From: Pelotomaculum sp. PtaU1.Bin035
GTDB taxonomy: Bacteria; Bacillota; Desulfotomaculia; Desulfotomaculales; Pelotomaculaceae
Assembly: GCA_002067965.1 (NCBI GenBank)
Contig: MVRN01000033.1
Coordinates: 1 to 64,000 of the forward strand
Reading direction: 5' to 3'
DNA length: 64,000 nt
A program made the position numbers and the translations under genes. Under the pieces are notes generated by a model. It had not been told where the DNA came from and did not search any database. It saw nothing but the letters and a program-made list of their open reading frames with translations. Of this stretch, positions 1 to 64,000 are shown piece after piece. Positions within the stretch are counted from its first letter, which is position 1, and each line of letters starts with the position of its first letter.

Positions 1-134
1 AAACCATAACCATCGACATTCCAAAGTTGAAAGACTATTGCTCCGACATCATCCAACAATTTGATGTCCTCACGCGGGAAAACACCAACGATCCGGAGGA
101 TGAGCAAAAAATTCCCGGCCTTTCCATGGATTAA
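1..134 (+). CDS. C-terminal end of an unrecognised protein (partial)
   Basis: An open frame enters from the left edge (first full codon at position 3) and ends at TAA 132-134. It encodes the last 43 residues of a protein, ending IPGLSMD, with many acidic residues near the end. No domain is recognisable. Since the next genes belong to a conjugative element, this is probably the tail of another gene of that element. That is inference from position only. Confidence 0.5.
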   Translation, partial: TITIDIPKLKDYCSDIIQQFDVLTRENTNDPEDEQKIPGLSMD

Positions 135-162
135 ACAAAACCAACTAAAAAAGCAATTGGAA

Positions 163-198
163 CACGCTTATCTGAAATAGGAAGCGGGTTTTTTTATT
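163..198 (+). terminator. Possible weak terminator
   Basis: CGCTT (165-169) can pair with AAGCG (182-186), followed by a run of seven T. The stem is only 5 bp with a 12-nt loop, so this is a weak candidate. It sits between the partial gene and the TrbL-like gene. Confidence 0.35.
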
Positions 199-340
199 GC
201 CTGTTTTTAAGAATATCTTATTACTTCTCCTATACAAATAGCATCTGGAAAATTCACAAGATAGAAGCTGTGGCATTATGCGCGGAAGCCTGGGTAAAAG
301 CAAGCTTTCCGTTTTTTTATGAAAGGAGTGACAGGCCCAA

Positions 341-1177
341 ATGTTTATATGGGATTTTACCACCGGCCTTGTGTTGGGGCAGATCATGGACTGGATCTAT
401 GGACAGATCATCGGCTTCCTTGGCGAATTCTTTGCCATGATGGGTAACATGGGAGCCGAACTGTTCGATATGAGCTGGGTGCAGGCCATTGTGCTGTTCT
501 TCTCCGGGACAGGGCTGGTAGTTGCCGTTTTTGAATGCGGTATTGAGGCCTAGTCAGGCAAAGCCAGCGTCAAGGATACCGCCTTAAACGCCATCAAAGG
601 CTTTATGGCCGTGAACCTGTTTTCCCTGGCGCCGGTGGAGCTATACAAGCTGGCCATCACCTTGCAGAGCAGCTTCACATCGAGCATTACCGGCCTTACG
701 GCGGCAGACAGCGGCATCAGCACCATGTCCATAGCCGCCCTAACTAATCTCGGCGGCTTCGGGCTCAACCCCATCATGAGTATATTCTGTGTCATCCTCA
801 TGGGCTATGCGGTGATCAAGGTGTTCTTCGCCAATCTGAAAAGGGGCGGCATCCTGCTGATCCAGATCGCTGTGGGGAGCCTGTATATGTTCTCGGTTCC
901 AAGAGGCTATATAGATGGTTTTGTATCCTGGAGCAAACAGGTGGTGGGCTTATGCTTGACCGCTTTTTTGCAGGCCACCATTCTCGTCGCGGGGCTGATG
1001 GTATTTAACAGTAATATGCTTTTAGGTCTCGGCCTAATGCTGTCGGCCTCGGAGATACCGCGGATTGCCGGGCAATTCGGACTGGACACCTCCACCAAAG
1101 GCAACCTCATGAGCACCATATATGCCGCTCAAACAGCGGTCAACATGACCAGAACGTTAAGGGCGGTGGCCAAATGA
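341..1177 (+). pseudogene. TrbL-like conjugation membrane protein, interrupted by in-frame TAG
   Basis: The gene resembles the multi-spanning TrbL-family proteins of Firmicutes integrative conjugative elements, which form part of the mating-pair channel in the membrane. ATG 341 has a good site (AAAGGAGTG) 12 nt upstream. After 70 codons the frame meets TAG at 551-553. The same frame stays open to 1177 and carries the expected continuation, including hydrophobic segments such as LNPIMSIFCVILMGYAV. From memory of the family, the TAG falls where a Gln (CAG) is expected, and about seven residues seem to be missing just after VLFFS. The gene therefore looks inactivated. Its stop overlaps the start of the next gene (ATGA). 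Family assignment is from recognised sequence character, not a search. Confidence 0.7.
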
Positions 1178-1756
1178 CGGAAATGAAGCTGGTCTATTAT
1201 CGCCTTGCCCTACGCCGGGGATATCGCATACAACACCAGGATGGCCATAGAATACTGCCGCCATGCCGCTGACCGCGGCGTCATTCCCCTGGCTCCTCAT
1301 TTGCTCCTGCCGAGATTTCTCTTTGAATCCAATCCGCGGGAGCGGGAGCAAGGCGTCAAAATGGGTCTGCGGCTGCTGGGCGTATGCTCCGAGCTATGGG
1401 TGTTCGGCGACCGGATATCCGTTGGCATGCGCCGCGAGATTGCGGAGGCCGAAAGGCTGGGTATTAAAATCGTTTATCAGGATTCAAATAAAATTCAGGG
1501 AGTGATGAATATGAAGCAATGGGGTATTTGGGCGAAAAGAGGCGCGGACTCTGTCTGCAGAGCGGCGGAAGCCTGGCTGAAATCAAGCGGAAAGCCCCTG
1601 ACCTTTGACAGTTATGAGGAAACGGCGGCCAGGGCCGCATCGCTCATGCAAGATACCGGAACCGCTAATGTCTCCTACTATCCGAAGGAGATGCGCAGTT
1701 CTACGAATGGAGGCTGCAATCCGCCGACCACTGGGAATCGGATAGAAAGCAGGTGA
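1174..1756 (+). pseudogene. DUF4406/DUF7768-like protein, frameshifted near its start
   Basis: ATG 1174 begins M-T-E-M-K-L-V-Y and then goes out of frame. One extra T near 1195-1201 separates MKLVY from the expected I-A-x-PYAGDIAYNT, which is read in the frame open from about 1205 to 1756. The region after the shift shows hallmarks of small DUF4406/DUF7768 proteins of mobile elements: PYAGD, APHLLLPRFL, CSELWVFGDRIS and AEAERLGIKI. A second segment (QWGIWAKRGADSVCRAAEAW) follows and is common in proteins of these elements. The role of the family is unknown. The start overlaps the stop of the TrbL-like gene, as in a conjugation operon. The frameshift supports decay of the element. Confidence 0.65.
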
Positions 1757-1760
1757 ACAA

Positions 1761-2351
1761 ATGAGCGGAAAAGAGAAAAAACAACAGAAACAAAAGCTGG
1801 CCACGCGGCAGCTCATCAATACCAAAGCCATCACAGACCACAGCCTGCAGACTTACGGCCACGGCGAGCTGGTATATTTTATCATCAAGCCCGCCAATAT
1901 CTCCGTACTGTCCGAGGCAAGCGTCGCCGCCCGAATTTACGCCCTCATGATCGTGCTGAAAGGCATGGCGGAGATCGAAATGTGCTGCCTGAATTCCCGT
2001 GAAAACTTCGAGGACAACAAACGGTTCCTGCGAAGCCGCATGGAGCGGGAGGAGCAGCCCGCCGTCCGCAAGCTGCTGGAGGCCGACCTGACCTTTCTGG
2101 ACCGCATCCAGGTACAGATGGCCACAGCCCGTGAATTTCTTATCATTATCCGGCTGCGCAATGAAAAAGAGAGCGAGGTGTTTCCCTACCTGAACCGCAT
2201 CGAGAAAACCCTGCGGGACCAGGGTTTCTCCGTTAAGCGGGCTGATAAGGAGGACATCAAACGGCTGCTGGCGGTCTATTTCGATCAGAACGTGACCACG
2301 GAGCAGTTCGAGGAATTCGACGGGGAGCGGTGGATTATTTTGGGCGACTGA
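1761..2351 (+). CDS. Conjugative-element protein of the type found before VirB4
   Basis: This is an intact 196-residue soluble protein with a basic N-terminus (KEKKQQKQK) and no membrane segment. Motifs include GELVYFIIKPANISVLSE, LTFLDRIQVQMATAREFL, and a C-terminus ending FDGERWIILGD. I recognise this type from Firmicutes integrative conjugative elements, where it lies next to the PrgI and VirB4 genes. No biochemical role is known to me. It starts 4 nt after the previous stop, consistent with one operon. No VirB4 gene follows, so the element is truncated here. It could be the only functional survivor of the conjugation module or simply not yet decayed. Confidence 0.6.
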   Translation: MSGKEKKQQKQKLATRQLINTKAITDHSLQTYGHGELVYFIIKPANISVLSEASVAARIYALMIVLKGMAEIEMCCLNSRENFEDNKRFLRSRMEREEQPAVRKLLEADLTFLDRIQVQMATAREFLIIIRLRNEKESEVFPYLNRIEKTLRDQGFSVKRADKEDIKRLLAVYFDQNVTTEQFEEFDGERWIILGD

Positions 2352-2452
2352 AAAACATTCTCTTTGCCCTTTTTCCCGTATGGACTTGTGGCCACTCTTC
2401 GTTTATTGTCGTGTGTGACGCAAATAGGTAGTTCGCACAGGAGGTGATAAAG

Positions 2453-2743
2453 GTGGCGGTTGCTCAAGATGAAATTCTAAGCATGTTTGTCACGGAGCTG
2501 CGGGAAAAAGCACTTTTAGATTTTCGGCATAGCGATCAGCAAGTTCAAGACCGATACAATGAGAGTCGTGAATTAAGCATGAAATTAAACAATATTCTAA
2601 AAGAACTCAGCGAGGAAAAATGGCGGATCATTGAGGACTACATGGACAAAACAAGCGGCCTTGTTAGCTGCCAGCTTGACTATCTCTATCTGAAAGGGAT
2701 CAAGGATGGCTTTAAGCTGGTTAAAATGCTGGAACTCATATAG
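2453..2743 (+). CDS. DUF6809-like small protein
   Basis: This is a charged, probably helical protein of about 96 residues. GTG 2453 is preferred because AGGAGGTG (2439-2446) lies at the right distance; an in-frame GTG at 2444 overlaps that site. The C-terminal half (KWRIIEDYMDKTSGLVSC, YLYLKGIKDGFKLVKML) resembles DUF6809 proteins, which are frequent in Firmicutes mobile elements and have no known role. It is the last gene of the element remnant on this strand. Confidence 0.6.
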   Translation: MAVAQDEILSMFVTELREKALLDFRHSDQQVQDRYNESRELSMKLNNILKELSEEKWRIIEDYMDKTSGLVSCQLDYLYLKGIKDGFKLVKMLELI

Positions 2744-2873
2744 CTGTGACTGGATACTCGTCAAATGCTTGCCCCAACAAGGCAGGTCTTTTTTCTATCC
2801 ATTTTTAACTCCGAGCACTTTGCTATAGATGACAAAAATGACAACAAAGCCGGATGTACTCGTTTTACCAGCC

Positions 2874-4052
2874 TTATTGCGATATTCTTGTTCTTTTCAT
2901 TCCGCTGCCCAGTATTGTTTTTATCGCGACGGCCGAAGCAATCCCCAGAATGCCGCCGAACAGGAATGGGGCGTCAGAGTTTATGTTAGCCCACATCAAA
3001 CCGGCGATAATTGATGACAGAAGAAGGCCAGCGCCCTGCAACATGCCGTAAATTCCAAGCACGGTTCCTTTCAAACCGGATGGTGCGTTTTCTGCTACAA
3101 AGGCCCGTTCCGCTCCGCTGATAAACGCGTTGTACGCGCCGTATGCGATAAACAGCATCAATATTGCCGGTTTTGACGATAATAGCGCAAATCCCAGATA
3201 TACAAGACCGTAAATCAGGTATCCCGGTACAAGGATTTTGCTCCTGCCGAATCTGTCGGACAGTTTTCCCGATGGAATCGCCAGTACGGACGCAGCGATG
3301 TTGAAAACCAGATACAGCAAAATGACCTGCGATGCCGAAAAACCGCGCTCCTGCGCTTTTAAGAGTAAAAATGTATTAGATGAATTTCCAAGGCAGAAAA
3401 CAAATATGACGGCAAGATATGATTTCAGCCTTCCATCCAGCTTTAATCCTTTCAGCCACAGCTTCTCACAGGGTGCTTTGAAACTTTTGTCTTCTTTTAC
3501 AGCAAAGATGATCAGGATGCCAATGACCGCAGGAATGATGGAAAAAAGGAACGCCTTATGAAATCCAAAGCTGATTGCGATAAAAACATAGGCAAAAACC
3601 ACACCGAGAGAAGATCCGGCCATATCCAGCATCTTATGCAGCCCGAAGGAACCGCCGAGCTTTTTTTGTTCACTGGACTGTGCGACAAGGGCGTCGCGCG
3701 GAGCAGTGCGGATACCCTTCCCGGTGCGGTCGATTACTCTCGCTACTAAAACGCCAAGCCATGCGGTTGACAGAATAAGAAGTATCTTGTAAAGCACCGA
3801 TGCGGAATATCCGGCAAATGCGAGCCGCTTTTTATTGTGATACACATCCCCGATATAACCGCTGAACACCTTGAGAAGTGAGGCTATGCTTTCGGCAATT
3901 CCCTCAATGACCCCTACGATCGCTGGCGATGCGCCGAGAGTGGCCGTCAAAAAAAGTGGAACCAGTGGGTAAACCATTTCGGTGCTCATGTCCACAAACA
4001 TGCTTACAAGCCCGAGCAATACGATATTTGATACAGCTTTTTGGGTTTTCAT
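2874..4052 (-). CDS. MFS transporter
   Basis: A 392-residue membrane protein with about 12 hydrophobic segments, the normal length for the major facilitator superfamily. The N-terminus carries FVDMSTEMVYPLVPLFL, and the first cytoplasmic loop has GYIGDVYHNKKR, a variant of MFS motif A. A second such loop, GKLSDRFGRSK, lies near residue 262 at the start of the second half. A gene of this kind exports or imports small solutes with the proton gradient. The substrate cannot be deduced. It is transcribed against its neighbours, has only a weak upstream site (TAGGTAA), and is flanked by element remnants, so it may be cargo. Confidence 0.8.
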   Translation of the reverse strand: MKTQKAVSNIVLLGLVSMFVDMSTEMVYPLVPLFLTATLGASPAIVGVIEGIAESIASLLKVFSGYIGDVYHNKKRLAFAGYSASVLYKILLILSTAWLGVLVARVIDRTGKGIRTAPRDALVAQSSEQKKLGGSFGLHKMLDMAGSSLGVVFAYVFIAISFGFHKAFLFSIIPAVIGILIIFAVKEDKSFKAPCEKLWLKGLKLDGRLKSYLAVIFVFCLGNSSNTFLLLKAQERGFSASQVILLYLVFNIAASVLAIPSGKLSDRFGRSKILVPGYLIYGLVYLGFALLSSKPAILMLFIAYGAYNAFISGAERAFVAENAPSGLKGTVLGIYGMLQGAGLLLSSIIAGLMWANINSDAPFLFGGILGIASAVAIKTILGSGMKRTRISQ

Positions 4053-4128
4053 TTTAGTTACCTACGCTTCTTTCAACTTCGTCCATATGGAAACGCGCGT
4101 CCTGGACGGTTCTCGCTGAAGTATGTGA

Positions 4129-4497
4129 TTGCTTACGAGTCCTCCGTTTTGTTCCATAAAATCATCCCTTGTCAATAAGGAAATCAACATCGGAGGCTGC
4201 AGTTTTATCTTCAATAGTGTAAATATCACGCCTTTGGCATGCACTTTCAGGTTAGAATGCAATCAGGATCGTAAATATTTTAATGAATACTTTGATGAAA
4301 TCCTTAAGGCTTTTACCGAAGGTACTGAGGATTGCTCCATAACACTTGCAGACGGCACGACATTAAGTAATGATCAATTTAGGAAAAGCGTTTCTGGGGG
4401 GGAAGTAGGCTTTACGGGTGTTGACTTTTAATGTGCCTGTTACAGTTAATGATGTTGTTTCGCTAATGTTATTTGGCACTGAATACTCCTTAGAATA
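4129..4497 (+). pseudogene. C-terminal remnant resembling a DUF4179-type protein, frameshifted
   Basis: The open frame 4129-4431 carries GGCSFIFNSVNITPLACTF, FNEYFDEILKAFTEG and ITLADGTTLSNDQF, which look like the C-terminal domain of DUF4179 (RsgI/anti-sigma-like) proteins. It stops at VDF-TAA. Removing one T from the TTTT run at 4428-4431 joins VDF to NVPVTVNDVVSLMLFGTEYSLE, which ends at TAA near 4495. The natural stop therefore lies about 65 nt further on. The N-terminal membrane part is absent, so this is a truncated and frameshifted fragment. The family assignment is from memory and moderate. Confidence 0.5.
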
Positions 4498-4626
4498 AGC
4501 GATTTAGCAAACCTTTTGATTCTATTATTATGAACATCTTGGAAGAAAGACAGTAGCCGAAACCTTAGACGGATAGCAGTTCGCCGAAGGCTTCTTTATA
4601 AACCTGTTAAATACCCGAATAGGCGA

Positions 4627-4726
4627 TTTAACAAAAATTTTCTCGATCCAATCTGTAGAAAAAGGGTATCCGGATTATCGTGTTGATACCATAATTAGGG
4701 TGCCCATAACTGTAAATATTAGTTAG
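4627..4726 (+). pseudogene. Second small remnant of the same type
   Basis: A short frame reads GDLTKIFSIQSVEKGYPDY and then VDTIIRVPITVNIS before TAG 4724-4726. The end (RVPITVN) resembles the NVPVTVN end of the preceding fragment. It may be the tail of a paralogous gene whose front is lost. The flanking sequence (4498-4935) is AT-rich and shows no other gene. Confidence 0.3.
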
Positions 4727-4935
4727 TGCAATTCGTTAAATTCACCACAAAACCTGTTCCTATATGTGGCCCAGCAAAAAGTAGTATCAGAGTTAGTAAT
4801 ACAATAAAAAATAATTGGCCTATTCAATATTTCACCTCCTTAATGAGTAGGTATCATTTGGAGTAAAGTTGAAGATGCCTTGTTTTTTTGTAAAATCTTA
4901 TTTTTATTTGTAAATGGCGGTCAATAAGTTTACTA

Positions 4936-5226
4936 CTATGGCCCAGAGCCTCCACCTGACCAATAATACGTGCCAATAAAATTTTTCTTTACGTAAGCAA
5001 AGAATATTCCATTTCCGCTTTCAGGATCAATAAAACCGTTTATAGTGTACTGTTGGCCATATTTTTTATCAACAAAATTAGTTTTGCCGATATTACATGT
5101 CAAACTTTGAGCAGGGTTAACAAAAAATAGATGTTTCCTAATTGCCAACTCAGGGGAGTAACTTGTCACAAGAAAAATGGTAAAAATTATTATGGCAAAA
5201 AAGACAAATAATCTTTTTAAATTCAA
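4936..5226 (-). CDS. Small membrane-anchored or secreted hypothetical protein
   Basis: TTG at 5226 is the likely start because GGAGGG lies 6 nt before it; an in-frame ATG at 5265 would place that site inside the gene. The product has about 96 residues. LNLKRLFVFFAIIIFTIFLV is a positively charged start plus one hydrophobic helix, so it is a signal peptide or N-terminal anchor. The rest is polar, with one Cys, and ends YYWSGGGSGP. No family is recognised. Low GC and its place among remnants suggest recent acquisition. Confidence 0.55.
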   Translation of the reverse strand: MNLKRLFVFFAIIIFTIFLVTSYSPELAIRKHLFFVNPAQSLTCNIGKTNFVDKKYGQQYTINGFIDPESGNGIFFAYVKKNFIGTYYWSGGGSGP

Positions 5227-5646
5227 TAGGATCCCTCCTATTCCAAACAACTCAGTATCTATCAAAATACAATTCTTGCAAAAAGTTAATTTCCGTATTT
5301 ATTGGACATAAAAAGAATACCAAAAATAATTTTTCATCTTGCGAATTCCGTCAGCGATTGGGTACGGGTGGAATTAAACCTTTCATCGTAAAGGTTTAGC
5401 TTTAATGTCCATAAGATACCGTCTACCATCACTTTCGCCCGCCCCCCTTTATTTGATAATCCACGGCGAGTCAAGGCTTGCCAGCCATGTCACGTTAGTT
5501 GTACACAATGAACGAATTGAGGCTGTTTATACATGTTCCTCAAGTAGTAATTAATGAATCCTACGTAAACAAGCGAATAAGGGGAGTAGACTCTAAAATT
5601 AGGGGTTCGAACCGCTTAAATGATAGATAAACCAATGGGAAACACG
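5227..5646. other. Non-coding stretch with one palindrome
   Basis: I see no gene here. A perfect 9-bp inverted repeat, TAAACCTTT (5375-5383) and AAAGGTTTA (5390-5398), could form a hairpin but has no strong T-run. GGTTCGAACC near 5603-5612 resembles a tRNA T-loop, but no tRNA can be folded around it. Confidence 0.4.
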
Positions 5647-6825
5647 TCATCTTCCACAGCATTTCTTGTATTTTTTACCACTGCCGCAGGGACAAGGGTC
5701 GTTCCTACCGACCTCTCGAATGCTTTTGGGGCGGTCAGCGGGAAGCGGTCGCAGTTTCGATTTTTCGAGAGAAAAAAGTTCGCTGGGTGTATGGCCGTAA
5801 TTACACCATAACCTGGTATTGTTTTGCACATCAACGATAAGCTGCATCATCTCACCCGCTTGCTCCATGCTTATAAATACAACGCCTGCAGAATCCAGCA
5901 AATCGAAATATTCCTGTGTCCTTGCTTCCGATGCGCTTAAATCGTGGATTTCGTCAAGGATATCCAGCACAGTATCTGGGTCGGTTATGAACTTTGAAAG
6001 CTGACGTTTTAGAGCTATGAGTTGTGGCGTGACCTCGTAATAATCCCAGACGGAATATTTAAGAAACTCCTCCCTTGACGGTGTATATCGTGGCTTGCCT
6101 TGTCTACTCGATACAAGCCTTTGTACGCCGGCAAAATCATCTTCTTCAAAATCTGAGTCAACAATATATTCATCCCAAAAGCAGTACCCTGCGTCTGCGT
6201 ATATATAGTCAAGTAGGATGGGAAATATCTCATCAATGTTGGTTTGCCGCTTGTTTTGACTATTGAATAGCGCAACAAATTCGTCTTGACTAATGACGCC
6301 GTAAAGTGAAATGGCGGCAATGGCGTAATTGTTCAGCAGATCGCGAAAACGTTTGTCCTCTGGAAAATCCGTTTCGGCAAGCTTCCTATATACATCTTTG
6401 AGCTCCTCTGGCACCACGAACCATAGCTTGTCGTTGTGATAAAAGCATTGGAGCAGACCCATGCTTTGTGGTAGATAATAGGAGTCGATGTAAACTTTTT
6501 CAGTCAGCAAGTGCTTTGTTGCGGCAACCTTCAGAAAGAATTCCCATTCCATTTCATCAAGATTATAGAGTAGGTTGCGGAGGAGATGTTCTTTCTTCAT
6601 TGTTTCAGCGATAGCGGGAATTAGCTCTGTCTTCGGAAGTTTGCCGTAGTATTTAACATGAAGCGCTTTCCCGATCTGTTGCAGTTCGGTTACATTTTTT
6701 AGCGCTAGTATTTCCGCCAGAGAGTAAACCGGTGCGGTGTGGGCGGCGTTTTTTATGTTTATCTTTCTTACCGAATCAAGAACGGCTTTTTTCAGTTCAT
6801 CGTGATTCACTTGCTTCGACATCAT
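5647..6825 (-). CDS. SEC-C motif protein
   Basis: A 392-residue soluble protein ending with a SEC-C zinc-binding motif: [18 protein letters not shown] occupies the last 19 residues before a final Gly-Arg. This motif was first seen at the C-terminus of SecA and is carried by many uncharacterised proteins. The N-terminal 120 residues ([36 protein letters not shown]) resemble a Rho-N/SAP-like nucleic-acid-binding helix bundle. The middle is rich in aromatic and acidic residues and has no recognised catalytic motif. Alternative start codons at residues 1 and 2 are both ATG. Function unknown; a role in protein or nucleic-acid handling is a guess. Confidence 0.75.
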
Positions 6826-7304
6826 GTTCCTCCGTTTCGATAACAGTCAAGAGCTGTTAACTTAGCCTACACATCATCATTTCAAAATTATTATAGAGCT
6901 TGCTTATATCTAGTGTAAATGCTGGATGAAAATTTTTTGTAGATGCTAACCGCCGTTTGGCAACGTTAAAGACGCTTAGCAAAGAAAATCCCATGGTGTA
7001 TTGAGAAAAATAATTTACCTGGCAACCGATTCAATCTCTGAAAAATGGACTATGCCGATTATTTATACTCATGGGTACCTTCCCTTAATTCGGCTAATAG
7101 TTCTTCGGTGTTGATATTCTTAATGATGCATTTCTTTTTGAACCGAACTGGCAAGTTCTTTCATGATCATCTTTTCCGGAGTAGCTATAATATCATTATG
7201 AAATTGAGTTTAATCAAAAGGTTCTTTTGGTAATTCGTCGAAATTACAGTAAAATAAAAATGTCAATAACACTGCTGGGGTGTTCCCATATATAGGGGTG
7301 AACT
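6826..7304. other. 479-bp AT-rich gap
   Basis: No gene is supported. A short inverted repeat, TAACAG (6841-6846) and CTGTTA (6854-6859), lies just upstream of the SEC-C gene and could be an operator or terminator. An open frame at 7045-7233 has no ribosome site and no protein-like features. Confidence 0.4.
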
Positions 7305-8738
7305 ATGAGAGAATACAAAAATTATAGGTGGTGGGTGATGGCCACGCTGGCGGTGGGTACGTTTATGGCGCCGCTGGACAGCAGCGTGGTTAACATCGTA
7401 CTGCCGCAGATTTCAAGGTATTTTCAATCGGATCTGGCTTCCGTGGAATGGGTGATAATGTCCTACCTGCTAGTCATCTCCAGCCTTTTGCTGATTTACG
7501 GCAGACTGGGGGATATGTACGGGCATAAAGAAGTTTATGTAACCGGCTTTATTATCTTCACGCTGGCATCTGTGCTGTGCGGGGTGGCTCAAAGCTTGCC
7601 GGCCTTGATTGCCTTCCGTGTGGTCCAGGCCCTGGGCGCAGGGATGATGATGGCTATCGGCCCGGCCATTATTGCTGCCACTTTTCCACCCGGTGAGAGG
7701 GGGAGGGCGCTAGGCCTGATCGGCTCAACCGTGGCGGCTGCCCTGGCTTTTGGACCTACCATTGGGGGAATATTAAGTGACTATCTCGGGTGGCGGTCTG
7801 TTTTTTACATCAACCTGCCCATCGGCATTGCGGCCATAACGGCCTCAGTCATCGTGCTCCAGAGAAGCGTTGCGACCAAACAGCAGAACTTTGACTTTGC
7901 CGGAGCGGGGGCGGCCTTTTTGGGGCTGTTTTTCCTCCTTTTTGCTTTGAGCCGTGGACAGTCCTGGGGCTGGCAATCCGCAGGGATCATGGCCTTGTTA
8001 ATGGGGGCGCTGGTTTTGTTGGCTGCCTTCATTTTTGTGGAAAAGAGAGTGAAAGAACCGATGATGGACCTCACGCTGTTTAGAAATCGCCTGTTTACTA
8101 TGGCCAACTTGACCTCGCTCTTGAACTTCATGGCGCAATTTTCGGTTGTCTTTCTAATGCCTTTTTACCTGGAAAGGGTTCGCCAACTGGATCCGTCCAC
8201 CGCGGGAATGCTGCTTTCCGCCGGTCCTTTGGTGATCCTGTTTGTGGCGCCGGTGAGCGGCTATTTATCCGATCGAATGGGTTCACGTCTGCTCAGTTCG
8301 CTGGGGATGGGAATCATTGCGGCGGCGCTATTTTCTCTAAGCGGCCTTGGTGTGGAGACTCCTTATCCGTACATCGCCCTTTCCCTAGGCGCCATGGGGT
8401 TGGGGGTAGGGCTCTTTCAGGCGCCCAATAACAATGCTGTGATAAGCAGCGTGCCGAGGCACAGGCTCGGGATTGCTTCGGGCATGATGGCCAGCATGAG
8501 AAACATTGGGATGGTCTTGGGTGTGGCCATCAGTGGGGCGGTTTTCCAGACCATGCTGCCTATCCGTGCCGCGTCTCTTCAGTCGCAAAATATGAGTGGG
8601 ACGGCCTTAGAGTCACTCGCTTTTGTGGATGCGCTGCGATACTCCTACTGGGTGGCTATCATCCTGGCAGTCCTGGGGATTTTTACCTCTCTAGTCCGGG
8701 GCGGCAGTTTTACAAAAGCTGAAGATATGCGGGAGTAG
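7305..8738 (+). CDS. DHA2-family MFS efflux transporter (EmrB/QacA type)
   Basis: A 477-residue protein with about 14 hydrophobic segments, the length and topology of the DHA2 group of proton/drug antiporters. Diagnostic motifs are FMAPLDSSVVNIVLPQIS in helix 1, the motif A loop GRLGDMYGHKEVY near residue 67, and helix-5 motif C (GPTIGGILSDYLGWRSVFYI) near residue 150. Such proteins expel hydrophobic compounds or antibiotics. ATG 7305 follows AGGGGTGA. A lipoprotein gene follows 36 nt downstream and may be co-transcribed. The exact substrate is unknown. Confidence 0.88.
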   Translation: MREYKNYRWWVMATLAVGTFMAPLDSSVVNIVLPQISRYFQSDLASVEWVIMSYLLVISSLLLIYGRLGDMYGHKEVYVTGFIIFTLASVLCGVAQSLPALIAFRVVQALGAGMMMAIGPAIIAATFPPGERGRALGLIGSTVAAALAFGPTIGGILSDYLGWRSVFYINLPIGIAAITASVIVLQRSVATKQQNFDFAGAGAAFLGLFFLLFALSRGQSWGWQSAGIMALLMGALVLLAAFIFVEKRVKEPMMDLTLFRNRLFTMANLTSLLNFMAQFSVVFLMPFYLERVRQLDPSTAGMLLSAGPLVILFVAPVSGYLSDRMGSRLLSSLGMGIIAAALFSLSGLGVETPYPYIALSLGAMGLGVGLFQAPNNNAVISSVPRHRLGIASGMMASMRNIGMVLGVAISGAVFQTMLPIRAASLQSQNMSGTALESLAFVDALRYSYWVAIILAVLGIFTSLVRGGSFTKAEDMRE

Positions 8739-8774
8739 GTTGCGATATCTAAATTCTTTAAATGAGGTGGCGAG

Positions 8775-9443
8775 ATGAAAAGGCATTATTGGGTATGTCT
8801 ATTATTAACTGCGATGTTGCTTGCGGGCTGCTCAACCCGAAAGGCTCAGTTGTCAGTCGAAGAGAGCAATACTCCTCCGGATAAAAATAGTGCCGTGGTG
8901 GAGGTCAAACCTGAAAATAGAAATCTTCAGCCCGCCGGAAAGAGCCTCACTAAGGCTGAAAAAGTCACTGAGCAGAAAAACAACCGGGACCGGGAGGTTG
9001 TAGACTACAAGTCTATAAAAGACAGGGAAAAAAGTATGCCTTATGCCGGGCTGGTTAGTGACGATTATGAAAGAATCATCAGTCTTGATGAATTGGCCGG
9101 CAGGATTGCGGCGACATATAAGTTCCTGGAGGATTATCCGGCCTCGCCGGACAAGGAAGAAATGACAAGATGGAGAAACGAATACCTGCATGATTATTTG
9201 TCCGGCAATTATAAATACACGTCCTCATTCCAATGGATGGACGGGAGCAATGTTTTTTCAAAGGAGTATTTAAAAAGCTACGAAGATTCAAAGGAAAAAT
9301 ATAAAGGCACTGCATTCGGGGCGCTTCTTGAGGAATATACAACACTTATTAAAAATGAGGGGAATAAAATGACGGATAAGGTCAGGGCTTTTGTGAATAA
9401 AAATTCAAAGGATGAACAAGTTATTTTTAAGTTGCCCAATTAA
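8775..9443 (+). CDS. Putative lipoprotein
   Basis: A 222-residue protein with a clear lipoprotein signal: a KRH start, a hydrophobic core and lipobox LLAGC, with Cys at residue 19. Mature protein would be attached to the outer face of the membrane. Residues 25-90 are polar and disordered-looking. The rest is helical and charged (DELAGRIAATYKFLEDYP, GALLEEYTTLIKNEG). No known domain is recognised. ATG 8775 has GAGGTGG upstream. It lies directly behind the efflux gene but nothing links the functions. Confidence 0.7.
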   Translation: MKRHYWVCLLLTAMLLAGCSTRKAQLSVEESNTPPDKNSAVVEVKPENRNLQPAGKSLTKAEKVTEQKNNRDREVVDYKSIKDREKSMPYAGLVSDDYERIISLDELAGRIAATYKFLEDYPASPDKEEMTRWRNEYLHDYLSGNYKYTSSFQWMDGSNVFSKEYLKSYEDSKEKYKGTAFGALLEEYTTLIKNEGNKMTDKVRAFVNKNSKDEQVIFKLPN

Positions 9444-9768
9444 ATTTAATTATTTTACTTCACTCGTTAATTTAGAAAATAGGCAGGTATGCTGATACTT
9501 AGCTATCAGGTTGCTGCTGAAATTTATCATATTTAAGAAATGTATAAACTCTGGAGCGGAGTAAGATATATAAACAAAAAGCAAGATAAGGAAAGACAAA
9601 ATCATTGATTGACCAAAACCTACCAAATAATATAAAATTAATAAGAGCAAAAAAACCAACTAACCTTATATGCTCAAACCAACTAACATCCAAATAATGG
9701 TTGCGGGTAAGCTGCGGATTGAGGCGAAAGCGAGTTAATTAGCTTTGGAATATAAGGGGGGCGCTATA
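9444..9768. other. AT-rich gap of 325 bp
   Basis: Two overlapping open frames of 64 and 69 codons on the minus strand (9450-9693) are rich in Phe, Ile and Leu because the DNA is AT-rich. Neither has a convincing ribosome site. I do not call a gene here. Confidence 0.4.
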
Positions 9769-10893
9769 ATGAATAACGCCAGCCGGATCGTTGAAGAGTT
9801 TCTGGAATTGGTGCAGGTTGACAGTGTGTCGGGCAAAGAGCGCCGGATAGCTGATCTGCTAAAAAAGAAACTGGTGGCCCTTGGGCTGGAAGTTCAGGAA
9901 GATGCGGCCGGACAAAAAGCCGGGACGGAAGCCGGCAATATTATCGGCAGGCTGCCAGGAACGGGTTCCGGCCCGGCTATTTTGCTCTGTGCCCATATGG
10001 ACACAGTTGAGCCGGGTTGCGGGGTACGTCCCCTTGTGGAAGAAGGGGTAATCCACTCCTCCGGCGACACGGTGCTGGGTGCGGATGATAAGGCTGGGAT
10101 CGTGGCCATCCTGGAAGCTTTAAGGCTGGTGCGTGAGAATAATATTAATCACGGCGGCTTAGAGGTGGTGTTTACAATTTGGGAGGAAGGCGGACTTTTC
10201 GGCGCTAAGAATTTCGATTATAATCAAATTTCAGCTCAAATCGGCTTTGTTTTGGATAGTGACGGATCTCCAGGGACGATTGTGACCAGGGCGCCCTCTC
10301 ATGACCGGATTGGCGCTACCATAAGGGGCAGGGCGGCCCACGCCGGAATCAATCCCGAGGATGGGATTAACGCCATTCAGGTGGCCGCGCACGCAATAGC
10401 ACAAATGAAAATTGGCCGGATTGATCACGAGACGACCAGTAATATTGGTATTATTTCAGGTGGCAAGGCGATCAATATCGTTCCCGATAGTGTTACGGTT
10501 CAAGGCGAAGCCAGAAGCCTCTCCACTGAAAAACGGGTGCGGCAGACCGGGCAGATGCGCCGTGCAATTGAAGAGACAGCGGAAAAATACGGCGCACGTG
10601 CCGACATCGTAATCGAAACAATCTACCCTGAGTTCAATCTTCAGGAAGGAACTCCTCCGGTGCGGATTGCTGTTAAAGCGGCTCATAATCTGGGATTGGA
10701 GCCCCGTCTTGAGAATACAGGCGGCGGCAGTGACGCGAATATATTCAACAGCAAGGGTATTTCTACCGCAGTTATCGGTATTGGTATGAAAAAGGTCCAC
10801 ACTATTGATGAATATATCACAGTAGCTGACTTGGTTAAAAATGCCCACTATTTGTTTGAGATTATCAAAGTGGCTCAACAAGAAAAAATTTAA
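9769..10893 (+). CDS. PepT-like M20-family metallopeptidase
   Basis: A 374-residue cytosolic dinuclear-zinc peptidase of the peptidase T-like group. Metal ligands are visible: HMDT (first His/Asp), then GADDKAGIVAI with the bridging Asp, EEGG with the catalytic Glu pair, DSDG, and a late His in KKVHTIDEYI. The dimerisation lid includes GRAAHAGINPEDGINAI. Such enzymes cleave small peptides, often tripeptides. ATG 9769 is chosen over TTG 9745 because AAGGGGGG lies between them. It precedes spoIIM but is separated by 257 nt. Confidence 0.88.
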   Translation: MNNASRIVEEFLELVQVDSVSGKERRIADLLKKKLVALGLEVQEDAAGQKAGTEAGNIIGRLPGTGSGPAILLCAHMDTVEPGCGVRPLVEEGVIHSSGDTVLGADDKAGIVAILEALRLVRENNINHGGLEVVFTIWEEGGLFGAKNFDYNQISAQIGFVLDSDGSPGTIVTRAPSHDRIGATIRGRAAHAGINPEDGINAIQVAAHAIAQMKIGRIDHETTSNIGIISGGKAINIVPDSVTVQGEARSLSTEKRVRQTGQMRRAIEETAEKYGARADIVIETIYPEFNLQEGTPPVRIAVKAAHNLGLEPRLENTGGGSDANIFNSKGISTAVIGIGMKKVHTIDEYITVADLVKNAHYLFEIIKVAQQEKI

Positions 10894-11150
10894 TTCATGG
10901 TTTTACTAATCATTTCTTTGACGGTCCGGTACCTGCGGGCATATTCAGCAAGCAGACACCGGGCCTCCTTTATTTTTCCGCAGACGAATATACTTTTTGG
11001 CTGAATATATTGTCTCATATAATTTTCCTTTCTAAATTTGTTTTTTAATTTCTTAATATATACGATTATTCAAGAAATTCTATGAGTCATAAAATTTCTT
11101 TCTTGCCCATAAAAATAATCGTGACTAAGGTTTGGCAAGGAGGGACGGTT

Positions 11151-11780
11151 GTGGCTAAAATGTTCCGGTCATTTTGGCTTGCCTTCCTGCGGCAAAAGTG
11201 GCCGGTTTGCTTGATCATTTTATCTGTATTTGCCTTGGGGCTGGCCGCCGGTTTCTCAGGGGTTCATAAGCTGCAAAATGATCAGACCCAAGAATTGAAT
11301 CTTACTCTGGAGCATTTTTTGCAACAGGCGGGATTGCTGGAAATTGAAGCTTCGAAAGCGATGAAAGGCATTTTTTATAATAATATTTTCCTGGTCCTTG
11401 CAGTTTATTTGCTTGGTCTCACGGTTATCGGCATTCCAATTATGCTGGCCATTATTTTTATGAGAGGGTTCGCGTTGGGATTCGCAATAGAATTTCTGAC
11501 CAGGGAAAAAAGTGTTCAGGGTATAATATTAACCCTTGCGGCTATCTTTCCGCAAAATGCAATTATGGTTCCGGCGCTGCTGATCGCAGGGATGGCCTCT
11601 CTTTCCTTTGCGTTGCTCCTGGCAAAAAGGTTTAATAATTCTAAGATATCGGTATGGCCGGGTTTTGTCATTTATAGTGGACTAATGGTTTTAATTCTGG
11701 TTTGCTTTGCGGGCGCCGGCCTGGTTGAGGTTTACTTGACGCCGCTTCTGGTCAAGATAACCGTCAATTATGTGTTGTAA
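11151..11780 (+). CDS. spoIIM: Stage II sporulation protein M
   Basis: A 209-residue membrane protein that works in the mother cell with SpoIID and SpoIIP to degrade septal peptidoglycan and drive engulfment. GTG 11151 is chosen because AAGGAGGG lies 5 nt before it; an upstream ATG at 11082 would add 23 residues and has no site. There are about five hydrophobic segments. The family motifs IFYNNIFLVL, MRGFALGFAIEF and IFPQNAIMVPALLIA are all present. It precedes xerD, deoB and dacF, the order known from Bacillus. Confidence 0.92.
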   Translation: MAKMFRSFWLAFLRQKWPVCLIILSVFALGLAAGFSGVHKLQNDQTQELNLTLEHFLQQAGLLEIEASKAMKGIFYNNIFLVLAVYLLGLTVIGIPIMLAIIFMRGFALGFAIEFLTREKSVQGIILTLAAIFPQNAIMVPALLIAGMASLSFALLLAKRFNNSKISVWPGFVIYSGLMVLILVCFAGAGLVEVYLTPLLVKITVNYVL

Positions 11781-11826
11781 TATAGAAAGCGGAATGATAA
11801 AGGATTATCTGGTTTTGTGTGGAAGT

Positions 11827-11852
11827 AGAGTTATTAAAGACTCTTTTTTTAT
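11827..11852 (+). terminator. Possible weak terminator after spoIIM
   Basis: AGAGT (11827-11831) pairs with ACTCT (11840-11844) followed by seven T. The stem is short (5 bp). Confidence 0.4.
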
Positions 11853-11870
11853 TTGGGGGTGTGGGGTAAA

Positions 11871-12758
11871 GTGACCGAGTCCATCGATGAATTTATTTAC
11901 TACCTTGCGGTTGAGCGTGGACTTGCTGAAAACACTCTGGTATCCTACCGGCAGGATCTAACCGATTACCTTGCGTTCTGCCGGGAGTGCGGCCTGAATT
12001 CACTTGAACAGGCGGACAAGAATGCAATCCTGTCATACCTTTATAAAATGCAATTTGAAGGCCGCTCACCGTCAACCATATCACGCCGCCTTGCCGCAAT
12101 GAGGTCTTATTATAAATATTTGGTTATAGAGAACATCCTTCAAAAAGATCCTACTGCCGATCTGGAGTTTCCAAAATTAGTTCAAAAACTGCCCAGGGTA
12201 CTGACGGTCGAAGAGATGGATCACTTGCTCGGTCAGCCTTTGATTAGCGAGCCGGCAGGCATCAGGGATAAAGCCATGCTGGAATTACTATATGCCACCG
12301 GTATCAGGGTTTCAGAATTGGTTTCTCTTAACCTGGAGCACGTTAATCTTGAAAACGGTATCATCCGCTGCTTCGGGAAAGGCGCCAAGGAGAGAATTGT
12401 GCCGTTGGGTGACGTGGCAGTACGCTACCTTGGAGAATACCTGGCCCGGGGCAGGAGCAAACTAAAAAAGACAAGCAATACTTCTGCTTTATTCGTCAAC
12501 CACCTCGGGCGGCGGTTGACCAGGCAGGGGTTTTGGAAGATCATAAAAAGATATGCTGTTAAAGGAAAAATTGATAAGGAGATTACGCCGCATACATTCA
12601 GACACTCCTTTGCCACCCATCTGCTGGAAAACGGCGCCGATCTCCGCTCGGTCCAGGAAATGCTTGGACATGCGGATATTAGCACCACCCAGATATACAC
12701 CCACCTGACCAGGCAACGGTTGAAAGAAGTATACACGCGCAGCCACCCCAGGGCATAG
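11871..12758 (+). CDS. xerD: Tyrosine recombinase XerD
   Basis: A 295-residue site-specific recombinase that, with XerC, resolves chromosome dimers at dif. All catalytic residues are present: R146 (TGIRVSEL), K170, H241 and R244 (HTFRHSFATH), H267 (LGHADIS) and nucleophile Y276. The N-terminal SAM-like core-binding domain covers residues 1-85. GTG 11871 is chosen; a TTG at 11853 would also be in frame. The neighbourhood spoIIM-xerD-deoB matches Bacillus xerD (ripX), which favours XerD over XerC. The second recombinase in the window lies in the xerC position. Confidence 0.92.
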   Translation: MTESIDEFIYYLAVERGLAENTLVSYRQDLTDYLAFCRECGLNSLEQADKNAILSYLYKMQFEGRSPSTISRRLAAMRSYYKYLVIENILQKDPTADLEFPKLVQKLPRVLTVEEMDHLLGQPLISEPAGIRDKAMLELLYATGIRVSELVSLNLEHVNLENGIIRCFGKGAKERIVPLGDVAVRYLGEYLARGRSKLKKTSNTSALFVNHLGRRLTRQGFWKIIKRYAVKGKIDKEITPHTFRHSFATHLLENGADLRSVQEMLGHADISTTQIYTHLTRQRLKEVYTRSHPRA

Positions 12759-12797
12759 TTGTATGAAAATTCATTGAGTGATTTGGGGGGTTATCCG

Positions 12798-13997
12798 ATG
12801 AAGGTGAAACGGTTGGCTTTGTTAATTTTAGATAGCGTGGGGGTGGGGGAACTGCCGGACGCCAAGCTGTACGGCGATGCCGGAAGCAATACCCTCGGCA
12901 ATATGGCTAAAGCGGTCGGAGGGCTAAAGTTGCCCAACCTCGTAAAACTCGGCCTTGGCAACATTATTGATATTGCGGGAGCGTTTCCGGTTAAAAACCC
13001 TGGCGCTTCTTATGGGCGCATGGCCGAGCGTTCCGCCGGAAAGGATACCACTACCGGTCACTGGGAAATGGCCGGGGTAATCCTGGATCGACCGTTTCCA
13101 GTTTACCCGGATGGCTTTCCAGCGGAATTAATTAAATCATATGAGGAAAAAATCGGGCGGCCGGTACTTGGCAACAAGGCGGCTTCAGGTACTGTGATTA
13201 TCGAAGAACTGGGCGAAAAACACCTAAGAACAGGTTACCCCATTGTGTATACTTCTGCTGACAGCGTTTTTCAAGTTGCCGCCCATGAAGAAATAATCCC
13301 TGTAGAGGAACTCTATTCGATGTGCCGGGCTGCCAGGGAGATGCTTGTCGGGGACCATGCTGTCGGGCGGGTTATCGCCAGGCCTTTTACCGGAGAGCCG
13401 GGAAGGTTTCAAAGGACTGCGCGCAGGCATGATTTTTCCTTAAAACCGCTGGGTAAAACAGTCTTGAGCTTATTAGTGGAAAATCAGATTGAGGTTACGG
13501 CTGTAGGGAAAATAAATGATATTTTCGCTGGGGAAGGGATCAGCCGTGTGGTCTATACCACAAGCAACATGGACGGCATGGATCGGACCTTGAGTTTGCT
13601 GCGCTCTCCGTTAGGCGGCCTGATTTTCATCAACCTGGTTGACTTCGACATGCTCTATGGGCACCGGAATGATCCCCGGGGTTACGCCAACGCCCTGGAA
13701 GAACTGGATCGGAGGATTCCTGAATTACTCGGCGCCATGCGGGAGGAAGATGTAATAATTATAACCGCGGACCACGGCTGCGACCCAACAACTACCAGCA
13801 CCGACCACTCCAGGGAGTATGTTCCCCTGCTGGTTTACGGCAAGGCGGTGCGGGCCGGGATGGATCTCGGGGTAAGGGAAACATTCGCTGATGTTGCGGC
13901 AACTGTGGCTGATGTTTTTGGCCTTTCATTTAATGTTGGAAAGAGCTTCTGGGATAAGGTGGGACCGCATAATTGCACATGTTCGACATTATCCTGA
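12798..13997 (+). CDS. deoB: Phosphopentomutase
   Basis: A 399-residue enzyme that interconverts (deoxy)ribose 1-phosphate and 5-phosphate in nucleoside salvage. It belongs to the alkaline-phosphatase superfamily and binds two Mn2+. Visible motifs are the N-terminal [15 protein letters not shown], the substrate/nucleophile region [12 protein letters not shown] near residue 88, and the metal-binding [17 protein letters not shown] near residue 330. ATG 12798 follows GGGGGG. The gene lies 39 nt after xerD and 103 nt before pdp, whose product supplies its substrate. Confidence 0.95.
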
Positions 13998-14100
13998 AAG
14001 TAATCGGGCCTATCATTGGAGACTTGGCGGAAAGATAGGCTCAATATGTCATTATGCTTACCTGGATAACCATAAATATAAGAAGGAGGTCAACTGTAAT

Positions 14101-15402
14101 ATGAGGATGGTTGACCTTATCCACAAGAAGAAACAAGGTGGCAGTTTAACCTGTGATGAAATTAATTTTATCGTTAAAGGGTATACTTCCGGAAAGATAC
14201 CTGACTATCAAATGTCGGCCTTGCTTATGTCGATATGTTTTATGAGCATGGACAAAAGGGAAATCGCAGATCTAACCCTAGCCTATGTTAATTCAGGGGA
14301 TAGGATAAATTTAACGGAAATCAATGGGATAAAAGTTGATAAGCATTCAACCGGTGGAGTTGGAGATAAGGTAAGCCTGATTATTATCCCTCTGGTCGCG
14401 TCCGTTGGGATACCGGTTGCTAAAATGTCCGGCAGGGGATTGGGCCACACTGGAGGGACTATTGATAAGCTTGAAGCTATCGAAGGATTTACAGCCAATC
14501 TTTCAAGAAAGCAATTCATTTCAAATGTGAATACATACAAAATGGCCATAGCCGGTCAGAGTGAAAATTTAACTCCGGCTGACAAGAAGATATATGCTTT
14601 AAGGGATGTTACTGCAACTGTCGAGAGTGTTCCCCTGATAGCCGCGTCAGTAATGAGCAAGAAGATCGCTTCCGGGGCTGATGCTGTTGTCCTGGACGTT
14701 AAGGTCGGGTCCGGAGCTTTTATGAAGTCATTGGATGAAGCCAGGGAACTGGCTCAGACAATGGTTGAGATTGGCAAATCACTTGGCAGAAAGACGATTG
14801 CTGTTATTACAGATATGAGCCAGCCTTTAGGACTTGAGGTCGGCAACGCGAATGAAGTAAAAGAATCCATAGAAGTATTAAAGGGTAGAGGCGCATATGA
14901 TTTATGCACCGTGTCACTCACAATAGCATCTTATATGGCTGTATTGGGCGGGGCTTTTCCCGACTTTGACAAAGCGTACGCTGAGTTTCAAGCTATAGTT
15001 CTGTCCGGTCAAAGCCTTAAGAAACTTAAACAGCTTGTTCAGATCCAGGGTGGCAATCCCGATGTTATAGATAACCCGGGCAAGCTGCCGCAAGCAAAAT
15101 ATCATATAGCAATAAAATCCTCAGAATCCGGTTATATATCGGCTATCAATACTGAATCAATAGGCGTTTCAGCCATGCTCCTGGGGGCAGGGCGAAAGAA
15201 CAAGGATGACTTGATAGATTACTCTGCCGGCCTGACTATGGTTAAGAAAATAGGGGATAAAGTAAATATAGGTGACACAATTTGCATCTTACATACAAAT
15301 CTTGAAAATTATGAAGAAGCTGAAACTATGGCGCGAAGCGCATATTCCGTAAAAGCCGATAAGCCAAAGCCAATCAATTACATATATGAAGTAATCCAAT
15401 AA
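14101..15402 (+). CDS. pdp: Pyrimidine-nucleoside phosphorylase
   Basis: A 433-residue enzyme that cleaves uridine, deoxyuridine or thymidine with phosphate to give the base and (deoxy)ribose 1-phosphate, which deoB then isomerises. The family signature SGRGLGHTGGTIDKLE is near residue 112, and KHSTGGVGDKVSL (phosphate binding) near residue 81. ATG 14101 is preferred since AGAAGGAGG lies 11 nt upstream; ATG 14107 is possible. In Bacillus this slot holds the purine nucleoside phosphorylase gene, so salvage here is directed at pyrimidines. A strong terminator follows. Confidence 0.94.
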   Translation: MRMVDLIHKKKQGGSLTCDEINFIVKGYTSGKIPDYQMSALLMSICFMSMDKREIADLTLAYVNSGDRINLTEINGIKVDKHSTGGVGDKVSLIIIPLVASVGIPVAKMSGRGLGHTGGTIDKLEAIEGFTANLSRKQFISNVNTYKMAIAGQSENLTPADKKIYALRDVTATVESVPLIAASVMSKKIASGADAVVLDVKVGSGAFMKSLDEARELAQTMVEIGKSLGRKTIAVITDMSQPLGLEVGNANEVKESIEVLKGRGAYDLCTVSLTIASYMAVLGGAFPDFDKAYAEFQAIVLSGQSLKKLKQLVQIQGGNPDVIDNPGKLPQAKYHIAIKSSESGYISAINTESIGVSAMLLGAGRKNKDDLIDYSAGLTMVKKIGDKVNIGDTICILHTNLENYEEAETMARSAYSVKADKPKPINYIYEVIQ

Positions 15403-15433
15403 GCATATTCTGATTACTCCGGTTTCAAAGGAA

Positions 15434-15457
15434 CCGCCCAAAGGGCGGGTTTTTTTT
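15434..15457 (+). terminator. Rho-independent terminator after pdp
   Basis: CCGCCC (15434-15439), loop AAA, GGGCGG (15443-15448 after one further pairing option), then a run of eight T. This closes the deoB-pdp unit before dacF. Confidence 0.9.
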
Positions 15458-15481
15458 GAAAAAAATGGCTTAGCGCCAGTT

Positions 15482-15510
15482 GTATAACTTTATGTCTAGA
15501 TATCATAATA
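15482..15510 (+). promoter_or_regulatory. Forespore (SigF/SigG-type) promoter of dacF
   Basis: GTATA at 15482-15486, a 17-nt spacer, and CATAATA at 15504-15510. This fits the forespore consensus (GHATR, 17-18 nt, CATnnTA). Bacillus dacF is read by SigF, so the match is expected. Confidence 0.65.
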
Positions 15511-15570
15511 CAAAGTAATCAGCAAAAAAAGCGTTGTTTAAAATATTTTAAAGAAAATGGAGGTATGATT

Positions 15571-16761
15571 ATGTTTTGGAAAAAAATTTTATTTTGTTTT
15601 TTTGTATCCGTTTTTATTGTTACTATACCGGCAGGTCAGATGGCCTATGCTGATCCTGATGCAGATATTGCAATAAGCCCTGTCAAAAGACCGGTTGCGC
15701 CTGCCGCCCTGGAAACGGCCGCCGAGTCGGCTGTACTTTTAGAACCTGTAACAAATAAGGTGATCTACGAAAAAGATTCAAGTAAACAGCTGCCGATGGC
15801 CAGCGTCACGAAAATAATGACACTCCTGCTGGCAACGGAAGCAGTGGAGCAAGGCAAGTTTAAACTTACCGATAAAGTTGTGACCAGCGAAAACGCTTGG
15901 GAAATGGGCGGCTCGCAGGTTTACCTTGAGCCGGGTGAGGAAATGAGCCTGTGGGAAATGCTTACTGCCATCGGCTTGCAGTCGGCAAATGACGCCAGTG
16001 TGGCTGTTGCAGAACATATAGCAGGCAGTGAAGAGGCTTTTGTGCAGGTTATGAATGACAAAGCAAAAGCGCTCGGTCTGGTAAACACCAATTTTGTCAA
16101 CTGCCATGGCCTGACGGCTGAAAATCATTATACTAGCGCCTATGACATGGCTATAATCTTGAAGGAAGGGTTAAAGTACCCGCTATTCCGGAAAATAACT
16201 GCTATGAAAGAATCAGAGTTGCGGGGTGGAGCATTCAAACTGTGGAATACAAATAAAATGCTATGGTGGTACGATGGAGCTGACGCCGGCAAGACCGGTT
16301 GGACAGAGGCGGCAAAGTACTGCTTGGCTTCTTCGGCGGAAAGGGACGGCTTGAGGTTGATCTGTGTGGTATTGGGCACACCGGAGCCGGGAAGCCATTT
16401 CCGTGAGTCAACAAAGATACTTGATTACGGATTTGCCAGGTATAAAGCAGTGAATATCGCCGCTGAAGGCGCCAGCGCGGGTATTATCAAGGTTGGCAAG
16501 GGGCAAACGGACCAGTTGGAAGCACTGACTGCGGAAAAGGTTAGCGTGGTGGCTTTGAAGGGAGAGGACAAGGGGTTCGAATCGCGGGTTGAGCTTCCAG
16601 GGCATATAGACGCTCCAGTGCGAAAAGGACAGGAAGTGGGAGCTTATGTTGTCACCAAGGGCGGCCAGGAGGTCATGCGGGTAAAACTGGTGGCCGGAAG
16701 CGATGTGCCAAAGGCGACCATATTCCAGCAAATGAAGCGGGTTATAGACAGCGTTTACTAA
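15571..16761 (+). CDS. dacF: D-alanyl-D-alanine carboxypeptidase DacF
   Basis: A 396-residue penicillin-binding protein that trims the terminal D-Ala of peptidoglycan during sporulation. A signal peptide (KK, hydrophobic core, AYA-D) is cleaved near residue 27. Catalytic motifs are S78-V-T-K81 (SxxK), SAN at 138-140 (SxN) and KTG near residue 245. The C-terminal 110 residues form the beta-rich PBP5_C-like domain. ATG 15571 sits 7 nt after GGAGG; ATG 15565 would be too close. It lies between a terminator and the spoIIA genes as in Bacillus, and has a forespore-type promoter. Confidence 0.93.
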   Translation: MFWKKILFCFFVSVFIVTIPAGQMAYADPDADIAISPVKRPVAPAALETAAESAVLLEPVTNKVIYEKDSSKQLPMASVTKIMTLLLATEAVEQGKFKLTDKVVTSENAWEMGGSQVYLEPGEEMSLWEMLTAIGLQSANDASVAVAEHIAGSEEAFVQVMNDKAKALGLVNTNFVNCHGLTAENHYTSAYDMAIILKEGLKYPLFRKITAMKESELRGGAFKLWNTNKMLWWYDGADAGKTGWTEAAKYCLASSAERDGLRLICVVLGTPEPGSHFRESTKILDYGFARYKAVNIAAEGASAGIIKVGKGQTDQLEALTAEKVSVVALKGEDKGFESRVELPGHIDAPVRKGQEVGAYVVTKGGQEVMRVKLVAGSDVPKATIFQQMKRVIDSVY

Positions 16762-16802
16762 CCCGCAAGATATTATTTTATTGTTCATTCAGGCTTATTC
16801 CA

Positions 16803-16833
16803 GGCGCGGTGCTTGGCTCCGGGCCTTTTTTTT
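16803..16833 (+). terminator. Terminator between dacF and spoIIAA
   Basis: GGCGCGG (16803-16809) pairs with CCGGGCC (16819-16825) with one G-G mismatch, followed by eight T. It should limit read-through from dacF into spoIIA. Confidence 0.75.
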
Positions 16834-16923
16834 ATTAAATTGCGTTACTTGCCTTTTATAAAATAATTTGGTAAGATTTAGCAGTAAGGATTTTAATTAA
16901 TTAATAATAAAAAGGTGGTGCCT

Positions 16924-17262
16924 GTGCGCTTGGATTTAGAATTAATACAAGATACCCTGATTGTCCGGTTAAGCGGGGATCTTGACCTGGGAGTAGCCGA
17001 TTATTTGCGGGATGTTCTGGAGGATTCTCTTGACCGTCAGCCGGTAAAAAATCTGGTTTTTAATTTGGCTGGAGTTTCATTTGTAGATAGCTCTGTATTA
17101 GGAGTATTGCTCGGGCGATACAAGCGAATATCCAGAAACGGCGGAAAAGTATGCGTAGTTAAGCCGCAGCCGCAGGTACACAGGATCCTGGAACTCTCGG
17201 GATTGCTAAGGATTATGGCCGAGTTCCCTGGCGAAACCGATGCGCTGGAAAATATCGGTTAG
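16924..17262 (+). CDS. spoIIAA: Anti-anti-sigma factor SpoIIAA
   Basis: A STAS-domain protein of 112 residues. In the dephosphorylated form it binds SpoIIAB and frees SigF in the forespore; SpoIIAB inactivates it by phosphorylating a serine. That serine lies in FVDSSVLGVLLGRYKR (S57). The usual glycine after the serine pair is Val here. GTG 16924 is chosen with AAAGGTGG upstream; in-frame GTG codons at 16915 and 16918 overlap that site. It is followed by spoIIAB after 11 nt and by sigF. Confidence 0.93.
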   Translation: MRLDLELIQDTLIVRLSGDLDLGVADYLRDVLEDSLDRQPVKNLVFNLAGVSFVDSSVLGVLLGRYKRISRNGGKVCVVKPQPQVHRILELSGLLRIMAEFPGETDALENIG

Positions 17263-17273
17263 GAGGTTGTAAT

Positions 17274-17723
17274 GTGCGGTTTATTAATCAAATGAAATTA
17301 GAATTTTTGAGCATTCCCGCCAACGTGGCCTTTGCCCGGGTGGCAGTTGCAGCTTTTGCTTCTCAGATTGACTATACCCTGCCCGATCTTGAGGAAATAA
17401 AGGTGGCCGTATCCGAGGCGGTGGGCAATTCTATTATCCATGGCTACGGGAACGCGCCGGACCGGGTTGTCAAAGTACATGCCGCATTGACTATGGATAC
17501 CCTTGAAATCATGGTGGAAGACGAGGGTATTGGTATCGAAGATATTGATAAGGCCCTTGAACCTGCTTTTTCTACTGACGATGAACGCTTGGGCCTCGGT
17601 TTTATGTTTATGCATTCATTTATGGACAGCCTGCAGGTAGACTCGGCTCCCGGGCGCGGCACTGTGGTAAAAATGAGCAAGAGGACTGGAACCGGAGTGA
17701 CGCGGATTGGCACGGAGCAATAG
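17274..17723 (+). CDS. spoIIAB: Anti-sigma F factor and kinase SpoIIAB
   Basis: A 149-residue GHKL-type ATPase that holds SigF inactive and phosphorylates SpoIIAA. The N-box SEAVGNSIIHGY lies near residue 45, the G1 box DEGIGI near residue 83 and the G2 region LGLGFMFMHSF near residue 107. GTG 17274 lies 7 nt after AGGAGG. An overlapping ATG at 17272 is in another frame and meets a stop after seven codons. The gene lies 15 nt before sigF in the conserved order. Confidence 0.95.
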   Translation: MRFINQMKLEFLSIPANVAFARVAVAAFASQIDYTLPDLEEIKVAVSEAVGNSIIHGYGNAPDRVVKVHAALTMDTLEIMVEDEGIGIEDIDKALEPAFSTDDERLGLGFMFMHSFMDSLQVDSAPGRGTVVKMSKRTGTGVTRIGTEQ

Positions 17724-17738
17724 GCAGGAGATGAAAAA

Positions 17739-18515
17739 ATGAGCAGCAGGTTGGTAGAAATGAACCTGCCCCGCTTTCCGTTGCTAAAAGACCGGGAAAT
17801 GAGGGAATTGCTTAGCAAGGCAAAGGCGGGTGATGGTTATGCCAGGGACAGGCTAGTTAACTGCAACTTGAAGCTGGTATTTAACCTCGTCAAACGTTTT
17901 CAGAACCGGGGCTTTGAGCTGGAAGATCTCTTTCAAATCGGTTGCATCGGGCTGATTAAAGCGATAGATAAATTTGATCCAACTTACGATGTAAAGTTTT
18001 CGACTTACGCCGTTCCAATGATTGTCGGCGAAATCAGGAGATTTTTGCGTGATGATAATCCGGTCAAGGTAAGCCGTTCGGTAAAGGAAACCGCCTATAA
18101 GATCCAGCAGATCAGGGATGTGCTCACCGCGAGACTAGGACGGGAACCGTCAGTGGGGGAAATAGCCACTGAATTGGGTCTTTCCAGAGAAGAAGTCGTC
18201 AACGCATTGGAAGCGGCTCAGGCGCCTACTTCTATTTATGAGACACTACACCAGGATGACGGCGATCCAATTTATCTTCTGGATCAGCTAACAGGCAAGG
18301 AAGACGGAGAAACGCCCTGGCTCGAAAGGATCTCAATAAAAGAGCTGTTAAATAACCTTTCAGAAAGGGACAGGCTAATTATCGCCTGGCGGTTTTTTGA
18401 GGATAAAACCCAGTCGGATATAGCATTGAAACTGGGGCTCTCGCAGGTGCAGGTATCGCGCCTGGAAAGACAGGCGTTGAAGAAACTAAAAGAATTGATG
18501 GAAAAGAGTGGCTAA
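17739..18515 (+). CDS. sigF: Forespore sigma factor SigF
   Basis: A 258-residue sigma-70 family protein that directs the first forespore-specific transcription. Region 2 contains FELEDLFQIGCIGLIKAIDK and FSTYAVPMIVGEIRRFLRDD; region 3 is around residues 120-165; region 4 ends with the helix-turn-helix KTQSDIALKLGLSQVQVSRL. ATG 17739 has CAGGAGATG upstream. The genomic place behind spoIIAA-spoIIAB distinguishes SigF from SigG, which has similar sequence. Candidate target promoters are visible before dacF, spoVAC and ytfJ in this window. Confidence 0.95.
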   Translation: MSSRLVEMNLPRFPLLKDREMRELLSKAKAGDGYARDRLVNCNLKLVFNLVKRFQNRGFELEDLFQIGCIGLIKAIDKFDPTYDVKFSTYAVPMIVGEIRRFLRDDNPVKVSRSVKETAYKIQQIRDVLTARLGREPSVGEIATELGLSREEVVNALEAAQAPTSIYETLHQDDGDPIYLLDQLTGKEDGETPWLERISIKELLNNLSERDRLIIAWRFFEDKTQSDIALKLGLSQVQVSRLERQALKKLKELMEKSG

Positions 18516-18599
18516 ATAAAAGTATAAAAATAGTCCCAGTACACATAATACAAATGTTTAATAAAATTAATGTTTGATAAAATTAAGGAGGGATGAAGG

Positions 18600-18794
18600 T
18601 TGCACGTGACTGTATCTGAAGTTGTGGGGGAATCCCCCGATAGCTGGAAGGGCGCTGTGCAGTCAGCCATCACGGAAGTTTCAAATTACGGGAAAAAAGT
18701 TGTGGGGGTAGAAGTGGTCAATTTTACTGCGAACGTTGAAAACGGGCAGTTAGTAGAATATAAGGCCAATGTAAAGATTGCTCACATAGATTAA
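18600..18794 (+). CDS. Dodecin-family flavin-binding protein
   Basis: A 64-residue protein with the dodecin pattern: SEVVGESPDSWKGAVQSAI, then VEVVNFTANVENGQLVEYKA. Dodecins form hollow dodecamers that store flavin (or CoA in some relatives); the Trp of SPDSW corresponds to the flavin-stacking position. TTG 18600 is chosen, 7 nt behind AAGGAGGG; a GTG at 18606 is the alternative. It lies between sigF and the spoVA genes and is closed by its own terminator. A link to sporulation is inferred from position only. Confidence 0.85.
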   Translation: MHVTVSEVVGESPDSWKGAVQSAITEVSNYGKKVVGVEVVNFTANVENGQLVEYKANVKIAHID

Positions 18795-18820
18795 CAACAG
18801 GGATTAACAGGTGTCCTTTG

Positions 18821-18849
18821 GCTGCTGGCAAAGCGTCAGCAGCTTTTTT
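18821..18849 (+). terminator. Terminator after the dodecin gene
   Basis: GCTGCTG (18821-18827) pairs with CAGCAGC (18837-18843), followed by six T. Confidence 0.9.
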
Positions 18850-18879
18850 GTATAAGGTGGATCCTAGTGGGTAAATATA
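18850..18879 (+). promoter_or_regulatory. Possible forespore promoter of spoVAC
   Basis: GTATA at 18850-18854, an 18-nt spacer, and AAATATA at 18873-18879. The -35 fits the SigG/SigF consensus and the -10 is imperfect. In Bacillus the spoVA operon is read by SigG. Confidence 0.45.
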
Positions 18880-18898
18880 ATGTATGGGGTGAACAGAA

Positions 18899-19357
18899 AT
18901 GCCGGATAACTCGATGCCAGCAATCAAACAAAAACAGCTATACTATGATATGGTTAAACAGAGCGCGCCAAAGCCCAGGGTATGGCGAAACACTTTCTGG
19001 GCGTTTGTGGTAGGTGGCTTGATATGCCTGGTGGGACAGTTTATCATCGTCTTCTTCCGGACCCGGGGGTTAGATGTCAATGAAGCTGGGGCGGCAACTT
19101 CCGCCACGCTGGTCTTTCTGGCAGCTTTTCTAACCGGCCTGGGTGTGTACGATGAGGTTAGCAGGTTTGGCGGGGCCGGCGGCATTGTCCCGATCACTGG
19201 TTTCGCGAATTCTATGGTTGCCCCGGCTTTAGAATACCGGGCCGAGGGTATGGTATTCGGTGTAGGCGCGCGGCTGTTTAATATTGCCGGGCCGGTGCTG
19301 GTGTGGGGGATAGTAACGGCCTGGGTGGCCGGTATCCTTTATTACTTTTTCAGATAG
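18899..19357 (+). CDS. spoVAC: Stage V sporulation protein AC
   Basis: A 152-residue inner-membrane protein of the spore, part of the SpoVA channel that moves dipicolinic acid into the developing spore and out at germination; SpoVAC can act as a mechanosensitive channel. After a polar N-terminus of about 30 residues there are about four hydrophobic segments. Family motifs include FWAFVVGGLICLVGQ and GGIVPITGFANSMVAPALE. ATG 18899 follows GGGGTGA. It is followed by spoVAD after 85 nt. Confidence 0.93.
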   Translation: MPDNSMPAIKQKQLYYDMVKQSAPKPRVWRNTFWAFVVGGLICLVGQFIIVFFRTRGLDVNEAGAATSATLVFLAAFLTGLGVYDEVSRFGGAGGIVPITGFANSMVAPALEYRAEGMVFGVGARLFNIAGPVLVWGIVTAWVAGILYYFFR

Positions 19358-19442
19358 ACATCAATGCTGTGGACAGGGCGTTTTTCATTCCTCATATTCA
19401 GACCATGCGTCCGGCAGCCATTATTGATTAGGAGTTGAGAAA

Positions 19443-20456
19443 TTGGCAGCGCGCCAAAAGAACGGAAAGCAGACAGTTTGGTTTCAAAATCCGCCTGTGA
19501 TTATTTCAGCGGCGTCAGTAGTCGGCTCCCGGGAGGGCGAAGGTCCTCTGGGGAAAACCTTTGACCGGGTGGTTTACGACACGTATTACGGCGAAAAAAC
19601 GTGGGAAAAGGCTGAGCAGCGGATGATGCTGGAAGCCATGCAAAAAGCGCTGGAAAAGGCAAATATACAAGACAGTGATATTGATTTCATGCTTGCGGGC
19701 GATTTGCTGAACCAGATTATCACGGCGAATTTCACCGCAAGAGCTTTGGCAATACCTTTTTTAGGACTTTACGGCGCTTGTTCAACCATGTATGAGAGCC
19801 TGGCGCTGGGTGCTATGCTGATTGACGGAGGTTTTGCCGAGAGAGTGCTGGTGGGCGCTTCCAGCCACTACTGTACGGCAGAGAGGCAGTACCGTTTTCC
19901 CACCGAGATGGGTAACCAGCGGCCCATGACCGCCCAGTGGACGGTGACGGGAGCGGGAGCGGCCATACTGTCCAGGGAAGGCAGCGGACCGGTGATCACC
20001 CATGCCACCATCGGCAAGGTCGTCGACCTGGGGCAGGGGGATCCGCAGAATATGGGCGCTGCCATGGCCCCGGCCGCAGCGGACACGATAATAAGCCATT
20101 TGCAGGATACGTCGCGAAATCCTGATTATTATGACCTCATTATTACCGGGGACCTAGGTGCCTACGGCAAGAAACTTGCCGTACAGCTTATATCGCAAAA
20201 CGGTTATGATATTTCTGAGCGGTGTTCCGACTGTGGTATTTTAATTTACAGCCCTTCACAGGATGTCCATGCCGGGGGGAGCGGCTGTGGTTGTTCAGCA
20301 GTGGTCACCTGCGGTTACCTGATTGAAAATCTTATATCGGGTAAATACAAACGTTTGCTCGGGATCGGTACCGGAGCGCTTTTGAGCCCGTGCAGCTCCC
20401 AACAGGGGGAAACCGTGCCGGGGATCGGGCATGCTGTAGCAATAGAAATGAGATAG
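19443..20456 (+). CDS. spoVAD: Stage V sporulation protein AD
   Basis: A 337-residue cytosolic-side protein of the SpoVA complex, related to thiolase/ketoacyl synthase folds and known in Bacillus to bind dipicolinic acid. Motifs are NPPVIISAASVVGSREGEG, GLYGACSTMYESLALGAM (with the thiolase-like Cys) and GASSHYCTAERQYRFPTE. TTG 19443 follows AGGAGTTGAG. The gene ends 12 nt before spoVAE. Only AC, AD and AE are encoded here. Confidence 0.94.
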   Translation: MAARQKNGKQTVWFQNPPVIISAASVVGSREGEGPLGKTFDRVVYDTYYGEKTWEKAEQRMMLEAMQKALEKANIQDSDIDFMLAGDLLNQIITANFTARALAIPFLGLYGACSTMYESLALGAMLIDGGFAERVLVGASSHYCTAERQYRFPTEMGNQRPMTAQWTVTGAGAAILSREGSGPVITHATIGKVVDLGQGDPQNMGAAMAPAAADTIISHLQDTSRNPDYYDLIITGDLGAYGKKLAVQLISQNGYDISERCSDCGILIYSPSQDVHAGGSGCGCSAVVTCGYLIENLISGKYKRLLGIGTGALLSPCSSQQGETVPGIGHAVAIEMR

Positions 20457-20468
20457 GGGGCACGCTGG

Positions 20469-20825
20469 ATGCAATTTTTTTGGGCTTTTGTAGTTGGGGG
20501 TGCGCTTTGTGTAATCGGCCAATTATTGATGGACCTGACCAGCTACAAGTTCACGCCTGCGCATGTATTGGTAACCTTTGTCAGCGCCGGTGCGATTATC
20601 AGCGCGGTTGGCCTCTACCAGCCTTTGGTCAACCTGGCCGGGGCAGGGGCTACCGTACCTTTGACCGGCTTCGGCCACCTGCTTGCCCAGGGAGCAATAA
20701 ACGGAGTTAAGCAACACGGGTTGCTGGGCGCTTTCAGCGGGGGGATTACCGCTGCGGCGGCGGGGATTACCGCCGCGGTAGTGTTTGGTTATCTTGCTGC
20801 TCTTGCTTTCAGGCCAAGAAGCTAG
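20469..20825 (+). CDS. spoVAE: Stage V sporulation protein AE
   Basis: A 118-residue membrane protein, the short (SpoVAEb-type) form. About four hydrophobic segments are visible with MQFFWAFVVGGALCVIGQ at the start and GATVPLTGFGHLLAQGA in the middle, which parallels the GFANSMV motif of SpoVAC. It completes the minimal dipicolinate channel set. No terminator separates it from the next gene 60 nt downstream. Confidence 0.93.
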   Translation: MQFFWAFVVGGALCVIGQLLMDLTSYKFTPAHVLVTFVSAGAIISAVGLYQPLVNLAGAGATVPLTGFGHLLAQGAINGVKQHGLLGAFSGGITAAAAGITAAVVFGYLAALAFRPRS

Positions 20826-20885
20826 GATAATTTACCAATACGAATCGCATTATATCAAGAGCAAATCGAAAGGAGCGTAAAGTCA

Positions 20886-21863
20886 TTGAGGGTCGGTATT
20901 CCTAGAGCACTTCTATATTACTATTATTACCCTATGTGGAAGGTTTTTTTTGAAGAGCTGGGCGCTGAGGCAGTTATTTCATCTCAGTCGACAAAGGGAA
21001 TACTGGCTCAGGGATTAAAGCATGCTGTAGATGAAGTCTGCCTGCCGGTAAAACTGTCGTTTGGCCATGTATTGGACCTAGCCGGGAAAGTTGACTATAT
21101 TTTTTTGCCAAGAATAGTGAGCGTGGAACACCGCAAGTATATCTGCCCGAAGTTCCTTGGCCTGCCGGATATGATCCGCCGGTTGGAGGGCCTGCCTCCG
21201 TTGCTCGATGTCGAAGTTGATATGTATAGAAAAAACTGGGATCTATATCAAGCGATTAAAGAAACCGGCAGTTTCTTTACAAACAGCAGGTTGAAAATAT
21301 GGATGGCCTACCACCGTTCCGTACAAGCTTTACACAGGTATTGCCGGTTGCTGCAGTTGGGACTTATGCCGGCCGAGGCTTTGGCTGTTTTAGAAAACAA
21401 AGTGAAAAATGAACCATTGCCTTATCCGGCCGACTTGAATGTGGCGGTAATCGGACATCCATACAATATCTACGACCCTTATATAAGCATGGATCTAATT
21501 AGGCGGCTCAGAGCAATGGGAGCGAATGTTTTTACTGCGGAACACATCCCGGAAAAGATTTTAAAGAGTAATGCCTCCCGCCTGCCTAAAAAATTGTTTT
21601 GGACCCTGGGCCAGCGCATGATCGGAGCTGCTTTTCACTACCTTGAACGGCCGGATGTAAGCGGTGTCGTACATGTGGCCGCCTTTGCCTGTGGGCCGGA
21701 CTCCATGACCGGTGAGTTAATTGAGCGGCATGCCCGTGCCCGCCGCGTACCTTATTTAAACCTGACCCTTGATGAGCATACCGGGGAAGCCGGGGTTGTA
21801 ACCAGATTGGAGGCTTTTTTAGATATGGTGCGGTGGAAAAAGGCCGGAGCGGTCGGGATATAG
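20886..21863 (+). CDS. CoA-dehydratase activase-related protein (DUF2229/COG3580-like)
   Basis: A 325-residue protein related to the 2-hydroxyacyl-CoA dehydratase family. It begins RVGIPRALLYYYYYPMWKVF, has conserved Cys in DEVCLPVKLSFGH, KYICPKF and FACGPDSM that could hold an iron-sulfur cluster, and ends LDEHTGEAGVVTRLEAFLDM. The same ending occurs in the next gene, so the two are distant paralogs. In many bacteria these units and the activase are fused in one very large protein; here they are three genes. Substrate and role are unknown. TTG 20886 follows AAAGGAGCG. It starts 60 nt after spoVAE. Confidence 0.75.
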   Translation: MRVGIPRALLYYYYYPMWKVFFEELGAEAVISSQSTKGILAQGLKHAVDEVCLPVKLSFGHVLDLAGKVDYIFLPRIVSVEHRKYICPKFLGLPDMIRRLEGLPPLLDVEVDMYRKNWDLYQAIKETGSFFTNSRLKIWMAYHRSVQALHRYCRLLQLGLMPAEALAVLENKVKNEPLPYPADLNVAVIGHPYNIYDPYISMDLIRRLRAMGANVFTAEHIPEKILKSNASRLPKKLFWTLGQRMIGAAFHYLERPDVSGVVHVAAFACGPDSMTGELIERHARARRVPYLNLTLDEHTGEAGVVTRLEAFLDMVRWKKAGAVGI

Positions 21864-22118
21864 ATTCGGTGCGCATTCAGTAAACCCGGTTTTAAAAGGC
21901 GCGGCGTTGTCTATAGCGGACGATGCAGCTTAAGTGCCGGTATAGCGGCCGGCGCGAGGCGAGGTAACGGACTTTCCCGCGAAACCAGCGGCAAAGCCGC
22001 CATTGCAGCGCCGCTGGTCCGGTCCAAGGCTTGCCGTTCCGTGCATCTTACGAGGATTATCGGGTGAGTGAGTACAACGCCGTGCCTGTACCGTGTTCAC
22101 AGATACGGAGGTATGTTA
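21864..22118. other. GC-rich gap with nested inverted repeats
   Basis: ACCAGCGGC (21984-21992) is a perfect inverted repeat of GCCGCTGGT (22010-22018). Inside it GCGGC (21988-21992) can instead pair with GCCGC (21996-22000). The two hairpins exclude each other. No gene is supported; it could be a leader RNA or a dispersed repeat. Confidence 0.5.
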
Positions 22119-23216
22119 ATGCGTGTAACATTTCCACATATGGGAAACCTTTATATTCCTTTGAAAGCGATGCTCCAGTACCTTGGGGTGGACGTGGTGG
22201 TACCCCCTCTTTCCAGTAAGAAGACGCTAACCTTGGGTGTCAAGCACGGCCCCGAATTTGCATGTATGCCTCTGAAATTAAACCTGGGCAACTTTATGGA
22301 AGCCCGCGAACTGGGCGCCGACACCATTATTATGGCCGGAGGTTGCGGCCCGTGCCGCTTCGGCTATTACGCCCAAATCGAAAACGCCATTTTGAAGGAT
22401 ATCGCTTATGAAATGCAGTTGATTGTTCTCGAACCGCCTGAAAAACATATTTCTGAGTTGTTAGTAAAAATAAAAAGGATTGCCGGACAAAGGTCCTGGT
22501 GGCAGGTAATCCAGGCCATCCGGTTTGGATACAAAAAAGCGAGGGCGGTTGATGAGGTGGAGATGGCGGCTTTTCAAGCCCGGCCTAGAGAATTGGTGGC
22601 GGGTGCTACTGACGCAGCCTATCACGAGGCACTGGCGTTGATCGATGGAGCCTCTTCCCTGAGTGAATTGGAATTTGCAAGGGAAAATGCAGGGCAAATA
22701 ATGGCCGGAGTGGCCCGGGATCATAACCGGCCTGTTTTAAAAATTGGCGTGATTGGAGAGATCTATACCCTGCTGGAACCGTTTTCGAACCAGGGTCTGG
22801 AGCGTCATCTGGGGTTGCTTGGAGCTTTGGTGGACCGTTCCATATATCTCAGTGAATGGATTAATGACCATTTATTTCTCGGGCTGATCAAAGGTCTTCG
22901 TTCCAGTAAGGAAGCCTGTGCTGCCGCTGCCCCGTACTTGCGTCATTTTGTCGGCGGGCACGGGCAGGAGACTGTGGGCAGCGCTGTAAATTATGCCCGG
23001 GCGGGGTACGACGGCTTGATTCAGGTTTTTCCGTTTACCTGTATGCCTGAAATAGTGGCGCGAAGCGTCCTGCCGGATGTAGGCGCAGATTACAGCATAC
23101 CATTATTAACCCTGATCATGGATGAGCATTCAGGGGAGGCCGGTATGGTGACCAGGCTGGAGGCTTTTATGGATTTGCTGGCACAAAGAAAGGAAAGCAG
23201 GGAGGCCTGTCGATAG
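22119..23216 (+). CDS. CoA-dehydratase activase-related protein (COG3581-like)
   Basis: A 365-residue protein of the same superfamily as the gene upstream. Cysteine motifs are EFACMPLKLNLGNF, AGGCGPCRFGYYAQ and FPFTCMPEIVA, likely ligands of an iron-sulfur cluster. The C-terminus carries MDEHSGEAGMVTRLEAFMD. ATG 22119 is chosen because GGAGG lies 7 nt before it; ATG 22113 is too close. The stop abuts the start of the activase gene with no gap, which implies translational coupling. Such subunits are thought to receive electrons from the activase to drive a radical dehydration or similar low-potential reduction. The substrate is unknown. Confidence 0.75.
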   Translation: MRVTFPHMGNLYIPLKAMLQYLGVDVVVPPLSSKKTLTLGVKHGPEFACMPLKLNLGNFMEARELGADTIIMAGGCGPCRFGYYAQIENAILKDIAYEMQLIVLEPPEKHISELLVKIKRIAGQRSWWQVIQAIRFGYKKARAVDEVEMAAFQARPRELVAGATDAAYHEALALIDGASSLSELEFARENAGQIMAGVARDHNRPVLKIGVIGEIYTLLEPFSNQGLERHLGLLGALVDRSIYLSEWINDHLFLGLIKGLRSSKEACAAAAPYLRHFVGGHGQETVGSAVNYARAGYDGLIQVFPFTCMPEIVARSVLPDVGADYSIPLLTLIMDEHSGEAGMVTRLEAFMDLLAQRKESREACR

Positions 23217-24194
23217 ATGAAGGGGTATTTGGGTATAGATGTTGGATCGGTAAGCACAAATTTGGTTTTTCTTAACGAAGGCGGGATAATTCGTGAAGCA
23301 ATCTATCTTAGAACGCAAGGACAGCCGATTGCCACTGTTCAAAAGGGGTTGAAAGAGTTGGCTGACCGTCTGCCTTCCACCGTGAAAGTGAGGGGGGCCG
23401 GCGCCACGGGCAGCGGCAGGCACCTCACCGGGGTGATTGTGGGCGCCGACGCGGTAAAAAATGAAATAACTGCCCATGCGGTCGCTGCTTCACTGCTGGT
23501 GCCGGGTGTGCGAACGATTTTAGAAATTGGCGGGCAGGATTCTAAGATAATTATTCTGCGCAACGGGGTGGTGGCCGACTTTGCCATGAACACCGTATGC
23601 GCTGCCGGAACGGGATCATTTCTCGACCAGCAAGCCGCCCGCCTAAATATACCAATCGAAAGTTTTGGTGAAATCGCTTTACAGGCGGAGTCGCCGGTAC
23701 GGATTGCCGGGCGGTGCGCTGTTTTCGCGGAGTCGGATATGATTCACAAACAGCAGATGGGGTGCGGCCTTCCTGACATTCTGGCCGGCCTTTGCGAAGC
23801 GCTGGTGCGCAATTACCTGAATAACACCGGTAAGGGTAAAGAAATCTTGCCTCCGGTGGTTTTCCAGGGCGGTGTTGCGGCAAACGTAGGTATGATTAAA
23901 GCTTTTGAAAAAGCTTTGGGATTACCCGTACAAGTACCTTCGTATTTTGACGTAATGGGAGCGGTGGGGGCTGCCCTGCTGGCCCGTGAAGCTGTCGCAA
24001 GGAGCGGCATTAGCCGTTTTAAAGGCTTCGGCGTGGCTGATACCGGGTTTAAAGCCGGAAGTTTTGAGTGCTCCGGCTGCGCAAATTTATGTGAAGTAGT
24101 GGAGATTACCGAGCAAGAAAATATTATTGCCCGGTGGGGTGACCGTTGCGGCAAATGGAGCGGCGCTATAGGCAAGGAAGAAAAGATAAGTTGA
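23217..24194 (+). CDS. Acyl-CoA dehydratase activase (BadF/BcrA/HgdC family ATPase)
   Basis: A 325-residue ASKHA-fold ATPase that injects electrons into 2-hydroxyacyl-CoA dehydratases or benzoyl-CoA reductases at the cost of ATP. Motifs: GIDVGSVSTNLV (phosphate 1), GATGSGR, EIGGQDSK (phosphate 2), NTVCAAGTGSFLDQQ and AGRCAVFAESDMIHKQQ, whose two cysteines bind the cluster shared by the dimer. The C-terminal 50 residues carry an extra CSGCANLC motif, which the simplest activases lack. ATG 23217 is directly adjacent to the previous stop. It ends the cluster. Confidence 0.88.
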   Translation: MKGYLGIDVGSVSTNLVFLNEGGIIREAIYLRTQGQPIATVQKGLKELADRLPSTVKVRGAGATGSGRHLTGVIVGADAVKNEITAHAVAASLLVPGVRTILEIGGQDSKIIILRNGVVADFAMNTVCAAGTGSFLDQQAARLNIPIESFGEIALQAESPVRIAGRCAVFAESDMIHKQQMGCGLPDILAGLCEALVRNYLNNTGKGKEILPPVVFQGGVAANVGMIKAFEKALGLPVQVPSYFDVMGAVGAALLAREAVARSGISRFKGFGVADTGFKAGSFECSGCANLCEVVEITEQENIIARWGDRCGKWSGAIGKEEKIS

Positions 24195-24210
24195 AAATTG
24201 GCGAATTGTC

Positions 24211-24239
24211 TTGCGCGGTGATAAATATTAAGCTAAAAT
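24211..24239 (+). promoter_or_regulatory. Possible SigA promoter for trpB2
   Basis: TTGCGC (24211-24216), 17-nt spacer, TAAAAT (24234-24239). The -10 is good and the -35 is weak. Confidence 0.35.
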
Positions 24240-24338
24240 ATTTTTGTGTACCTGTAAAATATAAAAGTCAGTGACAGGATTTATAAATAAATAATTAATA
24301 AATCATAAATCTTATAGTAGAGAGGAGTTTTAGTTGGG

Positions 24339-25694
24339 ATGAGTGATAGTAAAATTTTACTCTCTGAAAAGGAAATGCCGACAAAATGGTACAACATCCA
24401 GGCGGATATGCCTAATTTGCCCAAACCAGCCCTGCATCCCGAAACAAAACAGCCTGCGGGACCGGAAGACTTGTCTCCAATCTTTCCGATGGGGTTAATT
24501 ATGCAAGAGGTGAGTAGGGAACGCTGGATCGAAATACCGGAGGAAGTTCAGGAGATCTACCGGCTCTGGCGGCCGTCTCCCCTCTGCCGTGCCAAGCGGT
24601 TGGAAAAGGCTCTGGACACACCGGCGAAGATTTATTATAAATACGAGGGAGTAAGCCCGGCTGGAAGCCATAAGCTGAACACTGCTGTTGCCCAGGCATA
24701 TTACAATAAGGTGGAAGGCATCAAGCGGCTTTCCACTGAAACGGGGGCCGGACAATGGGGCATCGCGCTGTCCCAGGCCTGTAATTTCTTTGGTTTGGAA
24801 TGTACTGTTTATATGGTAAAGGTAAGTTATCAACAGAAGCCTTACCGCCGTTCCGTGATGGAGATTTTTGGCGCTAATTGCATTGCCAGTCCCAGCAATC
24901 AAACCAGCTCCGGGAGGCAGATTTTAGAAAAAGACCCCGAGTCCCTGGGCAGCCTGGGGATGGCCATCAGTGAGGCTGTGGAGGATGCCGCCGGCCGGTC
25001 GGATACTAATTACGCCCTGGGAAGTGTCTTGAACCACGTTACCCTGCACCAGTCTATTATCGGCCTTGAGGCCAGGGAGCAGCTAGCCAAGGCGGATGCT
25101 TATCCTGACGTGGTGATCGCCTGTTGCGGCGGCGGCAGTAACTTCGCCGGTGTGGCTTTCCCGTTTGCCTATGATAAGATCGTCAAAGGTGCCAAAGTGC
25201 GGCTTGTGGCTGTTGAGCCAAGCGCTTGCCCTACTCTGACCCGCGGCCATTTTGGCTATGATTTCGGTGATGTGGCCGGGTTTACTCCGCTTTTATGGAT
25301 GTATACGCTGGGTAAGGACTTCATGCCTCCCGGAATCCACTCGGGCGGGTTAAGGTACCACGGTGACTCGCCACTGGTTAGCCAGATTGTCCATGACGGG
25401 ATAGCCGAAGCGCGTGCATACGGCCAAACGGCTACATTCAAGTCCGCCGTTCTCTTTGCCAAAAGTGAAGGTGTCGTGCCTGCCCCCGAGTCTTCTCACG
25501 CCATCCACTGCGCGGTGGAAGAAGCTATCGCGGCGCGGGAGGCCGATGAGGCCAGGACTATCCTCTTTAATCTAAGTGGTCACGGGCTGTTGGATTTGCC
25601 ATCTTATGATGACTACTTAAGTGGCAAGCTGGTGGACTACCCTCTGCCGGAGGATAATTTGAAAAAGGCTCTGGAGCAATTGCCAAAGGTCTAA
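24339..25694 (+). CDS. trpB: TrpB2-type tryptophan synthase beta chain
   Basis: A 451-residue PLP enzyme that joins indole (or a related acceptor) with serine to make tryptophan. It is of the longer TrpB2 class, with an N-terminal extension of about 60 residues compared with TrpB1. The PLP lysine lies in GSHKLNTA near residue 108, and the phosphate-binding loop in [13 protein letters not shown] 24339 has AGAGGAG upstream. No trpA or other trp gene is near. TrpB2 enzymes often stand alone and may salvage indole; that is known for the family and not shown here. Confidence 0.92.
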
Positions 25695-26215
25695 AAATTT
25701 TATTGATTTCTCATAATAATACATCTTGGTTAGCGGAAAAGAAATTACTATAAGCTAGCATATTTGTGTTTTAAGGAGCTTATGAAATCAGGATAGGTGT
25801 AATTTTGTTGCTAATGCGGCCTTCCGTAATTTAACTTGGGCCGCTTTTCCTTTACTCCTGAATATTGTATATAGATAATCCATATATAAATTTACCGTTG
25901 ACGCAAACAACTGTTCTAAAATAGAATAGATACTGATTTGGAAACGGTTAATGAATGTTAATAAATAAAAAAGAAAGGAAAAGGTTTCTTGGCAGTCACT
26001 TCCAATAAAGCGTCGCTTAGGATATAACCGCACTGGCGGCGGGTAACACTCCCTTCCGGGCTGAATACTTCAAGATGCGGTTTTTGTACCGCCCGGTATT
26101 TAAGTGAGAGGTTACAGCTAAGCGTTTGAAATATGTGACATTGCCTCCCGTTTAGTTGGCGGGAGAAGGATCTAAGCAAGCAGGCTTTGTTTAGGCTTCA
26201 GAAACCAGGTTGGTT
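25695..26215. other. 521-bp leader/intergenic region before lysA
   Basis: The left part holds a terminator (25816-25848). The right part has several inverted repeats, such as CTCCCG (26145-26150) with CGGGAG (26160-26165). I looked for a lysine riboswitch and a T-box and did not find their conserved cores. The region may be a long untranslated leader of lysA. Confidence 0.4.
25816..25848 (+). terminator. Probable terminator after trpB2
   Basis: GCGGCC (25816-25821) and GGCCGC (25839-25844) pair perfectly, followed by TTTT. The loop is 17 nt. Confidence 0.55.
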
Positions 26216-27541
26216 ATGAAACTGAACGGTACTATGCGCGTAAACGAAAAAGGGCACCTTGAGATAGGCGGTTGTGATACAGTGGATCTGGCCCGGGAAT
26301 TTGGCACACCGCTTTATGTCCTCGACGAAATGTGTTTTCGACAGAATTGCCGGGACTATTATCTGGCTTTCACTCATAAATATGCGGCCAAGGTTGTTTA
26401 TGCGGGAAAAGCCCTGTTGAATCTCGCCATATGCCGCCTAGTGGACGAGGAGGGCCTGGGGCTTGATGTTGTCTCCGAAGGGGAAATATTTACCGCGCAC
26501 AAAGCGGGCTTTCCGGTAGAACGGATTTATTTTCATGGTAATAACAAGTCGCCCGCCGAGTTGGCCATGGCTTTGGAAGTGGGGGTGGGGCGCTTTATGG
26601 TGGATAATTTTTGTGAGCTGGATTTATTGAATAATTTGGCGGGAGAGGCGGATAAAGTCGCCGGAGTGATCCTCAGAGTGACCCCGGGGATAGAAGCGCA
26701 CACCCACGAATATATTAAAACAGGGCAGATCGACTCCAAATTCGGCCTGGTTATTGAAAACGGCCAGGCAATGGAGGGCGTAAAGCGTGCCCTTGAGTTG
26801 GAAAAGATCGATTTAAAGGGCCTGCACTGCCATATCGGATCTCAGATATTCGAATTGGACTCTTATTCACATACCGCTGAGGTAATGATGGCTTTCGTCA
26901 ACCAGATTTATGAAGAAACCGGCTTCTGTTTGGAAGAATTGGACCTGGGTGGCGGGCTCGGGGTTTACTATGCTGAAGGGGATCAGCCGCGCCCGGTACA
27001 GGATTACGCAGACGCGCTGGTGGGTGCGGTGCTGGACAGAGCTGAAAAATATAATATTCCAGCGCCTAGGATTATAGTTGAGCCGGGCAGGTCTATCTGC
27101 GGGCCGGCCGGCACCACATTATATTCTGTAGGGGCGATTAAAGAAATTAGAGGAGTACGAAAATATTTGGCGGTGGACGGCGGAATGGGTGACAACCCAA
27201 GGCTGGCTTTATACCAGGCCCGTTATGAGGCCTGCCTGGCCAATAAGGCTGAACAGCCGCTGTCGGAAACAGTATCGGTGGCCGGTAAGTGTTGTGAATC
27301 AGGAGATATGTTAATTTGGGATATAAAATTACCCCGTGCTGAATCAGGAGACATCCTGGCCGTGTCGTGTACGGGTGCTTACAACTATTCCATGTCCATG
27401 AATTACAACCGTTTGCCGCGCCCGGCGATGGTACTTGTAAGGGGGGGCCGTGCGGAGCTGATTACCCGCCGGGAAAGTTTTGAAGATCTAATTATGAATG
27501 ACCTGGTTCCTGAAAGGCTTGCAAAAAAAACTACGGTGTAA
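26216..27541 (+). CDS. lysA: Diaminopimelate decarboxylase
   Basis: A 441-residue PLP enzyme that converts meso-diaminopimelate to lysine, the last step of lysine synthesis. The PLP lysine is in VVYAGKALLN near residue 60; other signatures are HCHIGSQIFE, the LGGGLGVYY phosphate loop, VEPGRSI and CCESGD near the C-terminus. ATG 26216 is used; TTG 26210 is in frame but less likely. The ribosome site is weak. The gene stands alone behind a long leader. Confidence 0.93.
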   Translation: MKLNGTMRVNEKGHLEIGGCDTVDLAREFGTPLYVLDEMCFRQNCRDYYLAFTHKYAAKVVYAGKALLNLAICRLVDEEGLGLDVVSEGEIFTAHKAGFPVERIYFHGNNKSPAELAMALEVGVGRFMVDNFCELDLLNNLAGEADKVAGVILRVTPGIEAHTHEYIKTGQIDSKFGLVIENGQAMEGVKRALELEKIDLKGLHCHIGSQIFELDSYSHTAEVMMAFVNQIYEETGFCLEELDLGGGLGVYYAEGDQPRPVQDYADALVGAVLDRAEKYNIPAPRIIVEPGRSICGPAGTTLYSVGAIKEIRGVRKYLAVDGGMGDNPRLALYQARYEACLANKAEQPLSETVSVAGKCCESGDMLIWDIKLPRAESGDILAVSCTGAYNYSMSMNYNRLPRPAMVLVRGGRAELITRRESFEDLIMNDLVPERLAKKTTV

Positions 27542-27570
27542 AATAAACGACTGCCGCTTTGCAACGGTGG

Positions 27571-27601
27571 TTGTAGTTTTCATCTGCGATTATGATATAA
27601 T
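27571..27601 (+). promoter_or_regulatory. Extended -10 promoter
   Basis: TATAAT at 27596-27601 is preceded by TG at 27593-27594 (extended -10). TTGTAG at 27571-27576 is a possible -35 with a long 19-nt spacer. It precedes the CBS/nucleotidyltransferase gene. Confidence 0.55.
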
Positions 27602-27659
27602 ATTAACTAATGCATTTAGTAGTAATTTATATAGAAATTTTTATTGGGGAGGGTGATCT

Positions 27660-29762
27660 GTGAAAAATATCACTATCCATGGTAATACCGACATGGATGC
27701 CCTGGCGGCTATGGTTGCGGCTCAAAAACCGTACCCCGCCGCGGTAATGGTTTTTCCAGGAAAACTTTCCCGCAGTGTTGAAGAATTTATGGCTTTATAT
27801 AAAGATACCCTGGATGTAAAAGAGGTTAGGGATATTGACCCCGTTTTAGTCGATTTGGTAATTCTGGTGGATACCAAATCTCCCGGGTACTTGGCCAATC
27901 TGGGGGAAGTTAACGATATTCTGGGTGTTATGGGCGGCGGTGGCCACAATGCCGCCGCTTCAGCCACTATTAAGAAGTCTCATGTTGAAGAGTTGGCCGG
28001 TCAGCTTATGGATGCGATCCGGTCCAACGTGCGGCTGCCAATCAATGCCGCCGCCATTATGAGCAGCCCGGTTAAAACAATTACCCCCGATACTATTATT
28101 GAGGAAGCCGGCCAGGTTATGCTTCGCTATGGCCATACCGGACTGCCGGTAGTAAAGGATGAACAGGTACTGGGGATAGTTTCCCGCCGCGATGTGGAAA
28201 AAGCGGCCCACCACGGCTTGGGCCAAGCGCCGGTTAATGGATTTATGACCAGCAACTTGGTATCCGTCAGTCCGGAAGTTCCCGCGCCTGTAATGCGGGA
28301 ATTAATGATTGAGCACGATATCGGCAGGTTGCCGGTGATCAAAAATGGAAAGTTGGTAGGAATTGTCACCCGCAGTGATGTGTTGCGTACCCTCCATGGC
28401 AGCGGCTTGCATAGCGGGTATCAAGCAGTAAAGAAGGGCCGAGCTTACCAAATATCGTCTAATAATATTCAAGCTCTGATGTACCGCGGCCTGCCTGTAG
28501 AATTTATGGAAGTATTGAAACGATCCGGGGATTTAGCTTCAGGAATGGGATGTAAGGTTTACGCCGCCGGTGGTATCGTCCGCGATCTTTTTCTGGGCAT
28601 TGAGTGCCTGGATATTGATCTGGTTGTGGAAGGGAACGGTATCGAATTAGCTGAAGCCATGAGTAAAGAATATCATGGGCGGTTGCGCGCGCATCCTAAA
28701 TTCGGCACGGCAAAAATATTATTCCCCGATGGCCGGCAGGTTGACGTGACAACTGCCAGGGTGGAGTTTTATCAGCATCCGGCGGCCATGCCGCAGGTGG
28801 AGATGTCGTCTTTACAACAGGATCTTTACCGCCGGGACTTTTCCATAAATGCTATGGCGGTGTCTCTGAATAGGGGAAGCTTCGGTGATGTCGTGGATTT
28901 TTTCGGAGGCCGGGAGGATCTGGAGCGCGGCCTCATCCGTGTTCTGCACAACCTGAGCTTTATTGAAGACCCTACGCGTATTTTGCGGGCAGTAAAATTC
29001 GAAAAACGCTACCATATGAACCTGGAGTCTCAGACTCAAATGTTAATTAAAGAGGCAATACGCAATAATATGCTGGCCAGGGTTTCTGTTGAGCGAGTCT
29101 GGGAAGAATTAAAATACATCTTTCGTGAGCCGAGGCCTGCCCCGGCGCTGGCCCGAATTATAGATCTGCAGTTATGGGATTTTTTATTCCCGGGGGTAGA
29201 ATCTTTTAAGGTTAAGCAGGTTCTGTCTGAATTCTCCCGTTCGGTCAAAGCATTGCGTTTTTGGGATTTGGTTGAACCGGATGAACCCTGGATGGTTTAC
29301 TTTCTGGCAATTTTACACAGTGCGGATTGGACCACTGCCAGCAAGATTTGCCGGCGCTACAGCTTGAACAAGCGCCAGATGGATAAGGCGGCAGCGGCGC
29401 TGGGCGGTTGGCGGGGTTTGCTGGGCAAACTTCAGGAACCCGGCGATATTACTTTAAGTGAATTGGCCAGGCAAGTGATGTCGGTACCAAAGGAAGTATA
29501 CCCGCTAATATTAAGTTATCTTATCGATAATGCTTCAATGAGGCGTTTCCGTCAGGTGCTTACCGTCATTTGTTACAATAAGCCTTCGATTAACGGCAAG
29601 GACTTGCGGATAATGGGATACAAGCCCGGGCCGGTGTTTAAAAGAGTATTGGACGCGGTATGGCAGGCGCGCCTGGACGGAATGATACGCACTAGGCAGG
29701 AAGAACTGAGTTATGCAAAGGAGTATCTATCGGGATACGAAGGAGCGATAAGAAGTGTTTAA
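27660..29762 (+). CDS. CBS-domain tRNA nucleotidyltransferase with a truncated DHH domain
   Basis: A 700-residue fusion. Residues 1-76 match the start of a DHH phosphoesterase domain (NTDMDALAAMV, VILVDTKSPG). Residues 84-110 match the end of its DHHA1 part (NDILGVMGGGGHNAAAS). About 165-170 residues usually found between them are missing, including the DHH motif, while the frame is kept. Two CBS domains follow (about 135-255), then a polyA polymerase/CCA-adding domain with AGGIVRDLFLGI near 303, catalytic DID near 317, RRDFSINAMA and EDPTRILRAVKFEKRY. The last part should add or repair the CCA end of tRNA. The DHH activity is presumably lost. GTG 27660 follows GGGAGGG. The stop overlaps the next gene by 8 nt. 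Confidence 0.88.
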   Translation: MKNITIHGNTDMDALAAMVAAQKPYPAAVMVFPGKLSRSVEEFMALYKDTLDVKEVRDIDPVLVDLVILVDTKSPGYLANLGEVNDILGVMGGGGHNAAASATIKKSHVEELAGQLMDAIRSNVRLPINAAAIMSSPVKTITPDTIIEEAGQVMLRYGHTGLPVVKDEQVLGIVSRRDVEKAAHHGLGQAPVNGFMTSNLVSVSPEVPAPVMRELMIEHDIGRLPVIKNGKLVGIVTRSDVLRTLHGSGLHSGYQAVKKGRAYQISSNNIQALMYRGLPVEFMEVLKRSGDLASGMGCKVYAAGGIVRDLFLGIECLDIDLVVEGNGIELAEAMSKEYHGRLRAHPKFGTAKILFPDGRQVDVTTARVEFYQHPAAMPQVEMSSLQQDLYRRDFSINAMAVSLNRGSFGDVVDFFGGREDLERGLIRVLHNLSFIEDPTRILRAVKFEKRYHMNLESQTQMLIKEAIRNNMLARVSVERVWEELKYIFREPRPAPALARIIDLQLWDFLFPGVESFKVKQVLSEFSRSVKALRFWDLVEPDEPWMVYFLAILHSADWTTASKICRRYSLNKRQMDKAAAALGGWRGLLGKLQEPGDITLSELARQVMSVPKEVYPLILSYLIDNASMRRFRQVLTVICYNKPSINGKDLRIMGYKPGPVFKRVLDAVWQARLDGMIRTRQEELSYAKEYLSGYEGAIRSV

Positions 29763-30387
29763 TTTGCCAAGTCTGCACAGCATAGCCCTGATGCTTCCAG
29801 CAATAATCCTGGGCTTGACCTTTCATGAATTTGCCCACGGGTGGGTGGCTGACCGGTTAGGGGATCGTACCGCGCGCAATCTAGGGCGTCTTACCATCAA
29901 CCCGCTGGCTCATATCGATCCCATTGGCTTTCTTTTATTATTTTTTGCAGGTTTTGGTTGGGCTAAACCGGTGCCTGTAAACTCATATAATCTGAGGTGT
30001 GATATGAAGCAAGGAATGCTGTTGGTAGCATTGGCCGGCCCGGCGACAAACATGCTACTCGCCGTCCTTTCAGCAGTAGTTTTTGGCGCCCTGATGGGTT
30101 TGCGCCTGCCTTATTTCCGTGAGATCATGCTGTATATGATCCAGATTAATGTAGTTTTGGCTATATTTAATTTAATCCCAATTCCACCGCTTGACGGCTC
30201 AAAGATATTGGCCGGGATTCTGCCCGGCAGGCAGGTCTGGTTGGACCAGCTTGAGAGGTATGGGCCGATCTTGCTAATATTGCTTTTATTCACCGGGGTA
30301 ATCAACATTGTTTTTAGTATTTTGGTTAGCCCGGTTTTCAATATCTTGAATGTGCTTGCGAGGGGTATTGCCCGCCTGGTAATGTAA
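29755..30387 (+). CDS. Site-2-protease-like M50 metallopeptidase
   Basis: A 210-residue membrane protein with about five hydrophobic segments. The zinc motif HEFAH (HExxH) is near residue 23 and the third ligand region is IPIPPLDGSKIL near residue 143. It lacks PDZ domains, placing it in the small SpoIVFB/YwhC-like class of intramembrane proteases. The substrate is unknown. GTG 29755 lies inside the end of the previous gene (8-nt overlap), so translation is coupled, and trpS follows 48 nt later, as is common in Clostridia. Confidence 0.88.
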   Translation: MFNLPSLHSIALMLPAIILGLTFHEFAHGWVADRLGDRTARNLGRLTINPLAHIDPIGFLLLFFAGFGWAKPVPVNSYNLRCDMKQGMLLVALAGPATNMLLAVLSAVVFGALMGLRLPYFREIMLYMIQINVVLAIFNLIPIPPLDGSKILAGILPGRQVWLDQLERYGPILLILLLFTGVINIVFSILVSPVFNILNVLARGIARLVM

Positions 30388-30435
30388 ATATATTGAATTA
30401 AAGGCACATGTAAGACAGAGAAGGGGGAAGTAATA

Positions 30436-31419
30436 ATGACAAAAGGTACAATTGTCAGTGGTATGCGCCCAACGGGGAAACTACATCTGGGACACCTGTA
30501 TGTTTTGGAAAACTGGGCCCGGTTGCAAAAAGAATATGATTGTCATTATTTCGTTGCGGACTGGCATGCCCTGAGCACGGCTTTCGAGGACAACTCATCT
30601 TTGAGAGAAAATACAAGAGAAATGGTGACGGACTGGCTGGCGGTGGGGCTCGACCCGGAGAAAAGCGTTATTTTTGTCCAGTCGGATGTACTGCAGCATG
30701 CTGAACTACACTTGATTTTTTCAATGATCACACCGTTATCCTGGCTGGAGCGGGTACCGACTTTTAAAGACCAGGTGCAGCAGCTAAAAGAGCAGGGAAA
30801 AGACATCAACACCTACGGCTTCCTCGGTTACCCCTTGCTTCAGGCGGCTGATATTTTGATGTATAAAGCGGACGCGGTGCCGGTGGGTGAGGATCAGCTT
30901 CCACACCTTGAGTTATGCCGGGAAGTGGCCCGCCGTTTTAATTACCTGTACCATCCAATATTCCCCGAACCACAAGGGCTTTTAGCCGAGGTGCCGCTGT
31001 TGCCGGGCATTGACGGGCGCAAGATGAGTAAGAGTTATTATAACGACATTGCCCTTAGCGCGGAGCCGGGTGTAGTAAAAGAAAAGGTTAACGCCATGGT
31101 CACCGATCCCGCACGTGTTCGTAAGACCGACCCCGGCCACCCGGAAGTCTGCATCGTTCACCAGTACCATAGCATTTATACCGCGGACAAACTGGCCGAG
31201 TTTGAAGAAGGCTGCCGGGGCGGCAAGATTGGTTGCGTGGCATGTAAGAAATTGCTTTTTGCAAGCCTTGAGAATGTCATGGCTCCTATTAGAGAGCGCC
31301 GGGCGGAAATATTAAAACGGCCGGGTTATGTAGATGATATTCTTGCGGAAGGAGCCGGAAAAGCCAAACTAAAAGCAGCTGAGACTATGAAAATAGTTCG
31401 GGAAGTAGTAGGGACTTAG
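30436..31419 (+). CDS. trpS: Tryptophanyl-tRNA synthetase
   Basis: A 327-residue class I aminoacyl-tRNA synthetase that charges tRNA-Trp. The HIGH-type signature is GMRPTGKLHLGHLY near residue 9 and the KMSKS loop is GRKMSKSYYN near residue 195. Length is normal. ATG 30436 follows AGGGGGAAG. In many Clostridia scpA and scpB follow the M50 protease or trpS; they are not here. Confidence 0.95.
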   Translation: MTKGTIVSGMRPTGKLHLGHLYVLENWARLQKEYDCHYFVADWHALSTAFEDNSSLRENTREMVTDWLAVGLDPEKSVIFVQSDVLQHAELHLIFSMITPLSWLERVPTFKDQVQQLKEQGKDINTYGFLGYPLLQAADILMYKADAVPVGEDQLPHLELCREVARRFNYLYHPIFPEPQGLLAEVPLLPGIDGRKMSKSYYNDIALSAEPGVVKEKVNAMVTDPARVRKTDPGHPEVCIVHQYHSIYTADKLAEFEEGCRGGKIGCVACKKLLFASLENVMAPIRERRAEILKRPGYVDDILAEGAGKAKLKAAETMKIVREVVGT

Positions 31420-31485
31420 GTGAATAGAAGTTCTATCGTATAGTTCCAGGATGTAGTGGAAAAATAATGCAGAGGTGTTGATCAG

Positions 31486-32022
31486 GTGAGCAGGGTTTGC
31501 CTTGTTATCTTGATAATAATAATACTTCTGCTTTTTCTTTCTCTCACTGCAGCAAGGGTCCGGTTTTGCTATTCAAGGTGGGGGTGGGACGATAAGCTTA
31601 CGCTGGGATTTTCTTTGTGGAGCGGGTTGTTTTATTACCAATTTGAACTTCCGGCAATCCAGATGAAAAAAAAGAAAAGGTGGAACGTCTCTAATATTGT
31701 TAAAGATTCACGTATTTATAGCACAGCCTTTTACTACTTGCTGGAGAAGGTTCAGTTGCGCCGGTTTTCCTGGCGGACAGAGATAGGGGCGGGGGATCCT
31801 TGTCAAACTGGACTTATTACTGGGGCGGCCTGGGGTGTGAAAGGATTTATTTTAACCGTAATTTATCGTTTAATTTCACCAGGCGGCGCCAGGCCGGTGG
31901 TGGAAATTACGCCAAATTTTGAGAAGACATGCTTTAATACTGTTTTGGACTGTATATTCGAGATCCGGCTTGGCTACCTTTTTATCACGGGTTTCAAAGC
32001 CTTTTTATTAAGGTACAGATAA
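31486..32022 (+). CDS. DUF2953 membrane-anchored protein
   Basis: A 178-residue protein with an N-terminal hydrophobic helix (CLVILIIIILLLFLSL) and a basic, partly beta-rich remainder. Features typical of DUF2953 are the FCYSRWGWDDKLTLGFSLW start, the central WRTEIGAGDP-type segment followed by TGAAWGVKG, and a PNFEKTCFNTVLDCIFEIR end. The family is found in spore formers, often near ytfJ; its role is unknown. ytfJ is about 8.7 kb away here, so the usual pair has been separated. GTG 31486 has AGGTGTTGATCAG upstream. Confidence 0.75.
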   Translation: MSRVCLVILIIIILLLFLSLTAARVRFCYSRWGWDDKLTLGFSLWSGLFYYQFELPAIQMKKKKRWNVSNIVKDSRIYSTAFYYLLEKVQLRRFSWRTEIGAGDPCQTGLITGAAWGVKGFILTVIYRLISPGGARPVVEITPNFEKTCFNTVLDCIFEIRLGYLFITGFKAFLLRYR

Positions 32023-32104
32023 ATTTACCTTTAGCTGCTTGCTAATGTTAAGGTATGGTTGGGGAATATATTGGGGGTGGCGCTATAATTTTTTTAGTTC
32101 AGTG

Positions 32105-32320
32105 GTAGGATTTATAGATATCCTGGAAAAATATATACTATTAATTTACATGAAGACTATTATATTTGAGTCCTATGCTGCTAGCCGTATTCATGAAAAT
32201 AATGACATTGATATGGCCATAGTTAGTCCTGAGTTGGGGTATGATCGGATAGAGGAAATGATATTAACATCACAAAGTGCATATAATGCACACGGGGAAA
32301 TTAATACGAGGGCGGATTAG
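32105..32320 (+). pseudogene. Decayed MNT-type nucleotidyltransferase
   Basis: The frame reads IIFESYAASRIHENNDIDMAI, which matches the MNT nucleotidyltransferase core (normally xLFGSYARGxAxxxSDIDLAV). The catalytic GS has become ES, and the frame ends 30 residues later. The longer open frame starting at 32039 has no ribosome site. MNT proteins usually act as antitoxins with HEPN partners; no HEPN gene is seen. This is a remnant just upstream of the SIR2-like gene. Confidence 0.55.
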
Positions 32321-32321
32321 T

Positions 32322-33293
32322 GTGAAGACTGTTTACGTTTTTGGAGCAGGTGCTTCGGCTGCGGAGGGTGCTCCGGTGCTGCGCGACTTTCTTAAAATAG
32401 CCTACCGGTTTTTCAAAGAAGAGAATTACAGTACTGAACTGGATATTGTTTGGGAGTTTCTCAAACACTTTCACGGTTCCGGGACTATGATACGCCATGC
32501 TGACGAGCTTGACAGGTTTCCGGGGTTGGAAGAAATATTCAACATTGTTGACTGGTCTTTGCTCCAGAACCAGGCGTTTTCGATCAGGTTTTCCAGGGCA
32601 CGGTTACATGAATTAAAAACGGCTTTAGTTAAACTCATCAGCATGACCCTCGATAAGTCGCTCCACTCATATAACGGTATTCACCAGTCTTTTGTATCCG
32701 AGGTAATCAGGGGCGGCGAGGAGATCTCTACTTTTATATCTCTTAATTATGATATTGTTCTCGATAATGCCATTCGAACCACCGGATACGCTCCGGAATA
32801 CGGTTTCTACGGCAACCACTCGGATCATCAGGATTGCCGGAGGGGAATCCCGCTCTATAAACTGCACGGTTCTTTGAACTGGTCCTTTTGTCCCCTTTGC
32901 GGTGAAATTTCGGAACATAACGAGAAGGTTGCGCACCTTCTCTTTAAAGATAAATTTTCAATCACTTGCCTGAACTGCGGCAGTGATAATTCCCAGGCGA
33001 TCATCATAGCGCCGACTTTATATAAGTCTTACAATATTAACAGGCTGCAAAACATTTGGGATTGCGCGGGCAAGTCAATTAGCTTGTCCGACCGGCTGGT
33101 CTTTATCGGCTATTCCCTGGCCCCGGCAGATACTTCAATTATAGCGACAATCAAGAGGGCTCTTAACACAAGGAATAAAAAACGTGAGATAGTAGTGATA
33201 AACCCGAACGAAGAGGTGTGCCGCCGCTACAAACAGATTTTCGGGGAAAGTTGCCGCGTGCTTTGTCAAAAGTTTACGGGAGAGCAAACGTAA
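32322..33293 (+). CDS. SIR2-like protein
   Basis: A 323-residue protein with a SIR2-type NAD-binding fold. It opens with VYVFGAGASAAEGAP (residues 4-18). Candidate catalytic residues are N142 in SLNYDIV and H182 in KLHGSLNW, the Asn/His pair typical of bacterial SIR2 NADases. Two CxxC pairs (C190/C193 and about C216/C219) form a zinc ribbon, and FIGYSLAPADT lies near the C-terminus. It may hydrolyse NAD+, as SIR2 domains of anti-phage systems do, or it may be a deacylase-like relative. GTG 32322 follows GAGGG. recQ follows after 30 nt. Confidence 0.75.
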   Translation: MKTVYVFGAGASAAEGAPVLRDFLKIAYRFFKEENYSTELDIVWEFLKHFHGSGTMIRHADELDRFPGLEEIFNIVDWSLLQNQAFSIRFSRARLHELKTALVKLISMTLDKSLHSYNGIHQSFVSEVIRGGEEISTFISLNYDIVLDNAIRTTGYAPEYGFYGNHSDHQDCRRGIPLYKLHGSLNWSFCPLCGEISEHNEKVAHLLFKDKFSITCLNCGSDNSQAIIIAPTLYKSYNINRLQNIWDCAGKSISLSDRLVFIGYSLAPADTSIIATIKRALNTRNKKREIVVINPNEEVCRRYKQIFGESCRVLCQKFTGEQT

Positions 33294-33323
33294 AATATTC
33301 TATTAAGCACCGGAGGTATTGTT

Positions 33324-35171
33324 ATGGGAACAAAGCAAAGCTTAGAGGAAGTTTTACAAAGGATCTTTGATTTTGACTGTTTCCGCCCGGGACAAAAAGA
33401 AGTAATCGAAGCTGCTCTTGCGGGAGATGACGTGTTGGCGGTAATGCCTACCGGGAGTGGAAAATCACTGTGTTACCAGTTGCCGGCTTTGCTGCTTCCG
33501 GGCTTGACGCTGGTGGTTTCTCCCCTTGTTGCGTTGATGAAGGACCAGGTGGACAACCTTGAGGAAAGGAACTTGTTCAAGGCTACTATGCTCAATAGCC
33601 AGCTTGGTATGGAAGATTACAGGGTTAGAATGCATGGTATACGCAACAATAGTTATAAATTAATTTATGTTGCTCCGGAGCGACTGCGTAACAAGTATTT
33701 TGCCGAGTTGTTCGCTGAATTGGGAATAGACTTGCTGGTTGTGGATGAAGCCCATTGTATTTCCCAGTGGGGGCACGATTTCCGGCCGGATTACCTCCGC
33801 GTAAAGGAGTTTTACGGTCAACTGCCGCGGCGTCCCTGTATTATAGCCCTGACTGCCACAGCTACGCCGGAAGTTAAGCAGGATATTCTAAACCAGCTTG
33901 GCATTCAAGATGCCAGGATGGTACTCGCAGGCAGCGACCGGCCAAACTTGTTCATTTCTGTGAAAAGGATAGCGCGCGAACAGGAGAAGCGGGCGGCTTT
34001 GAAGGATTTTTTAAAGGAGCGGCAGGGGAGCGGAATTATTTACGCTGCTACCAGGAAAGAGAGCGAGACTGTGGCCGTATGGATACGTGATAGATTGGGT
34101 ATTCCCACAGCTTGTTACCATGCCGGGCTGACTCCTGCCGAGCGCTCCAGGGTGCAGGACGCCTTTGTCAGGGAAGAGGTAAGGGTGGTTGTCGCCACTA
34201 ATGCTTTCGGAATGGGGATAGATAAAGCTAATATACGTTACGTTATCCACTATAACCTCCCGGCGACCTTGGAAGCGTTTTACCAGGAGATCGGAAGGGC
34301 CGGGCGTGATGGCCTGCCGGCCCAATGCCTGCTGTTGTTTTCTTTAAAAGATAAGAGGCTGCAAGAATGGATCATTGATAAGGATGCTGTCACCAGTGAA
34401 GATCTAGCTTCATTTTGGCGAGCTTGCGCCAAGTATTCTGAAGGTGGACAGGCTGCTATACCGCTTGCCTGGCTGGAACGGTCCGGCCTGTCTGAAATCA
34501 AACAGCGCCTGGTTGTCAGTATGCTTGAACGGCTTCAGGCGGTTAAATTAATTGATCGTGACGGAGATTTTTTGTACTTGGAGCCGGGACCACAGCGCCC
34601 CGTGCCTGCGGCAGTGAGGGCTGCATTGCAGGAAGTGGAAAAGCGGCAGGTATACCGCAAGGATAAGTTATCCGCCATGATGAACTGGGCGAATACTACC
34701 GGTTGCAGAAGGAACCTGTTGATGGAGTACTTCGGCGAAAAACCGGAAGGCAAAACAAAACCTTGTTGCGACAGCTGTCTGGCTATAGCTGCAGGCAGGA
34801 TGGAATTTTCGCAAGAACCGTTGTTAGCGCTCGCTTGTATAGCTGAACTGCCGCGCGGAGTAGGCCGGAAGAAACTTGCCTGCATTCTCCGGGGTGTTTC
34901 TTCGGGTAATACGTCGGTTATTGGGTATGCCCATCTGAATTGTTACCGCAGCCTGGCCGGTAGGGGCGAGAAAAATGTTCTGGAAATGATCGACCGGCTC
35001 CTGGCGGACGGTTATCTTGCCTTGAATGGTACGGAGTACCCGGTGGTAGTTTTAACTAAGCAGGGTAGAGAGGCTTTGAAGAAAAGAGAACCCCTCCCAA
35101 TAGGTATAAAAATGAGTCCAAATAAAGAAGATAATATAATAATTGAATCGCTAGAACAAGACAGGGGATAA
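33324..35171 (+). CDS. recQ: ATP-dependent DNA helicase RecQ
   Basis: A 615-residue 3'-5' superfamily-2 helicase for recombination and repair. Walker A is PTGSGKS with K47; DEAH is in VVDEAHCISQWGHD; motif VI is QEIGRAGRDG near residue 320. The zinc-binding RecQ-Ct follows, with cysteines in CRRNLLMEYF and CCDSC near residues 463-490. The last 100 residues form a divergent HRDC-less or winged-helix region. ATG 33324 has CGGAGG upstream. It lies directly upstream of ku and ligD genes, which suggests a repair operon. Confidence 0.93.
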   Translation: MGTKQSLEEVLQRIFDFDCFRPGQKEVIEAALAGDDVLAVMPTGSGKSLCYQLPALLLPGLTLVVSPLVALMKDQVDNLEERNLFKATMLNSQLGMEDYRVRMHGIRNNSYKLIYVAPERLRNKYFAELFAELGIDLLVVDEAHCISQWGHDFRPDYLRVKEFYGQLPRRPCIIALTATATPEVKQDILNQLGIQDARMVLAGSDRPNLFISVKRIAREQEKRAALKDFLKERQGSGIIYAATRKESETVAVWIRDRLGIPTACYHAGLTPAERSRVQDAFVREEVRVVVATNAFGMGIDKANIRYVIHYNLPATLEAFYQEIGRAGRDGLPAQCLLLFSLKDKRLQEWIIDKDAVTSEDLASFWRACAKYSEGGQAAIPLAWLERSGLSEIKQRLVVSMLERLQAVKLIDRDGDFLYLEPGPQRPVPAAVRAALQEVEKRQVYRKDKLSAMMNWANTTGCRRNLLMEYFGEKPEGKTKPCCDSCLAIAAGRMEFSQEPLLALACIAELPRGVGRKKLACILRGVSSGNTSVIGYAHLNCYRSLAGRGEKNVLEMIDRLLADGYLALNGTEYPVVVLTKQGREALKKREPLPIGIKMSPNKEDNIIIESLEQDRG

Positions 35172-35188
35172 CATCTAAAAATTGAAAC

Positions 35189-36040
35189 GTGGTGAGAAAA
35201 ATTCGCCCAATCTGGAAAGGCGCATTAAGTTTCGGTTTGGTTTATATGCCAGTGAAACTTTATGCCGCTGCTGAACAAAAGGACATTAGATTTAATTACC
35301 TGCATGCAAAATGTAAAAATCCTGTACGGTACAAGCGTTATTGCCCATATTGCCGGTCTGAAGTCTCTATGGAGGAAATCGTTAAAGGATACGAGTATGA
35401 AAAAGGGAAATACGTCATTATTAAAGAGGAAGACCTTGAAAAGCTCTCAGAGAATGAGGGCGGCAAGAGCATAGAAATCCTGGATTTTGTTAACCTTGCG
35501 GAAATCGACCCGGTTTATTATGAAAAGGCATATTATCTGGCTCCCGGCGAGGGGGGCGCCAAGGTTTATGAACTTTTCAAAAGGGCTATAGCTGAAACCG
35601 GCAAAGTGGCAGTGGCCAGAGTGCTCATCCGCAGCCGGGAAGCTTTAGCCGCGATCAGGGTAAGCGGGAATATTCTGATTATGAGTACCATGCATTACCC
35701 GGACGAAATAAGGCAGGCCGGTGTTCTGCCGGAGTTGAATTACACAGTAAATTTGCATGAAAATGAAGTAAAAATGGCAGTTAGCCTGATTAACAGCCTG
35801 TCGGCTGAATTCCAGCCGGAGAAATATACAGACGCATACAGGAAATCCCTCATAGAGGAAATCCAGGCCAGAATAGCCGGCGAGGCTGTAGAAGTGCCTG
35901 TAAAGCCGGAAGCGGGCAAGTTTGTTGACCTAATGGAAGCGCTAAGGGCAAGCATAGAACTGGCCAGGGAAGAACGGGAGAAACAAGGGAAAACATTAAA
36001 AGAAGCTAAACCGGAAAAGGCGAAGCGAAAGACGTCTTAG
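35189..36040 (+). CDS. ku: Ku end-binding protein for non-homologous end joining
   Basis: A 283-residue bacterial Ku homolog. It forms a ring dimer on DNA ends and recruits LigD. It starts with the typical RPIWKGALSFGLVYMPVKLY and has KRYCPYC and KGYEYEKGKYVIIKEEDLE. The core ends near residue 250, and the tail is lysine-rich (EKAKRKTS), as in other bacterial Ku. GTG 35189 or the adjacent GTG 35192 is the start; no strong ribosome site is seen. Only 17 nt separate it from recQ and 5 nt from the ligase gene. Confidence 0.94.
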   Translation: MVRKIRPIWKGALSFGLVYMPVKLYAAAEQKDIRFNYLHAKCKNPVRYKRYCPYCRSEVSMEEIVKGYEYEKGKYVIIKEEDLEKLSENEGGKSIEILDFVNLAEIDPVYYEKAYYLAPGEGGAKVYELFKRAIAETGKVAVARVLIRSREALAAIRVSGNILIMSTMHYPDEIRQAGVLPELNYTVNLHENEVKMAVSLINSLSAEFQPEKYTDAYRKSLIEEIQARIAGEAVEVPVKPEAGKFVDLMEALRASIELAREEREKQGKTLKEAKPEKAKRKTS

Positions 36041-36045
36041 GGCAG

Positions 36046-37011
36046 GTGAAACTTGTTATAAAAAATGAAAAATTACCTCTATTGCGTCCAATGCTGGCGG
36101 TAAGCTCCAAGCCTTTTGACAGCGCCGGGCACCTGTACGAAATAAAGTGGGACGGTTACCGCAGCCTTGCCTATCTGGACGGCGGGACAATAATCCGTTC
36201 CCGAAATTTGATCGAGTTAAGCAGTAAATTTCCCGAACTAAGCGGATTGCATAATAAAGTAAAGCGGCATCCGGCAATTATTGATGGTGAGATAGTTGTT
36301 TTTGAAAATGGGAAGCCTTCCTTTGCCAAACTTCAGTCGGGCGGCAGGATGGACATAACTGAGCGAAATAGCCGGGTTTGCGCGTGCCCGGCTGTTTTCA
36401 TCGCTTTCGATGTACTTTTTTCTGACGGAAAGTCATTGATGGAACTGCCCCTGTTGGAAAGAAAAAAGATTCTAAATGATATGGTTACGCCCGGAGACGA
36501 CGTTTTTATATCCCAGTACATTCTTGGCGGCGGTATTGACTTTTACAATGCTTGTGCCAAAGAAGGGCTGGAGGGCGTCGTTGCCAAAAAACTGGAAAGT
36601 GTATACAAACCGGGCCGCCGTTCAGCTTACTGGAGAAAATTCAGACATACCAGGGAGGCTGACTTAATCATATGCGGCTATCAACCCGGCAGGTCCGGAC
36701 AAGGCCTTGGTTCACTCGTTCTTGGTGGAAAAAGGGAGGGGAAATTGGTTTATCAGGGTAAAGTGGGAACGGGTTTTAGTTTCCGGGAGGCTGAGGCGTT
36801 GCTCGACGGATTGCGCAAAATTGAAGTGGCGGAGGCTCCCCTGGGCGTTCCCGGGGAGGAAAGAGGACGTACGAGGTGGGTACGCCCATTATTGGTTTGT
36901 TCGGTAAATTACCTTACTACCACAGCCGACGGTTGCCTCCGCCACCCCATTTACCGGGGTATGCGCAGGGACAAGTCTCCGGGCGAATGCCCCGCTGTGA
37001 CGGAAGAGTAA
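36046..37011 (+). CDS. ligD: ATP-dependent DNA ligase, LigD ligase domain
   Basis: A 321-residue ligase consisting of only the nucleotidyltransferase and OB-fold parts of LigD. The adenylated lysine is K34 in EIKWDGYR (motif I); other motifs are IIDGEIVVF, EGLEGVVAKKLESVYKPGRR and YWRKFRHTREADLIICGY. It seals breaks held by Ku. GTG 36046 follows AGGGCAG. The polymerase part of LigD is encoded separately 1.7 kb downstream, and no phosphoesterase domain is present in the window. Confidence 0.9.
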   Translation: MKLVIKNEKLPLLRPMLAVSSKPFDSAGHLYEIKWDGYRSLAYLDGGTIIRSRNLIELSSKFPELSGLHNKVKRHPAIIDGEIVVFENGKPSFAKLQSGGRMDITERNSRVCACPAVFIAFDVLFSDGKSLMELPLLERKKILNDMVTPGDDVFISQYILGGGIDFYNACAKEGLEGVVAKKLESVYKPGRRSAYWRKFRHTREADLIICGYQPGRSGQGLGSLVLGGKREGKLVYQGKVGTGFSFREAEALLDGLRKIEVAEAPLGVPGEERGRTRWVRPLLVCSVNYLTTTADGCLRHPIYRGMRRDKSPGECPAVTEE

Positions 37012-37091
37012 AGCCGTGGAAAAAAATGAGGTACCGTTCATCCAAAGTATCAATATAATGTCATAAGAACCTTCCTTTGGGGGTATTTGAC

Positions 37092-38414
37092 ATGATCCAA
37101 TCTGCCTTCCGGAATCTGGTTGCCGGTGTTGATGCAAAAATACCGCTTCAAAATGGCAACTGGGTTACTTCAATTAATATGGATAATGCCGCCACTACAC
37201 CGCCGTTTGTTCACACTTTGCAAGAAATTGTTAATTTTGCCCCTATGTATTCCTCTATTCACCGCGGTTCAGGGTATAAGTCCCGGCTTTCAACTGAATT
37301 ATTTGAAACGTCAAGATCAATTATAGCAAACTTCGTCAAAGCGGATCCTAATCATGACACGGTAATTTTCGTAAAGAATACAACGGAGGCAATAAATAAG
37401 TTGTCTTACCGGCTTTGCGAAGGAAAAAGAAAAAATGTAATTTTGTCAACAGAAATGGAACATCACTCTAATGATCTTCCCTGGAGAAACAGGTATCATG
37501 TTGATTATGTTGAAATAGATGATGACGGGAGGCTATGCCTAGATAGCTTAGTTAATAAATTGAGTAAATATAAAAAAGCTGTAAAATTAGTAGCAGTCAC
37601 CGGGGCTTCAAATGTTACCGGTTATGTCAACCCTATTTATGAAATAGCAGAAATAACCCACAAATTTAATGCAAAAGTACTTGTCGACGGAGCTCAACTG
37701 GCCCCTCATGCTCAAATAGACATGAAGACCTTCAATTCTCCCCAACACATCGATTACCTTGCATTTTCCGGCCATAAAATGTATGCGCCTTTTGGGACAG
37801 GGGTTCTAATAGGTCCAAAAGAAACCTTTGAAAAAGGCGCCCCCGAATATGCCGGGGGCGGCACCGTACGGGCTGTTACCCGGACTAATATAATATGGGA
37901 TGACCCGCCGAATAAAGAAGAAGCGGGGACACCCAATGTGATGGGAGTACTTGGTCTACAAGCCGCGATTAAAACATTAAGCATGATTGGTATGCAGGAC
38001 ATCAGCAATTACGAATTCGGATTATGGAATTATACTGTAGAAAACTTAAAAAAAATACCCGGTCTCCGTCTTCATTGCGAAACAGATCCCGTCAAACCAA
38101 GGATAGGAGTCATCCCCTTCAACCTCGACGGAATCCACCATGCCTTGGTAGCTGATATCCTGGCTGGAGAAGCCGGCATCGCAGTCCGCAGCGGTTGTTT
38201 TTGTGCCCAGCCATATGTTAGAAAACTTTTAAAGATAGCTCCCGAAGAAACAGAAACATGTATTAAAAATCATCAATCTCTCAATCGTCCGGGCATGGTT
38301 AGGGTTAGTTTCGGGCTATATAATGACTATAATGAAATTAATGTTTTAATTCAAACCCTCTGCCGTATCGTAGAATTTAAAGACTATTACATTCAAAAAT
38401 ACATGAATGTTTAA
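37092..38414 (+). CDS. Cysteine desulfurase-like class V aminotransferase
   Basis: A 440-residue PLP enzyme of the SufS/CsdA-like group. It begins with a short extension and then NMDNAATTPPF; the PLP lysine is K229 in SGHKMYAPFGTG; the candidate catalytic cysteine is C371 in RSGCFCAQPY. Cysteine desulfurases give sulfur for Fe-S clusters or thiolation. ATG 37092 lies 8 nt after GGGGG; TTG 37077 overlaps that site. The gene is AT-richer than its neighbours and sits between the two halves of LigD, so it may have been inserted by transfer. No scaffold gene (iscU/sufU) is adjacent. Confidence 0.85.
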   Translation: MIQSAFRNLVAGVDAKIPLQNGNWVTSINMDNAATTPPFVHTLQEIVNFAPMYSSIHRGSGYKSRLSTELFETSRSIIANFVKADPNHDTVIFVKNTTEAINKLSYRLCEGKRKNVILSTEMEHHSNDLPWRNRYHVDYVEIDDDGRLCLDSLVNKLSKYKKAVKLVAVTGASNVTGYVNPIYEIAEITHKFNAKVLVDGAQLAPHAQIDMKTFNSPQHIDYLAFSGHKMYAPFGTGVLIGPKETFEKGAPEYAGGGTVRAVTRTNIIWDDPPNKEEAGTPNVMGVLGLQAAIKTLSMIGMQDISNYEFGLWNYTVENLKKIPGLRLHCETDPVKPRIGVIPFNLDGIHHALVADILAGEAGIAVRSGCFCAQPYVRKLLKIAPEETETCIKNHQSLNRPGMVRVSFGLYNDYNEINVLIQTLCRIVEFKDYYIQKYMNV

Positions 38415-38461
38415 TATGAATTTTTGTAATTTAAGACGGTTATTGTAATCAATATTATGGT

Positions 38462-38640
38462 TATATTATAAGATAGCAGTTCTCCAGTGGACGCGTCTAC
38501 GGTTATAACCATCCACTCCAGGTTTGACTCGTCCCCGCTCTGCCAGTCAAAACGCCAGGTTTTTTGGTCCTTGAGCAAATAATCTTGCTCCAGCCTGCTG
38601 TCGGTAAGGGTATAGCCTTCAGGTACTTGAAAAGAATTAA
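38462..38640 (-). pseudogene. Fragment of a PepSY/YcdB-like protein
   Basis: The minus strand reads SFQVPEGYTLTDSRLEQDY, then KTWRFDWQSGDES, then WMVITVDASTGELLSY. The W-x-F-x-W and VDAxTGEL patterns are typical of PepSY1/YcdB-type repeats of secreted Firmicutes proteins. The frame has a stop just upstream (about 38647) and no start, so only about 60 residues of a larger gene remain. It is trapped between the desulfurase-like gene and the LigD polymerase gene. Confidence 0.6.
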
Positions 38641-38731
38641 AGATTTATAGCCCGGATAAATTTTTTGTGTGTTAGCGCTTGTTATGCAAAAAACCGGGGA
38701 GACTGTAGAATTATTAAGGCAGGCGTATATT

Positions 38732-39628
38732 TTGAGAGAAAGAGTTGTAAATGTAAAAGGTTATGAAATAAAACTCACTAACCTTGATAAGGCAATGTGG
38801 CCGGAAGGACTGACTAAAGCCCATCTTATAGACTACTATAACCATATAGCGCCGTTCATTCTCCCTTATCTTTATAACCGGCCAATCGTTATGAAACGTT
38901 ATCCGGACGGCATTGAAGGTGAACAGTTCTACCAGAAGGAGTGTCCGGATTACGCTCCAGCCTGGATAAAAAGATACCCTGTGGAACATTCCGAAAAGGT
39001 TGTAAACTATATTATATGTAATGATATACAAACGCTAACTTGGATGGCGAATTGCGGTTGTATTGAGGTGCATGCCTGGCTGGCGCGGATAGAAAGCCTG
39101 GAAAGCCCGGATTTAGCTGTTATGGATCTGGATCCGGCAGAAGGGGTTCCGTTCCGCGACACTCTGGAAGTGGCCCTGCTGATCCGTAGCGCTTTGGAGG
39201 AATTCAGGCTCGCTGGTTTCCCAAAAACCTCCGGGGCTGGCGGGTTGCACCTTTTTATCCCAATCAAACCGGCTTATTCGTGGCAGGAAGTTACGGCTGC
39301 CATGAAATTTGTTGCGGAAGCGGCAGCGGGAGTGTACCCGGATAAAGCCACTATTGAAAGAAAAGTTGACAAGAGGGCAGGGAAAGTATATCTTGACTAT
39401 CTGCAAAACGGCCGGGGGAAAACGATGGCTTTTCAGTACGGGTTGCGACCTTTGCCCGGGGCTCCGGTTTCAACTCCGTTGGACTGGCGGGAGGTGGAAA
39501 GAGGAGATATTCATCCGCAAGACTTTAACATGAATACGATATTTCCCCGCCTTAAATCGCTGGGGGATATTTACATCGAGGTGCTTAAAAAGAAACAAAC
39601 CTTGGATAAATTATTGAAGATGGTTTAA
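38732..39628 (+). CDS. ligD: LigD polymerase (primase-like) domain protein
   Basis: A 298-residue archaeo-eukaryotic primase-type polymerase that fills gaps at DNA ends during NHEJ. Features: KLTNLDKAMWPEGLTKAHL at the start, FYQKECPDYAPAWI, metal-binding D132 and D134 in MDLDPAEG, SGAGGLHLFIPI with the catalytic His, and GRGKTMAFQYGLR. TTG 38732 is preferred since it has AAGGCAGG upstream and matches family starts; an in-frame GTG at 38669 would add 21 residues. It is separated from the ligase gene by another gene and a fragment. Confidence 0.88.
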   Translation: MRERVVNVKGYEIKLTNLDKAMWPEGLTKAHLIDYYNHIAPFILPYLYNRPIVMKRYPDGIEGEQFYQKECPDYAPAWIKRYPVEHSEKVVNYIICNDIQTLTWMANCGCIEVHAWLARIESLESPDLAVMDLDPAEGVPFRDTLEVALLIRSALEEFRLAGFPKTSGAGGLHLFIPIKPAYSWQEVTAAMKFVAEAAAGVYPDKATIERKVDKRAGKVYLDYLQNGRGKTMAFQYGLRPLPGAPVSTPLDWREVERGDIHPQDFNMNTIFPRLKSLGDIYIEVLKKKQTLDKLLKMV

Positions 39629-39660
39629 CGGCGCTTTGGGTATTTAATGTCAGGCTAAAT

Positions 39661-39846
39661 TCAACGCGCCCGGCCCTGCCTTTGCAGCTTTTTGTTAAGC
39701 TCATTATATTTTCTTTCTTCAACGACTATATATCCGTTAAGGGCCATTTGTAAAAACGCTTCGGTGATAATATTAAAAACCGTGTCAAAATCTAAATTAT
39801 GTCGTTTAGCTACCTTGTCAGCTAGTTGGCTGAGAGACATACTCAT
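39661..39846 (-). CDS. Small hypothetical protein
   Basis: A 61-residue basic, probably helical protein (LSQLADKVAKRHNLDFDTVF, NGYIVVEERKYNELNKKLQ). It could be a small DNA-binding protein. A site AAGGTGG lies about 9 nt before ATG 39846, which supports translation. No family recognised. Confidence 0.5.
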   Translation of the reverse strand: MSMSLSQLADKVAKRHNLDFDTVFNIITEAFLQMALNGYIVVEERKYNELNKKLQRQGRAR

Positions 39847-40158
39847 TTTTATTTACCACCTTAAGTTTCGCCGGTAAAATTAAACACAGCTTTAACCACG
39901 CCACTTTTCCTAATACACATATTATTAGTACAATAATTATACACAAGCTATCAGTAACATAACATGTCCAGTATATTCCGTCAAGCTACCGTATACCGGA
40001 TAATAATAACAACTCCTGATCCAACTTTGCTAATCAACAGTCAACAGATTGTAGGACAAGGGAATAAATCCAGGAACATAGTCCTATATGAATAGCACTT
40101 AAATCCGATTTTATTTAACAATATAATACATTATTATTAAAATACAAGCATTCCTGAA

Positions 40159-40240
40159 TAAGGGCAAACTTAGTGAAAGCTATGGACGCAATGCCACGGG
40201 TCTAAGGCATTATGAGTGCTAAGACAACCGGGTTGCCAGC
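40159..40240 (+). ncRNA. Cyclic di-GMP-I (GEMM-I) riboswitch aptamer
   Basis: The sequence shows the conserved GEMM-I core in order: GGGCAAAC (40162-40169), GAAA, GGACGCAA (40184-40191), GCCACGGGTCTAAGG (about 40193-40207), and CCGGGTTGCC at the 3' end (to 40237). GAAA is the tetraloop end of P1b and GGACGCAA/ACGGGTCTAA carry the ligand site. The 3' strand GGGTTG can alternatively pair with CAACCC (40240-40245) just downstream, so ligand binding and an alternative hairpin would compete. It lies before a 73-codon membrane protein gene. Confidence 0.88.
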
Positions 40241-40281
40241 AACCCTCCGGCTTTCTCCGGTACTGAACAACCAAAGGAGGG
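40241..40281 (+). promoter_or_regulatory. Expression platform with an anti-ribosome-site sequence
   Basis: CCCTCC (40243-40248) is the exact complement of the ribosome site GGAGGG (40276-40281). CAACCC overlaps it and can pair with the aptamer 3' strand. When the aptamer strand is held by c-di-GMP, CCCTCC would be free to hide the ribosome site; otherwise CAACCC would be sequestered. The predicted control is translational, and the direction is inference. Confidence 0.55.
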
Positions 40282-40285
40282 ACGA

Positions 40286-40324
40286 ATGAATATATGCAAC
40301 ACGAACACAAAGTGCTTTTATTAA
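40286..40324 (+). CDS. Possible 12-codon upstream peptide
   Basis: ATG 40286 lies 4 nt after GGAGGG and reads 12 codons (MNICNTNTKCFY) to a TAA. It overlaps the start of the 73-residue gene in another frame. It may be a chance frame or a coupling peptide. Confidence 0.25.
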   Translation: MNICNTNTKCFY

Positions 40325-40515
40325 GAATTTTTTATGCATTTACTTTACTTCTGGTTTGTTTATTAATGCTTATGATTTGCCCAAATGCGTCAATGCTTGC
40401 TGCCGGGGTAGCCCTTTACCTGCTGATGGGTTTTGATGATTCTAATGCTGAGTTCAGATCTGCCGCTGATGACCGGGAGCGGGGAGTTATAGTTTTAAAA
40501 CGACAAAGGGAATAA
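40294..40515 (+). CDS. Small two-helix membrane protein under a c-di-GMP riboswitch
   Basis: A 73-residue protein with two hydrophobic stretches, LLLRIFYAFTLLLVCLLML (residues 8-27) and SMLAAGVALYLLMG (about 32-46), then a charged tail (DDRERGVIVLKRQRE). No family is recognised. ATG 40294 lies 12 nt after GGAGGG, a longer spacing than usual. It is the only gene between the riboswitch and a terminator, so c-di-GMP probably controls this protein alone. Genes under such riboswitches often concern motility, adhesion or the cell surface; no such role can be read here. Confidence 0.6.
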   Translation: MQHEHKVLLLRIFYAFTLLLVCLLMLMICPNASMLAAGVALYLLMGFDDSNAEFRSAADDRERGVIVLKRQRE

Positions 40516-40542
40516 CAAAGGATATTCACCGTTTAGTAAATT

Positions 40543-40568
40543 AGACCATGGCAACGTGGTCTTTTTTA
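40543..40568 (+). terminator. Terminator after the small membrane protein gene
   Basis: AGACCA (40543-40548) and TGGTCT (40556-40561) pair, followed by a run of T. Confidence 0.8.
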
Positions 40569-40658
40569 CTTGATAACCGCTTTTAACCCTGTTTCAATCT
40601 GTATATGGGTCTTATCGGTTGCAATTGACAATTAATAAACCCGCAACTGAAGTAATCT

Positions 40659-40688
40659 GTATATTTACCATTCTTACGGGACAAATTA
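40659..40688 (+). promoter_or_regulatory. Forespore (SigF/SigG-type) promoter of ytfJ
   Basis: GTATA (40659-40663), an 18-nt spacer, and CAAATTA (40682-40688), one mismatch from CATnnTA. Bacillus ytfJ is a forespore gene. Confidence 0.6.
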
Positions 40689-40716
40689 TTCTAAAACAGA
40701 TACGGAGTGACCAACC

Positions 40717-41184
40717 ATGCCTGAACACCACCCGATTGAAGGGTTAATGAAAACAGCTATGGAAAGTATCAGGGAGATGGTGGATGTAAACACAGTTGTA
40801 GGCGATCCTGTAGAGACGCCTGATGGAACGGTAATTATCCCAATTTCTCGTGTTGCCTGCGGTCTTGTGGCTGGGGGCGGTAATTTTGAGATCGGTCAAG
40901 AACATAAACAAGGTGAGGGAGATTCGCAAACGCCCGCTTTTGGAGGAGGCAGCGGCGCGGGAGTTTCGGTAAAACCGATTGGATTTTTAGTTGTCGGTAA
41001 CGGGCAGGTGCGGATGTTGCCGGCAGAAGGAAACACGGTAGTCGACCGGTTAATTGACATAGCGCCGCAGTTGCTTGCACAAATTCAGTCTATGTTCGGG
41101 CAGAATGAATTCCAGTGGGGTACTAAAGTTAACGTTGATAAACAACCAGCGTCGACGATAACACCTACGCAACCGGTGTTATAA
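40717..41184 (+). CDS. ytfJ: Spore protein YtfJ (GerW)
   Basis: A 155-residue protein of the YtfJ/GerW family, made in the forespore and needed for normal germination in Bacillus. Motifs: HPIEGLMKTAMESIREMVDV, VVGDPVETPDGTVIIPISRV, a Gly-rich loop (GGGSGAGVSVKPIGFLVV) and a C-terminal helix (LIDIAPQLLAQIQSMF). ATG 40717 has CGGAGTGA upstream. It has its own forespore-type promoter and terminator. Confidence 0.92.
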   Translation: MPEHHPIEGLMKTAMESIREMVDVNTVVGDPVETPDGTVIIPISRVACGLVAGGGNFEIGQEHKQGEGDSQTPAFGGGSGAGVSVKPIGFLVVGNGQVRMLPAEGNTVVDRLIDIAPQLLAQIQSMFGQNEFQWGTKVNVDKQPASTITPTQPVL

Positions 41185-41194
41185 GAATAAAAGG

Positions 41195-41228
41195 TCCAGG
41201 GGAATTTGAGTTTCCCTGGATTGTTTTG
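41195..41228 (+). terminator. Terminator after ytfJ
   Basis: TCCAGGG(G)AA (41195-41204) pairs with TTTCCCTGGA (41211-41220), followed by TTGTTTTG. Confidence 0.75.
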
Positions 41229-41452
41229 TTGAAATTTTTAACTAGCTAAGTAATATCTTTATTAATTCGGAGCACCGTGATAAGAGTAAAAACTTATATA
41301 GATATAAAACCTGGTTTATGATTCATGCGTCCTTTACAATGTCCTTTTTGGTATAAATTACCGGTGATTCCAATAAAATTTTGTTTTGGAGCAGGAAGAT
41401 GCTGTTTTAATCCCGAAATGAAGGGGATCAAAGAAATACTGAGGGGAGATAC

Positions 41453-42559
41453 TTGTTGGAGGATAGATTATACTGGTTGGGGTGGCAATGCCTTTTGCCC
41501 GGATCGGGTAAACGGTTGTGGTCGCTGATAGAGCACTTCGGCTCGCCAAGGGTGGCATGGGAAGCCTCAGAAAAGGAACTGTCCGGAGCGCCGGGTTTGA
41601 GTGCCGAAGGCTTGGCCGGTTTGATACATCGCAAGGCCGGGCTGGATCTTGATGAGCGCGCTGCGAAACTGGAGTATTCAGGTATTTCTTTCGTTTGCTA
41701 CAGCGATCCGGGTTACCCTGAAAAACTGCTTTCGATTTTCGACCCTCCCCCGGTTATTTTTATTCGCGGCCACTTGAAGTCCACCGATAGCCTGGCTGTA
41801 TCGGTTGTAGGATCACGGAAGCCTTCGCCTTACGGACAATTAGTTACTGAGAAGCTAACTAAAGACCTGGCTGCTGTTGGAGTAACTGTTGTAAGCGGCA
41901 TGGCCAGGGGGATTGATACCATAGCTCATAAGGGGGCCCTGGCTGGTTGTGGTAGGACCTTGGCGGTGCTTGGCTGCGGTTTGGACGTGGTCTATCCAAG
42001 GGAAAACAAGAGGTTGATGGAACAGATTGCGGCCAACGGCGCTGTGATTAGTGAATTTCCTCCCGGAACTCCTCCAGAAGCCTGGCACTTTCCCGTTCGC
42101 AACCGGATTATCAGCGGTTTAACCCTGGGGACAGTGGTTGTCGAGGCGGGCGAGAGGAGTGGCGCCTTAATTACGGCGGACTTTGCTCTGGAACAAGGAC
42201 GCGATGTAATGGCGGTGCCGGGGAATATAGTAAATCCCTTGAGCCGGGGTCCTCACCGCCTGATTAAACAGGGTGCCAGGCTGGTAGAAGGGGCGGGCGA
42301 TATTCTGGATGAACTTGGGATGGAAAAACTTTTTCCTGTTCCTCAATCCGGTGGTGAAGGTTCGGTGAAAATGAGTGTGGAAGAGGAAACGCTTTACCGG
42401 TTGCTATCATTAGATCCGGTTTCTTTGGACGAGTTGATCGACAAGTCAGGATTTATTCCCCAAAAAGTAATGGCTGCGTTGATGTATTTGGAAATAAAGG
42501 GATTAACCAAGCAGTTGCCAGGAAAGTTTTATACTCGCACTGGAAGAAACTTGTTCTAA
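41453..42559 (+). CDS. dprA: DNA processing protein DprA
   Basis: A 368-residue Rossmann-fold protein that loads RecA on incoming single-stranded DNA in natural transformation. The core has VSVVGSRKPSPYG, VVSGMARGIDTIAHKGAL, AVLGCGLDVVYPREN, FPVRNRIISGL and GALITADFALEQGRDVMAVPG. A helix-hairpin-like N-terminal part covers residues 1-75 and a winged-helix (DprA-WH) the last 65. TTG 41453 or the adjacent TTG 41456 follows GAGGGGAG. It heads the conserved dprA-topA-trmFO-xerC-hslVU-codY block. Confidence 0.94.
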   Translation: MLEDRLYWLGWQCLLPGSGKRLWSLIEHFGSPRVAWEASEKELSGAPGLSAEGLAGLIHRKAGLDLDERAAKLEYSGISFVCYSDPGYPEKLLSIFDPPPVIFIRGHLKSTDSLAVSVVGSRKPSPYGQLVTEKLTKDLAAVGVTVVSGMARGIDTIAHKGALAGCGRTLAVLGCGLDVVYPRENKRLMEQIAANGAVISEFPPGTPPEAWHFPVRNRIISGLTLGTVVVEAGERSGALITADFALEQGRDVMAVPGNIVNPLSRGPHRLIKQGARLVEGAGDILDELGMEKLFPVPQSGGEGSVKMSVEEETLYRLLSLDPVSLDELIDKSGFIPQKVMAALMYLEIKGLTKQLPGKFYTRTGRNLF

Positions 42560-42594
42560 ATAACCGGTTGGAGAGGATAGATTTTTTAAAAATA

Positions 42595-42603
42595 TGCTAT
42601 AAT
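42595..42603 (+). promoter_or_regulatory. Extended -10 promoter before topA
   Basis: TG at 42595-42596, one base, then TATAAT at 42598-42603. No good -35 is seen at 17 nt. Confidence 0.55.
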
Positions 42604-42644
42604 AGATGGCAATAAAAGCCAGGTAATAAAATGGGGTGTGTTGT

Positions 42645-44795
42645 TTGTCTAAAACTTTAGTAATAGTTGAATCTCCTGCTAAGGCAAAAACCATTAGTAA
42701 GTTTCTCGGTAAAAAATTTACGGTTAAAGCTTCCATGGGGCATGTCCGTGACCTGCCCAAAAGCCAATTCGGGGTGGATGTGCGGAACGGGTTTAGCCCT
42801 AAATATATAACTATCCGCGGTAAAGGCAATACTATTAAAGATTTGCGGACGGCAGGAAAAAAAGTCAGCCAAGTGCTGATTGCTTCCGACCCCGATCGGG
42901 AAGGGGAAGCTATTGCCTGGCATCTTCAGAGTCTTTTGGAGATACCGGATAATGAACCCTGCCGCATCGAATTTAATGAGATAACAAAGCAGGCTATTCA
43001 AAATGCATTGCAGCATCCCAGGCTGGTTGATGTCAACCGGGTCAACGCTCAACAGGCCCGCCGGATCCTTGACAGGCTGGTAGGCTATAATTTGAGCCCG
43101 CTGCTCTGGCGCAAGGTAAAGAAAGGTCTTAGCGCCGGCCGGGTCCAGTCGGTGGCTGTTCGGCTGATCTGTAACCGTGAAGAAGAAATACAATCTTTTG
43201 AACCTGAAGAATACTGGACGCTGTTTGGCAGTTTTATAAAAACAGGATACGCTCCTTTTGAAGGAAAACTTTCAAAATATCAGGATAAGAAGATTGATAT
43301 CAATAGTGCAGAAAAAATGCAGGCAGTGTTGGAAAATCTTAAAGGGGCACATTATACTGTATCTAATGTTACCCGTAAGGAAAAAAGCCGCAAGCCGGCT
43401 CCGCCTTTTATTACCAGTACCCTTCAGCAAGAGGCCTACCGAAAGCTGAATTTTACCGCACGGAAGACAATGATGGTTGCTCAGCAGCTTTATGAGGGCC
43501 TTGATCTGGGAAAAGAAGGGACGTCCGGCTTGGTAACTTATATACGCACTGATTCTACCAGAGTTTCCGCCACGTCCCGAGATGAAGCGCAAGCTTATAT
43601 CCGCGAGCGGCTAGGCGCCCAATACGTAAGCATGGAAACAGTGAAGGCGTCTGGAAAGGGTAAGGTCCAGGACGCCCACGAGGCTATACGTCCCACTTCA
43701 ATCAACAGGGAGCCGGACCGTATCAAAACTTTTCTTACCAATGACCAGTATAAGTTATATAAGTTAATCTGGTCACGTTTCCTTGCCAGTCTCATGAGCC
43801 CGGCTATTTTTGATACAACCAGTGTGGATATCCGCGCGGGGGATTATATGTTCCGGGCCACCGGTTCAGTAATGAAATTCCCCGGTTTTATGAAAGTCTA
43901 CACCGAGAGCAGGGATGACGGGGAAAAAGATGAGGAAAAACTGCTGCCGGAATTAAAAGAAGGGGAAAGTTTGGAAGCTCGCTCCCTGATTCCGAAACAG
44001 CATTTTACCCAGCCGCCGCCTCGTTATACAGATGCCACACTGGTCAAAACTTTGGAAGAAAAAGGCATAGGCAGGCCCAGCACTTATGCTCCCATTGTTG
44101 AAACCATTATTAAGAGGGGTTATGTAGTAAGGGATAATAAACAACTTTATCCTACGGAACTGGGTACTATTGTGGTTGATCTCTTAAAAGAACATTTTAA
44201 TGATATAATCGACATTGAGTTTACCGCGGGCATGGAAGAAAAATTGGACAGTATTGCAGAAGGCGCCCTGGACTGGGTTCAAGTCCTTGACAAGTTTTAT
44301 GATCCTTTTATCCGGACGCTGGAAAAGGCGGAAAAGGAAATAGGCCATGTCCGGGTCGCCGACGAAGTAACGGACGAAGTCTGTGAACAATGCGGGCGCA
44401 ACATGGTGATCAAGATGGGCCGTTATGGTAAATTTCTGGCCTGCCCGGGTTTCCCGGAGTGCCGAAATACCAGGCCGCTCTTAGAGCCTACCGGTGTAAA
44501 GTGCCCCCGTTGTGATGGGGAGCTGGTTGCCCGGCGCAGCAAAAAGGGCAGGAAGTTTTTTGGCTGCAGCCGTTATCCGGAATGTGATTTCATAACCTGG
44601 GATCAGCCTTCCAAGACAAAGTGTCCCGAGTGCGGGGACCTGATGGTGGAAAAGAAAGGGGCGGGAAAGAAGATAAACCTGCGCTGTATCAATAAAAATT
44701 GTGGCCATAAGAACGAACCTAAAGAAATTAATACTCGCAAGAAGCGGGCAAATCCACAAAAAACAGCAGCAAAGGAAAAAATATTAACAAGATGA
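42645..44795 (+). CDS. topA: DNA topoisomerase I
   Basis: A 716-residue type IA topoisomerase that relaxes negative supercoils. It has the Toprim domain (VESPAKAKTI at the start, SDPDREGEAIAWH near residue 83) and the nucleophilic Tyr in GLVTYIRTDSTR. Three C-terminal zinc ribbons are visible: CEQCGRNM...CPGFPEC, CPRCDGEL...CSRYPEC and CPECGDLM...CINKNCG. TTG 42645 gives the typical start SKTLVIVESPAKA; GTG 42636 is less likely because it overlaps the GGGGTG site. Confidence 0.95.
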   Translation: MSKTLVIVESPAKAKTISKFLGKKFTVKASMGHVRDLPKSQFGVDVRNGFSPKYITIRGKGNTIKDLRTAGKKVSQVLIASDPDREGEAIAWHLQSLLEIPDNEPCRIEFNEITKQAIQNALQHPRLVDVNRVNAQQARRILDRLVGYNLSPLLWRKVKKGLSAGRVQSVAVRLICNREEEIQSFEPEEYWTLFGSFIKTGYAPFEGKLSKYQDKKIDINSAEKMQAVLENLKGAHYTVSNVTRKEKSRKPAPPFITSTLQQEAYRKLNFTARKTMMVAQQLYEGLDLGKEGTSGLVTYIRTDSTRVSATSRDEAQAYIRERLGAQYVSMETVKASGKGKVQDAHEAIRPTSINREPDRIKTFLTNDQYKLYKLIWSRFLASLMSPAIFDTTSVDIRAGDYMFRATGSVMKFPGFMKVYTESRDDGEKDEEKLLPELKEGESLEARSLIPKQHFTQPPPRYTDATLVKTLEEKGIGRPSTYAPIVETIIKRGYVVRDNKQLYPTELGTIVVDLLKEHFNDIIDIEFTAGMEEKLDSIAEGALDWVQVLDKFYDPFIRTLEKAEKEIGHVRVADEVTDEVCEQCGRNMVIKMGRYGKFLACPGFPECRNTRPLLEPTGVKCPRCDGELVARRSKKGRKFFGCSRYPECDFITWDQPSKTKCPECGDLMVEKKGAGKKINLRCINKNCGHKNEPKEINTRKKRANPQKTAAKEKILTR

Positions 44796-44828
44796 GAAAA
44801 TAAAATATTAGGTTTTAGGGAGAATATG

Positions 44829-46160
44829 ATGGCTGAACGGGTGGCTACCGTTATCGGGGCAGGTTTGGCTGGAGCCGAGGCGGCCTGGCAATTGGCAAAC
44901 CGTGAAGTGATGGTTAAGCTTTATGAAATGAGGCCTATACGGCAAACACCAGCCCACTCTACCAGTGATTTTGCGGAATTGGTCTGTAGTAACTCTTTGC
45001 GCTCAGCGGTCCTGGAAAACGCAGTGGGTCTCTTAAAAGAAGAGATGCGCCTGCTCAATTCATTAATTATAGAGTGTGCCGAGGAAACAAAGGTGCCGGC
45101 CGGCGGGGCGCTTGCTGTTGACCGTAATGCTTTTCCCCGCAGGGTTACTGAAAAGTTATCCTCACACCCGCTGGTGGAAGTGCACCGCAAGGAGGTTATG
45201 TACATACCGGAGGAAGGGGTGGTCGTCCTTTCCACTGGACCGCTAACCTCTGAGGGTATGACAGGTAGTATTAGAAAATTTACTGGTGAAGATTATCTTT
45301 ATTTTTACGATGCCGTTGCTCCAATAGTGATGTATGATTCTTTAAATATGGAAAAAATATTTCGCTCTTCTCGTTATGACAAGGGCGAGGCTGCCTATTT
45401 AAACTGCCCAATGGATAGAGAACATTATGAAGTCTTTTGGAATGCCCTGGTGAACGCGGAGAGAGCCCCGCGCCATGAGTTTGAGAAGGAATCGTACTTT
45501 GAAGGATGCATGCCGGTAGAAACCATGGCGGCGCGCGGTAAAGAAACTCTTCTCTATGGCCCGCTTAAACCTGTCGGACTGACCGATCCGCGGACAGGTA
45601 AGAAACCCCATGCGGTAGTACAGTTGAGGCAGGATAATGTTGATGGAACCTTGTTCAACCTGGTTGGGTTCCAAACAGCGCTGAAATGGGATGATCAGCG
45701 ACGGGTATTTCAACTTATTCCAGGGCTTGAAGAAGCGGAATTCGCCCGGTTCGGAGTTATGCACAGGAATACTTTTATTAACGCGCCAGTGTTGCTGGAG
45801 CCAACTTTTCAATGCAAAAAACGGCCGTCTCTTTTTATTGCCGGCCAGATGACCGGGGTTGAGGGATATGTGGAATCGGCAGCGTCCGGTTTGATGGCCG
45901 GCATTAACGCAGCGCTGTTAATAGACGGCAGGGAGCCGGTTGTATTTCCCCGCGAGACTGCACATGGTTCACTGGCGCATTATATCACTACCGCTAATCC
46001 TTCCCATTTCCAGCCCATGAACATTACTTTCGGCCTTTTCCCCCCGCAGTTGGAAAGGGTAAAGGATAAAAAAAAGCGGTATAAAATGATTGCTCAAAAG
46101 GCGTTGGAATCGATCAAAAAGTTTAATGAGAAATTAATTAAAAGGAATTATAATGTATAA
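44829..46160 (+). CDS. trmFO: Methylenetetrahydrofolate-tRNA-uracil-5-methyltransferase TrmFO
   Basis: A 443-residue FAD enzyme that makes ribothymidine at position 54 of tRNA with methylenetetrahydrofolate as carbon donor. The FAD site is [16 protein letters not shown] near residue 7; [19 protein letters not shown] carries the conserved Cys, and [19 protein letters not shown] lies near residue 340. ATG 44829 is preferred over ATG 44826 by spacing to AGGGAG. The last 8 nt overlap xerC, so the two are coupled. Confidence 0.95.
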
Positions 46161-47130
46161 TTATATAGATAATTTTTTAATCTTTCTTAAAGTAGAAAAA
46201 AACGCTTCTCCCAGGACAATTGAAAGCTACCAGAAAGACTTATTCCAAGGGTTGGATTTTTTTGCAGCCCAATTAAAAAAAGATGACCATACTGTTCTTC
46301 CAGGTGATCTGGACCACCGGATTTTCCGGCGCTACCTGGCGCTATTGCAGCAAAATGGCAATTCCCGGGCTACTATTGCTAGGCGGCTGGCAGCGTGGCG
46401 ATCGTTTTACCGTTATATGAGACGGGAAGAAATAGCTGACGATAATCCTGCGGCGAAACTGTCAAATCCAAAACTAGAAAAACGTCTACCCGTTTTTCTA
46501 TTTGAAGGTGAGGCAAAATTGCTGGTAGAAGCGCCTGATTTGGGCAATCCTCTGGGAATACGTGACCGGGCGCTTCTTGAAACGTTATATGCAGGAGGTT
46601 TGAGGATAAGTGAACTGGTATCGCTGGATCTAGGTGACCTTGACCTGAAAGCGGGGTATATCCGGGTAATGGGCAAGAGAAGCCGGGAAAGGCTGGTTCC
46701 ACTGGGTTCACAGGCAGTTAACTCTTTATTGGCTTACCTGCGAGGAGCACGGCTCGAATTATTGATGAACTTATCCCTGAGAAAATCCAATAAAACTGCC
46801 GTAGCGGACAATATGCCCGGGGGCATGCTTCCGCCCCAGAAGGTTAATAACGCAATTTTTCTTAACCGTTGGGGCGGGAGGTTATCCGGGCGGGGTATCC
46901 GCAAGATGGTCGATAAATATGTACAAAAAGTAAGTATCGAGAGAAAAGTCAGCCCTCATACGATCCGCCACTCTTTTGCTACCCACCTCTTGAACGCCGG
47001 TGCGGATCTGCGTTCAGTTCAGGAGCTTTTAGGCCATGCCAGCCTTTCCAGTACCCAAATTTACACGCATGTGACAAGCGAAAGGTTGAGGCAGGTATAC
47101 CGGAAGGCGCACCCACGGGCGGAAGATTGA
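46153..47130 (+). CDS. xerC: Tyrosine recombinase XerC
   Basis: A 325-residue partner of XerD. Catalytic motifs: [11 protein letters not shown] (Arg), [11 protein letters not shown] (Lys region), [20 protein letters not shown] (His, Arg), [14 protein letters not shown] (His, Tyr). Between residues about 200 and 235 it carries an extra segment ([14 protein letters not shown]...LPPQKVNNA) not present in XerD of this window. Start ATG 46153 overlaps trmFO. The order trmFO-xerC-hslV-hslU-codY matches codV of Bacillus. Confidence 0.93.
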
Positions 47131-47207
47131 ATCCAGGACATGAGCGCCACCTGTTTTCGCATGAGGATTATTAATAAATAATTAGGATTATCGAGGGGAG
47201 AATGATT

Positions 47208-47738
47208 ATGTTTCACGCTACTACTATCGTTGCTGTAAAAAAAGAGGGCATAGTAGCTGTAGCCGGTGACGGCCAAGTTACCTTCGGCCAAAATACAATA
47301 ATTAAAAAGAGTGCCAAGAAAATCAGGCGCCTCTATAAAGACAAAGTTGTGGCCGGATTTGCCGGTTCGGTAGCGGATGCCTTCACTCTATTTGAGAAGT
47401 TTGACGGAAAACTGGAGGAATACCACGGTAATTTGCAGCGGGCTTCGGTTGAACTGGCCAAGGAATGGCGTACCGATAAAATTTTGCGCCAGTTGGAGGC
47501 CCTCTTGATAGTGGCCAGCAAAGGAGACCTGCTGATCATTTCCGGGAGTGGTGAAGTAATCGAGCCCGACGACGGGATAGCCGCGATCGGCTCCGGAGGG
47601 CCCTATGCCCTGGCAGCGGCGCGCGCCTTGGTCCGGCATACCCAAATGGGTGCGCGCGAGATTGCCCGGGAAGCGTTGGCTGTCGCTGCTGATATTTGTG
47701 TTTATACTAACGAAAATATCACAGTGGAAGAAGTTTAA
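47208..47738 (+). CDS. hslV: ATP-dependent protease subunit HslV
   Basis: A 176-residue proteasome-related peptidase that works with HslU. The start [10 protein letters not shown] implies removal of four residues to expose Thr as catalytic nucleophile, followed by [11 protein letters not shown] 47208 is chosen because GAGGGGAG lies 7 nt before it; ATG 47202 is too close. hslU follows after 56 nt. Confidence 0.95.
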
Positions 47739-47744
47739 TTTCTA

Positions 47745-47768
47745 AATAATATTCTGAATAATATTCTG
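47745..47768. repeat. 12-bp tandem duplication
   Basis: AATAATATTCTG occurs twice in direct succession between hslV and hslU. It is a short local duplication. Confidence 0.8.
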
Positions 47769-47794
47769 AAGACTGATTTGGGGGTTTGATAATT

Positions 47795-49189
47795 ATGGAA
47801 GAATTAACGCCGCGACGTATAGTTGAAGAGCTTGATAAATACATTGTGGGGCAAAAAAAGGCGAAAAAGGCGGTAGCGGTAGCTTTACGCAATCGATACC
47901 GCCGCAAGAAACTATCCGAAGAATTCAAAGATGAGGTAATGCCAAAAAACATTTTGATGATCGGACCTACCGGCGTCGGTAAAACAGAAATCGCCCGTCG
48001 CTTGGCCAAGCTGGTCAAAGCCCCGTTCGTCAAAGTGGAAGCAACTAAGTTTACCGAGGTGGGGTATGTCGGCAGAGATGTGGAAGGAATGATCCGGGAC
48101 CTCGTGGAAACAGCGATCCGTATGGTCAAACAGGAGAAGTTGTCGGAAGTAGAGGATAGGGCGCAAAAGATAGTTGAAGAAAAAATAATTGAACTGCTGG
48201 CGCCTTACCCGGTACAGGAGACAGCTCCGCGCAACCCCTTGGAAATGCTTTTCGGCGGAACAAAACCTCTGGAACCGGCCGATAAAAGTCAGGAACAAAG
48301 GACAAAACGGATCGATTTTGAAAGAGATATTCTCAAGGAAAAGCTAGCAAAAGGCGAGCTGGAAAATGAATTTCTGGATATTGAAGTGGAAGACAATAAA
48401 CCTCCGATGCTGGAAGTGTTTACCGGTTCCGGCATGGAGGAGATGGGAGTAAACCTTCAGGATATGCTTGGCGGTTTTTTGCCGAAGAAAAAGCGCAGGC
48501 GTAGAGTAACCGTACAGGAGGCCAGAAAGATCCTGATCCAGCAAGAAGCGCAAAAATTAATTGATATGGATGAAGTTACATCTATGGCAATCAGGCGGGT
48601 CGAAGATGACGGGATCGTTTTTCTTGATGAGATTGATAAAATAGCCGGCCGGGAAGGGTATGGTCCTGATGTTTCCAGGGGAGGCGTACAGCGTGACATC
48701 CTGCCCATTGTTGAGGGTTCCACCGTTGTAACTAAATACGGGCCGGTCAAAACTGACCACATCCTGTTTATTGCCGCAGGAGCCTTTCACATTTCAAAGC
48801 CTTCCGACTTGATACCGGAACTTCAGGGCCGTTTTCCAATCCGTGTCGAACTTGAAAGCCTTACCTGTGAGGATTTTCAACAAATTTTGACCGAACCCAG
48901 AAATGCCTTGATTAAACAATATACAGAGTTATTAGCTACAGAAGGTGTATCGATTAAATTTTCAAAAAATTCACTTGAAGAAATCGCACAAATAGCTTAT
49001 ACTGTAAATGAACAAACAGAGAACATCGGAGCGCGCCGTCTGCATACGATTTTAGAGAAGCTATTAGAAGATTTGTCTTTTGAGGCGCCTGAGCTTTGTG
49101 GTAAAGTTATTGACATAAGCCGCGAGCACGTTCTCGAAAAATTGGATGAAGTGGTTAAAAATGAAGATTTAAGCCGTTATATTTTGTAA
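47795..49189 (+). CDS. hslU: ATPase subunit HslU
   Basis: A 464-residue AAA+ unfoldase that feeds HslV. Walker A is [13 protein letters not shown] near residue 59; Walker B is [15 protein letters not shown] near residue 270; sensor and arginine-finger regions follow in [13 protein letters not shown]. The I domain spans about 110-240. It ends LSRYIL, the C-terminal peptide that docks into HslV. ATG 47795 is used; TTG 47786 is too near GGGGG. Confidence 0.95.
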
Positions 49190-49209
49190 GGGGGATAGTA
49201 AATTTAGAG

Positions 49210-50013
49210 ATGCATGAATTATTGGAAAAAACTCGTGCTATCAATAAATTGCTGTTAAAGTCGGTAGGACATGCAGTAAATTTTCAAATAGTTGCCCGTG
49301 TTCTCAGTGAAAACATCGACGCAAGTATATACATCCTGGATCAGCGCGGCAAAGTCTTGGGATATACTTGTCTCAAGGGCCTGGAATGTGATATTATGAG
49401 GGAAATTATTGAAGGTGACGGTGGATTTCCCGAAAACTATAACGATAATTTGATGAGAGTGAACGAGACCAGAGCTAACTTTAGCCAGGTTGGCAATGCG
49501 TGTGTTTTTAGTGAAAAGCGATGCCGCTTCAATAACAAAGTAACTACGATGGTCCCTATCGCCGGGCCCGGATCCCGCCTTGGCACATTGGTGCTGGCTA
49601 AGTTCGGCGGCCACTTTACCGATGAAGATCTTGTCCTTGGCGAGTATGCCGCAACTGTTGTTGGCATGGAAATACTCAGAGTACGAACCAAAAAGTTGGA
49701 GGATGAAACCCGTAAACGCACTGCTGTACAGATAGCCCTGGCTACATTATCATATTCCGAGTTGGATGCCGTTCAGCATATTTTTGAGCAACTGGGGGGC
49801 AATGAAGGCCTATTGGTAGCCAGTAAAATTGCCGACCGGGTTGGAATCACCAGATCAGTTATCGTAAATGCCCTACGCAAATTCGAAAGCGCGGGGGTAA
49901 TTGAGTCAAAGTCTCTTGGTATGAAGGGTACCTATATTCGTGTTCTTAATGACAATCTTCTTGAAGAGTTGGATAAGCTCAATAACAGCAACAAAAAAAA
50001 GCAACAGCCCTAG
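49210..50013 (+). CDS. codY: GTP-sensing transcriptional pleiotropic repressor CodY
   Basis: A 267-residue regulator of nutrient and stationary-phase genes. The N-terminal GAF domain senses branched-chain amino acids, GTP being the second signal. The C-terminal winged helix contains ASKIADRVGITRSVIVNALR and SLGMKGTYIRVLN. The C-terminus ends in a short basic Lys/Asn/Gln tail. ATG 49210 has GGGGGATAG upstream. The place behind hslU is that of Bacillus. Confidence 0.95.
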   Translation: MHELLEKTRAINKLLLKSVGHAVNFQIVARVLSENIDASIYILDQRGKVLGYTCLKGLECDIMREIIEGDGGFPENYNDNLMRVNETRANFSQVGNACVFSEKRCRFNNKVTTMVPIAGPGSRLGTLVLAKFGGHFTDEDLVLGEYAATVVGMEILRVRTKKLEDETRKRTAVQIALATLSYSELDAVQHIFEQLGGNEGLLVASKIADRVGITRSVIVNALRKFESAGVIESKSLGMKGTYIRVLNDNLLEELDKLNNSNKKKQQP

Positions 50014-50048
50014 TATAATGGTTTGGGTTTTCAGCTAAAATATTGATG

Positions 50049-50070
50049 CCCCGGCTTGCGCCGGGGTCTT
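50049..50070 (+). terminator. Terminator after codY
   Basis: CCCCGGC (50049-50055), loop TTGC, GCCGGGG (50060-50066), then TCTTATTT. The T-run is weak. Its right arm overlaps the -35 region of the rpsB promoter. Confidence 0.75.
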
Positions 50071-50084
50071 ATTTATGGTAAAAT
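50056..50084 (+). promoter_or_regulatory. Probable promoter of rpsB
   Basis: TTGCGC (50056-50061), 17-nt spacer, TAAAAT (50079-50084) with an extended -10 TG at 50076-50077. About 117 nt of leader precede ATG 50202; such leaders often carry ribosomal-protein autoregulation, which cannot be confirmed here. Confidence 0.5.
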
Positions 50085-50201
50085 ACGCCTTAGTGTGAAA
50101 TACACACGTTGATGGATCCATGCAAGGGTGCCCGGACACGGGTTTTGCAGGAAATGAAGGCAACGGAGGAATAAAACCACATCGGGAGGAGGTGTTTAAC
50201 A

Positions 50202-50900
50202 ATGGGTGTAATTTCAATGAAACAACTACTGGAAGCGGGTGTTCATTTCGGTCATCAAACCCGACGTTGGAATCCTAAGATGGCTCCTTATATTTTTACA
50301 GATCGTAACGGCATCTATATTATAGATCTCCAAAAGACGGTAAAAAAGGTTGAAGATGCGTATAATTTTGTAAAGCAGCTTTCCAGCGAAGGGGATTATA
50401 TCCTTTTCGTCGGTACGAAAAAGCAGGCTCAGGAGTCAGTGCGGGAAGAAGCGGAACGGTGCGGTATGTTTTATGTAAATCAGCGCTGGCTGGGTGGTAT
50501 GCTTACTAATTTCCAGACTATCAGACGCCGGATCGACCGGCTTCACGAGTTGGAAAAAATGGAATCTAACGGCATTATGGAAGTGCTTCCCAAAAAAGAA
50601 GTAGCTGAATTGATGCACGAGAAGGAAAAACTGCAAAAGTTTTTAGGTGGTATTAAAGATATGCGGCGATTGCCGGGGGCGCTATTCGTGATAGATCCCC
50701 GCAAGGAACGTATCGCTGTTGCCGAAGCGCGGAAATTAGGCATTCCCATCGTCGCTATTGTGGATACCAACTGTGATCCTGACGAGATAGATTACATTAT
50801 ACCAGGCAATGACGATGCCATAAGGGCGGTTCGCCTGTTAACCGGCAAGATAGCTGAGGCTGTTCTCGAAGGCAAACAGGGAGAACAACTTGCTGAATAA
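50202..50900 (+). CDS. rpsB: 30S ribosomal protein S2
   Basis: A 232-residue small-subunit protein. Signatures: [55 protein letters not shown] and [23 protein letters not shown] 50202 follows GGGAGGAGG. It is followed by tsf, the usual partner. Confidence 0.97.
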
Positions 50901-50910
50901 GTTTAAATTC

Positions 50911-50948
50911 AGGCGGGGGCTGTCTACTAGGGTAACCCCTGCCTTCTT
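50911..50948 (+). terminator. Possible terminator or attenuator after rpsB
   Basis: AGGCGGGGG (50911-50919) can pair with CCCCTGCC (50936-50943) with one mismatch, followed by TTCTTTCT. Confidence 0.55.
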
Positions 50949-51044
50949 TCTGTCTAGTTATCTACGTTTGATTGGCCAGAAGCTAACTTGGATATAATAA
51001 AGTATACATGAAAAGAAAGGTCAATAAAGGAGGATCTTGAAATT

Positions 51045-51704
51045 ATGTCTGTATCGGCCAGTTTAGTTAAAGAGCTTCGCGAACGCACCGGGGCCGGCAT
51101 GATGGACTGCAAAAAAGCTCTAAGTGAAGCCAATGGTGACATTGAAAAAGCTGCTGATTATCTCAGGGAAAAAGGTTTGGCGGCTGCGGCAAAAAAAGCG
51201 GGGCGGATCGCGGCGGAAGGCCTGGTAGAATCTTACATACACGGAGCCGGACGGATCGGCGTACTGGTTGAGGTAAACTGCGAAACCGATTTTGTGGCTA
51301 AGACAGAGGAATTCAAAGCTTTTGTAAGGGATATAGCCATGCAGATTGCCGCTGCCAGGCCCGAGTATGTTAACAAAGAGGATGTCCCGCCAGAAGCGGT
51401 GGAAAAAGAGCGGGGAATATTGCGAGCCCAGGCGCTCAACGAGGGCAAGCCGGAGAAAATTGTTGATAAGATGGTAACAGGGCGCATAGAAAAATATTAT
51501 AAAGAAGTATGTTTAATGGAACAGCCTTTCATTAAAGACCCTGATATTGCCGTAAAACAGATTCTGACGGAAAAGATCGCAAAAATAGGTGAAAAGATTA
51601 GTATCAGGCGTTTCGCCCGCTTTGAGCTGGGTGAGGGGATTCAAAAAAGACAGAACGACTTGGCTGCAGAAGTTGAGGCAGCAACCCTGAATGCAGGTAA
51701 ATAA
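51045..51704 (+). CDS. tsf: Translation elongation factor Ts
   Basis: A 219-residue nucleotide exchange factor for EF-Tu. Signature segments are [20 protein letters not shown] and [28 protein letters not shown] lies about 11 nt before ATG 51045. Length is that of the short (Thermus-like) form with one dimerisation subdomain. Confidence 0.96.
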
Positions 51705-51738
51705 ATTTTAGCAAGAGGATTTTTGGGCTAAACCGTAG

Positions 51739-53050
<1,312 letters not shown>

Positions 53051-53260
53051 ATGGATGGATATCCCGATGTCGCCGGATTGCCGTTGAGTGAAGCTATTGA
53101 ACAGTGTAAAGCGCTGGGGTTTGAAGTGGATATAGTAATTACCCGGCCTGTCAGAGATGTGCCTGGCGGGAAGCTGCGGGCCGTGCGTTTTAATATAGTC
53201 TCAAAGAATAATGGGGTGTTAACTGTGGTAGTTGAAGATACAAGGAAGGGAGGTGGATGA
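53051..53260 (+). CDS. Small PASTA-like protein
   Basis: A 69-residue protein whose start codon follows the frr stop with no gap. The pattern DVAGLPLSEAIEQCKALGF resembles the start of a PASTA domain (VPxVxGxxxxxA), with later beta strands. There is no signal peptide, so it would stay in the cytoplasm, unlike ordinary PASTA proteins. Function unknown. The ferredoxin gene starts 4 nt after its stop. Confidence 0.7.
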   Translation: MDGYPDVAGLPLSEAIEQCKALGFEVDIVITRPVRDVPGGKLRAVRFNIVSKNNGVLTVVVEDTRKGGG

Positions 53261-53263
53261 GAG

Positions 53264-53434
53264 GTGGCATACAAAATAACTGATGAATGCTTGACATGCG
53301 GCACCTGTATAGATTCTTGTCCCAATGAAGCAATTATTGAAGACGGCGACGCTTATAAGATTGATCTTGATAAATGTGAGAATTGTGGCGTCTGCATTGA
53401 TTCCTGCCCCGCAGGAGCCATTATTGAAGAGTAG
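53264..53434 (+). CDS. Small 2[4Fe-4S] ferredoxin
   Basis: A 56-residue bacterial-type ferredoxin. Two complete cluster motifs are present: CLTCGTCIDSCP and CENCGVCIDSCP (CxxCxxCxxxCP). It carries electrons at low potential in the cytosol. GTG 53264 follows GGAGGTGG, which overlaps the end of the PASTA-like gene. A strong terminator follows, so it closes the tsf/pyrH-frr unit. Confidence 0.92.
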   Translation: MAYKITDECLTCGTCIDSCPNEAIIEDGDAYKIDLDKCENCGVCIDSCPAGAIIEE

Positions 53435-53440
53435 CGAATT

Positions 53441-53470
53441 AACCCCCTCACATACGAGGGGGTTGTTTAT
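53441..53470 (+). terminator. Terminator after the ferredoxin gene
   Basis: AACCCCCTC (53441-53449) pairs perfectly with GAGGGGGTT (53456-53464), followed by GTTTAT. Confidence 0.85.
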
Positions 53471-53514
53471 ATAATAATATACCTGCTAAAGTTCCCGGGG
53501 GAGGCCGGTCTTTT

Positions 53515-54312
53515 ATGATCAATAGAATTCTCGACTTCATACGTCCAAATAAGTTTAGTGATACTGGTCAGGAAGTTCAGGAACTAATGAAAACAATCGA
53601 TAAACAAAGGTTGCCCAGGCATATCGCTATCATTATGGACGGTAACGGGCGTTGGGCACAAAAGCAAGGACTACCTCGCGCTTTCGGCCACCGGGCGGGT
53701 GTGGAATCCCTAAGGGATATAATAAAATTATGTTGTGAATTAAAAATTCAAATATTGACAGTCTATGCCTTTTCTACTGAGAATTGGAAGAGACCCCGGG
53801 AAGAAATAAATGTCCTGATGGACCTATTGGTAGAATACCTAAAAAAAGAAATTCAGGAATTATGTAAAAATGGAGTTCGTATTAACCCGATCGGCAGGTT
53901 GGGTGAGTTGCCGCGGCCAGCCCTGGATGCCCTGTCAGCAGCTGTAAAATTAAGCAGTGATAATAATGGGTTGATTCTGAACCTGGCACTGAACTATGGA
54001 GGGCGCACGGAAATTATCGACGCAATCCGCGCTATCGCAACCGATGTTGAAACAGGCCGCCTGAAGGCCGGCCAGATTAATAATGACACGGTCGCTGCCC
54101 ACCTATATACGGCAGGCCAGCCCGACCCTGATTTATTAATCAGGCCCTCCGGTGATTTCCGGATAAGCAACTTTTTACTCTGGCAGTTGGCCTATACAGA
54201 ATTTTGGCTCACTTCCACGCTGTGGCCCGACTTCCGGCGCATTCACTTATTGCGTGCCATGGTTGATTTCCAGCGGCGGGAGCGTCGTTTCGGAGGGTTA
54301 AAGGACGAGTGA
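53515..54312 (+). CDS. uppS: Undecaprenyl diphosphate synthase
   Basis: A 265-residue cis-prenyltransferase making the lipid carrier of wall synthesis. Motifs: IAIIMDGNGRWAQKQGLPR with the catalytic Asp, AFSTENWKRP, and LLIRPSGDFRISNFLLWQLAY near the end. An N-terminal extension of about 30 residues precedes the core. ATG 53515 lies 11 nt after GGGGGAGG. Confidence 0.95.
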   Translation: MINRILDFIRPNKFSDTGQEVQELMKTIDKQRLPRHIAIIMDGNGRWAQKQGLPRAFGHRAGVESLRDIIKLCCELKIQILTVYAFSTENWKRPREEINVLMDLLVEYLKKEIQELCKNGVRINPIGRLGELPRPALDALSAAVKLSSDNNGLILNLALNYGGRTEIIDAIRAIATDVETGRLKAGQINNDTVAAHLYTAGQPDPDLLIRPSGDFRISNFLLWQLAYTEFWLTSTLWPDFRRIHLLRAMVDFQRRERRFGGLKDE

Positions 54313-54505
54313 ACTCGTTTAGCTTCCGCCAAACTTCGGGACTTCGGTGAGGGATTCTACCCCCAAAAGTCTGAAACGGCAACTTCATCCGTTGGGGACA
54401 TTCCTCCGACCCCAAAGTAAGGCTCCAAAGAGAGGTGTGTCCCTTTACTTTATATATGTGAGGGGCTTTGAAATCTGATAAACAACCGGACAGGTTGGTG
54501 AAAAC
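54313..54505. repeat. Structured inverted-repeat region between uppS and cdsA
   Basis: TTGGGG (54392-54397) pairs with CCCCAA (54410-54415). Alternatively GGGACA-tt-CCTC (54395-54406) pairs with GAGG-tg-TGTCCC (54432-54443). ACGG and CCGT just upstream form another small stem. The region is unlike ordinary intergenic DNA here and may be a dispersed repeat or an RNA element. Confidence 0.5.
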
Positions 54506-55300
54506 GTGCTCTATCAAAGAGTTTTGAGCGCCTTAGTAGGCGCACCTGTGATTGTCCTGGCTGTTTGGCATGCGGGTGTCCCACTGCTGTTGTTGACCGG
54601 ATTAATAATTTTTCTTGGATTAAGTGAAATGACGGAGATGCTTTCCAGGCTGGGAATCAAACCTTCGTTATGGCTGGCCATGGCCGGAGGTTTAATCTTA
54701 GTTAGCGGCGCATATCTTTATCATGACGGTTATCCGGGGCCGACCATCACGGTTATTTTGTTTATGCAGTTGATCGCGACTGTAGTGTGTTATCCGTGTT
54801 ACTCGCTCCTGGACAGTGCGGGTACCCTGATGGGAACGCTTTATGTGGGCCTTATGTGTTATTTTTACCTTTTGAGGACCCTGCCTGACGGGTGGATCTG
54901 GCTTATTTTTATGTTTGCCGGAACATGGACCTGTGATACTGCTGCTTATTTTGTTGGAAGGGCTTTCGGCAGGAGACGGATAGCTCCGGTATTAAGTCCG
55001 AAAAAAACGCTGGAAGGAGCCATGGGTGGTTTGCTGGGAAGCACATTTATCGCATATTTATTTGCAATTATTTATCCTTTTTTATCCATGCACATGCCCA
55101 AGTTGTTATTGTTGGGACTGTTGCTGGGGGCCGCCGCCGAGGTGGGTGACCTGCTCGAGTCAGCATTTAAAAGGCAAGCGGGACTAAAAGACTCCAGTTC
55201 ATTGATACCAGGACACGGCGGGATTCTCGACCGTTTTGACAGCGCTTTGTTTACCGCTCCTCTCGTCTACTATTACGTGAGGTTATTTATAATAAGTTGA
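54506..55300 (+). CDS. cdsA: Phosphatidate cytidylyltransferase
   Basis: A 264-residue membrane enzyme that makes CDP-diacylglycerol for phospholipid synthesis. About seven hydrophobic segments precede the signature CDTAAYFVGRAFGRRRIAPV and SPKKTLEGAMGG, and the C-terminal catalytic region ends with SLIPGHGGILDRFDSALFTA. GTG 54506 is the start. Confidence 0.95.
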   Translation: MLYQRVLSALVGAPVIVLAVWHAGVPLLLLTGLIIFLGLSEMTEMLSRLGIKPSLWLAMAGGLILVSGAYLYHDGYPGPTITVILFMQLIATVVCYPCYSLLDSAGTLMGTLYVGLMCYFYLLRTLPDGWIWLIFMFAGTWTCDTAAYFVGRAFGRRRIAPVLSPKKTLEGAMGGLLGSTFIAYLFAIIYPFLSMHMPKLLLLGLLLGAAAEVGDLLESAFKRQAGLKDSSSLIPGHGGILDRFDSALFTAPLVYYYVRLFIIS

Positions 55301-55315
55301 GGTGTGTGTTTAAAA

Positions 55316-56356
55316 GTGCAAAAAACCTTGCTTGTAATCATTTATATATTTATAGCTGTTGTAATTGTAATGGCTGCTATAACGTACGTATTGCCAATAT
55401 TGGTTCCGTTTATTATCGCCCTCGTGTTCAGTATCCTGATGGAGCCTGTAATCAGGACTTTGCAGCACAGGGCAAAATTACCCCGCGGAATTTCCACCCT
55501 TGTGGCTATGGTTATTGTATTTGGCGGAATCGGGATTATTTTTACCGCTGTTATATTGCAACTGGTTGCGGAGTTGATTCAGCTTTCTGTTTCATTGCCT
55601 GGGATTGCCTCGGAATTCAGGGTTTATTATCAAGATTTGCTTGAAAAAGCAACGGCATTTTATGTAAATCTTCCTCCGGGGGTTACTGCCAACCTTGAGC
55701 AGAATATAACCAGTCTTGCTGCAAATCTCCAGGGTCTGATCAGCGGGGCTGTGAATTCAATTCTACAAGTTGTTTCAATGGTTCCAGGTACACTGACTAT
55801 CCTAGTGGTGAGCGGGCTGGCCACATATTTTTTTGCGCGGGACCGCTACCAGATTGTTGAATTTTTATTGCGTTTTATTCCGGACCCATGGGGAGAGAAA
55901 ATTGTTCAAGTAATGCACGAAATATCTACAGCTTTTGTAGGCTATCTGCGTGCCCAGGCTATATTGATATCCATAACCACTGTTTTGAGCATTATGGGTT
56001 TCTATTTAATCGGTGCGAATTACGCCCTGACAATAGGTTTATTAGTGGGTTTTTTTGACCTTATCCCTGTCCTTGGCCCGGCAACGGTCTATCTCCCCTT
56101 GATAATCTGGGCCTTTGCCACAGGAGCTGCCAGTTTTGGAATTAAACTAATAGTTTTATATGGAGTAGTGCTATTGGTACGGCAGGTATCCGAAACCAAA
56201 ATTGTTTCTGCCAGTATCGGCCTTCATCCTCTGGCAACTCTTCTGGCAATGTATGCCGGCTTAAAAACGATGGGATTTCTGGGTTTGGTGATGGGCCCGA
56301 TCTTGTTGATTGCCATACAGGCGACAATAAAATCAGGAGTAGTGAAACTTAAGTAA
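55316..56356 (+). CDS. AI-2E family (YtvI-like) permease
   Basis: A 346-residue membrane protein with about eight hydrophobic segments and a large soluble loop (about 85-150). Family features are FIIALVFSILMEPVIRTLQ near the start and GLLVGFFDLIPVLGPATVYLP, then SIGLHPLATLLAMYAGL. Members export small molecules or Na+/H+; the substrate is unknown. GTG 55316 gives a plausible distance to GAGGTG; GTG 55304 is possible. It is inserted between cdsA and dxr, which are adjacent in Bacillus. Confidence 0.82.
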   Translation: MQKTLLVIIYIFIAVVIVMAAITYVLPILVPFIIALVFSILMEPVIRTLQHRAKLPRGISTLVAMVIVFGGIGIIFTAVILQLVAELIQLSVSLPGIASEFRVYYQDLLEKATAFYVNLPPGVTANLEQNITSLAANLQGLISGAVNSILQVVSMVPGTLTILVVSGLATYFFARDRYQIVEFLLRFIPDPWGEKIVQVMHEISTAFVGYLRAQAILISITTVLSIMGFYLIGANYALTIGLLVGFFDLIPVLGPATVYLPLIIWAFATGAASFGIKLIVLYGVVLLVRQVSETKIVSASIGLHPLATLLAMYAGLKTMGFLGLVMGPILLIAIQATIKSGVVKLK

Positions 56357-56412
56357 AATAATAATAAGAAAGTCAAGTAAGAATATACAATTAAGATATT
56401 TTGGGAGCTATC

Positions 56413-57582
56413 ATGAAAAAAGTAGTAATCCTTGGCAGTACCGGTTCCATTGGCCGGCAGACATTGGAAGTTATTCGCAGCCTGCCCGGTAAATTTAAAG
56501 TGGTGGGTTTGGCAGCCGGAAAAAACTGGCGTGTTTTGTCGGAACAGGTGAAAGAATTCCAGCCTGAAGTTGCTGTTATAGCTGGTGAACAGGAACTAAA
56601 TCATTTTCGTGGTGAGCTTGTTCCCTCTGAGACCCCGGATCTAGCGTGGGGGAGAACTGGGATGGAAAGCCTGGCCAAGCTGCCGCAGGCTGATATAGTT
56701 GTGGTTGCAGTAACGGGCACGCTGGGGATCCTCCCGACCATTGCCGCAATTAGCGCCGGTAAGGTTGTTGCTCTGGCAAATAAAGAAACACTTGTAGCCG
56801 CCGGACATCTGGTCATGGACCTGGTTGCCCGGAAGAAAGCTGCTCTCCTTCCCGTTGACAGTGAACATTCGGCGATCTGGCAGTGCCTGAACGGCGAAAG
56901 CCAAAGTGCTGTTCAAAAAATCATTCTCACGGCTTCCGGAGGGCCATTTCGTACTATGAATAAGGTGGATTTGGAAAACGTAACTGTTGATATGGCGCTT
57001 TGTCATCCGAACTGGCAAATGGGTGAAAAAATAACAATTGATTCAGCGACTTTGATGAATAAAGGGCTTGAAGTTATTGAAGCAAAATGGTTGTTTGGGG
57101 TATGCTATAAACAAATTGAGGTTGTTGTTCACCCGCAAAGTATAATACATTCGGCAGTTGAGTTTCTCGACGGATCGGTTATAGCGCAGATGGGGTTGCC
57201 GGACATGCGTCTGCCCATTCAGTACGCCTTGACCTATCCGGAGCGCCTCCCTGGTAGTTTTCCTAGGTTGAAGCTAATCGATCTACAGGGATTGACTTTT
57301 GAGGCTCCTGACGCTAATAAATTTCTTTCATTAAAACTTGCTTATGATGCCGGAGAGACCGGCGGAACCATGCCGGCTGTGCTTAATGCGGCAAATGAAA
57401 TTGCTGTTAGCTCATTTTTAAAAAGAGAGATCCGATTTCAGACAATTCCTATTCTGGTTGGCGCGGTTATGGAAAAGCACCTGACAGTCAGCCGGCCGGG
57501 TCTTGAGGAAATTGTGGAAGCCGACCGTTGGGCTAGGAAAACCGGGGTCGAGTTGATAAAGAGCTTAAGGTGGTGTGTCTGA
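56413..57582 (+). CDS. dxr: 1-deoxy-D-xylulose 5-phosphate reductoisomerase
   Basis: A 389-residue NADPH enzyme of the MEP isoprenoid pathway. NADPH site VVILGSTGSIGRQTLEVI at the start; active-site residues in PVDSEHSAIWQCL, LTASGGPFR and CHPNWQMGEKITIDSATLMN; C-terminus with VLNAANEIAV. ATG 56413 follows GGGAGC. The TGA stop shares bases with the next ATG. Confidence 0.96.
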   Translation: MKKVVILGSTGSIGRQTLEVIRSLPGKFKVVGLAAGKNWRVLSEQVKEFQPEVAVIAGEQELNHFRGELVPSETPDLAWGRTGMESLAKLPQADIVVVAVTGTLGILPTIAAISAGKVVALANKETLVAAGHLVMDLVARKKAALLPVDSEHSAIWQCLNGESQSAVQKIILTASGGPFRTMNKVDLENVTVDMALCHPNWQMGEKITIDSATLMNKGLEVIEAKWLFGVCYKQIEVVVHPQSIIHSAVEFLDGSVIAQMGLPDMRLPIQYALTYPERLPGSFPRLKLIDLQGLTFEAPDANKFLSLKLAYDAGETGGTMPAVLNAANEIAVSSFLKREIRFQTIPILVGAVMEKHLTVSRPGLEEIVEADRWARKTGVELIKSLRWCV

Positions 57583-58631
57583 TGTTAACTTTTATCGCAT
57601 CAGTGTTTGTGTTCGGGATGTTAATTTTATTTCATGAGCTTGGTCACTTTACAGTCGCTAAATTGGCCGGTGTCAAAGTATATGAATTCAGCCTGGGATT
57701 TGGACCCAAGTTGTTCAGTATCCCTAGAGGAGAGACCTCTTATAACTTGCGCGTCCTGCCATTAGGTGGTTTTGTTCGCATGGCGGGAATGGATCCAAAT
57801 GAGGAAGAGATCGAAGATGATGAGCGAAGTTTTAATAAAAAAACTATCGGACAGCGAGTAGCCGTGATTTTTGCCGGACCGCTGATGAATTTTTTGCTGG
57901 CCATGGTTTTGCTGGTGCTTATTTTTATGATTCAAGGCTTTCCCATTGCCACAACCGGGATAAAGGACGTATTACCCGGTTACCCCGCGGTGGAAGCCGG
58001 TCTTGCCGCGGGAGATAAAATTGTAGCTATAAACGGCCTGCGGGTGGAGGCCTGGGAAGAGGTTGTCTCTTTAATCAACGAACAACCGGAGGAAAAAATA
58101 GCCGTAACCGTACTGCGGGGTGATACTGAACATAATTTTGAAATAATAACAATAAAAGATGAAAATGGCCAGGGGAAGATTGGTATTGTGCCGGAATCCG
58201 GCTACAAGAAAATGGGCTTGGTTCCTGCCGCGTTAATGGGAGCAGAGTGGACCGGAAGAATAACTTTAATGGTACTGGACTTTTTAGCTAAAATGATTTT
58301 CGGCCAGGCGCCGGCAGAATTTGGCGGCCCGGTGCGGGTGGTTAATGAAATTGGCAAGGCCGCGCAAGTAGGTTTTTTTTTCCTGCTCCAATTGGCAGCC
58401 TTTTTGAGTATAAATCTGGGATTATTTAATCTATTCCCGATCCCGGCCTTGGACGGCAGCCGGATCCTGTTCCTGGCCTGGGAAAAAGTAGGTGGACGGC
58501 CGTTAGACCCTATCAAGGAGAATTATATTCACCTGGTAGGCTTGGGGCTGCTGCTGCTGCTGATGGTGGTAATTACTTATAATGACATCCTGCAGATATA
58601 TGTGTTAGATCAGGTACCGGGACAACGATGA
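57582..58631 (+). CDS. rseP: RIP metalloprotease RseP
   Basis: A 349-residue intramembrane zinc protease. HELGH (ILFHELGHFTVAKLAG) lies in the first helix and the third ligand in FPIPALDGSRIL near residue 288. One PDZ domain spans about 125-205. In Firmicutes it cleaves anti-sigma factors and pheromone or signal-peptide remnants. ATG 57582 overlaps the dxr stop. The stop overlaps ispG (ATGA). Confidence 0.94.
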   Translation: MLTFIASVFVFGMLILFHELGHFTVAKLAGVKVYEFSLGFGPKLFSIPRGETSYNLRVLPLGGFVRMAGMDPNEEEIEDDERSFNKKTIGQRVAVIFAGPLMNFLLAMVLLVLIFMIQGFPIATTGIKDVLPGYPAVEAGLAAGDKIVAINGLRVEAWEEVVSLINEQPEEKIAVTVLRGDTEHNFEIITIKDENGQGKIGIVPESGYKKMGLVPAALMGAEWTGRITLMVLDFLAKMIFGQAPAEFGGPVRVVNEIGKAAQVGFFFLLQLAAFLSINLGLFNLFPIPALDGSRILFLAWEKVGGRPLDPIKENYIHLVGLGLLLLLMVVITYNDILQIYVLDQVPGQR

Positions 58632-59677
58632 AGAGAAGAAGAACAAAGCCTGTTTTTGTCGGCAAAGTGCAGGTTGGCGGCGGGGCTCCGGTAAGTGTTC
58701 AGTCCATGACCAATACCGACACCAGAGATGTCCGTGCCACAATTTCCCAAATTAAAGAACTGACTGACAGTGGGTGTGAAATCGTCAGGGTTGCTCTACC
58801 TGACCTGGAGGCGGCAGAGGCATTGCCTGCGATTCTGAGAGGGATAAATATACCTCTGGTTGCTGACATCCACTTCGATTATCGCCTGGCGCTGGAGGCG
58901 ATAAGAGCGGGAGTGAACGGGTTAAGAATAAACCCTGGCAATATTGGCGGGCGCGAACGGGTCGAAAAGGTGGCAGCGGCGGCCCGGGATTACGGGGTGC
59001 CGATCCGCATCGGAGTAAACGCCGGATCACTGGAAAAGGAACTGATTGAGCGATATAACGGTATTACTGCTGCAGCGATGGCCGAAAGCGCCATGCGTCA
59101 TGTAAAAATGCTTGAGGAATTTAATTTTACTGATATTAAGATATCTTTAAAATCTTCCGACCTTATTTTGATGTTGGAGGCATATCGCCTTCTAGCGGAT
59201 AAAGTTGGTTATCCCTTTCATATCGGGGTAACCGAGGCTGGTACCGTAAGGTCCGGAACAGTTAAATCCGCTGTCGGGATTGGAATACTCTTAAATGAAG
59301 GGATTGGTGATACGATTAGGGTGTCCCTGACCGGGCACCCCCTTCATGAAGTCAGGGTGGGTTACGATATACTTAAAGCCTTGGGGATCCGCAAGAGAGG
59401 TGTTGAACTGATTTCCTGCCCTACATGCGGGCGTACGCAAATCGAACTGATTAAAATCGCCGAGGAAGTGGAGGAAAGGCTTCAGTTCCTGGATAAGCCG
59501 CTCAAAGTAGCTGTTATGGGTTGCGTGGTCAACGGTCCCGGCGAGGCTAGAGAGGCTGATGTTGGTATTGCCGGTGGTAAAGGAGCAGGGCTTATTTTTC
59601 GAAAAGGTAAGGTAATCCGCAAAGTGCCTGAAGAAAAGCTTGTGGAAGAATTGCTAAAAGAAGTAGAATTGCTATAA
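58628..59677 (+). CDS. ispG: 4-hydroxy-3-methylbut-2-en-1-yl diphosphate synthase
   Basis: A 349-residue 4Fe-4S enzyme of the MEP pathway. Features are [33 protein letters not shown], and cluster ligands in [13 protein letters not shown] and [23 protein letters not shown] 58628 overlaps rseP. With dxr it places two MEP genes in one operon. Confidence 0.96.
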
Positions 59678-59699
59678 AATATGCGCCGGGAGGAGTATC

Positions 59700-61412
59700 A
59701 TGCGAACGACGGAGTTATTCGCGCCGACATTAAGGGAAGTGCCTGCTGAGGCGGAGGTAATCAGCCATCAGCTTTTGTTGCGGGCTGGTTTTATACGCCG
59801 TGACGCTGCGGGAATCTACACTTATTTACCCTTAGCCATTCGTGTGCTTAAGAAGATTAGTCAGATTATCCGGGAGGAAATGGATCGGCAGGGCGGGCAG
59901 GAATTGCTTATGCCGATTATCCAGCCGGCCGAGCTTTGGCAGGAGTCTGGGCGTTGGGATGTATATGGGCCCGAACTCTTTCGCTTAAGAGACCGGCATG
60001 ACCGGGAATTTGCCCTGGGACCCACCCACGAGGAAATTATTACCGCTCTAGTACGGGGGGAGGTCAACTCTTACAAGCAGCTTCCACTTTTACTGTACCA
60101 GATTCAGAATAAATACCGGGATGAGCGGCGGCCACGTTTCGGTTTGCTGCGCGGCCGGGAATTTATTATGAAAGACCTCTACTCTTTCGACCGGGATAAT
60201 GAAGGTTTGCAGGTAAGCTATATGAAAATGCACGAAGCATATACTCGGGTTTTCCGGCGGTGCGGATTGCGCTTTCGGCCGGTGGAAGCCGATTCCGGCG
60301 CTATTGGGGGCAGTGATACTCATGAATTCATGGTCCTGGCCGATTCCGGGGAAGCGTCAGTACTGTTTTGTGAGAACGGGGAGTGTGAATATGCCGCCAA
60401 TGTGGAAAAAGCTGCGCCAGCCTGTGCAACTGCGGACTCGGGGGAGGATCAAAAGCCTCTTGGCGAGGTCCTGACTCCTGGTTCTCACACTGTGGAAGAA
60501 GTAGCAGAATTTTTGCGCATGCCACCTCATAAGATTATTAAAACTCTGCTTTACGAAACAGAGAAAGAAGTTGTGGCGGCGCTGGTCAGGGGGGACCGGG
60601 ACGTCAATGAAATTAAACTGTCAAACGCCTTGACTTGCTTGCGTTTGAAACTGGCCGGACCGGATACCGTCCGGGATGTAACTGGGGCGATGGTTGGTTT
60701 TGCCGGTCCGGTGAATCTCAAAGGTGTTAAAATAGTTGCCGACCCGGAGGTAGCGGCCATGGTTAATGCTGTATGCGGCGCTAATATGGACGATACCCAT
60801 TTAACAAATGTCAATCCGGTTCGTGATTTCACCACGGACATTGTTTGTGATATCAGGATGGTACGGGCCGGTGAGCCGTGTCCCCGGTGTGGCGGGGCGC
60901 TATTGGAGGCAAAGGGGATCGAGGTCGGGCAGATTTTTAAATTGGGGGACAAGTACAGCAAAGTGTTGGGGGCTTTTTTCCGTGATGAAAGCGGCCAGAG
61001 CAGGCCGGTTATCATGGGCTGCTACGGCATTGGGGTCACCCGGACGATGGCTGCGGCAATTGAGCAGAACAACGACAAGGACGGGATTATCTGGCCAGCC
61101 GCAATAGCGCCTTATCATGCTGTGGTCGTGCCTGTCAGTACGAAGGACGAATCACAGATGGCTATGGCGGAAGATGTATATGGCCGGCTGGTTGGAGCAG
61201 GGATTGAAGCAATGTTTGATGACCGCCCGGAACGTGCCGGAGTAAAGTTCAAAGATGCCGACCTGATCGGTTATCCACTGCGGATTACTATCGGGACTAA
61301 GGCCATAACAAATAATCAGGTTGAAATCCGTGTGCGCAGGACCGGAGAAGTTATGATTATCCCAGTAGATGAGTTGGACAAATATGTTATGGAGTTATTG
61401 GGTAGGTTGTAA
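59700..61412 (+). CDS. proS: Prolyl-tRNA synthetase
   Basis: A 570-residue class II synthetase of the bacterial type. Class II motif 1 lies around [20 protein letters not shown], motif 2 at [21 protein letters not shown], motif 3 at [16 protein letters not shown]. The YbaK-like editing insertion spans about 225-400. ATG 59700 follows GGGAGGAG. The TAA stop shares its last base with the next ATG. Confidence 0.96.
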
Positions 61413-62566
61413 TGATTAACAAAATCCTAATTTTATCAGTTACAGTCGGAACGGGGCATATGCGGGCGGCCGAAGCGCTGAAAAAAGCGGCCGGTTGTAT
61501 CTACCCGGATACAGAGGTAATCATCCTGGATACCTTCCACTATGCCAGTCCTTTACTGGAAAAACTCGTTTTGGGAACATATTTGGAAATACTGAAAATG
61601 AGTCCGGAAATATATGGGTATTTATACCGTCAGGCTGAGAGGGGCCAGCCTTTGTCCGGCAGGGGCAAGTTTGAATTTAACCGGGTATTAAACCTGGTAG
61701 CAGCGCCAAGACTGGTTAAATTCATAAAAGATTTTAATCCTGAAGTCATAGTTTGCACGCACCCCTTTCCTCTGGGCATTATGTCCAGCATGAAAAAGAA
61801 AGGGATCTTTGAAGGGCCGGTTTTTGCCGCTATTACCGATTTTACGATCCATTCTTTTTGGGTTTTCCCTGAGGTGGATTACTATCTGGTCGGAGCGGAA
61901 CAGATGCGCTTACAGTGTGAAGAGTTCGGGATTGACCCGTCTAAAGTATGTATTACGGGGATACCAATAGATCCGGCTTTTACTGTTCTCTACGATAAAA
62001 AAGAATTAAGGGAAAGGCTTGGGTTGGATCCTGACCTTCCGGTAATCCTGATCATGGGCGGGGGGCTCGGGATGGGGTGCCTGGCAACGGCGGTTAGAGA
62101 GCTTGGGGGTTCTGCCTTTAATTGCCAGTTGATGGTTGTGGCTGGCACTAATACTGCACTGAAAGAAAAACTGGTTAAGATTGCGCCGGGTCTATCTTGT
62201 AAGATAAAAGTTTTCGGTTTTGTTGATAACGTCCATCAATTGATGGCCGCGTCGGATTTGATGGTAGGGAAGGCAGGCGGGCTGTCCTGCGCGGAAGCGA
62301 TGGCCATGGGGCTGCCAATCTTGATTATTGACCCGCTGCCGGGGCAGGAAGAAAGGAATACAGAATTCATGGCTGCCGTGGGGGCCGGTTTAAGGTTAAA
62401 TATGCGGGATTTGGCCGGGCAGGTAAAGGCATACTTTATGGAGCCGGACCGGCTGGAAATGATGGCCCGCGCCGCTGCGGCGCTAGGCAGGCCAAAAGCA
62501 GCATTCGATACCGTCAATATTATGGCGGAAATTATGACAGACGCAAGAGAGATGCAAGCAGATTGA
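61412..62566 (+). CDS. MGDG-synthase-like glycosyltransferase
   Basis: A 384-residue GT28-type enzyme related to diacylglycerol glucosyltransferases (UgtP) and MGDG synthase. The N-terminal domain starts ILILSVTVGTGHMRAAEAL and has VCTHPFPLGIMSS and TDFTIHSFW. The C-terminal donor-binding domain has ILIMGGGLGMG, GFVDNVHQLMAASDLMVGKA and GGLSCAEAMAMGLPILI. It would put a sugar on diacylglycerol at the inner membrane face. The acceptor is inferred. It occupies the slot that holds polC in Bacillus. Confidence 0.85.
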   Translation: MINKILILSVTVGTGHMRAAEALKKAAGCIYPDTEVIILDTFHYASPLLEKLVLGTYLEILKMSPEIYGYLYRQAERGQPLSGRGKFEFNRVLNLVAAPRLVKFIKDFNPEVIVCTHPFPLGIMSSMKKKGIFEGPVFAAITDFTIHSFWVFPEVDYYLVGAEQMRLQCEEFGIDPSKVCITGIPIDPAFTVLYDKKELRERLGLDPDLPVILIMGGGLGMGCLATAVRELGGSAFNCQLMVVAGTNTALKEKLVKIAPGLSCKIKVFGFVDNVHQLMAASDLMVGKAGGLSCAEAMAMGLPILIIDPLPGQEERNTEFMAAVGAGLRLNMRDLAGQVKAYFMEPDRLEMMARAAAALGRPKAAFDTVNIMAEIMTDAREMQAD

Positions 62567-62568
62567 CC

Positions 62569-62597
62569 TTGTCAGCAAATGTCTATTATGATATACT
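62569..62597 (+). promoter_or_regulatory. Promoter of rimP-nusA
   Basis: TTGTCA (62569-62574), 17-nt spacer, TATACT (62592-62597) with TG at 62589-62590. It is a near-consensus SigA promoter with extended -10. Confidence 0.7.
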
Positions 62598-62639
62598 CTA
62601 AGTGGTTTGCAGGCAAGGTAGGGATTTTAACTTTTAGAG

Positions 62640-62663
62640 GAGTGGGTAACGCCCACTCTTTCG
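62640..62663 (+). terminator. Hairpin in the rimP leader
   Basis: GAGTGGG (62640-62646), loop TAACG, CCCACTC (62652-62658), then TTTCGTCTT. It lies after the promoter and before rimP, so it could be an attenuator rather than a simple terminator. Confidence 0.6.
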
Positions 62664-62717
62664 TCTTATCATGGTTCGGAAAAAAATAATTATATAAGGG
62701 AATTAGGAGGAGTCCCA

Positions 62718-63179
62718 GTGGCCGGCCGTCAAATAATAAAGTTTATTCAACAAATGGCATCGCCTATTGTTCAAGAAGCTGGGATAGAACTGGTGGACGT
62801 TGAGTTTTTGAAGGAAGGCGGCCGCTGGTATTTGAGGATTTTTATTGACAAACCGGGGGGTATAAGCCATGAAGATTGCCGTTTTGTATCGGTAAAGATA
62901 GACCGGTTGCTTGAGGAAAAGGACCCGATACCACATTCCTATATTCTTGAAGTATCTTCACCCGGTATTGAAAGGCCATTAAAGAGACCTGATGACTTTA
63001 ACCGGTTTGTAGGTAGGTTGGTTAATATTACCACATATGTGCCGCTTGACGGCCGGAAAAAGTTTAACGGCCGCCTTAAGGGTATGCGCATGAGTAACGT
63101 GGTACTTGATATGGAAGGATTGGAAATGTTTATTCCCATAGAGCAGGTAGCGTCGGCACGGCTGGCGGGGGAACTTTAA
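62718..63179 (+). CDS. rimP: Ribosome maturation factor RimP
   Basis: A 153-residue factor for 30S maturation. Motifs: GIELVDVEFLKEGGRWYLRI, IDKPGGISHEDC, and LEVSSPGIERPLKRPDDFNR. GTG 62718 follows TAGGAGGAG. nusA follows after 20 nt in the universal order. Confidence 0.95.
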   Translation: MAGRQIIKFIQQMASPIVQEAGIELVDVEFLKEGGRWYLRIFIDKPGGISHEDCRFVSVKIDRLLEEKDPIPHSYILEVSSPGIERPLKRPDDFNRFVGRLVNITTYVPLDGRKKFNGRLKGMRMSNVVLDMEGLEMFIPIEQVASARLAGEL

Positions 63180-63199
63180 TTGTTCAGGGAGGAAGTAGT

Positions 63200-64000
63200 A
63201 TGAATATTGAATTCTTGGAAGCCCTGAAGGACTTGGAAAAGGAAAAGGGTATTGCGTTAGATGTCTTGCTGGAGGCTATCGAAGCAGCCTTGCTTTCTGC
63301 ATATAAGCGGAATTTTGGGTCGCTTCAGAACGCCCGTATCCACATAGATCGAGATACGGGGGATTTTAGAGTTTATACACAGCGTTTGGTTATTGATCAG
63401 GTGGAAGACTCGCGCCAGGAAATAACCGTTGAGGAAGCGCAGAAAATTAACCCCAGTTATGAGCTGGGTGATGTTGTGGAAACTGAGGTTACCCCGCGAA
63501 ATTTTGGCCGTATTGCTGCTCAAACCGCGAAGCAGGTAGTTGTTCAGCGAATTCGTGAAGCAGAAAGAAATATTATTTTTGAAGAGTTTGTGAACCGTGA
63601 AGGGGATATAATTACAGGTATTGTTCAGCGCTTTGAACAGAAAAATGTGCTGATTGAATTGGGGAAGACTGAAGCTATACTGGCTCCTTCGGAGCAGATG
63701 ACGGGTGAAGATTACCGGCATGGGGCAAGGATTAAGGCATACATTGTTGAGGTCAGAAAAACAACTAAAGGTCCCCAGATCCTGGTCTCACGCACTCATC
63801 CGGGCCTGTTGAAACGCCTTTTCGAACTGGAGGTGCCCGAATTGCATGAAGGTGTTGTAGAACTTAAGGCTATCGCCCGGGAGGCGGGTACCCGCTCAAA
63901 GATTGCCGTGTACTCCAAAGACGAAAATGTTGATCCGGTTGGCGCCTGTGTTGGGCCGAAGGGGATGAGGGTTCAAAATATTGTCAGTGAACTGAATGGT
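63200..64000 (+). CDS. nusA: Transcription termination/antitermination factor NusA (partial)
   Basis: The frame from ATG 63200 is open to the right edge (267 residues). It begins MNIEFLEALKDLEKEKGI, the typical NusA N-terminal domain, followed by the S1 domain (GIVQRFEQKNVLIELGKTEA) and the beginning of the KH region (VGPKGMRVQNIVSELNG at the very end). NusA binds RNA polymerase and affects pausing and termination. GGGAGGAAG precedes the start. Confidence 0.96.
   Translation, partial: MNIEFLEALKDLEKEKGIALDVLLEAIEAALLSAYKRNFGSLQNARIHIDRDTGDFRVYTQRLVIDQVEDSRQEITVEEAQKINPSYELGDVVETEVTPRNFGRIAAQTAKQVVVQRIREAERNIIFEEFVNREGDIITGIVQRFEQKNVLIELGKTEAILAPSEQMTGEDYRHGARIKAYIVEVRKTTKGPQILVSRTHPGLLKRLFELEVPELHEGVVELKAIAREAGTRSKIAVYSKDENVDPVGACVGPKGMRVQNIVSELNG

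Follow-up and report, generated by a model that had tools for sequence, protein, structure and literature searches.

The leader that begins at position 40153 of the 64-kb window (the whole stretch of DNA analyzed here, 64,000 nucleotides) raises the question of what a cyclic dinucleotide riboswitch would control when a single short open reading frame (ORF) follows it, and in which direction. The reading favored in this study, with a probability of roughly 0.6, is that a c-di-GMP-I riboswitch represses the translation of a monocistronic mRNA encoding a small membrane protein with two helices and that an operator lies upstream.

A covariance search with RF01051 (c-di-GMP-I, GEMM-I) matched positions 40153–40240 of the forward strand at full length (model positions 1–87), with a score of 69.8 bits against a cut-off of 35 bits and an E-value of 1.3e-11. 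No second Rfam family reached its cut-off in the 64-kb window. The search thus recovered the GEMM-I core that the preliminary description had considered clearly readable; the start given there, 40159, is within the aptamer, which begins 6 nt earlier. The aptamer is located in the 5' leader, 53 nt upstream of the ORF, and the leader allows mutually exclusive pairings. Immediately before the GC of its GGCAAAC motif is a G, as in c-di-GMP binders rather than in the 3',3'-cGAMP type, and this residue, G40163, is taken as ligand-specificity position 20. The aptamer is a typical representative of RF01051 and a predicted c-di-GMP riboswitch. At the presumed specificity position, the orthologous aptamer of Pelotomaculum terephthalicicum (L041, 3796–3879) possesses A instead of G, as do about 10 further aptamers of the family found with a simple pattern. 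The P. terephthalicicum aptamer may sense 3',3'-cGAMP or both ligands.

The gene behind the aptamer (40294–40515, forward strand) encodes a polypeptide of 73 amino acid residues. Its hydropathy profile displayed a strong first hydrophobic segment (about residues 8–30), a shorter second one (about residues 33–47) and a polar C-terminal third, from which we infer a two-helix membrane topology. The protein was without a match in Pfam, NCBIfam or PHROGs and nothing convincing was found in PDB, in agreement with the earlier statement that the controlled gene encodes an unrecognized 73-residue membrane protein. Among 60 relatives searched, three good homologs were identified (E-values of 5e-10 to 3e-9), all in a sister genus (genomes G001, G011, and G016); their loci include those of P. 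terephthalicicum JT and Pelotomaculum sp. PtaB.Bin013. A search for homologs behind other GEMM riboswitches had been suggested in the preliminary description; each of the three was directly behind its own c-di-GMP-I aptamer (81–86 bits). Recurrence in three further genomes argues that the pairing of aptamer and small protein is beyond chance. A three-sequence profile searched against 113 genomes of the order returned the same four genomes, the other matches being terminase-like or at chance level, and a class-level search that took in the same number of genomes (113) had the same outcome. The aligned orthologs share the conserved core MLAxGxALYLxMGFDDS. Between the two Pelotomaculum genes, dN was 0.27 and dS was 0.77, and the resulting dN/dS of about 0.3 is consistent with purifying selection and indicates a real gene. 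AlphaFold2 predictions from the single sequence and from the three-sequence alignment both gave one long helix, with pTM values of 0.31–0.35 that were too weak to use.

Downstream of the small gene, the terminator scan identified an intrinsic terminator (AGACCATGGCAACGTGGTCT-TTTTTA, 40543–40567, forward strand), in which a stem at 40543–40562 is followed by a T run. Because this terminator precedes ytfJ, the gene is monocistronic. Its own terminator had been predicted previously, and the monocistronic layout together with the aptamer match supports the proposal that the riboswitch is dedicated to one small membrane-protein gene. The reported adjacency to the spore gene ytfJ (Spore_YtfJ, PF09579, 95.4 bits; 40717–41184, forward strand) is correct as to position, ytfJ being beyond the terminator and outside the unit. 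That this position has a meaning is not supported: the units of Pelotomaculum are found away from ytfJ, and a link with ytfJ was rejected because the neighborhood is not conserved. The common neighbor is a class-V aminotransferase (76–78% identical), encoded 1.7 kb upstream of the unit in the window; in G001 the distance is 2.8 kb, again upstream, and the gene has the opposite orientation. The ORFs further upstream (33324–39628) were read as recQ, ku and split ligD-like genes, with a class-V aminotransferase between the separated ligase and polymerase parts.

The Shine-Dalgarno sequence GGAGGG is at 40276–40281 and its exact reverse complement, CCCTCC, is at 40243–40248 (both forward strand), as the preliminary description had noted. 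Absent from that description were an alternative hairpin, a second anti-Shine-Dalgarno sequence, an out-of-frame ATG, the upstream palindrome and the published examples of single small proteins, all of which are described below. The alternative hairpin, GGGTTG-CCAG-CAACCC (40230–40245, forward strand), was recognized from sequence, orthologs and folding, and engages the 3' strand of the aptamer's P3 helix together with the bases that follow. In the orthologs it is kept as GGGTTA-CCAG-TAACCC, with a compensating change from G-C to A-U, and its predicted pairing probability in the ligand-free window sequence was 0.59–0.62. In constrained folding, the ligand-free fold used the second, weaker anti-Shine-Dalgarno sequence TTCTCC (40253–40258, forward strand); in the aptamer-locked fold, where GGGTTG is held by the aptamer, CCCTCC was the main partner of the Shine-Dalgarno sequence. 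The ATG of the ORF itself is 12 nt beyond GGAGGG, and the out-of-frame ATG at 40286 is closer and better spaced. It opens a frame of 12 codons (MNICNTNTKCFY, 40286–40324, forward strand) that overlaps the start of the small gene and, judged from the sequence only, is a possible decoy or leader. The whole leader was no more stable than shuffled sequence (z = -0.04).

The terminator scan of the window found none at the alternative hairpin, which has no U-run behind it and whose tail is just CUUUCUCC, whereas other c-di-GMP-I switches of the same genome possess strong terminators with clear U-runs. Translational control is therefore most likely, and sequestration of the ribosome site, as proposed previously, is supported. 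The direction of control was assessed from the predicted cost of opening the Shine-Dalgarno sequence, in calculations that cover secondary structure without tertiary contacts or co-transcriptional folding. In the window, the cost was 7.6 kcal/mol with the aptamer locked vs. 5.2 kcal/mol with the alternative hairpin; the corresponding values were 7.9 and 5.3 kcal/mol for P. terephthalicicum and 6.3 and 6.1 kcal/mol for PtaB.Bin013. The costlier opening in the aptamer-locked state favors repression by c-di-GMP. The Shine-Dalgarno sequence was paired in both predicted states (unpaired probability of 0.04 free and 0.01 aptamer-locked) and the gap in PtaB.Bin013 was only 0.2 kcal/mol, so that the dynamic range and the sign are uncertain.

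An ON switch is the alternative to be weighed against these values. In such a switch, the ligand would dissolve the GGGUUR/YAACCC hairpin and so relieve the pausing, weak termination or unfavorable fold of the ribosome site that the hairpin would bring about, and c-di-GMP would raise expression. The 5' strand of the alternative hairpin is common with the aptamer, which is the usual layout of ON switches; moreover, a loosely U-rich sequence follows the hairpin in the orthologs (UAUUUCCUUUC), and the pairing of the Shine-Dalgarno sequence in the free state as well agrees with this reading. The short window tail and the lack of a terminator there speak against it, as do the proper U-runs of other switches in the same genome, and opening of the Shine-Dalgarno sequence was costlier with the aptamer locked in all three sequences, clearly in two. 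We regard an ON switch as unlikely. A translational OFF switch is the sign that the modeled folds favor, and the OFF reading is also favored by the case of Clostridioides difficile, for which repression through premature transcription termination has been described for most type I c-di-GMP switches (PMC7699646).

Two further explanations concern the protein rather than the switch. Its small size and hydrophobicity would suit the toxin of a type I toxin-antitoxin pair with the riboswitch in its regulation, given that c-di-GMP-I switches of C. difficile prophages are located at type I toxin-antitoxin pairs, where the aptamers precede the antitoxin RNAs (PMC7699646). There, however, the switch precedes the antisense RNA and not the toxin. 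A simple scan found no antisense promoter above chance at the locus, no prophage genes were noticed adjoining the small gene, and the conserved core under purifying selection and the polar C-terminal third are unlike a short toxin, which together make this identity highly improbable. An origin of the ORF by domestication of part of the large subunit of a phage terminase (the helix after Walker A), now a membrane protein, is suggested by 18 identical residues out of 41 in a terminase segment (E-value of 1e-7 for that single comparison; L046, L047), and the terminases of two genomes were the best non-orthologous matches. Once corrected for the genomes searched, this match was nevertheless borderline, the terminase profiles of PHROGs were at chance level (E-values of 0.29–0.4), the Walker A motif is absent and the Pelotomaculum orthologs are less terminase-like. 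Such an origin has hardly any probability, and identity as a terminase fragment was not supported.

Under the preferred reading, repression of translation by c-di-GMP, the 3' strand of the aptamer, GGGUUG, would pair with CAACCC just downstream when c-di-GMP is absent. The strong anti-Shine-Dalgarno sequence CCCUCC would then be occupied, the weaker one alone would contact the ribosome site, and translation would be more open. With c-di-GMP, the aptamer would hold GGGUUG; CAACCCUCC, which contains the anti-Shine-Dalgarno sequence, would be freed to pair with GGAGGG, and translation would be shut. Transcription would start just before the aptamer and would be governed by a regulator with AGGAC-N4-GTCCT as its binding site. 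Synthesis of the protein would take place at low c-di-GMP, that is, in the motile or planktonic state, and the protein may have a role in motility or in the envelope.

A consensus scan identified a promoter-like element, TTAACA-17-TAAAAT (40115–40143, forward strand; alternative -10 TATAAT at 40123–40128), whose 10 of 12 consensus matches do not exceed what the scan yields by chance and whose position is plausible. The transcript would probably begin at about 40135–40150, just before the aptamer. Upstream of this promoter is the palindrome AGGAACATAGTCCT (40072–40085) with the consensus AGGAC-N4-GTCCT, which the leader alignment showed to be conserved in the Pelotomaculum orthologs. With one mismatch at most, this motif occurs 42 times in the 2.54-Mb genome to which the window belongs; it is found no more than 81 nt upstream of three of the six c-di-GMP-I aptamers there (the other two loci being G000:C64:25694 and G000:C126:10197), with about 0.015 expected in six 150-nt stretches. 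In the family, 24 of 119 c-di-GMP-I aptamers have it within 150 nt upstream at one mismatch at most, 12 of them exactly, and removal of one near-duplicate genome leaves 19 of 110 aptamers in nine genomes. As a control, 29 other orderings of the half-sites gave 0–3 of the 119 aptamers, none exact. The motif was picked after it had been seen in the leader of the window; this choice has no bearing on the counts from other genomes. At several promoters, a TTGAC-like -35 box directly adjoins the palindrome. The string AGGAC-N4-GTCCT was not found in the literature searched. In Pelotomaculum, a further exact copy of the palindrome is just downstream of the small gene (G001:C1:58796-58809 and G011:C1:164642-164655), bordered by runs of T and A (TTTAGGACTAAAGTCCTAAAAAA).

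The palindrome is probably an operator, which a transcription factor may bind, to judge from its symmetry, spacing and position; the gene would then probably have two inputs. This factor is perhaps of the CRP/FNR type. The operator of FNR is TTGAT-N4-ATCAA, and the palindrome has in common with CRP/FNR operators two 5-bp half-sites with central GA and a 4-bp spacer; it differs from them by its half-site AGGAC. One CRP/FNR-type gene of the genome was above the Pfam cut-off (G000:C54). No palindrome at one mismatch or fewer was found beside it, so autoregulation gives no support for this candidate.

That the AGGAC-N4-GTCCT factor and c-di-GMP-I riboswitches act in series, in a two-input regulon of Pelotomaculum and its relatives that includes orphan small membrane proteins, is a tentative proposal to which we give slightly less than an even chance. 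Of the other five c-di-GMP-I switches of the genome, one precedes an flgB operon, and the rest are followed by genes for an HD-domain-like protein, for a PAS-like regulator and for a second small membrane protein and, in one case, by a contig end; in the family the downstream genes, whose translations were judged by eye, resemble flgB, HD-domain proteins, pilins, response regulators, and sigma factors. The second small membrane protein is another orphan of 73 residues (L002 in G000:C126, ORF 1630–1851), and the platform of its switch is terminator-like. Its P. terephthalicicum homolog (L190, 1483–1707) is behind a palindrome, with no c-di-GMP-I match above the cut-off. If the regulon is real, one of its targets is the 73-residue protein of the window, of which no copy without its riboswitch was found. 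The riboswitch would add a conserved and unstudied small membrane protein to what c-di-GMP controls in syntrophic Firmicutes, a group in which little is known of the targets of this messenger. The palindrome suggests that two signals control the same mRNAs, at the levels of transcription and translation.

Compared with RF01051, the aptamer of the window shows no difference of its own and shares the full covariance match and the 5' leader position. Several of its sisters in the same genome possess terminator-like platforms, whereas its own platform looks translational and is based on a three-strand exchange. Single small proteins behind c-di-GMP-I switches are already known in C. difficile, in which such switches are found before the 'small hypothetical protein' genes CD1424, CD1981.2, CD1990.3, CD2309, and CD3368.2 (PMC11477304). 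Similar to these, the window has one c-di-GMP-I switch for one short gene, a likeness of arrangement. Different from the type I switches of C. difficile, which are mostly described as acting by premature termination, the platform described here looks translational. New here are this platform, the family of the protein, the presence of a switch before it in each of the four genomes that bear it, and the palindrome.
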